DNA of 32,198 nucleotides from positions 1 to 32,198 of the IMG/VR virus record IMGVR_UViG_3300025120_000283; one strand, 5' to 3'. The position numbers were made by a program, and so were the translations under genes. Source of the DNA: a virus. Shown piece by piece: positions 1-32,198 of this stretch (position 1 is the stretch's first letter; the number at the start of each line of letters is the position of its first letter). A model generated the notes under the pieces. That model was given only the letters and a program-made list of their open reading frames with translations, was not told where the DNA came from and ran no database searches.

Positions 1-2
1 CT

Positions 3-47
3 GCACCAACAACAAATGATATAAGAGTACTTATTCAAGAAATATAA
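3..47 (+). CDS. C-terminal tail of an upstream gene, probably a fibre protein (partial)
   Basis: An open frame enters from the left edge and ends at TAA 45-47, giving the last 14 residues APTTNDIRVLIQEI. It stops 3 nt before the next start, the same tight spacing seen between the fibre genes downstream. That spacing and the + orientation suggest it is the end of another virion or fibre gene. The fragment is too short to assign a family. Confidence 0.45.
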   Translation, partial: APTTNDIRVLIQEI

Positions 48-50
48 TAT

Positions 51-2513
51 ATGGCCACTAAGTTTAAAAGTTCAGTAGAAGTTGATGGTTATCTATCAAT
101 ATCAAGCGGGAACTGGATCCAAGTACCGGATGGTACGACGGCTCAGCGCCCAGGTTCGCCTACGGTTGGTATGTTCAGATACAATACAACTACAAATGAA
201 TTTGAAGGATACTTTGGCTCACCAGCAGCATGGGGTGCTATTGGTGGAGGTGGTGGTAGTGGTACTGTAACTGAAGCATTTAAAACTTTTGCAGTATCAG
301 GACAAACAAGCATTGTAGCTGATGGTCCTACGGACACTTTAACAGTGGCAGCTGGTAATAATATTAGTCTAACTACAAATGCTTCAACAGACACACTTAC
401 AATTGCTTCTACTGGAGGATCTAGTGGAGGTACAGTTACTATTCAAAGAAATAACTATACTGGTGACGGTTCAACAGTAGCTTATAGTGTTTCTTCTACA
501 GTAATTTCTGAAAACAATATACAAATATATTTAGATGGTGTTTACCAAGATAAAGATGGATTTACAGCATCTGGTACTACAGTAACATTTGGTACAGCAC
601 CACCGGCAACTACTGCAATAGAGATAATGCATTACGTTGCAGTTGATGGCGTTGTAGAAGTTGATGAATTTGTAGGCGATGGTACTACTACTAACTTTGC
701 TACATCTTTATCTATAATAAATGAAAATGCAACAACAGTATTTGTAAGTGGTGTATATCAGTCTAAGTTAACATATCAAACTACAGGTAATGTAGTATCA
801 TTTACAACAGCACCACCAAACGGTGCTAATATAGAAATAGTTCATGTAAAAGCTTTAGCTTTAAGTGGATTTAATAAGAATAATTTTGTAGGTACAGGTT
901 CTCAAACAGCATTTACTTTAAATACTACTGTAACTGAAGAGAATATGACCTTTGTGTTTTTAGAAGGTATTTACCAAGATAAAAGTACATACGGAATATC
1001 AGGTACAACATTAACATTTGCAACTGCACCTCAAAGTGGTTACAATGTAGAGGTAATGGTATTAGGTGCTATATCAGCATCGACAAATGCCTTATACACA
1101 GACACTTTTACAGGTGATGGTACAGAAACTGATTATACTCTTGGTATAACACCAGTAGATTTAAATGCTATTGAAGTATACCTAAATGGTTTATATCAAA
1201 ACGTAGGTACGCTTACATTAGCTGCCAATGTGGTTACTTTTGCTACGCCACCACCTAGTGGTGTTATAATAGAGATTAGATCTGTAGGTTTTTTAAATTC
1301 AGGTGGTACATTAGCACCTGCAACTTTAACAGGAGGCACTGGTATAAGTGTAGTAACTAATTCACCTAATAACTTTACAATAAGTAATACACTTGTAGAT
1401 GTAACCGTATCTTTTAATGCGCCTACTGGTCAAGGTTTAACATATACTACACCTGCAACTTCAACAGGTCAAGCTGGATCAATATTTCCTACAACAACTT
1501 TTACAGTTACAAAATCAGGAAACACTTTAAGTGGTACTGCAGTAATAACCGGCTTACCGGCTGGAATAACTAGTACTCAGAGTTATAATAATACTAATAC
1601 TGATAATATTTTAACAATAACTTTATCTGGTGTTTATCCTAGTACTAATTCAATTGGTACAAATTTAGTTATATCTGGATTAACCGTAGTACAAGCTTTA
1701 AGAGTTTCATATTTAGTTGTTGCTGGCGGAGGAGGTGCTGGTGGTGGTGGTGGTGGTGGAGGTGCAGGTGGTTTACGCGCATCTTATGGTTCAGTAACTG
1801 GTGGCGGAGGTTCTGCTGAATCTTTTTTAGCATTGTCAATAGGAACTAATTACGCCGTAACAGTAGGAGGTGGAGGTAGCGGCGGGGTTTATAGATCTGC
1901 TGGAACTGCTGGGTCTGATTCTGTTTTTTCTACTATAACAGCTACAGGAGGAGGAACAGGCGCTGGGTTTAATCAAAACACTGGAACAATATTAGATGGA
2001 GGTTCTGGTGGAGGGGGTGCAAATGCTGCAACAAATCCGGGATATATAAATGGAGGCTCTGCTGTTACCTCACCTACTGTTCAAGGTTATGCAGGAGGTC
2101 GCGGGCATAGAACTGCACCCAGTTGGAATGCTTTTGGTGGAGGCGGGGGTGCCGCATCAGCAGGTGGTGATGGTGGAGGAACCGGATCAACTCCTATAGG
2201 AGGTGTTGGAGGCAATGGTTTATCTGTGTCAATAACTGGTTCAGCTGTAACTTATGCTGCTGGGGGAGTTGGAGGTGCAGAAATTGGATCTCAATCCCAA
2301 GCCGCTCCACAACCTGTTAACACAGGTAACGGAGGAGATCAAGTTAATAATGCTAATGTAAATATAACGGGTGGAATAGGCGGTTCAGGAATAGTAATAT
2401 TAAGATATCCATCTAGTTTTACCATATCTGGACTATCAGGTACAACAACTACAGTAGGAACTGATTCAGTTACTACATTCACATCAGGAACAGGTAATAT
2501 ACAATTTAACTAA
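51..2513 (+). CDS. Modular tail fibre / glycine-rich adhesin, 820 aa
   Basis: This is a structural protein, most likely a distal tail fibre or adhesin that contacts the host surface. Residues 1-65 are a fibre-type N-terminus with the TTAQRPGSPTVGMFRYNT segment common in phage fibres. Residues about 133-413 hold four copies of a roughly 72-residue unit, each reading approximately F-x-GDGS-x-T-x-F, then V-x-L-x-G-x-YQ, then VTFxTAPPxG and IEI. Residues about 453-550 form an Ig-like domain. From about 553 to 785 the chain is extremely Gly-rich, starting YLVVAGGGG and closing GSGIVILRYP, which resembles the Gly_rich_2/polyglycine adhesin type. The Ig, Gly-rich and C-terminal parts are paralogous to the next gene. 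The stop overlaps that gene's ATG by 1 nt. The fibre role is well supported; the receptor is unknown. Confidence 0.8.
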   Translation: MATKFKSSVEVDGYLSISSGNWIQVPDGTTAQRPGSPTVGMFRYNTTTNEFEGYFGSPAAWGAIGGGGGSGTVTEAFKTFAVSGQTSIVADGPTDTLTVAAGNNISLTTNASTDTLTIASTGGSSGGTVTIQRNNYTGDGSTVAYSVSSTVISENNIQIYLDGVYQDKDGFTASGTTVTFGTAPPATTAIEIMHYVAVDGVVEVDEFVGDGTTTNFATSLSIINENATTVFVSGVYQSKLTYQTTGNVVSFTTAPPNGANIEIVHVKALALSGFNKNNFVGTGSQTAFTLNTTVTEENMTFVFLEGIYQDKSTYGISGTTLTFATAPQSGYNVEVMVLGAISASTNALYTDTFTGDGTETDYTLGITPVDLNAIEVYLNGLYQNVGTLTLAANVVTFATPPPSGVIIEIRSVGFLNSGGTLAPATLTGGTGISVVTNSPNNFTISNTLVDVTVSFNAPTGQGLTYTTPATSTGQAGSIFPTTTFTVTKSGNTLSGTAVITGLPAGITSTQSYNNTNTDNILTITLSGVYPSTNSIGTNLVISGLTVVQALRVSYLVVAGGGGAGGGGGGGGAGGLRASYGSVTGGGGSAESFLALSIGTNYAVTVGGGGSGGVYRSAGTAGSDSVFSTITATGGGTGAGFNQNTGTILDGGSGGGGANAATNPGYINGGSAVTSPTVQGYAGGRGHRTAPSWNAFGGGGGAASAGGDGGGTGSTPIGGVGGNGLSVSITGSAVTYAAGGVGGAEIGSQSQAAPQPVNTGNGGDQVNNANVNITGGIGGSGIVILRYPSSFTISGLSGTTTTVGTDSVTTFTSGTGNIQFN
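447..1293 (+). repeat. Four tandem ~72-codon repeats inside the 820-aa fibre gene
   Basis: Four consecutive units begin near 447, 663, 879 and 1101. Each encodes an F/Y-x-G-[DT]-G-[ST] opening, a middle [VI]-[FY]-[LV]-x-G-[VIL]-YQ motif and a closing TAPPxG-x-x-IE-[IV] motif; copy 3 has TAPQSG and copy 4 has TPPPSG. Conservation is at protein level and the nucleotide copies have diverged, so this is an old duplication of a beta-rich fibre domain rather than a recent slippage array. Confidence 0.8.
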
Positions 2514-4000
2514 TGGCATTAACAAAATTAACAAGTAACCTTATTGAAGGTGGTACTGGTACGGATTGGGTAACAGCAATTCAGACAAGCAACTTTACGG
2601 CAGAAGCTGGTAAAGGTTATTTTGTTAACACAACTAGTCAAGTTTTATATGTAAACTTACCAGTGGGTGTTGTAGGTATGGAAATAACCATACAAGACTA
2701 TGCTGGTACATTTGCAACTAATAAAGTTATACTCAATGCTAATGGCTCTGAAAAAATTCAAGGTTCAGCTTACGAAGGTAGAATAAATACTAACAATGCT
2801 ACTGCAGTTTTAATATACCAAGATGCAACTAAAGGATGGACATCTCAAGATGTAGAATTAGATTTAAATACTATTTCATGGGCTACACCTACAGGGCAAA
2901 GCCTAACATATAGTACTCCATCACCTCAAAGTTCACAAGGTGCAACAGGTGTAACTTTTCCAACTACAACTTTTACAGCTACAAAAGCGGGAAGCACAAT
3001 AAGTGGTACAGCTACCATAGCTGGATTACCTTCTGGTATTACAGCCGCTCAAACTATAACTGGTAGCGGCTTGGGTAACACATTAACTGTTACTTTAACA
3101 GGTACTTTTCCATCTACAGACTCTTTAAATACTGCTTTAACTTTATCTGGGTTAACAATAGCAACACCTTTTTTAGTTGATTATTTAGTGGTTGCCGGCG
3201 GCGGTGGTGGAGCAATAGGTGGAGGTGGTGCAGGAGGATTAAGGACATCTTGGCCCGGAGGATCTGGTGGTGGTGGTAATTCTGAATCATCTTTATCTTT
3301 AAATATTGCTACAAATTATAATGTAGCAATTGGTAGTGGTGGTAGCTATGGTAACAATAGTTCACAAGCCTCTAATGGTGGAAATTCTTCTATTGCGGGT
3401 TCTGGATTAACTACTATAACATCTATTGGTGGTGGTGGTGGCGCTCATGCACCAAGCGCTGGTTCAGATGGATCTATTGGCGGCTCAGGAGGTGGTGGTG
3501 GATTTGGTGATACTAGTGCTACATATGACGGTGGTTTAGGAACCGCTAATCAAGGATTTAGAGGAGGCTCCGGAAGTAGACTTGGCGGCGGCGGCGGCGC
3601 TGGAGCTGGAAGTACTGGAGGTAATCGCAGCGGAAATAATGGAGGCCCCGGAGGCAATGGTTTAAGCCTTAATATTAGTGGAACCGCTACATATTATGCT
3701 GGTGGTGGTGGTGGTGTTTCTTGGAATGCTTACAATGCACCCGGAGGATCTGGTGGGGGAGGTAATGGTGGAAGTTCAGCCTCCACAAGTGGGAGAACAT
3801 CTGGAACAGCTAATACCGGTGGCGGTGGTGGTGGCGCGTGGCAAACAGGAGATAATGGCGGCTCAGGAGTGGTTATAATTAGATACCCAAATACAAAAAC
3901 AATTACCGCAGGGGCGGGATTAACAGCAACAACTGCAGCAGTTGGAACAGATAGTGTAACAACATTTACCGCTGGTACAGGAACAATAACATTTAGTTAA
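2513..4000 (+). CDS. Glycine-rich adhesin, paralogue of preceding fibre, 495 aa
   Basis: Residues 1-115 begin MALTKLTSNLIEGG, an N-terminus type shared with the 148-residue gene at 7103. Residues about 121-216 are an Ig-like domain with PTGQSLTYSTP and TISGTATIAGLPSGI, closely matching the same region of the upstream 820-residue protein. From about 223 to 460 there is a long polyglycine-rich segment (YLVVAGGGGG to GSGVVIIRYP). The C-terminus carries VGTDSVTTFTAGTGTI, nearly identical in plan to the upstream protein. Stacked polyglycine helices are known in T-even-type adhesins such as the S16 gp38 tip; a similar architecture here is inference. Translational coupling is likely because the ATG overlaps the previous stop by 1 nt. 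Confidence 0.75.
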   Translation: MALTKLTSNLIEGGTGTDWVTAIQTSNFTAEAGKGYFVNTTSQVLYVNLPVGVVGMEITIQDYAGTFATNKVILNANGSEKIQGSAYEGRINTNNATAVLIYQDATKGWTSQDVELDLNTISWATPTGQSLTYSTPSPQSSQGATGVTFPTTTFTATKAGSTISGTATIAGLPSGITAAQTITGSGLGNTLTVTLTGTFPSTDSLNTALTLSGLTIATPFLVDYLVVAGGGGGAIGGGGAGGLRTSWPGGSGGGGNSESSLSLNIATNYNVAIGSGGSYGNNSSQASNGGNSSIAGSGLTTITSIGGGGGAHAPSAGSDGSIGGSGGGGGFGDTSATYDGGLGTANQGFRGGSGSRLGGGGGAGAGSTGGNRSGNNGGPGGNGLSLNISGTATYYAGGGGGVSWNAYNAPGGSGGGGNGGSSASTSGRTSGTANTGGGGGGAWQTGDNGGSGVVIIRYPNTKTITAGAGLTATTAAVGTDSVTTFTAGTGTITFS

Positions 4001-4001
4001 T

Positions 4002-4346
4002 ATGGCACATTACGCATTTTTAGACATGGCTAACGTAGTAACCGAAGTAATAGTAGGTAAAGACGAAGGCGATACAAATACAAACTGGGAATTACAATAC
4101 CAAGATGTAAGAAAACAAGTTTGTAAAAGAACTTCTTATAATACAATTGGTGGTGTACACTCAGGTGATGGCACCCCTTATAGAAAAAACTATGCAGGCA
4201 TAGGATATACTTATGACTATGCTCGTGATGCATTTATTCCACCTAAGCCTAATGCAGAATTCATTTTAAATGAAACAACATGTTTATGGGATGCACCAGA
4301 AGGTTGGGTAGATCCAAATGCAATAGAAAAAGAAGAAGCATCATAA
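4002..4346 (+). CDS. Small conserved phage protein in the fibre cluster, 114 aa
   Basis: The protein begins MAHYAFLDMANVVTEVIVGKDE and contains RKNYAGIGYTYDYARDAFIPPKP followed closely by LNETTCLWDAPEGW. I recognise this pattern from many marine phage genomes, including cyanophages, where such proteins sit beside tail fibres and are usually unnamed. It has no signal peptide or membrane segment. The aromatic and Gly content suggests a small folded beta domain. It starts 1 nt after the preceding stop. A fibre-associated or short-fibre role is inferred from position only. Confidence 0.7.
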   Translation: MAHYAFLDMANVVTEVIVGKDEGDTNTNWELQYQDVRKQVCKRTSYNTIGGVHSGDGTPYRKNYAGIGYTYDYARDAFIPPKPNAEFILNETTCLWDAPEGWVDPNAIEKEEAS

Positions 4347-4357
4347 TAAAACAATAA

Positions 4358-7096
4358 ATGGCACAAACCAAACCTAAAGCAGGGCAATTTTACGGCGTAT
4401 CTAATGATGGTACAGATGGAGAGTTTCTACAAACTGATGGTACGGGTGGAATGGCTTGGGCATCACCAATAACGAATCCTACCATTACATCTATTGATTA
4501 TCCAGGAAGCACTACAGCAGCAGATCCTGCAGGTGGTCAAAGTGTTATTATTAATGGTACATTATTTGCTTCAGGTATTACATGTACAGTAGGCGGAACA
4601 TCAGCTGTAACAGCTTTTAACTCTGCTACGCAGATTACAATAACTACACCAGCTAAAGCAGCTGGGCCTTATACAGTTGCTGTTTTAAATACAAATGGAG
4701 GTACAGCTTCAGAAAATAACTTTATACAGTATAGCGGTGTGCCGGTGTGGTCAACAGCAGCAGGTACATTAGGTAATGTTCTAGAAGGTGTAGCAGCTTC
4801 TTTTCAAGTAACAGCTACCGAAGGTAGTGATACTATAGAGTATGCAGTAACTACAGGTACTTTACCAACAGGTTTATCTTTAGCTACAGCTACAGGAGCT
4901 ATAACAGGGACAGCACCTGCAGTATCAGCAGATACAACAACAACATTTAGCATCACAGCTACAGATGATGAAAATCAAACTAGTGCTTCTAGATCTTTTA
5001 GTATAACAGTTCAAAACGACGCGCCTAGTAATCATTTTAATACTGTTTTATATACAGGGAATAGTAGCACTCAAGCTATAACTGGTGTAGGTTTTGCTCC
5101 AGATTTTGTTTGGATGAAAAGAAGAAATAGTACTGAAGATCATGCTCTTTACGACAGCGTTAGGGGTACTAATAAACAGCTTTCTAGTAATACTAGCTCG
5201 ACAGAAGCTACTAATTCATCTCCATACTTAGGTTTAACATCTTTTGATTCAGATGGATTTACTTCTGGAAATAATGGTGGTACTAATAGAAGTCCTAATA
5301 CATACGTAGCTTGGAGTTGGGAGGCAGGTGGAAACTCAAATACTTTTAATGTAGATGGAACCGGGTATTCAACAGCAAGTGCCGCAGGATTGACTACTGG
5401 TAGTTTAACCCCTACTGGTGCAAGTGTAAACACAGCAAATGGCTTTAGCATTATTACACTTAATAGCGGAAGTTCAACAGCAGATGTTACAGTATCACAC
5501 GGGCTTGGAGTTAAGCCATCTTTTGTTTTATTTAAAAAGTTAAATAGTGAAGGAGGAGGTTGGTTTGCTTGGTCGGCAGGTTTATCTCCAGAAAGCTACT
5601 ATCTTTATTTAAATGATGATTATGGTGTTGGAAATTTATCACAAAGTGGAAACGCTTGGGGTAATCAAAGTTTTACCTCAGATGTTATTAGTTTTAGAAG
5701 CGGCTGGACTGTTGAAACAAATAGAGATGTAGTCATCTATGCTTGGGCAGAAATTCCTAGCTATTCTAAGATGGGGAGTTATACTGGAACAGGTGTAGCA
5801 GGTAATACTGTTATGACGGTATTTGAACCTGCTTTTGTAATAATAAAAAGATCAAGCGGAACAGGTGAATGGTATATGTTTGACAACAAAAGATTAACAG
5901 GAAGTTATAGCGATCAGTTAGCAGCAAATAGTAGTGCAGCAGAAGCAACAGGAACGTATGTAAAATTTCTTGCAAATGGTTTTCAGTTAAACACCGCAGC
6001 TAGTAATTTAAATGAAAATGGCAGTACATTTATCTACATGGCATTTGCAGCTGACGGTTCTACGGCAACACCTAGTTTAGCTAATAGTTTTGCTACTGAG
6101 TTGTATACAGGGAATGGAAACAATCAAACCATTACAAACGTTGGATTTAATAGTGATTTTACTTGGACAAAAAGTAGAACACAAACAACAGAAAATTGGT
6201 TATTTGATACCATGAGAGGTAGTGGTAATTACATTAGTAGTAATACAACAGGATCAAACATAACTGCTTGGTCAAATTATGGTGTTCATTTTGATATTAC
6301 AAATGGTTTTACTGTTAAAGATGATTCAAGTGGTGGATATTACATGAACAAACCTAGTGCAACATATGCAACTTGGAACTGGAAAGCTGGAGGTACACCA
6401 TCTATAAACACTGATGGAACTATAAAAAGTTTAGTTTCAGCAAATCAAGCTGCAGGGTTTAGTATTGTTCAATATACAGGGACTGGAAGCCTAGCTACTG
6501 TAGGTCACGGGTTATCAGCTGCACCTGAATTAATTTTAGTTAAAAATACCTCTGCTAGTGCAAGTTGGGCGGTTTATTCTGTGCCAACAGGAATAAATAA
6601 ATTTCTTGAATTAAATTCACCCAGTGGAGCAGCTTCATATTCTAATTATTGGGGAGCAGCTACACCTACAAATGATGTGTTTGGTGTTGTTAATGGAAAT
6701 TTTAATAATAACGCAACCAATGCTTCTTTGATTGCCTACGCTTTCCATTCAGTTGCTGGCTATTCTAAGATAGGGTCTTATACTGGAAATGGAAGTACAA
6801 CAGGACCAATTGTAGACACAGGATTTGAGCCTTCTTGGGTAATGATTAAATCATCAAGTAGTGATGACGGTGGCGGTGGGGCTTGGCTAATTTATGATAA
6901 TAAAAGAAGTACTTCAAATCCAAGAAATAAAAGATTATATGCAAATTACAACGCTGCCGAAGCAACTAACGCAAATTATGATTTAGATTTTCTTACAGCA
7001 TCACCAGAGGGGTTTCAACCTAAATATGGAACAAGCTCATGGGGATTTAATACATCTGGCGTAGAATATATCTATATGGCAATAAAAGAAAATTAA
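4358..7096 (+). CDS. Large modular tail fibre with TIG, He_PIG and duplicated DUF7483-like units, 912 aa
   Basis: Residues 1-35 are a fibre N-terminus with DGTDGEFLQTDGTGGMAW. Residues about 40-125 look like an IPT/TIG Ig-like domain (GQSVIINGTLFASGITCTVGG). Residues about 128-222 fit He_PIG, with TGTLPTGLSLATATGAITGTA. The rest is two copies of a large beta-rich unit, about 226-570 and 577-912. Each unit has YTGN-x-x-x-Q-x-IT-x-VGF near its start, a DGFT segment, a W-x-W-[EK]-AGG motif, then a YSK-[MI]-GSYTG motif and an FEP-[AS] motif. A third copy forms the C-terminal half of the 560-residue gene at 7551. I associate this unit with Pfam DUF7483. The protein is probably a receptor-binding or side fibre. 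Confidence 0.75.
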   Translation: MAQTKPKAGQFYGVSNDGTDGEFLQTDGTGGMAWASPITNPTITSIDYPGSTTAADPAGGQSVIINGTLFASGITCTVGGTSAVTAFNSATQITITTPAKAAGPYTVAVLNTNGGTASENNFIQYSGVPVWSTAAGTLGNVLEGVAASFQVTATEGSDTIEYAVTTGTLPTGLSLATATGAITGTAPAVSADTTTTFSITATDDENQTSASRSFSITVQNDAPSNHFNTVLYTGNSSTQAITGVGFAPDFVWMKRRNSTEDHALYDSVRGTNKQLSSNTSSTEATNSSPYLGLTSFDSDGFTSGNNGGTNRSPNTYVAWSWEAGGNSNTFNVDGTGYSTASAAGLTTGSLTPTGASVNTANGFSIITLNSGSSTADVTVSHGLGVKPSFVLFKKLNSEGGGWFAWSAGLSPESYYLYLNDDYGVGNLSQSGNAWGNQSFTSDVISFRSGWTVETNRDVVIYAWAEIPSYSKMGSYTGTGVAGNTVMTVFEPAFVIIKRSSGTGEWYMFDNKRLTGSYSDQLAANSSAAEATGTYVKFLANGFQLNTAASNLNENGSTFIYMAFAADGSTATPSLANSFATELYTGNGNNQTITNVGFNSDFTWTKSRTQTTENWLFDTMRGSGNYISSNTTGSNITAWSNYGVHFDITNGFTVKDDSSGGYYMNKPSATYATWNWKAGGTPSINTDGTIKSLVSANQAAGFSIVQYTGTGSLATVGHGLSAAPELILVKNTSASASWAVYSVPTGINKFLELNSPSGAASYSNYWGAATPTNDVFGVVNGNFNNNATNASLIAYAFHSVAGYSKIGSYTGNGSTTGPIVDTGFEPSWVMIKSSSSDDGGGGAWLIYDNKRSTSNPRNKRLYANYNAAEATNANYDLDFLTASPEGFQPKYGTSSWGFNTSGVEYIYMAIKEN
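6735..6788 (+). repeat. Direct repeat, copy 1 (partner at 8920-8973)
   Basis: A 54-nt stretch in the 912-residue fibre gene matches 8920-8973 in the 560-residue fibre gene at 48 of 54 positions by hand alignment. It encodes the AYAFHSxAGYSKIG segment of the DUF7483-like unit. Other similar stretches pair around 5040-5115 and 8280-8355. These are short homologies that could support recombination between fibre genes. Confidence 0.8.
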
Positions 7097-7102
7097 TAAA
7101 AA

Positions 7103-7549
7103 ATGGCTTTAACAAAAGTAACAAGTAACGTACTAGCAGACAATGCTGTAACAACGGGTAAAATCCTAGATTCAAATGTAACAACAGGTAAGCTAGCAAC
7201 AAGTAGCGTTACTAGTGTTAAAGTGGGTACTGAGTTTACAACAGCTAATGCTTTAACAGCAGCAGCTACAATTGATGTAGACTATACAGCAGCTCAGGTA
7301 TTTACATTGACGCCTAATGCTAATACTACACTTAATATAACTAATGCTGTTATCGGTGTAAGTAAAGTTATAGTTGTAACTGGCGCAGGTGGCTCATATA
7401 CAGTAGGTTTTACAGTAGGCGGATCAGCAGGTACATTTAACAAAATATCTGGGGACTACAGTGATACTGCAGCTGCTAAAAATTTTATACAAATCACATG
7501 TGTAGGTGCCACTGAGTTCTGGTACACTATTTCACAAATAGCAGTTTAA
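7103..7549 (+). CDS. Short fibre-like structural protein, 148 aa
   Basis: The N-terminus MALTKVTSNVLADNAVTTGKI and the following NVTTGKLATSSV repeat are a typical phage fibre attachment pattern. The start is shared with the 495-residue adhesin (MALTKLTSN). The remainder is Thr/Val/Ala-rich beta sequence ending FIQITCVGATEFWYTISQIAV, as in short trimeric fibre tips. There is no membrane segment. It lies between two DUF7483-like fibre genes with gaps of 6 nt and 1 nt, so it is probably co-translated with them. It could be a short spike or a spacer protein; the exact role cannot be read from the sequence. Confidence 0.65.
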   Translation: MALTKVTSNVLADNAVTTGKILDSNVTTGKLATSSVTSVKVGTEFTTANALTAAATIDVDYTAAQVFTLTPNANTTLNITNAVIGVSKVIVVTGAGGSYTVGFTVGGSAGTFNKISGDYSDTAAAKNFIQITCVGATEFWYTISQIAV

Positions 7550-7550
7550 T

Positions 7551-9233
7551 ATGTTTGGACAAAGTTTACTCTCAGCTTTTGGTTCTACCGCTTGTACTAC
7601 AAATGATTTAAATTATCCTATAACTAATTTAGCATACTATAAAATGTCAAATGCTACAGATCAGTTAGGTAATTACAATGGTACAGCTACAAACGTAAAC
7701 TTTAACGTAGCAGGTAAGTTTGGTAATGCAGGTGAGTTTAATGGAAGTAGTAGTGAAATAAATTTAGGAACTTCATCAAATTTTTCAATAACAACAACTG
7801 GAGCTTTATCTGGAAGTATGTGGGTAAAAACAACAGATACTAGCGCTAGCTATCTTATATCAAAAGCTAATGATGCTTCTGGAAATTACGAATGGGCAAT
7901 AGAATATGGTTATCCTACTGGAAAGATGAAGCTAAATGTTTATAATACAGCAGCTGGATTTGCAGCTTCAGTTACCAACAACACTACTATTAATGATGGT
8001 AATTGGCATCATCTAGCATTTGTTATAGTAAATAATACATCTGTGTCTTTATATATTGATGGTGGTACACCCGCAACAAGTACAAGCTGGTCTGGGACTG
8101 CAGGCAGCTTTTCAATTCCAACTCTTATTGGTCATTTTGGTGGTATTTCAGCACCTACTTCTTGGTGGAACGGCACAATAGACCAAGTAAGAATATTCTC
8201 TTCAGCTTTAAACGCCTCTGAAGTAACACAGCTTTACGATGAGATTTACTGTGTGCCTACTATAGTGCCTACAGACTATTTTAATCCTGTTTTATATACA
8301 GGAAATGGTGGTACTCAATCCGTAACTGGTGTAGGGTTTAAGCCAGATTTAGTTTGGGTAAAAGCTAGACAAGCAGGTATAAGCCATATACTTATTGATT
8401 CAGTTCGAGGAGTTTCAAGACAACTAGCTTCGAATGCTAGTGAACAAGAGTATTTTAATTCAGGTAAGCAAACGACTGCATTTAATGCGGATGGATTTAC
8501 TGTAGTTGACCAAACGAATGGCGGTTTTGGAGTAAATGGTGCGCCTGGACAAACTTACTCAGGAACAAATGCTTATTACGTTTCTTGGAACTGGAAAGCA
8601 GGAGGTGCGGCAGTATCAAATACAGATGGTACAATAACAAGTCAAGTATCGGCTAATGTAGATGCAGGGTTTAGTATTATTAGTTATACAGGAGCATCAG
8701 GAACGGTAGGTCACGGTTTAGATTCTACTCCTGAAATAATTATACAAAAGAAAACAAATGGTACTGAGGATTGGTATGTGTATTTTCCTCCAGGTGTTAT
8801 TAATTCAAATTATAATTATATGGTTTTGAATACAAGTAATACTGGAATAGGTACAACTGGTTCAACCCCTCCAACAACAACAACTTTTAATCCTGTTTCA
8901 AATTCTGGAAATTACATAGCCTACGCTTTCCATTCAATAGCAGGTTATTCTAAGATAGGCACTTATACTGGAACAAGTGTAGCAAATCATTCTATTGTGA
9001 CAGGGTTTAAGCCTGCTTGGGTAATGATAAAAAATACTAATAGTGGATATAGTTGGATTATTACCGATGATAAAAGAACTACAGACAAAATACTTTATGC
9101 AAATCTTTCTCAAGGTGAAGATACTACATCTAATGGTATTACTTCTTTCGATTCTAATGGATTTACCTTAGGAACTGCGGTAAGTTTTAATCAGAATACA
9201 AATGTTTACATTTTTATGGCATTTGCCGAATAA
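7551..9233 (+). CDS. LamG-like plus DUF7483-like tail fibre, 560 aa
   Basis: Residues about 21-237 fit a concanavalin-A-like LamG_3 domain: YYKMSNATDQLGNYNGTA, then FNGSSSEINLG, WVKT, DGNWHHLAFV, LYIDG, and WNGTIDQVRIFSSALNASEV at the end. Such domains often bind glycans. Residues about 244-560 are one copy of the DUF7483-like unit found twice in the 912-residue gene (YTGNGGTQSVTGVGF, WNWKAGG, YSKIGTYTG, FKPAWVMIKN). A likely role is a glycan-binding fibre. The domain swap relative to the 912-residue gene suggests modular recombination using the nucleotide-level repeats between them. It is the last gene of the fibre block; a 34-nt AT-rich gap follows. Confidence 0.75.
   Translation: MFGQSLLSAFGSTACTTNDLNYPITNLAYYKMSNATDQLGNYNGTATNVNFNVAGKFGNAGEFNGSSSEINLGTSSNFSITTTGALSGSMWVKTTDTSASYLISKANDASGNYEWAIEYGYPTGKMKLNVYNTAAGFAASVTNNTTINDGNWHHLAFVIVNNTSVSLYIDGGTPATSTSWSGTAGSFSIPTLIGHFGGISAPTSWWNGTIDQVRIFSSALNASEVTQLYDEIYCVPTIVPTDYFNPVLYTGNGGTQSVTGVGFKPDLVWVKARQAGISHILIDSVRGVSRQLASNASEQEYFNSGKQTTAFNADGFTVVDQTNGGFGVNGAPGQTYSGTNAYYVSWNWKAGGAAVSNTDGTITSQVSANVDAGFSIISYTGASGTVGHGLDSTPEIIIQKKTNGTEDWYVYFPPGVINSNYNYMVLNTSNTGIGTTGSTPPTTTTFNPVSNSGNYIAYAFHSIAGYSKIGTYTGTSVANHSIVTGFKPAWVMIKNTNSGYSWIITDDKRTTDKILYANLSQGEDTTSNGITSFDSNGFTLGTAVSFNQNTNVYIFMAFAE
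8920..8973 (+). repeat. Direct repeat, copy 2 (partner at 6735-6788)
   Basis: Second copy of the 54-nt repeat, in the 560-residue LamG/DUF7483-like fibre gene. Six mismatches to copy 1 were counted by eye. Confidence 0.8.
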
Positions 9234-9267
9234 GTATTTGCACCAGGTATAATTTAAATTAAATAAA

Positions 9268-9693
9268 ATGAGTGACAAAAAAAAACCTTTTAGAGAAACA
9301 GGGGTTGGACGATTTTTAATTGAAAAAGCCCCTAGTATTCTAGGTATAGTCGGCGATGCAATATTGCCAGGGAATGTAATATCAGAACTAATTAGTGGTA
9401 ATTCGCAGCTATCTGAAGCTGACAAACAAATTGCCCTAGAAAAGTTAAAAATAGAACGAGCTGAAATAGATGGCACAACCAAAAGATGGGTCGCAGATGC
9501 TAGAAGCGGAAATTGGCTTGCATCCAATGTTCGCCCATTAGTTCTTATATTTTTAACAATATCATATGTTATAGGATGGTACGCCGGCTATTCACTGGAA
9601 TCAGTGACTTCATTATTAACTATAGTCATAGGAGGCTATTTTGGTTCTCGCGGCGTCGAGAAGGTATTTGGAAATAATAAACATAAAGAATAA
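9268..9693 (+). CDS. Holin of the 3-TM (gene-transfer-agent type) family, 141 aa
   Basis: The protein would sit in the inner membrane and time lysis. Residues 22-45 are weakly hydrophobic, 46-75 are a charged helix, and 73-90 contain the motif RWVADARSGNWLASNVRP, which I associate with the Holin_3TMs family (PF11351). Two clear membrane segments follow at about 90-108 and 112-128, then a basic tail (NNKHKE). The length is typical. It begins a lysis cassette with a 50-residue membrane protein and an M15 peptidase immediately downstream. The leader before the ATG is A/T-only (TTTAAATTAAATAAA) with no Shine-Dalgarno. Confidence 0.8.
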   Translation: MSDKKKPFRETGVGRFLIEKAPSILGIVGDAILPGNVISELISGNSQLSEADKQIALEKLKIERAEIDGTTKRWVADARSGNWLASNVRPLVLIFLTISYVIGWYAGYSLESVTSLLTIVIGGYFGSRGVEKVFGNNKHKE

Positions 9694-9846
9694 ATGATTG
9701 AACAAGATTTTAAAATCTTTGGAATAAACGTAGGCGCAGTTGTTTTTTCTGTAATACCAGAAGTAAATACAATTTTACAAACAATAGTTTTAGTATTGTC
9801 TATAGCATATACAATTTTGATGATAATAAAAAAATCAAAAGAATAA
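9694..9846 (+). CDS. Small single-TM lysis-cassette protein, 50 aa
   Basis: The ATG directly follows the holin TAA, and the frame ends at TAA 9844-9846. The translation begins MIEQDFKIFGINVGAVVFSV and ends IAYTILMIIKKSKE. Residues about 12-45 are strongly hydrophobic, possibly two short segments split at PEVN, with a basic C-terminal tail. It fills the gap exactly between the holin and the peptidase gene (3 nt to the next ATG), which supports it being real. It may be a second holin/antiholin or a small spanin-like membrane protein; no family was recognised. Confidence 0.65.
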   Translation: MIEQDFKIFGINVGAVVFSVIPEVNTILQTIVLVLSIAYTILMIIKKSKE

Positions 9847-9849
9847 ATT

Positions 9850-10194
9850 ATGAAATATTTTAATGAATCTGAATTTAAAGAATTTGACAAAATGGACAAA
9901 GCGTTGCTTATAATGCTAGATAGTCTTAGAGAAGCATATGGATACCCAATTAAGCTTACGTCAACATACAGATCACCTGAGCATCCAATAGAGGCAAAGA
10001 AAACAAAACCTGGGGAACACGCCTATGGAGCAGCTGTTGATATTGCATGCGTAGGGGGTGAGGCTACTTATAGACTAGTTAAAGCAGCTATAGAAGTTGG
10101 GTTTACAAGAATAGGTATAAGTAGAAAAAACAATTTTGTTCACGTTGGAGTTGGCTATGACGGAGCACCTCCTGTAACAATATGGACATACTAA
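9850..10194 (+). CDS. M15-type D,D-peptidase endolysin, 114 aa
   Basis: This is a probable zinc peptidase that cuts peptidoglycan peptide cross-links at lysis. The Peptidase_M15 pattern is complete: STYRSPEH at residues 38-45, then H57-x(6)-D64 in GEHAYGAAVD, and H98 in NNFVHVG. His57, Asp64 and His98 are the expected zinc ligands. It has no signal peptide, so it needs a holin for export, and one lies two genes upstream. The length is that of a single catalytic domain without a cell-wall-binding domain. It is the only murein hydrolase seen in the window and so is the likely endolysin. Confidence 0.85.
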   Translation: MKYFNESEFKEFDKMDKALLIMLDSLREAYGYPIKLTSTYRSPEHPIEAKKTKPGEHAYGAAVDIACVGGEATYRLVKAAIEVGFTRIGISRKNNFVHVGVGYDGAPPVTIWTY

Positions 10195-10204
10195 ATTAAA
10201 TTAA

Positions 10205-10426
10205 ATGGCAAAGTTAATAAGAAAAATAAGCATTGGGGCTGATTATAAAAACGAAGCAATGCATTACTCCGTAGGTCAAGAAGTTTACGGAGGTCATCAA
10301 ATATCTGATATTTTAGAAGATAATGGAACATATAAAATATTTATAACTAAAAACAAAGAAATACTTCCTTGGAAATTTTTTAATTCTAATATGGCGGTAT
10401 CAATTGAATACAATCTCGATTATTAA
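10205..10426 (+). CDS. Conserved hypothetical protein, 73 aa
   Basis: The sequence begins MAKLIRKISIGADYKNEAMHY and continues VGQEVYGGHQISDILEDNG, with KIFITKNKEI and WKFFN near the end. It looks like a small beta-rich cytoplasmic domain; no membrane segment or catalytic motif is visible. I have an impression of similar small proteins in marine phage genomes but cannot assign a family. It is followed with no gap by the GroES-like gene and shares its A/T-only leader type with the holin gene. Confidence 0.6.
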   Translation: MAKLIRKISIGADYKNEAMHYSVGQEVYGGHQISDILEDNGTYKIFITKNKEILPWKFFNSNMAVSIEYNLDY

Positions 10427-11014
10427 ATGCAATCATTATTTGACTATATTATATCTACTAATAATCGTTATAACAATACGATTAACATTGATAGTAAAAA
10501 ATTAATTGTTAATACAGAAATAACAGAACGCGATTTTCAATTTGTTAATAGAATCGGAACAGTTTTATCTACACCTAAATCTAATGATTCCATAATTAAA
10601 GAAGGTGATGAGGTAATTGTGCATCATAACATATTTAGAAGATGGTACGATATTAGGCAAAAAGAAAAAAATTCATCTAGTTTTTTAGAAGAAAACAAAT
10701 ATATAGTTTCTCAAGACCAAATATTTGCATATAAAAGAAATAACAAGTGGAACAGTTTGCCTGAATATTGTTTTGTAAAACCAGTTTATATTGAAGACGA
10801 ATGGGCTCTTTATACAGATCAAAATTTATATGGAGAGCTAGTATACTCTAATAGCACTTTAGACAGTTTAGGGATGTCCAAAGGAGACGTAGTGGGGTTT
10901 ACACCTAATTCAGAATATGAATTTAATATTGATGGCCAAAAATTGTATCGTATTTTATCAAATCATATAACAATTAATTATGGATCAAAGGAAAAGAATA
11001 ATTTTAGCAGCTGA
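10427..11014 (+). CDS. Tandem GroES-like (co-chaperonin fold) protein, 195 aa
   Basis: Two halves each read like a GroES barrel. In the first (about 20-105), IGTVLSTPKSNDSIIKEGDE is followed by VIVHHNIFRRW and then YIVSQDQIFA, matching the GroES order of G-x-V near the start, K-x-GD-x-V, the mobile-loop region and a closing I-x-A. The second (about 115-190) has VKPVYIEDEW, LYGELVYSN, SKGDVVGFTPNSEYEFNIDG and RILSNHITI. A phage co-chaperonin would help a GroEL-type host chaperonin fold the capsid protein, as T4 gp31 does; that role here is inference. It lies 10 nt downstream of the 73-residue gene's start region block and just upstream of the terminase genes. The 3' end overlaps the next gene by 35 nt. 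Confidence 0.55.
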   Translation: MQSLFDYIISTNNRYNNTINIDSKKLIVNTEITERDFQFVNRIGTVLSTPKSNDSIIKEGDEVIVHHNIFRRWYDIRQKEKNSSSFLEENKYIVSQDQIFAYKRNNKWNSLPEYCFVKPVYIEDEWALYTDQNLYGELVYSNSTLDSLGMSKGDVVGFTPNSEYEFNIDGQKLYRILSNHITINYGSKEKNNFSS

Positions 11015-11231
11015 AAAAGCTTTAGTAGAGCTTGAAAAAGTAATTAGACAAAGTATAGATTTAGATGCTTTAGATCCTGAAAAAGCTAAAACAGCAGCTC
11101 AAGCTAAATGGGTTGCAATTGAAGATTCTTTAAAAATTATTGAAAAAATAGAAGAACTTTCTGAAAAAAAATCTATTAGTAAAAAAAACAAAACATTTTT
11201 AGGTGTTGAAAATCGTATAAACAATGTATAA
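10980..11231 (+). CDS. Small helical protein, candidate small terminase subunit, 83 aa
   Basis: The protein is helical and charged: residues 1-25 (MDQRKRIILAAEKALVELEK) and 33-65 (ALDPEKAKTAAQAKWVAIED, then IIEKIEEL) are amphipathic, followed by a Lys/Ser-rich tail. It ends 8 nt inside the terminase large subunit gene, the classical position of a small terminase, and begins 35 nt inside the previous gene. It is short for a small terminase and no DNA-binding HTH is obvious. The call rests on position and helical character only. It could be another packaging accessory protein. Confidence 0.4.
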   Translation: MDQRKRIILAAEKALVELEKVIRQSIDLDALDPEKAKTAAQAKWVAIEDSLKIIEKIEELSEKKSISKKNKTFLGVENRINNV

Positions 11232-13470
11232 GCAAAGTCTATATAAAGTTTACAACGATCATTTAAGTGATAAAAATGTAAGGCATAAAAACAAAAATAA
11301 AAAGTTTGTTTATGGATACAATGAAGACTTAGATTGTGTTATTATAAGTAAAAATGGTACTTTAGGCGAAATATTTGAAATACAAGGTCTCAAGGTAGGA
11401 TTACCTCAAATTCCACAAGTTATTAATGGACAAGACCTTAAAAGAGAAGATCAATATTTTACAAAAAGATTAAAGCCAAATTCTTTAAATAAAATAAAAA
11501 GCATTTATGATTTTACTCAATATTCAGAAAAAAACAAAGAAGAGTACTACGAATATATTGACACCGAGTTTAATAATCGTAATGATGGCTATTGGTTCAT
11601 GTGCAACAATACCCCATGTTATATTACAGGGTCCCACTACATCTACCTTAATTGGACTAAAATCGACGTGGGATCACCAGATTTTAGACAGGCAAATAGA
11701 ATATTTTACTACTTTTGGGAAGCGTGCAAGGCCGATATTAGGTCTTACGGAATGTGCTATCTTAAAAACAGAAGGTCAGGGTTTAGCTTCATGGCATCAT
11801 CAGAATGCGTTAATCAGGCTACAACATCGCAAGACTCTAGGTTTGGGATATTATCAAAGACGGGTGCTGATGCAAAAAAAATGTTTACAGACAAGGTGGT
11901 ACCTATATCACTCAACTACCCCTTCTTTTTTAAACCAATACAAGATGGTATGGAGCGCCCGAAGACAGAGTTATCCTATAAAATACCGTCGAGGAGGCTT
12001 ACTCGAAACTCCCTTAAGGAGACAGAAACAGAGGTTACGGGAATGGCAAAAGGATTGGACACCACGATTGACTGGAAGAACACGGGCGACAACTCGTACG
12101 ATGGAGAGAAGCTACAACTTCTTGTCCACGACGAATCGGGTAAATGGGAGAGGCCGGACAACATCCTCAACAACTGGAGGGTCACAAAAACGTGCCTTAG
12201 GCTCGGTGCGAAGATAGTTGGTAAATGTATGATGGGATCAACATCTAATGCTCTTGCAAAAGGTGGTGATAACTTTAAAAAATTATTTTACAATTCAGAT
12301 GTCAAAAATAGAAATCGCAATGGACAAACTACAAGTGGATTATACGCTTTGTTCATTCCTATGGAATGGGGCTTCGAGGGATTTATCGATAAGTATGGGT
12401 ATCCTGTATTCGATACACCATCAAAACCGATTGAAGGAATTGATGGAGAACTCATATCCTCGGGGGTTATTGAGCACTGGGATAACGAGGTAGAAGGTTT
12501 AAAGACTGATAGTGATGCTTTAAATGAATATTATAGGCAATTTCCAAGATCAGAAAAGCATGCTTTTAGAGATGAAACTTTAAATTCATTATTTAATTTA
12601 ACTAAAATATACGAGCAAATTGATTTTAACGAAGAAATAACTAAAAAAGGTTATGTAGTTCGCGGATCATTTAATTGGAAAAACGGAATAAAAGACACTA
12701 AAGTAGTATGGACACCAAATAAAAACGGAAGGTTTAAAGTTTCATGGCTACCTCCTGATGGTTTGCAAAATAATATTATTAAAAAACACGGATTAAAAGG
12801 GCCTGCAAATGATGGATTAGGTGCTTTTGGATGTGATTCCTACGATATATCAGGAACAGTGGGCGGGGGAGGTTCTAACGGGGCTCTTCATGGGTTAACC
12901 ACATTCAGCATGACCCCAGGCGTGCCAACTACTAAATTTTTTTTAGAATACGTGGCAAGGCCTCAGACAGCTGAAATATTTTTTGAAGAAGTGTTAATGG
13001 CTTGCATTTTTTATGGAATGCCTATATTAGCGGAAAACAATAAACCAAGATTATTATATCATTTTAAAAGAAGAGGATACAGACCGTTTTCAATGAACCG
13101 TCCTGATAAGCTATATGCTAATTTATCTAAAACAGAAAAAGAATTAGGCGGTATACCAAACACTTCAGAAGACATTAAACAAGCTCATGCTGCTGCTATT
13201 GAATCTTACATAGAAGAGTATGTGGGAAATAAAGGAGACAATTACGGAAATATGTATTTTCAAAGAACTTTAGAAGATTGGGCTAAATTTGATATATCAC
13301 ATAGAACAGCATATGATGCGTCAATTAGCAGTGGTTTAGCTATAATGGCTTGCAGAAAACATATGTATAGACCCAACAGTATAAAAACAACTAAAAAAAT
13401 TGATTTTGGTTTTTCAAAATATCAAAACGAAGGATCAAGAAGTGAGATAATAAACAAAATATGGCAATAA
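11224..13470 (+). CDS. terL: Terminase large subunit (packaging ATPase/nuclease), 748 aa
   Basis: This is the motor that translocates and cuts DNA at the portal. A Walker-A-like segment is KNRRSGFS at residues 181-188, an atypical form similar to that of crAss-like terminases as I recall them. Walker B is LLVHDE at 299-304, with E304 as the candidate catalytic glutamate. The C-terminal RNase-H-type nuclease starts at GCDSYDIS (D538/D541) and includes YDASIS with D698 as a late metal ligand. KAKGLDTTIDWKNT-like and GKCMMGST segments match the ATPase coupling region. It overlaps the preceding gene by 8 nt and the portal gene by 10 nt. Composition is strongly mosaic: a GC-rich block covers much of the ATPase domain (separate entry). 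Confidence 0.9.
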   Translation: MYKQSLYKVYNDHLSDKNVRHKNKNKKFVYGYNEDLDCVIISKNGTLGEIFEIQGLKVGLPQIPQVINGQDLKREDQYFTKRLKPNSLNKIKSIYDFTQYSEKNKEEYYEYIDTEFNNRNDGYWFMCNNTPCYITGSHYIYLNWTKIDVGSPDFRQANRIFYYFWEACKADIRSYGMCYLKNRRSGFSFMASSECVNQATTSQDSRFGILSKTGADAKKMFTDKVVPISLNYPFFFKPIQDGMERPKTELSYKIPSRRLTRNSLKETETEVTGMAKGLDTTIDWKNTGDNSYDGEKLQLLVHDESGKWERPDNILNNWRVTKTCLRLGAKIVGKCMMGSTSNALAKGGDNFKKLFYNSDVKNRNRNGQTTSGLYALFIPMEWGFEGFIDKYGYPVFDTPSKPIEGIDGELISSGVIEHWDNEVEGLKTDSDALNEYYRQFPRSEKHAFRDETLNSLFNLTKIYEQIDFNEEITKKGYVVRGSFNWKNGIKDTKVVWTPNKNGRFKVSWLPPDGLQNNIIKKHGLKGPANDGLGAFGCDSYDISGTVGGGGSNGALHGLTTFSMTPGVPTTKFFLEYVARPQTAEIFFEEVLMACIFYGMPILAENNKPRLLYHFKRRGYRPFSMNRPDKLYANLSKTEKELGGIPNTSEDIKQAHAAAIESYIEEYVGNKGDNYGNMYFQRTLEDWAKFDISHRTAYDASISSGLAIMACRKHMYRPNSIKTTKKIDFGFSKYQNEGSRSEIINKIWQ
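11590..12240 (+). other. GC-rich compositional island within terL
   Basis: By hand count 12001-12180 contains 91 G+C of 180 (51%), while 12541-12720 in the same gene contains 49 of 180 (27%) and 10441-10500 about 20%. The shift affects third codon positions (for example ACG GGC GAC AAC TCG TAC in one run), and the reading frame is unbroken. Smaller GC-richer patches occur near 12341-12490 and 12840-12960. The edges given are approximate. It could be a recombined tract from a GC-richer relative or a constrained region. Confidence 0.65.
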
Positions 13471-15929
13471 CAACAGGACAACTTCCAACCCAATTCCCGA
13501 GCCAAGCGGTCTCAGATGAAGTTAAGCAATCCTTTGAGTATGGATTATCCGTAGGTAGAGCTATTGAACAAGAATGGTTTAATAAAGACAACGGTGGATT
13601 AGGCATGTATTATCAAACTAGCGAGGAGTTTCATAGGCTTCGACTTTATGCTAGAGGAGAACAATCCATAAAAAAATATAAAGATGAATTTGCCACTAAT
13701 GGTGATTTATCTTATTTAAATTTAGATTGGAAACCAGTTCCTATAATTCCAAAATTTGTAGATATAGTAGTTAATGGAATGCAAGATAGGTTATACGATA
13801 TAACTGCTTTTGCTCAGGATCCAATATCTACAGGCAAAAGAACTGACTTTGTTAATGCAATGACAAGAGATATCAATGCGCAAGCGTTGTTAAAGCAAAT
13901 TGAAACGCAATTAGGCGTAAACGCTAGAAATGTTCCAGAAGAAGAGCTTCCACAAAATACCGAAGAATTAGAGTTGTACATGCAGCTTGGATACAAGCAG
14001 GGTATTGAAATTGCTGAAGAGCAAGCCATAAACAATGTATTTTTAACTAACAAATATCCTCAACTTAAAAAAAGAGTTGATTATGATTTAACAGTATTAG
14101 GGATTGGCGCTGTAAAAAATACTTTTAATAACACTGATGGAATAAAATTAGATTATGTAGATCCCGCTAATTTAGTTTGGTCATATACAGATGATCCAAA
14201 TTTTACAGATTGTTATTATTTTGGAGAAGTTAAAAGAATTAATTTAAACGAATTAAAGAAAAATTTTCCTGAGCTTACCAATGAGCAAATTGAAACATTA
14301 AATGAAAAAGGTTCTAATTGGGTAGATTATAACAATCAATGGAGTAATTATAATAGAAATAATAATGAAATTGATAATAACAACACGGTAACAGTGTTGT
14401 ATTTTAACTGGAAAACATGGGAAAATGATGTTTATAAAATTAAAGAAACTATTACGGGAGCCGATAGGGCAATTCGCAAAGACGATACATTTAACCCTCC
14501 CCAAGATAAAAGAACTAGGTTTGAAAGAGTTGCTACGGCTAGGGAAGTTGTGTACGAAGGATGTTTTGTTTTAGGCACTGATATATTATTACAATGGGAA
14601 AAGGCTACAAATATGATTCGCCCTGCTTCTAACGTTAATAAAGTTGTAATGAATTATACTGTTAGCGCTCCTAGAATGTACAAAGGAAAAATAGATTCTT
14701 TAGTTTCAAAAATGACGCCTTATGCTGATTTAGTTCAATTAACACATTTAAAACTTCAACAGACTATACAACGCATGGTACCGTCAGGGGTTTTCTTAGA
14801 CGCTGATGGCTTAGCTGAAGTTGATTTAGGTAATGGTACAAATTATAATGCTCAAGAGGCACTTAATATGTATTTTCAAACTGGATCTATAATTGGTAGA
14901 TCTATAACTATTGAAGGAGATCCTAACCCAGGGAAAGTTCCTATTCAGGAATTACCCGGAACTCAGGGTAACCAAATACAAATATTAATTGGAGCTTACA
15001 ATCAGTATATACAAATGATGAGGGATGTTACTGGTTTAAATGAGGCTAGAGACGGTTCTGATCCAGACCCTAATGCTTTAGTTGGAGTTCAAAAGCTAGC
15101 AGCGGCAAACAGCAATGTAGCTACAAGGCATATATTAGACAGCAGTATGTATATTACTTTAGCATTAGCTGAAAATATTTGTTTAAGGTTTAAAGATGTA
15201 TTAGAGTTTCATCCAACTAAAGAAGCTTTTATAGGTGCAATTGGTCAATTTTCAGTAGCGTCGTTAGAAGAAATGAACGATTTACATTTACATGATTTTG
15301 GCATATTTTTAGAATTAATGCCAGATGATGAGGAAAAAGCCATACTAGAATCTAATATACAAATGGCTTTATCAAGAAACAGTATAAACTTAGAAGATGC
15401 AATTGATATTAGAGAGGTTAAAAATTTAAAATTAGCTAATCAATTATTAAAAGTTCGAAGAGTTAGAAAACAAGAAATGGATCAGCAAATTGCTCAAGCA
15501 GCAAGCGTTGCTCAAGCAGAAGCTCAAGGAGCTGCTCAAATACAAATAGAACAAGCAAAAGCTCAAGCTGAGCAAATAAAAACAGAATCAAAAATACAAT
15601 ACAGACAGGCTGACGTTGGTTTTGAAATTAAAAAGCTAGAAGTTGAAGCTGCAACTAAACGAGAATTAATGCAGTATGAATTTGAGCTAAACGTTAAATT
15701 AAAAGAGTTAGAGCTAAATGCTCAAAAAGAATTAGCTGATGCTAATAATCAAAATATGATGAGTCGTGAATCTGTACGTGAGTCTGGAGCTAACAATAGA
15801 GAAGGCATGAAGATATCAGCCAAATCTTTAGTTGGCCCACCGTCTTCAGGTAAGCCAACTAAATCTTTTGAATCTAAAGGCAACGATGTTTTAGGAGGTA
15901 TAGATTTATCAAGATTTTCTCCTAAATAA
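13461..15929 (+). CDS. Portal protein, 822 aa
   Basis: The portal forms the 12-fold ring at the capsid vertex through which DNA passes. The call rests on position right after terL and length, plus a portal-like core: YARGEQSIKKYKDE at about 63-76, then LSYLNLDWKPVPIIPKFVDI. A DGSDPDPNALVGVQKLAAAN segment lies at about 531-550. From about 670 to 780 there is a long Gln/Ala/Glu-rich coiled coil (QAEAQGAAQIQIEQAKAQAE), a barrel-like C-terminal helix seen in podovirus-type portals. The sequence resembles my memory of crAss-like portals. The start codon is inside terL, overlapping by 10 nt, so coupled translation is likely. Confidence 0.85.
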   Translation: MAITTGQLPTQFPSQAVSDEVKQSFEYGLSVGRAIEQEWFNKDNGGLGMYYQTSEEFHRLRLYARGEQSIKKYKDEFATNGDLSYLNLDWKPVPIIPKFVDIVVNGMQDRLYDITAFAQDPISTGKRTDFVNAMTRDINAQALLKQIETQLGVNARNVPEEELPQNTEELELYMQLGYKQGIEIAEEQAINNVFLTNKYPQLKKRVDYDLTVLGIGAVKNTFNNTDGIKLDYVDPANLVWSYTDDPNFTDCYYFGEVKRINLNELKKNFPELTNEQIETLNEKGSNWVDYNNQWSNYNRNNNEIDNNNTVTVLYFNWKTWENDVYKIKETITGADRAIRKDDTFNPPQDKRTRFERVATAREVVYEGCFVLGTDILLQWEKATNMIRPASNVNKVVMNYTVSAPRMYKGKIDSLVSKMTPYADLVQLTHLKLQQTIQRMVPSGVFLDADGLAEVDLGNGTNYNAQEALNMYFQTGSIIGRSITIEGDPNPGKVPIQELPGTQGNQIQILIGAYNQYIQMMRDVTGLNEARDGSDPDPNALVGVQKLAAANSNVATRHILDSSMYITLALAENICLRFKDVLEFHPTKEAFIGAIGQFSVASLEEMNDLHLHDFGIFLELMPDDEEKAILESNIQMALSRNSINLEDAIDIREVKNLKLANQLLKVRRVRKQEMDQQIAQAASVAQAEAQGAAQIQIEQAKAQAEQIKTESKIQYRQADVGFEIKKLEVEAATKRELMQYEFELNVKLKELELNAQKELADANNQNMMSRESVRESGANNREGMKISAKSLVGPPSSGKPTKSFESKGNDVLGGIDLSRFSPK

Positions 15930-15960
15930 AAACAATTAAACTATTTTATTATATACAATT

Positions 15961-17259
15961 ATGGAACAAGAACAAGAACAAATTACAGTAAAAGCGGTTG
16001 AAGATAATACACCTGCTTTAACACCTCAACAAAAAGAATCCGCAGTTTTAGAAAAAGCAGTTGAAAACGGAGAAGTTGACAAGCAGTATTCGCCAAAAGA
16101 AGTTGACGGGGTAGTAAAAATAGATTTAGATAAACTAAAACCCAAAGAAGACAATGCCATTCAAGAATCAAAAACAGAGAGCAGCGTGTTACGCGATGAA
16201 CAGCCCGAAGTGGGATTGTCAGAAGTGGGATCGGAAGTACGGGAAACTCCCGAAAACGCTAAAGAAGTTAAAGAACCAAAAAAAGAAGAGGTAAACAAAA
16301 CAGAAGAACTTGATTCGCCTTTAGAATTAATAATTGATGAAGACAATAAAAGCACTAAGGGAGGAGTGGATTCAAGCGCTGAAAGTCCCAAGCCCCCATC
16401 GAAACCTGAAGAAGTATTACAGGAAAAACAAACACAAGAACTTCCTGAAAACGTAGATAAGTTAGTTAAGTTTATGGCTGAAACTGGTGGCACTTTAGAA
16501 GATTATGTTAATCTTAATAAAGACATTAGTAAGTATGACAATACTACTTTAATGCGAGAATACTATAAAAATACTAAACCGCATTTAAATCAAGATGATG
16601 TTGAGTTTTTACTTAATAAAAATTTTGGATATGATGCAGAGATGGATGATCCATCAGATGTTAAAGCTAAGCAATTAGCTTTTAAAGAAGAATTGTTTAA
16701 TGCTCAAAATCATTTTAACACAAGTAAGGAAAAATATTACGCTGATCTTAAGTTAAGCCAGCAAAAAAATATTGATCCTGAATACAAAAAAGCTTATGAG
16801 TATTATAATAATCAAATGCAAGTTAAAGAAGAAGGTGAAAAATTACAAAAGGATTTTTTAAATAAAACAAATAAAGTTTTTACAGACGATTTCAAAGGTT
16901 TTGATTTTAGCGTTGGAAAAAATAAATATCGTTTTAAAGTTGATAATCCATTAAAAGTAAAAGAATTTCAATCTGACATTAAAAATTTTGCAAATCAATT
17001 TATTGGTGAAGACGGAAGTGTTTCAGATGCTCAAGGGTATCACAAAGCATTATTTTCCGGAGTAAATGCCGATAAACTGGCTAATCACTTTTACGAGCAA
17101 GGCCGTGCCGACGCTATAAGGGAAAGTGCTAAAAATGCAAAAAATATTGATATGTCTCCTAGAACAGATAATTCTAGTGTTGTAAATTCTAATGGCCAAA
17201 AAATCAGAGTTGTTTCTGGTAATGATTCTTCTAAATTGCGAGTAAAATGGAATAAATAA
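15961..17259 (+). CDS. Capsid scaffolding protein, 432 aa
   Basis: The gene lies between portal and major capsid, the standard place for a scaffold. Residues 1-160 are acidic, Glu/Lys/Pro-rich and predicted disordered (VKEPKKEEVNKTEEL; ESPKPPSKPEE). A conserved-looking helical segment follows at about 178-222 (GGTLEDYVNLNKDISKYDNT, then NKNFGYDAEMDD), and from about 225 to 400 the protein is helical and charged. The C-terminus is basic (KLRVKWNK), as needed to bind the inner capsid surface. The protein would direct procapsid assembly and then leave. G+C rises locally within the disordered region at about 16180-16260 and 16360-16410. Confidence 0.75.
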   Translation: MEQEQEQITVKAVEDNTPALTPQQKESAVLEKAVENGEVDKQYSPKEVDGVVKIDLDKLKPKEDNAIQESKTESSVLRDEQPEVGLSEVGSEVRETPENAKEVKEPKKEEVNKTEELDSPLELIIDEDNKSTKGGVDSSAESPKPPSKPEEVLQEKQTQELPENVDKLVKFMAETGGTLEDYVNLNKDISKYDNTTLMREYYKNTKPHLNQDDVEFLLNKNFGYDAEMDDPSDVKAKQLAFKEELFNAQNHFNTSKEKYYADLKLSQQKNIDPEYKKAYEYYNNQMQVKEEGEKLQKDFLNKTNKVFTDDFKGFDFSVGKNKYRFKVDNPLKVKEFQSDIKNFANQFIGEDGSVSDAQGYHKALFSGVNADKLANHFYEQGRADAIRESAKNAKNIDMSPRTDNSSVVNSNGQKIRVVSGNDSSKLRVKWNK

Positions 17260-17277
17260 TTTTTAAAATCAAAACAA

Positions 17278-18867
17278 ATGGCTTTTACAGTAGGTTTACC
17301 GGCGGCATTACAGCCAACGCAATCGAAAACAATGTACCCTGGAAACTATATAGATTTCACAAGTACAACATTTGACCAATGGGGTCAACAATTTTTACCA
17401 GACGTATACGAACAAGAAGTTGAAAGATATGGAAACAGATCTATTGGTTCTTTCTTACGTATGGTGTCGGCAGAAATGCCATCAACTTCAGATCAAATTA
17501 TCTGGACAGAACAAGGACGTTTACATACTCGTTATGCTAATGTAATTCCTTTAGGAAATGCAGGTGGTTTACCGGCTGGAGCTGTTCCAGCTGCAATCGT
17601 AGCAGGAGCATCAGGTACAGCTTTAAACTTTAGCGTACCCACAGCACAACCAAGAAGTACAGGAACAACTACAGATAAAACTGAGCCTGTTAACTTTAGA
17701 GTTGGAGCAACAGTTATGGTACAAACGCAGACAGGAGCTACAACAGCAGTTGGAGGTTCTGGTGAAGTAATTAAAGGTGTTGTTACAGCAGTTTCTGGAC
17801 AAAACTTTCAAATTAAATCTTACGCCGCTCATGGCGGAATATTAGTAGCCAGCAGAGTTACAGCTGTTGCTTATGGTAATGAATTTGCTAAAGGTACTGG
17901 TTCTTTTACAGAATCCTTAAATCCTAGCTATGCTACATTTAATAATTCTCCAATTATCTTAAAAGATAACTATGCAATTAATGGATCTGACACAGCTCAG
18001 ATTGGTTGGATTGAAGTTACTTCTGAAAACGGAGCAAATGGATACTTGTGGTATATGAAATCTGAACATGAAGTAAGACTTCGTTGGGAAGATTATTTAG
18101 AAATGTCTATGGTTGAAGGTGTTCTTAAGACTGGTGGTCAAGGTGGTGCTAATGGTATCGCTTTAGGCTATACTGCAGGCGCTAGCTCAATTACTGTAGG
18201 TGGAACTAATCAAAACGCTAAAGGTACAGAAGGATTTTTTGCAGCCTTGGAAACTAGAGGAAATGTATATACAGGATTTGGCGCGTCTGCAGCTATTGGA
18301 GCAGGTGGTGGTGCATTAACAGATTTTGACAACGTCCTTAAGCAATTAGATAAGCAAGGTGCTATTGAAGAAAATATGCTTTTCTTAAATAGAGAACTTT
18401 CTTTAGAAATTGATGACATTCTTGCAATGCAAAATGGTGCATTTGCCGGAACAGCTGCAAATACTCATGGCACATCTTATGGTGTATTTAACAACAGCGC
18501 AGACATGGCTCTTAATTTAGGGTTTACTGGTTATAGAAGAGGTTCTTATGACTTCTACAAAACTGACTGGAAATACTTAAATGATTGGTCAACAAGAGGT
18601 GGTTTTGGAGATATTGAAGGTGCATTAGTGCCTGCAGGTACTTCAACGGTGTACGATCAGCAATTAGGATCAAACATCAAACGACCTTTTTTACATATTA
18701 GATATAGAGCTTCTGAAACAGAAAACAGAAAAAACAAATCCTGGATAACAGGGTCTGTTGGAACTGGATCGCCTACAACTGATATCGATGAAATGAGAAT
18801 TTCTTACTTAAGTGAAAGATGTCTTATCACACAAGCTGCTAATAACTTTGTGTTATTTAAAGCTTAA
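17278..18867 (+). CDS. Major capsid protein, HK97-fold type, 529 aa
   Basis: The main shell protein. The N-terminus has DFTSTTFDQWGQQFLPDVYE, then EVERYGNRSIGSFLRMVSAE and WTEQGRLHTRYA, which I recognise as the N-arm/E-loop region of crAss-like and related environmental capsid proteins. The core contains NGSDTAQIGWIEV, NGYLWYMKSEHEVRLRWEDY and LEMSMVEGVLKTGGQGG. The C-terminal part has KRPFLHIRYRASETENRKN and LSERCLITQAANNFVLFK. It follows the scaffold after an 18-nt A-rich leader (ATCAAAACAA) without Shine-Dalgarno. A strong hairpin follows the stop, consistent with high expression or stabilisation of its message. Confidence 0.88.
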   Translation: MAFTVGLPAALQPTQSKTMYPGNYIDFTSTTFDQWGQQFLPDVYEQEVERYGNRSIGSFLRMVSAEMPSTSDQIIWTEQGRLHTRYANVIPLGNAGGLPAGAVPAAIVAGASGTALNFSVPTAQPRSTGTTTDKTEPVNFRVGATVMVQTQTGATTAVGGSGEVIKGVVTAVSGQNFQIKSYAAHGGILVASRVTAVAYGNEFAKGTGSFTESLNPSYATFNNSPIILKDNYAINGSDTAQIGWIEVTSENGANGYLWYMKSEHEVRLRWEDYLEMSMVEGVLKTGGQGGANGIALGYTAGASSITVGGTNQNAKGTEGFFAALETRGNVYTGFGASAAIGAGGGALTDFDNVLKQLDKQGAIEENMLFLNRELSLEIDDILAMQNGAFAGTAANTHGTSYGVFNNSADMALNLGFTGYRRGSYDFYKTDWKYLNDWSTRGGFGDIEGALVPAGTSTVYDQQLGSNIKRPFLHIRYRASETENRKNKSWITGSVGTGSPTTDIDEMRISYLSERCLITQAANNFVLFKA

Positions 18868-18882
18868 TTTTTATTAACTATA

Positions 18883-18911
18883 GGATACGGGCCCTTCGGG
18901 GCCTAGTATTC
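18883..18911 (+). terminator. UUCG-tetraloop hairpin after the capsid gene
   Basis: The 12-nt left arm (18883-18894, GGATACGGGCCC) pairs with the right arm 18899-18911 around the loop TTCG (18895-18898). Pairing includes six G/C-rich pairs with one G-U, a single bulged A, then six more pairs. It begins 16 nt after the capsid stop. No long T-run follows, so it may be a partial terminator, a 3'-end stabiliser or an attenuator of downstream reading, not a full factor-independent terminator. Confidence 0.75.
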
Positions 18912-18931
18912 TTATTATATATTATTTAATT

Positions 18932-19690
18932 ATGAGCACAAAAGTAAAATCAATTGGCCTAGAAGCTAACTGGGGAATTAAAGATAGAATGTATATTTTG
19001 AACGGAGCAGCTCCTTTAACATATACTATTCAAACTAAGCATACTTCTAAAAAACCTTTATTGTGGTTTGATGAAACTATTAATCAAAATAGAGAATTAA
19101 GATTAGCTTCAAATCAAAGATCATTATTTGTTGATGAGCAAGATGGTTACGCTACTTTGCAACACGTTATGTTTGAAGATGGAGTATTAAATGTTCCTAG
19201 AACAGAACAAAATATACAAAAGTTGTTATCGCTTTACCATCCTAAAAAAGTATGGTCTGAAATTGATGATGAAATTATAGCGGAGGATGAGCTAGACAAT
19301 ATTGAACATGAATTAGAGGCTTTAACTTTAGTACATAGTTTAGATATTTCACACTTAGAAGCTATTATGAGAACTGAGTTAGGTTCTGCTGTTGGATCTT
19401 TATCATCTAAAGAATTAAAAAGAGATGCATATAATTTTGCTAGACAAAACCCAGCATTATTTATAGAGCTATCTGAAGATGAAGATATAACTTTAAGAAA
19501 TTTAGCTAACAGAGCAGTAGAAACCGGTATTATAATGTTAACAGAAGATAACACAGTATTTAAATTTGCTAATGGCAAAAAAATAATGACTGTTCCTTTT
19601 GATCAACATCCATACGGCGCTCTTGCTCAATATTTTAAAACTGACGAAGGAATAGATTTAATGAAGTCTATTTCTAAAAAGCTTTCATAG
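18932..19690 (+). CDS. Conserved virion/head-associated protein, 252 aa
   Basis: The N-terminal half is beta-rich: VKSIGLEANWGIKDRMYILN and APLTYTIQTKHTSKKPLLWF, then ATLQHVMFEDGVLNVPR and LLSLYHPKKVW. The second half is helical and acidic (EIDDEIIAEDELDNIEHELE; then LEAIMRTELG). It closes with VFKFANGKKIMTVPFDQHPYG. I have an impression that this pattern recurs next to capsid genes of marine phages, but I cannot name a family. It sits between the capsid gene and the connector genes and has hairpins on both sides. A head decoration, head-completion or assembly role is possible. It is the only gene here that ends in TAG. Confidence 0.65.
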   Translation: MSTKVKSIGLEANWGIKDRMYILNGAAPLTYTIQTKHTSKKPLLWFDETINQNRELRLASNQRSLFVDEQDGYATLQHVMFEDGVLNVPRTEQNIQKLLSLYHPKKVWSEIDDEIIAEDELDNIEHELEALTLVHSLDISHLEAIMRTELGSAVGSLSSKELKRDAYNFARQNPALFIELSEDEDITLRNLANRAVETGIIMLTEDNTVFKFANGKKIMTVPFDQHPYGALAQYFKTDEGIDLMKSISKKLS

Positions 19691-19698
19691 CTTAAATT

Positions 19699-19727
19699 GA
19701 TGTAAGGTAAGAAATTAACCTTACATC
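19699..19727 (+). terminator. GAAA-tetraloop hairpin after the 252-aa gene
   Basis: A 10-bp perfect stem, GATGTAAGGT (19699-19708) with ACCTTACATC (19718-19727), extends inward by two A-T pairs if one A (19717) is bulged, leaving the loop GAAA (19711-19714), a GNRA tetraloop. It starts 9 nt after the stop codon. No clear T-tract follows. It could be a terminator-like or message-stabilising element. Confidence 0.6.
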
Positions 19728-19754
19728 GCCTAAATTAATAATAAACAAAAATGC

Positions 19755-20471
19755 ATGGTTAATATAAATAATGTATACCAAACGGTTCTTGTTATAACTA
19801 ACAAAGACAACAGAGGTTATATAACGCCAGATGAATTTAATAGATTAGCAGAGCAAGCTCAAAACGAAATCTTTGCTAGCTATTTTGCTAGAGAAGCAGG
19901 GTATGAATTAAATGCTTTTTTAACTAGTGATTTTTCTGATCCAAATACATATTTAGCAGAAAAAATAAATGTATTTTACAAGGCAGCTACTTTAACAAAA
20001 TCTAATGGTGAATTTTCTTATCCATCAGATTTATATAGAGTTGGCATAGTTTCTGTTGCAGATATAGTAGCAGATAGAGCTTCTCATGAAGAAATTAAAT
20101 ACATTAATCTTTCTCCATTAACTTATCCTGTTAAAAGTCAGCCTGTTTATACATTAAGCAGTTCAGGTGTGTTGGTATACCCTACAACAATAACTTCAGA
20201 TGTAAAATTAGATTATTTAAAAGCGCCCTTAAGACCTAAATGGGGATATGTTTTAAATGGAACAATTCCTTATTATGATCCAACTGCTTTTGATCCAGCT
20301 GCTGATAGTTATGATGTTTCTGCTAAGTCTTACAACTTTGAACTACACCCTTCGGAAGAAAACAACTTAGTAGTTAGTATATTAAATTATGCAGGCGTTG
20401 TTATTAAGCAGCAAGATGTAGCAGGATTTGCTCAAGGTAAAGAACAACAAAACACAGCACAAGAACAATAA
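19755..20471 (+). CDS. Head-tail connector / ring-type protein, 238 aa
   Basis: The N-terminal region (VNINNVYQTVLVITNKDNRG, then DEFNRLAEQAQNEIFASYFA) is helical, as in phage adaptor proteins that dock on the portal. The middle is beta-rich (FSYPSDLYRVGIVSV, KYINLSPLTYP, VLVYPTTITSDVKLDYLKAP), and the end is helical (ELHPSEENNLVVSILNYAGV) with a Gln-rich tail. It precedes a second connector-like gene and the nozzle gene, as adaptor/ring proteins do in podoviruses. A nearby ATG at 19751 reads into an early stop, so ATG 19755 is chosen. The function is inferred from layout and fold type. Confidence 0.6.
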   Translation: MVNINNVYQTVLVITNKDNRGYITPDEFNRLAEQAQNEIFASYFAREAGYELNAFLTSDFSDPNTYLAEKINVFYKAATLTKSNGEFSYPSDLYRVGIVSVADIVADRASHEEIKYINLSPLTYPVKSQPVYTLSSSGVLVYPTTITSDVKLDYLKAPLRPKWGYVLNGTIPYYDPTAFDPAADSYDVSAKSYNFELHPSEENNLVVSILNYAGVVIKQQDVAGFAQGKEQQNTAQEQ

Positions 20472-21397
20472 TGGCAATATCAAGAAGACCTTTAGACGTA
20501 AACAATTATTCAGCATTAGATGGTGGTAATGGTTTAGCTATCCCTGGCTACTACAGGAGAACAAATTTAAACGATATAATAAATAGTTTTATAGTAGCGT
20601 ATATAGGAGATGGTAAAATTTTAACAAAAGTTCCTAGATACGAGGTAGCCTACTGGGCACAAAGAGCTGTACAAGAGTTTAGTTATGATACGTTTCACTC
20701 TGAAAAGTCTATAGAAATTCAGTTAAATTCTATGCGCCAAATGTCTTTGCCATCTGATTACGTAAACTATGTAAAAGTGCAATGGACTGATACAACAGGA
20801 GTTATGAGAACAATGCTTCCAAGTAGTGTTACTCGCGCTAATCAAGGAATTGCGCAGGATGAAAATTATCATTATTTATATGATGAACAAGGTAATATTG
20901 TTTACGCAGAAACTTCAGAAACTATAAAAAGGTATCAATCACGTAGCGAAGCAGAAGCCACAGCATTAGCTAGCACGTATTATTATAATGACTTTGACCA
21001 AAACAATAGCTTTGGGTATTTTGGGGCTAGATATGGCTTGCAACCAGAATACGCTAATATGAATGGTAATTTTGTATTAGATTTAGATGCGGGTCAAATA
21101 TACTTTCCGTCTAGTATACCGCAAGATACATATGTAACTTTAACATATGTGTCTGACGGCTTAGGTGAAAATGGAGATTTTGACAACGTGTTAGTGCCTA
21201 AAATGGCTGAAGATGCTGTTATGTCTACTATGCTATACAACTTATCTAAATTACGCCCTTCCGCAATGGGCGCTGCCGCTCTGTATAAAAAAGAAGCTTA
21301 TGCAAAAACGCGAAACGCAAAAATAAGAATTGCTAATATGAAAATAGAAGAAATGACTAATATATTTCGTAATAAAGCAAAGTGGATTAAACATTAA
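20471..21397 (+). CDS. Tail adaptor protein (tubular A / gp11-like), 308 aa
   Basis: The N-terminal helical part contains DIINSFIVAYIGDGKIL, then VPRYEVAYWAQRAVQEFSYD, followed by LNSMRQMSLPSDYVNYVKV. This layout (helices, then a beta barrel beginning LPSDYVNYVKVQW) matches the T7 gp11 / P22 gp4 type adaptors that join portal to tail. The C-terminus returns to helices: PKMAEDAVMSTMLYNLSKLR and basic KKEAYAKTRNAKIRIANMKI. It starts on the stop codon of the preceding gene (1-nt overlap) and lies directly upstream of the large nozzle gene. The adaptor class is inferred; the structural role is likely. Confidence 0.65.
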   Translation: MAISRRPLDVNNYSALDGGNGLAIPGYYRRTNLNDIINSFIVAYIGDGKILTKVPRYEVAYWAQRAVQEFSYDTFHSEKSIEIQLNSMRQMSLPSDYVNYVKVQWTDTTGVMRTMLPSSVTRANQGIAQDENYHYLYDEQGNIVYAETSETIKRYQSRSEAEATALASTYYYNDFDQNNSFGYFGARYGLQPEYANMNGNFVLDLDAGQIYFPSSIPQDTYVTLTYVSDGLGENGDFDNVLVPKMAEDAVMSTMLYNLSKLRPSAMGAAALYKKEAYAKTRNAKIRIANMKIEEMTNIFRNKAKWIKH

Positions 21398-21406
21398 CAT
21401 AATTTT

Positions 21407-24400
21407 ATGCCAGAAATTAAAAGAACATTTAATCGCGGTAAAATGAACCGTGATTTAGATTCTAGAATCGTGCCGGCGGGTGAATACCGAGAAGCTTTTA
21501 ATGTTAACATAGGACAATCAGAGGGCTCAGACGTAGGTGCAATTGAAAATTTACTAGGTAATGAATTAGTAGCAGCTTCTAGTATTAATAATGGTAAATG
21601 CATAGGAGAAGTAAGCGATAATAAAACAGAAAAAATATATTTTTTTGTTACTAGCAATAACTCATATAACGAAACCAATTCTGGGCAACACGGTCTTTTT
21701 GAATATGATCAAAAAACAAAACAAACTACTACTTTAATTATAACTACTCAATTAAACTTGCATCAAGATTATCCTATTACGGGAATAAACATTGTTGATG
21801 ATCTTTTGTTTTGGACGGATAATAGGAATTGTCCTAGAAAAATTAATGTTGTTACGGCTAGAAATAATATTAACTATTATACATCAGCAGCAGACATTGA
21901 CAATTTAACTTCAGTCGCCAAGTTTGCTCCTTACGAAGCTCTTACTTTAGTAGAAGCAGTTAAAGATGCCAGCATAACATCAACGTTTATGCAGGATAAA
22001 TTAATTAGATTTTCATATAGATGGCAATTTGATGATAGCGAGTATAGTACTTTAGCACCCTTTAGCCCTATAATATTTTCTAGACTAAGTGAAACTGATA
22101 CAATTAGCTCTGCATTAGGTAATTTTGGTGAAATTGAAACTTTTGTAAATGCAATTAATCAAGTTAAATTGCAAATCCCAACCCCTACGGGTTATGGTAT
22201 TACTAATGTAGAATTAATTTACCAAGAAACAGGAAACGGAACACTTTATGTTGTAGACGATTTAGAAGTTACAACAGAGCCTTTTGTTAATTTTACATAT
22301 TCATCAACTGATCCATTTAGAACGTTACCTCCGGATCAACTTACTAGAGTATACGATGCGGTTCCTAGAAAAGCGTTAGCGCAAGATGTAGCCGGTGGTA
22401 GATTAGTTTATGGAAACTTTTTACAAAACTTTAATCTTCCGCAAATTGCTTTTACGGTAGCAAGAACAGGTGAAACATCTTCAAGAAATAATATACTTTC
22501 AAATCAATCTGTAAAATCTAGGCGTACATACCAAGTAGGTATTGTATTAGCAGATAAATTTGGAAGGCAATCTCCTGTAATACTATCAAGTTCTGGAGTA
22601 GACACTGTGTTTGTAGATCCAGGGTATGGTAATTCAGCATCTACAACGGCTTTTAACGCATTAAGAATTACATTTACAGACACTACTCAAATACCTGATT
22701 GGGCATATTCTTACAGGGTTGTTGTTAAGCAAAGAGAACAAGAATATTATAATTGGATATCAATTATTACTGGAGCAAATAATATTGAAAGACTAGGCGA
22801 CAGTATAAATAAAATACCAAGAGATCCAACCGCTGTAATACCACCAAGTACTTCATCAACAATATCTCCATGTGATATTTCTGTGTATCCTAAATATTTA
22901 AACGGAGGTAATGTATATACTGCTGCATACGCTGGTTTAACTTCAGTGCAATCTATAGAAAATCCTACGGGGGATGCTTTAGTTACTACTGTAGATAATA
23001 GCGGTAGTGCTGTAAGCTCTGGATTATGTGTATTTGAAACAGAACCTATAAGCTCTGAACTTGACATATTTTTTGAAACTTCAACAGGAGGGTTAATAAG
23101 CGAAATACCAGCTACAGCAATAGACATAGCTTTTTTTAATTGTATATTATTAACTTTTGATCCAGGAGGAAGTGGAGATGATCATATAGAAATAAATAGA
23201 ATTAGAGCTGGTTTTAATGAAAATGCTTTTAACGTGGGAGTTAGAGCATATGTTGTTAAAGAAAACTTTACAGAAGAAAGAAGAGGTAATACTTTAATTC
23301 ACTCTAGTGGGCTTTTAAATTCACGAACAGGTATTAACTATATAAATCAATTTAACGAGAGTGAGGGCGGCTTAACAATATCCCTTGACCCTCAAGATGG
23401 CTCAGTGCAAAAGCTATTTACTGATGATACTTCAATAAATGTATTTCAAGAAGATAAAGTGTCTAGATCACCTATTAATAAAGACTTTATATATTCAGCA
23501 GAAGGAGGTGCAGTTCCAGTTACTAGTAATACACAATTTTTAGGAACAATAGCGCCGTTTGCTGGGCAATACGGTATTGCTACAGACCCTCAATCTTTTG
23601 CTTCTTTTGGTTTTTCAAAATACTTTACAGATAGAAACAAAGGGGTTGTTTTAAAACTTTCGCAAAATGGAATACAAGAAATTTCAACATCTGGATTAGG
23701 TGATTTTTTTAGAGACGCATTAAAATCAGCAGATGCAGTGATTGGTTCTTTTGATGAATATAGCAGAAATTATGAATTAACAATAACAGGCAGCGGGCTT
23801 GACGGCAATGCTGATACCAATGTGGCTACCGCCAGCGAAGGTTACTTAACAGTTTGCTTTGACGATAGATCTAATGGATGGACTTCTTTTAGAGGGTTTA
23901 AGCAAGAAGGAGGTTTGTCTTTAAACAATAGTTTTTATACTTTTAACGGAGGTAGTTTATGGCAACATCACAGTCCTAATGTAACTAGAAATAACTTTTA
24001 CGGAACATCATCACAAGAATCTTATGTAATACCTATATTTAATGATGCTGCTTCGCTTGTAAAACAATTTAACGCCTTTTCTTACGAAGGAACATCAGGT
24101 TGGGAAGTTGACTATATAGAAACAGATATAAATACTATCGGTACTGTACCTACGGTAGCAACAACATTTAATACTACATTACAATTAAACGGAGCTGCTA
24201 GTAATTCTATATTTAACGGAGCAAACACAAGCGTTAATAAACAAGGTGAGCAAATATTTTGGGCTATATTTGTTTCTCCATTAAATTCTCAATACAAATT
24301 TTCTAATGTTAATAATGTTACATTGACCCAAGGTTCAGGAAGTAGTTTAACAATTGAAAGCCCCTCGTCTATTACAGATGAGCGTCTTGTATTTAGAATA

Positions 24401-25405
24401 TCTCACGTTGTGGGTAGTTCTAATACTATTCAAACGCTTGACATTGGAGGCAATGGAGCAGAGTTGGCATTTACAGTGGCCTTATTAACAGTAAATACTG
24501 TAGATACTGTTTCAAATGCAGCATTAACACCAGCTTCTCAAATATTTAACTCAGCAGGAGCTAACTTTATACAATTTTCAACAGCAGTATTTAATAATTA
24601 TTATGTTGACAATGCTAACATTACCATTAATACTAGTGGAATGCCTGCTAGCACCAATATAGGAGTGCCTACAGCAACGCAAAACGGAGATAATATTAAT
24701 TATTCAGTTCCAGTTACTGTGCCAACATCTGCAACAGCAGGTGTTATAACTGTTACAGGATTTGCAATAATAAAACCAACGCTAACATGGACGGCAATAG
24801 CTAGTCCCGGTATTTTAACTACGCCAACAGGAACAGCTGCTGGAGTTCCATATTATATTGCTCCTTATGATAATGCAAGCTTAAGATTAGCAACTATTGT
24901 ATATACTTGTTTAGCCAACGAAGTTTTAAGTGCTTCATCTAGAACGGTATCTTATGCTCCGTTGTCTCCAACAATTACAACTGTGTTGAGCAATCAAGAT
25001 GGTATTTTAACATTTAATATACAATTTGCCAGCATTACTGTAGACACTGTAGCTACTGCTGTTTTAGGCGGCTCTGGAGCTGAGGTAGCAACATTAGGAG
25101 CAATACCTACAACAGGAAATTTAGTTACAGCTGGGACCGCTATAACTATAACAAATACTTGGAATGTTGATATTAGTGTAACTCCAGAAGAGTATCCAGC
25201 TTCACCAAATGGATTTGGCACGAACTGGATTAAATTTAACGGGAACATTGGTACATCTGTTGTTGAGCCTGGAGCTAGCTTTACTATTAGCGCGGACGCT
25301 AACGCCACTGGTTCTTCAAGAACTGTTAATGCAAGGATTGCATGTGATAATTCTAGAATAAATCCAGTGTTAGCTAATAAAACAATAACAATAACTCAAG
25401 CATAA
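21407..25405 (+). CDS. Large tail nozzle/stabilisation-type protein with BACON-like C-terminus, 1332 aa
   Basis: This is the longest complete gene. The N-terminus (MPEIKRTFNRGKMNRDLDSR, then EYREAFNVNIGQSEGSDVGA) is a pattern I associate with tail nozzle/stabilisation proteins of crAss-like and other short-tailed marine phages. The body is beta-rich, with repeated blocks such as TYQVGIVLADKFGRQSPV and PDWAYSYRVVVKQREQEYYN, plus YEGTSGWEVDYIE at about 894-906. Residues about 980-1240 look like Ig-like beta domains. Residues about 1240-1332 resemble BACON: TWNVDISV, NWIKFNGNIG, GASFTISADANATGSSRTVN, ARI and a terminal TITITQA. BACON modules are often glycan- or mucin-associated, so host or surface binding at the tail tip is possible. 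Confidence 0.7.
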   Translation: MPEIKRTFNRGKMNRDLDSRIVPAGEYREAFNVNIGQSEGSDVGAIENLLGNELVAASSINNGKCIGEVSDNKTEKIYFFVTSNNSYNETNSGQHGLFEYDQKTKQTTTLIITTQLNLHQDYPITGINIVDDLLFWTDNRNCPRKINVVTARNNINYYTSAADIDNLTSVAKFAPYEALTLVEAVKDASITSTFMQDKLIRFSYRWQFDDSEYSTLAPFSPIIFSRLSETDTISSALGNFGEIETFVNAINQVKLQIPTPTGYGITNVELIYQETGNGTLYVVDDLEVTTEPFVNFTYSSTDPFRTLPPDQLTRVYDAVPRKALAQDVAGGRLVYGNFLQNFNLPQIAFTVARTGETSSRNNILSNQSVKSRRTYQVGIVLADKFGRQSPVILSSSGVDTVFVDPGYGNSASTTAFNALRITFTDTTQIPDWAYSYRVVVKQREQEYYNWISIITGANNIERLGDSINKIPRDPTAVIPPSTSSTISPCDISVYPKYLNGGNVYTAAYAGLTSVQSIENPTGDALVTTVDNSGSAVSSGLCVFETEPISSELDIFFETSTGGLISEIPATAIDIAFFNCILLTFDPGGSGDDHIEINRIRAGFNENAFNVGVRAYVVKENFTEERRGNTLIHSSGLLNSRTGINYINQFNESEGGLTISLDPQDGSVQKLFTDDTSINVFQEDKVSRSPINKDFIYSAEGGAVPVTSNTQFLGTIAPFAGQYGIATDPQSFASFGFSKYFTDRNKGVVLKLSQNGIQEISTSGLGDFFRDALKSADAVIGSFDEYSRNYELTITGSGLDGNADTNVATASEGYLTVCFDDRSNGWTSFRGFKQEGGLSLNNSFYTFNGGSLWQHHSPNVTRNNFYGTSSQESYVIPIFNDAASLVKQFNAFSYEGTSGWEVDYIETDINTIGTVPTVATTFNTTLQLNGAASNSIFNGANTSVNKQGEQIFWAIFVSPLNSQYKFSNVNNVTLTQGSGSSLTIESPSSITDERLVFRISHVVGSSNTIQTLDIGGNGAELAFTVALLTVNTVDTVSNAALTPASQIFNSAGANFIQFSTAVFNNYYVDNANITINTSGMPASTNIGVPTATQNGDNINYSVPVTVPTSATAGVITVTGFAIIKPTLTWTAIASPGILTTPTGTAAGVPYYIAPYDNASLRLATIVYTCLANEVLSASSRTVSYAPLSPTITTVLSNQDGILTFNIQFASITVDTVATAVLGGSGAEVATLGAIPTTGNLVTAGTAITITNTWNVDISVTPEEYPASPNGFGTNWIKFNGNIGTSVVEPGASFTISADANATGSSRTVNARIACDNSRINPVLANKTITITQA

Positions 25406-25406
25406 T

Positions 25407-25646
25407 ATGGCAACAATAGTAAATTTTCCATTTCAAGAAAAAGAGGGTAAATATTTTGCACCTATAAGTTCATCTGAATCAAATTATATTGTTGTTAATG
25501 GTGTTTTAACGGCTACTGAAAATAAAATAGTTAGTGGTATTAAAGGAGCTTTTGCAACTGTTAAATTGTCTTTACCGGTTACTCAATCTTCAATTAAAAA
25601 AGAATTATTTGCATTTAATACAGAAACTATATACTCTTCAACTTAA
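25407..25646 (+). CDS. Small conserved hypothetical protein, 79 aa
   Basis: MATIVNFPFQEKEGKYFAPI begins a beta-rich protein (SNYIVVNGVLTATENKI; GAFATVKLSLPVT). It has no signal peptide, membrane segment or catalytic motif. It is 1 nt from the tail gene and 5 nt from the GNAT-like gene, so it belongs to the same transcript. A minor virion component is possible, but nothing in the sequence fixes a role. Confidence 0.55.
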   Translation: MATIVNFPFQEKEGKYFAPISSSESNYIVVNGVLTATENKIVSGIKGAFATVKLSLPVTQSSIKKELFAFNTETIYSST

Positions 25647-25651
25647 ATTAT

Positions 25652-26092
25652 ATGAAATTACAAGTACGAAAATTACAAGAATCCGATTGGGATTTTTTAC
25701 CAAAATGGTGGGAAGCTTATAAGTCAGAAGGCTTTCCGCGCGACTTTTTGCCTGGTTCATTTAAAATAAATGATGATCAAAAAGAGGATAAAAAAGGTTT
25801 AGGCGGCTTTATGGTTTGCAAAGGAAAAGATCCTATTGCGGCTATGTGGCTGTGGATGACAAATAGTAAGACTGCAATTCCAGCTGTTGTTATAAGCGAT
25901 AAGTTTTATCAAGATACGGACAGAAGTGATGCATTGCAACTCTTAGTAGATTTTACCACTGATTTTGCAGAAGACATGGGTTATAAATACGCATTTGCTT
26001 GGGCAAAAAGGGGTATATTATTAGAAAAATATAAAAAAGCGGAGTATTATGTAGATGAAACTCCATCTTATGAATTAATAATGAAATACTAA
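25652..26092 (+). CDS. GNAT-like acetyltransferase-fold protein, 146 aa
   Basis: MKLQVRKLQESDWDFLPKWW resembles the first strand and helix of GNAT enzymes (V-R-x-L-x-x-x-D). The middle has LGGFMVCKGKDPIAAMWLWM, the central strands, and AIPAVVISDKFYQD. A helix follows (ALQLLVDFTTDFAEDMGYKY), and the end is AEYYVDETPSYELIMKY. The usual acetyl-CoA loop (Q/R-x-x-G-x-G/A) is not clear; the DRSDALQ region may replace it, so activity is uncertain. Similar genes appear among virion genes of short-tailed phages, where they may be structural or modify a protein. It ends on the next gene's ATG (1-nt overlap). Confidence 0.6.
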   Translation: MKLQVRKLQESDWDFLPKWWEAYKSEGFPRDFLPGSFKINDDQKEDKKGLGGFMVCKGKDPIAAMWLWMTNSKTAIPAVVISDKFYQDTDRSDALQLLVDFTTDFAEDMGYKYAFAWAKRGILLEKYKKAEYYVDETPSYELIMKY

Positions 26093-27429
26093 TGGGAAGT
26101 ATAGTAAAAGGAGTTGGATCACTTTTTGGCGGTCGAGCCAGAAGAAGAGAGCAAAGTGCTGCAAATAAAGAATTTGAAGCTGCAAAAAAAGGCGTTACAG
26201 AATTTAACTTTAAAGATCCGTTTGCGGATTTAGAAGCAAATAAACTTGGAACAGCCACTGAATATGATGCTATTAATGCAAAAGCAGTAGGCGATCCGCT
26301 TGGAGCTGCAAATCAAGCAAAAATGGGAAACATAAATGACTCTCGGGGGTTTGGGGCATTTACGGATAGTGCTGTAGGGTACACAGCACAAAATACTAAT
26401 GTTGCGGGATTAGCTAGAGGAGCAGACACAGGACTTACTAATACGTTTAATCAAACACAAGTAAATACTGCGCAAGCTGCCATGGATGCTCAAGAAGCAG
26501 ATCAAACCCTTGCCGCGTCTCAAGATTTAATAGCACAAACAGGTGGTGGAGGTGCAACAGCATTAGCTGCTGCGGCCGCAAAATCTAAGGCTGGTATAGC
26601 TGCTAGTATAGGTCAACAAGAATCGGCTAATGAAATAAGAAGAGCATCAGCTGAATCTACATTACAGCAACAGCAATTAGCTCAAGGAAATTTAGGTTCT
26701 CAGTTTGATTTAGGACAATCTCAATTTAATGCTACCGCTAGCAATGATCAAATGAAATTTAATGCTGGGCAAACCAACCAAATGGCCATGGCTAATATGG
26801 ATGCTCAAAATCGAGCTGCTCAATTTGAAGCAAGCGCATTTAATACATCTAATTTGCAGCAATATGATTCTCAAAATAAAATGAATCAATATAACGTTAC
26901 CGCGCAAAATGCTAATGCAGCTGCTCAATTTGGAGCAGATAATAAATTTGCTTTAGCCAATCAACAAGCGGGTATGGCGGCTGCTGAATTTGGGGCTCAA
27001 GCTCAAAATCAATTTGCAATGCAAAATCAAAAGCAATTAAATGCTTTTAATATAAGACAAGCTGATGGCGCTAGAGATATACAAGAAAGTCAATATGCCC
27101 AAGAAACAGACACGTTTGGGATTGCATCTGGTAGAAAAATGGCAGCAGACAATGCTAGAAAACAAGCAAAAAGCGACTTAATGGGCGGAATCACCGGGGC
27201 ATTAGCGCTGTCCGATAGAAGGCTTAAAAAAAATATTAAATTAATAGGTTTATCGCCCTCTGGTATTAAAATATATAGATTTAAATATAAAGATAATAGC
27301 TTTGGAAAAGGAATTTATCAAGGTGTTATGTCAGATGAAATAACACAACAAGCTGTTGTAACAGGCAAAGACGGTTTTGATCGTGTAGATTATAGCTTAT
27401 TAGATGTTGAATTTAAATTAATAAAATAA
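26092..27429 (+). CDS. Ala/Gln-rich internal (ejected) virion protein with S74-like end, 445 aa
   Basis: Residues 1-30 (MGSIVKGVGSLFGGRARRRE) form a short Gly-rich, basic amphipathic segment typical of ejection proteins. Residues about 115-350 are very rich in Ala, Gln and Asn with a recurring heptad-like pattern (for example QFGADNKFALANQQAGMAAA), indicating a long helical bundle. Residues about 370-445 resemble the Peptidase_S74 intramolecular chaperone: SDRRLKK at 374-380, then GIKIYRFKYK and KGIYQGVMSDEI. Ser374 and Lys379 fit the S/K dyad of S74. S74 usually follows trimeric fibres, so its place after a helical protein is unusual. It may be an internal core protein or a helical fibre. 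The gene starts on the previous stop codon. Confidence 0.6.
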   Translation: MGSIVKGVGSLFGGRARRREQSAANKEFEAAKKGVTEFNFKDPFADLEANKLGTATEYDAINAKAVGDPLGAANQAKMGNINDSRGFGAFTDSAVGYTAQNTNVAGLARGADTGLTNTFNQTQVNTAQAAMDAQEADQTLAASQDLIAQTGGGGATALAAAAAKSKAGIAASIGQQESANEIRRASAESTLQQQQLAQGNLGSQFDLGQSQFNATASNDQMKFNAGQTNQMAMANMDAQNRAAQFEASAFNTSNLQQYDSQNKMNQYNVTAQNANAAAQFGADNKFALANQQAGMAAAEFGAQAQNQFAMQNQKQLNAFNIRQADGARDIQESQYAQETDTFGIASGRKMAADNARKQAKSDLMGGITGALALSDRRLKKNIKLIGLSPSGIKIYRFKYKDNSFGKGIYQGVMSDEITQQAVVTGKDGFDRVDYSLLDVEFKLIK

Positions 27430-27430
27430 T

Positions 27431-28828
27431 ATGGCTGTAAAATCAACAATAAGGTGGGATAGATTTGGTAACCCATTTGACACTTATACAAACTTAGATA
27501 ATATGGCCGCTAATGTCGATGTAGACATGGCTCGGCGTAAAAAAGAAGAACAAGATAAAGAAACTAAAAAATTAAGAGATTTAGAATTAGGAGCTATCAA
27601 AGCTAAAAATATTCAGTCTTTGATGATTTCTTCAGACACTGAATTTGAGCCTTTAGACGCTTATGCTCAAAATATGACTAGAGAAATGGTGGATAAGTAC
27701 AGTTCTTTAGTAAATCAATTAGAAAAAGGAAAAATAGACACTAATTTTTTTGCAAAAGAAAGTGCAAAAATACAATCTCAAGTGCCTCAAGTAAAAGACT
27801 TAATTAAAGGTATTGAAACAACTGCGGGTAAATTTGCAGCTGGATTAGCTCAAGGTACGCTAAGTATGGCTATTCCACCCGAACAAGAGCGATTTTATAA
27901 AGCTATTATTAATAATCGAGGAAAATTTGGAATGGATGAAAATAATATTTTAACTTATTATGGTCAAACAGATGGAGATCCTCCAGAGGATTTTAGTATT
28001 CCAGCAAATCGCATGAATAAAATGCCTCAGCCTATAGAAAAAGTTGTTTCATTTGTTGAATTAACTAATCCAATAATAACTGCACTTCAAACCCCTGTAG
28101 ATCAAATGATTGAGGGTAGAGCAGTTAAACGAAGTGTTCCGCTTGGAAGCAAGCTGTATCAGCAACAAATAGATGCCGGTTTTGATGCGTTTTTCAAAGA
28201 AAAAGGTAATGACGGGTTAAGATCCTTAGCAGCAGATCACGCGGGGTATACTCGAGAAGAAATTGAAAAAGATTTAAATAGTGGATTTTACGAAGCACCT
28301 GATGGTATTGAGTATACTAGTAAGCTAGAATATGATATGGATCAGTTATATCAGCAAACAGCTGAAGATAATTATGTAAGTCAAGAAGTGCAAAATTTTC
28401 AACAAAAATCATATGAGTTACAGGTTAGCAATGCTAATAAAAGAAACGCTTTACAAGCTGAGCAATTAGCAAGAGGAACCACTCTTAAACAACAAAGCGA
28501 ATATAGAACGGCAAAAACATTACAAACGTTTGAAGCACCAGATTTAAATAATCCAGAATCATTTAGAAAATGGGGAAGGAATGCACAGAATGGTAAATCA
28601 GTTGTAAAAACTAAAGATGGTAAATTTGCTCTTGTGGTTACTAATAGCAGCGGAAAAAGAACTCCGCAGGAATTAATACCAGAAGAAATTATTAATAATC
28701 CTACTGAACTTGCTAAATATTTATCTGAAAATGTTCACGGGTTACCTATATATCAGCTTCCTGAATTTAATTACAAAAGAACAACTCCGATTAAAAGATT
28801 AGCTAAATTTTTTACAGGTAAAAAATAA
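27431..28828 (+). CDS. Internal virion / ejection protein candidate, 465 aa
   Basis: This is a largely helical, charged protein. Residues 30-60 are Lys/Glu-rich (RRKKEEQDKETKKLRDLELG), about 75-130 are helical, and AAGLAQGTLSMAIPPEQERF is a short hydrophobic stretch near 138-157. YTREEIEKDLNSGFYEAPDG and a long Gln-rich helix (NFQQKSYELQVSNANKRNAL) follow, and the end is basic (RTTPIKRLAKFFTGKK). It lies between an Ala/Gln-rich protein and a giant membrane-type protein, the typical region of proteins packaged in the capsid and ejected with DNA. No enzyme motif was seen. Function is inferred from position and helicity. Confidence 0.5.
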   Translation: MAVKSTIRWDRFGNPFDTYTNLDNMAANVDVDMARRKKEEQDKETKKLRDLELGAIKAKNIQSLMISSDTEFEPLDAYAQNMTREMVDKYSSLVNQLEKGKIDTNFFAKESAKIQSQVPQVKDLIKGIETTAGKFAAGLAQGTLSMAIPPEQERFYKAIINNRGKFGMDENNILTYYGQTDGDPPEDFSIPANRMNKMPQPIEKVVSFVELTNPIITALQTPVDQMIEGRAVKRSVPLGSKLYQQQIDAGFDAFFKEKGNDGLRSLAADHAGYTREEIEKDLNSGFYEAPDGIEYTSKLEYDMDQLYQQTAEDNYVSQEVQNFQQKSYELQVSNANKRNALQAEQLARGTTLKQQSEYRTAKTLQTFEAPDLNNPESFRKWGRNAQNGKSVVKTKDGKFALVVTNSSGKRTPQELIPEEIINNPTELAKYLSENVHGLPIYQLPEFNYKRTTPIKRLAKFFTGKK

Positions 28829-28837
28829 TATTATTTT

Positions 28838-31800
28838 ATGGAAGAATACGATGAATTTGGAAACTTAATTATTAAAGAAGAGGAAGAAGATAATGCCCTT
28901 AGCAATTTAATTCTTTCCAGCGAAAACGACGATGAGCTTGACAAAAATCATTGGACTAATGATTCAAATTTAGAAAATGAAAACCCACCTTTACCTGAAA
29001 TAGTACCAGAGAAAGCTACATATTTAGAAGAATTTTTTGGAAACGACGCTTTTGGTGTTGATTTTGTTAGCGACATGTACAGAGCCACTAAACAAGGGTG
29101 GGCATCTTCGGCTGCTGTTGATGAAACTTTTGAGGTTTTTAAAGGAAACACCGACGATGCTTCTTTAGATGCAATGAGGGCAGCTACAAAAAGAGCACAG
29201 AAATATGGCCAATCTGAAGAGGCTCAAGAATGGCAAATGCTTACTAATAAGTATAAGGAAGAAGGAGATAGCGGAGCCTGGGCTGGTTTTAAAGCTTTAA
29301 TGCAAAATCCAACCTTTGGTGTAGAAACTGTTATATCTAGTATGGTAGGTGCAGGTAGTGCAATGTTGGATTCAGAAGAAGCCGCTGCTTTAGCCGGAGG
29401 CGGTGCTGCTATTGGAGCACAAAGTGGTTTTTTATTAGGCGCAGCTGCTGGAAGTGTCGGTGGTCCTCTTTCTTTTTTAACAGGAGCCATTGGAGCTGGT
29501 GGTGGTGCTGTTTCTGGAGCTTTTGCAGGTGCAATGACAGCTATGGAAACAGCAGCTACGTTTGCAGAATTACTTAGAGAAAAAGTAATAGCTAATGGTG
29601 GTAATCCAGACAACAACGATGATATACGAACTGTGTTGGAAAATCCAGAAGAAATGAGCGATCTTCGTTTCAAATCTGCCGGTAGAGGTTTAACCATTGG
29701 TGCCATAGAAGGAATTACCGGTATAGTAAGTGGTGGCGTTGGTGGTAAAATATTAACAAGTGGTGTAAAAGCTGGTAAAACTAGCTTAAAGCTAGCTGCT
29801 AAAGGGCTTGCTGCTACAACAGCTGTAGAAGCTGCTGGTGGTGCGCTAGGTGAAACAGCTGGTATGCTAGTTGCTGGGCAAGAATTAGCTGGTGAAGAAA
29901 TATTATTAGAAGGGTTTGCTGGTGTAGCAATGGCTCCAGTTCAATTAAAAAGTTCATTAGCTGATGCTAAAAAAGCTATAAAAGACGCAACTCCGTCTTA
30001 TACTTTTAATGGTGCTGAAACTACTAGAGATCAAATGGTTGAAATGCTTAAGGCTCCGGATGTTGATTTTATGAAAATGAAATTTAAAGCCACTAATGAT
30101 CCTGATATAAATGCTGAAATAACAAGAAGAAGAGAAGCTATATTGTCTAAAAACAAATATAAGGCAATTTCGTCGATTTTGGACTTAAAAAACTCTTCTT
30201 TAAATGAAGAAGGTAGAAAATACTCTCAAGTAAATGTTAAACAACCTGATGCATTTCCTACTATAAATAAAGATATTGCTGAAGATAATGTAAAAGAAAT
30301 AACGCCTAGTGCTATATCAGAAGAGTTTAAACAAAACCAAAAAGAAAAAAATAGATTAAAAGCTCAACTTAAAGAAACTGAAGTTATTAATGATCCTAAT
30401 ATAACTCAAGCTATTAGAGAAAAGTTAATAGAAATAGATCAAAAAGAAGTTGATGCAAGCGCTCAAATAGTAGATGCCATTACAAATCTTAGCCCTGAGC
30501 AGGGTGCTCAAATGATGAATCTTAATGATTCTATTGCAGTTTATCAAGACATCGTTAAAGATCCAGATCAACCTACTGACGTTAAGTCTATTGCTTTTGA
30601 AAAAATTCAAGATTTACAAAAAGAGCAAATGGCTATATTTACATCTCCAATGGTTAAAAATATGGAGTTGGCAGATAGAGCTCAAGCTCTTTATGACGAA
30701 AGAGGCGTAGAGGCTGTTAATAAGATAGTTGAAACTCAAGAAGGTACTATAAGAAAGATAGCTATAAAAAAGTTAAACTCTATACCTCAGAATAGACGAT
30801 ACGATGGTGATGTTGATGCATTAGCTAGTGAATTAAGATATGGACCTGAAGGTGTTGCTAGATTAGTAGAAACTTACAATCCAGCAACTAAAGTTCCAAT
30901 AGCTGCTTACATAGCTGAACAATTGAACAAAAGAGTTCAAAGAGCAGCTGCTAAAGTTATATCTCAAGATAATATTGTAGATTTTAGTTCAGCAGAAGCT
31001 TCTAATCTAGCAGTTGAAGATCAAAATGACTTTGATGTAAAAATTGGTTCTAAGTTTTTAGCAGATCAGCTTAGTTTTCCTATATCTATGATTGATAAGG
31101 CTAAGAATATTATACCTGCTGGATTGCAAAAAGCTGTTAATGAATTACAAAACAACAAAGAATTAACTGCTAAAAAAAGACAAGCTTTAGCTGAGCAAGC
31201 TATAGCTAGTATATACAATAATCAGTTAGTTAAAGATATAAAAGCAGAGTTTGGTAAAAATACTAAAACTAAAGAAGATTTTTCTAATTATTTAAGCAAA
31301 AACTATAGAGCTTTAGCTACAGCTTTTATAGCTCAAAATGCAGCTCAAAAAGGAACTGGTATATCTAAACAATGGGCCATGTTTCCTCCAACAAGATCTG
31401 AATTTTTAAATTATTACGAAGGAAAAGACATAGCTTTAGATAAAAAAAATAGGTCTCAACCAATTAGTGACAGAAAAGACGCTTTAGCGCAAGCTGTGTC
31501 TCGTCAGATAGCAGAAGATGTTAGAGCTGAATACTTGTCAACTAATCCAATAGAAGCTAGACAAATAAATGAAGCTGCTAACAGAGATGTTGATGCTGAT
31601 AAAAAAATAGTAATAGCTAGTGCTTTTGAAAAAGCTGTTAAAGAAGAATCTGATTCTGTTAAATTGCAACAATTTATAAATCGACCTCTATTAGCTAGTA
31701 TGGCAAAATTGACAGAAGAAGAATTTGATGCTGTAGAATTTCAAGAAACATTAAACACATATAGAATATTTGAAAAATATGTTGATAAAAAGTTTAAAAA

Positions 31801-32198
31801 AGAAAATGCTAATACTATAAGCGGAAGAGATAATATTATATCTGGTTTAACAAAAGCAGCTGAAGGTGGATATTTAAGTCCAGCTTCTATAATATCAGCA
31901 AAACTAGCTAATTTTGGTGGATTATATTTAAACAAAAGAGTAATTGTAAATGGTGAAGGAAAGAGACAATATTTAGTAAAAGGAAAAGGAAAATCTACAT
32001 TAAATCCAAATGCAGATTTGATGTCAAGTTTAAGTTCTAAAAAAGGAGAAACTCGTGTATTCAAAAAATTATCAAGTGTACCAGATTACAAAGATTTAAA
32101 TGTTGTTTTAGAAGGTTCGGCTGAATATGACATAGCTTTTAACGAAGGTAGATTAATACCTAACTACTCAAAAGGTTCTATTTTTTATAGCGCAAAAC
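28838..32198 (+). CDS. Giant virion protein with Gly/Ala-rich membrane region, N-terminal 1120 aa (3' truncated by window)
   Basis: An open frame runs from ATG 28838 to the window end without a stop; I translated it throughout. It starts MEEYDEFGNLIIKEEEEDN, an acidic tail. Residues about 157-240 are Gly/Ala-rich and hydrophobic (AGSAMLDSEEAAALAGGGAA, then GFLLGAAAGSVGG and LTGAIGAGGGAVSGAFAGAM), like glycine-zipper membrane segments. A second such stretch spans about 285-370 (GLTIGAIEGITGIVSGGVGG; AGGALGETAGMLVAGQ). The remainder is long, charged and helical. Large proteins of this type in short-tailed phages are ejected into the host envelope. Whether it ends in an enzyme (RNA polymerase, muramidase or other) cannot be seen here. 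Confidence 0.7.
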   Translation, partial: MEEYDEFGNLIIKEEEEDNALSNLILSSENDDELDKNHWTNDSNLENENPPLPEIVPEKATYLEEFFGNDAFGVDFVSDMYRATKQGWASSAAVDETFEVFKGNTDDASLDAMRAATKRAQKYGQSEEAQEWQMLTNKYKEEGDSGAWAGFKALMQNPTFGVETVISSMVGAGSAMLDSEEAAALAGGGAAIGAQSGFLLGAAAGSVGGPLSFLTGAIGAGGGAVSGAFAGAMTAMETAATFAELLREKVIANGGNPDNNDDIRTVLENPEEMSDLRFKSAGRGLTIGAIEGITGIVSGGVGGKILTSGVKAGKTSLKLAAKGLAATTAVEAAGGALGETAGMLVAGQELAGEEILLEGFAGVAMAPVQLKSSLADAKKAIKDATPSYTFNGAETTRDQMVEMLKAPDVDFMKMKFKATNDPDINAEITRRREAILSKNKYKAISSILDLKNSSLNEEGRKYSQVNVKQPDAFPTINKDIAEDNVKEITPSAISEEFKQNQKEKNRLKAQLKETEVINDPNITQAIREKLIEIDQKEVDASAQIVDAITNLSPEQGAQMMNLNDSIAVYQDIVKDPDQPTDVKSIAFEKIQDLQKEQMAIFTSPMVKNMELADRAQALYDERGVEAVNKIVETQEGTIRKIAIKKLNSIPQNRRYDGDVDALASELRYGPEGVARLVETYNPATKVPIAAYIAEQLNKRVQRAAAKVISQDNIVDFSSAEASNLAVEDQNDFDVKIGSKFLADQLSFPISMIDKAKNIIPAGLQKAVNELQNNKELTAKKRQALAEQAIASIYNNQLVKDIKAEFGKNTKTKEDFSNYLSKNYRALATAFIAQNAAQKGTGISKQWAMFPPTRSEFLNYYEGKDIALDKKNRSQPISDRKDALAQAVSRQIAEDVRAEYLSTNPIEARQINEAANRDVDADKKIVIASAFEKAVKEESDSVKLQQFINRPLLASMAKLTEEEFDAVEFQETLNTYRIFEKYVDKKFKKENANTISGRDNIISGLTKAAEGGYLSPASIISAKLANFGGLYLNKRVIVNGEGKRQYLVKGKGKSTLNPNADLMSSLSSKKGETRVFKKLSSVPDYKDLNVVLEGSAEYDIAFNEGRLIPNYSKGSIFYSAK

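Follow-up and report, generated by a model that had tools for sequence, protein, structure and literature searches.

What kind of domain closes the long tail protein encoded at 21407-25405 (+) of an uncultured virus, and what might it do there? The ORF, of 1332 aa, lies in a window of 32,198 nucleotides, which is the whole stretch of DNA that we analysed (IMG/VR record IMGVR_UViG_3300025120_000283). A previous sequence-only reading recognised in its last ~90 residues, whose motifs are present as that reading listed them, a BACON-like domain appended after Ig-like repeats to a nozzle-like protein; the domain was proposed to place a glycan-binding module at the tail end and to support a Bacteroidota host. 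The features discussed below are collected in Table 1.

The nozzle-like carrier is, more precisely, a crAss-like tail muzzle protein, an assignment of its first 910 aa that is based on profile searches and modelling. The core matched PHROG 14478 at 1.2e-110, and the Pfam family crAss_MUZ_C (PF25729) was recognised at aa 860-910, over profile positions 2-51 of 83. Searches with tblastn retrieved the corresponding gene in phages Cellulophaga phi38:1, Calle, Flavobacterium elemo and Maribacter Panino (28-32% identity), and these alignments to isolate muzzles stop at or before aa 912, never beyond. The upstream genes, coding for the terminase, the portal and virion structural proteins, stand in the order known from phi38:1. 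For the core model, which is of low confidence (pLDDT 57), the top Foldseek matches were 7qol_P and 7qok_A, both being the muzzle of phicrAss001 (E 3-5e-10, prob 1.00), with all remaining matches at E > 1e-2; hhalign aligned the family with phicrAss001 gp44 over the N-terminal 212 columns only, at 73% probability. Since ~380 fewer residues precede MUZ_C than in gp44 (start at aa 860 vs 1244), the crass-fold domain may be reduced or absent in the window muzzle.

Table 1. Predicted features of the muzzle locus in the window. Ig-like domains 1 and 2 were read from a model of aa 1-1125.
Feature	Position	Strand	Extent and basis
Muzzle core, crAss-like tail muzzle protein	21407..24136	+	aa 1-910; PHROG 14478, phage relatives, Foldseek
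Truncated crAss_MUZ_C	23984..24136	+	PF25729 4e-6; match stops at arm start
Ig-like domain 1 of arm	24158..24472	+	aa 918-1022; beta-sandwich strands, block pLDDT mostly 76-86
Ig-like domain 2 of arm	24473..24775	+	aa 1023-1123; beta strands, block pLDDT mostly 78-88
Ig-like domain 3, proximal half of exchangeable tip	24776..25099	+	aa 1124-1231; model pLDDT 94
BACON domain, terminal tip of arm	25100..25402	+	aa 1232-1332; PF13004, 3zmr superposition, W1274/N1299/R1305/Q1331
C-terminal motifs		+	TWNV (W1252); NWIKF aa 1273-1277; NGNIGTSVVEPG; FTISADANATGSSRT aa 1292-1306; ARI 1309-1311; TITITQA 1326-1332
ORF79, separately encoded muzzle C-terminal end	25407..25646	+	rest of MUZ_C and last strands

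Judging by sequence and model together, we consider the terminal domain to be a true BACON domain, as the sequence-only reading had suspected; its start was placed at 25126, and the model moves it ~26 nt upstream (~25100, aa 1232). A profile search brought up the Pfam BACON family PF13004 over aa 1273-1332 (profile positions 10-61 of 61), with an E-value of 2.2e-4 for the full protein and of 4e-5 for the trimmed end. The score of the window tip, 21.6-23.9 bits, is slightly below the curated cut-off of 25 bits, and that of the six-frame search of the whole record, 25.3 bits, is above it. The family behaves more clearly: 21 of 26 relatives' tips scanned singly matched PF13004 (best 5.6e-8). With a small model of bacterial BACONs, 29 of the 54 distinct real tips outscored the best of 5400 shuffles, the window tip itself scoring low (5.4 bits). 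The W, N, R and Q residues regarded as diagnostic of BACON (de Jonge 2019, PMC6949934) are kept almost throughout these 54 tips: W1274 and Q1331 in every one, R1305 in 53 and N1299 in 51. Herein, the diagnostic tryptophan is W1274 of NWIKF; W1252, that of the W-x-V motif, is kept in 18 tips and is not diagnostic.

The structural evidence points in the same direction. An AlphaFold2 model of aa 1124-1332, comprising the third Ig-like domain (Ig3) and the BACON, is confident (mean pLDDT 94.3), and its tip superposes on the Bacteroides BACON of BoGH5A (3zmr), the best single-domain match in the PDB, with an rmsd of 2.4 A over 98 columns (probability 1.00, E 3e-3, 15% identity). Multi-domain Ig chains reached similar E-values against the two-domain model, but at an rmsd of >12 A, and among viral structure models the top match was annotated as a BACON-domain protein. 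In the reverse direction, a profile built from the phage tips and run against 149 flavobacterial genomes matched proteins in 6 of them (best E 7.3e-8); the six proteins scanned all carry PF13004, five being polysaccharide-lyase-like and one a GH5. Among flavobacterial BACON proteins, those closest to the phage tips (L141, L142, L144, L145 and L147) are chondroitinase-B/PL6-type enzymes; most of them also carry F5/8-type-C domains, and three bear a Por secretion tag. Searched by sequence, the PDB yielded nothing significant for either the entire protein or the profile of the tip, and the tip matched no PHROG family.

It might be argued that the domain is only a generic Ig-like one that resembles BACON by chance: the Pfam scores of the window straddle the cut-off, other Ig-like structures also match the two-domain model, and the PDB contained no sequence match to the tip below E 0.2. 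We find this extremely improbable, given that PF13004 is matched across the family with all four diagnostic residues present, that a reference BACON is the top single-domain structural match and that bacterial BACON proteins were retrieved in the reverse search.

The position of the domain is equally constant. Using the whole protein as query, we fetched 78 related loci from viral contigs, 66 of which were C-terminally complete, and all 67 complete proteins, including that of the window, finish in the same kind of domain. A search with the core alone (best 80 of 466 muzzle relatives) added five complete relatives (L098, L101, L115, L120 and L129), again all ending in BACON; thus, the constant BACON end is no artefact of tip-based searching.

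The same searches bear on the host. Among the 87 phage records matched, the isolates all come from Flavobacteriia (Cellulophaga, Flavobacterium, Maribacter, Tenacibaculum), and the tip profile matches flavobacterial BACON proteins. Related contigs in MAGs fell mostly into Bacteroidetes bins, and also into Woesearchaeota, Aliivibrio and Ilumatobacteraceae bins; we rejected MAG records as host evidence, the implausible bins probably being misbinned virus contigs. An initial, uninformative search of the MAGs holding related contigs with the tip profile gave no match. We take the phage to be an uncultured crAss-like one from the environmental, flavobacterial side of the group. On this indirect evidence, the Bacteroidota host proposed earlier is likely, and no observation speaks against it.

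How, then, is the BACON attached to the muzzle? The sequence-only reading was right in placing it after Ig-like repeats; however, it is not simply appended. After MUZ_C position 51 come three Ig-like domains, then BACON, then the stop codon, and this Ig-Ig-Ig-BACON arm of ~420 aa ends in BACON in every complete relative. MUZ_C, on the other hand, runs without a break (profile ~2-83) in phi38:1, elemo, Panino, phicrAss001 and the L135-L139 group, with a short tail behind it. Directly 3' of the muzzle gene, an ORF of 78-79 aa (hereafter ORF79) is conserved in 66 of 66 complete relatives, with its start offset by -3 to +5 nt relative to the final base of the muzzle stop codon. The ORF79 profile recognises uninterrupted muzzles at their C-terminal end (L135C 1.4e-10, L137C 7e-8, Panino 5e-5, elemo 1e-3; best of 3000 shuffled sequences 0.13). 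Furthermore, when ORF79 was joined to aa 840-912 of the window protein, the MUZ_C match extended from positions 2-48 to 2-81 and rose from 32.4 to 39.9 bits, with similar gains in L005 (27.7 to 33.6) and L038 (37.4 to 47.2 bits), while shuffled ORF79 brought none (31.2, 26.2 and 37.3 bits for the window, L005 and L038, respectively). Because the joined halves restore the MUZ_C match, we conclude from these profiles that the arm sits within the C-terminal domain of the muzzle and that ORF79 is its severed end. With the end of MUZ_C in the next gene, the arm would depart from the C-terminal region of the polypeptide, and a place at the very tail end, as proposed by the sequence-only reading, is then no more than a possibility.

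Small, conserved proteins encoded beside adhesins are in some cases chaperones, and ORF79 by itself matched no Pfam or PHROG family, so one could imagine a small chaperone or connector that adjoins the muzzle by chance. The matches of its profile to continuous muzzles, and the completion of MUZ_C in three of three lineages but with none of the shuffled controls, make this very unlikely. A programmed frameshift or read-through joining the two ORFs is likewise disfavoured, since ORF79 starts at five different offsets (-3, 0, +2, +3 and +5) rather than in one frame.

While the domain type at the C-terminus is constant, as seen above, its sequence is not: no part of the gene is exchanged more than this sequence together with Ig3. 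Mean pairwise identity is 70% in the core vs 33% in BACON, and of the 77 pairs whose cores share ≥93% of their residues, 27 (from 21 loci) have BACONs that are <70% identical. Near-identical cores (~99%) are paired with tips only 40-58% identical, dS being up 5-10 fold. For instance, L005 and L009 share 99.0% of core residues (dS 0.22), but only 43% in Ig3 (dS 1.23) and 42% in BACON (dS 1.02). In the case of L027 and L028, the cores are 99.3% identical (dS 0.09) and the tips 59% (dS 0.7-0.8), whereas the L028 tip matches that of L026 (91-96% aa, dS 0.10-0.31), from which its core is distant (dS 0.69); going by these sequences, L028 consists of an L027 core with an L026-like tip. DNA identity falls at the Ig2/Ig3 border; around the stop codon and in ORF79, it is again 95-100%. 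Grouping the tips with their core sisters was rejected by the AU test for both L005 (p 8e-6) and L028 (p 0.004). Between L034 and L038, the difference is confined to BACON (63%, vs 97% in Ig3). The window core is closest to L001 and L004, and its tip lies near L001-L003, the BACONs of the window and L004 being only 41% identical.

Taken together, these comparisons show that close relatives swap the Ig3-BACON tip through recombination, with the BACON scaffold always kept. Assembly chimeras are an unlikely cause, since each exchanged tip is common to several contigs (L006-L009, L011 and L073; L005, L018 and L021; L049 and L052). We also rejected a diversity-generating retroelement as the main source of variation, because the differences extend over the entire tip, with indels, saturated synonymous sites and identifiable donors, and on the same grounds in situ positive selection alone.

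These observations induce us to propose the following scenario. In this lineage, a four-domain arm is inserted inside MUZ_C and ends the protein, and the remaining C-terminal strands, supplied by the translationally adjacent ORF79, probably dock back in trans. The phicrAss001 muzzle is a hexamer (PMC10172136), and by analogy six arms would project from the tail tip, with the Ig domains as a stalk and Ig3-BACON as a host-surface adhesin. The tip is exchanged as one cassette through homologous recombination, with the conserved end of Ig2 on one side and the conserved ORF79 on the other; this retains the BACON scaffold and alters its surface. Where phages contact receptors, exposed terminal modules typically show replacement by divergent alleles. 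As such replacement is confined here to the exposed terminal module, and as a terminal domain cannot space something farther out, we consider it fairly probable that the tip is a fast-evolving host-surface adhesin. Its ligand might be a protein or a glycan of the host outer surface; for a glycan, as assumed by the sequence-only reading, the chances seem to us somewhat below even. Displayed BACON/Ig proteins of gut phages mediate mucosal and epithelial adhesion and retention, with sequence-dependent profiles (PMC13370021).

Would a passive role suffice? The role ascribed to BACON in bacterial enzymes is that of a spacer (PMC11216935), and the domain of BoGH5A, the sole BACON assayed for binding, did not bind any of the substrates offered (PMC9853417). 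Moreover, W1274, R1305, R1317 and Q1331 look fold-keeping. The tip could accordingly be a cap or a stabilising decoration of the muzzle, its diversity arising from neutral drift and ordinary recombination. Yet a spacer makes sense only with something farther out, and BACON is terminal in all complete relatives; in addition, exchange concentrated in the tip between flanks that are 95-100% identical, ORF79 included, is unexpected for a neutral segment of a structural gene. We therefore regard a passive cap as improbable.

Another scenario is that the arm binds the environment, such as mucus or algal and particle polysaccharide, rather than a host receptor, thereby raising host encounters. Binding of this kind has been proposed for Hoc and for the gut-phage BACON adhesins. 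It would agree with the epithelial binding and retention conferred by the displayed gut-phage proteins (PMC13370021) and with the chondroitinase-B/PL6-type domain, in most cases accompanied by F5/8-C, in five of the six scanned flavobacterial matches. The location on a tail muzzle instead of the capsid, however, suits host recognition better, as does rapid cassette exchange, which is less expected from binding to a constant matrix, and we hold this scenario to be rather unlikely.

Besides the spacer role and the negative BoGH5A result mentioned above, the adhesin reading that we favour is weakened by other likely receptor-binding fibres of this phage, with lectin-like and Ig domains, at 4358-9233. 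Two tail-fibre-like genes of the window (4358-7096 and 7551-9233) share a C-terminal DUF7483 domain (PF24299) and differ in their N-terminal modules, which are TIG and He_PIG in one and Laminin_G_3 (ConA-like lectin) in the other; this suggests module shuffling in that region as well.

Compared with systems already described, the window BACON resembles that of BoGH5A (PF13004, PDB 3zmr) in profile match, in the four diagnostic residues and in fold. The BoGH5A domain, though, is an N-terminal spacer of a secreted enzyme, while the one in the window is the last domain of a virion protein and, unlike its counterpart, has its sequence exchanged between close relatives. The crAss-BACON family (BACON_2, PF19190), found in the p-crAssphage tail protein, is likewise a BACON on a tail-associated protein of a crAss-like phage (PMC6949934), but in tandem repeats, whereas the window has a single BACON on the muzzle itself, with no tandem array; the BACON_2 profile gave E 0.067 for the window and matched 4 of 26 relatives. 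De Jonge (2019) reported single, non-tandem BACONs away from tail genes and in almost only gut-derived data (PMC6949934). The contigs of that crAss-BACON survey came mostly from gut and sewage (PMC6949934), while the isolated relatives of the window lineage belong to aquatic Flavobacteriia.

With gp44 of phicrAss001 (7qok/7qol, PMC10172136), the window muzzle shares MUZ_C, a core structure match and the gene position after a tail-tubular or ring-type protein. In gp44, MUZ_C is uninterrupted and C-terminal (aa 1244-1333 of 1371), without BACON, while in the window it is interrupted. The variation reported for gp44 consists of insertions into the crass and IG2 domains (PMC10172136) and, unlike that in the window, includes no C-terminal arm with a separately encoded end. 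The muzzles of phi38:1, elemo and Panino, which among isolates come nearest to the window core (28-32% identity over aa 1-912), have a complete MUZ_C and neither the arm nor a Pfam BACON. As for the gut-phage adhesins (PMC13370021), they also combine phage-borne BACON and Ig modules with sequence-dependent binding, but were studied as displayed proteins on human epithelium, the carrier here being a muzzle of a different lineage.

Overall, each of the parts is known already; in the open-access literature that we searched, no paper described a muzzle that carries a BACON, an inserted arm that splits the C-terminal domain of a muzzle over two genes, or BACON tips exchanged as cassettes. The muzzle is a gate opened at infection, and here it bears one BACON as an exchangeable tip. 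The natural allele replacements in near-identical genomes thus offer a ready comparison for what phage BACONs recognise and for whether muzzle arms set host range, and a conserved tail-gate protein can apparently take large modules by dividing its own domain between two genes.

The muzzle is also encoded by two genes in other relatives (L135:7146-12376, L137:1327-7800, L138:5265-11698, L139:3330-9821, L080:5001-11021 and, for Panino, L081:4968-8881). In window residues, the split points lie at ~574 in L135-L139, at ~794-815 in ctfjg026 and at ~667-713 in Panino. Except in Panino, the upstream halves carry unrelated C-terminal extensions of 350-550 aa, in which a Pfam search found nothing significant. 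The two halves are separated in L080 by a gene for a 183-aa 'putative glycosidase'. It is tempting to speculate that crAss-like muzzles have repeatedly been broken open at lineage-specific points: the window lineage, L135-L139 and ctfjg026 would hang an extra module on the upstream half, the rest of the core being supplied in trans. Such 'split-muzzle display' as a general way of mounting exchangeable adhesins is a possibility that we place only a little short of an even chance; if true, it would let phages mount them on an otherwise rigid tail gate.

Some further domains deserve a comment. Downstream in the window, a structural protein (26092-27429, phrog_6121) has a weak match to Peptidase_S74, the endosialidase chaperone, near its C-terminus (E 0.017, below the cut-off). 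In the N-half of the L137 muzzle (1327-6486), aa 218-387 form an inserted Fib_succ_major domain (PF09603, 3.7e-19). Ig2 contains an inserted domain of ~90 aa (alignment columns ~1190-1320) in about half of the relatives, e.g., at L038:9301-9600 and at the same place in L030, L037, L044, L046, L049, L055, L061, L070 and L072. This insert matches PHROG families of tail fibres and baseplates (phrog_30742 at 4e-21, phrog_677 and phrog_708), but neither Pfam nor a sequence search of the PDB gave a significant match. It shows a cupredoxin-like ligand pattern, HPLRFS ... YYYCSNHSGMGG (H..C-x2-H-x2-M). Such features suggest a mobile and possibly metal-binding domain common to other phage tails.
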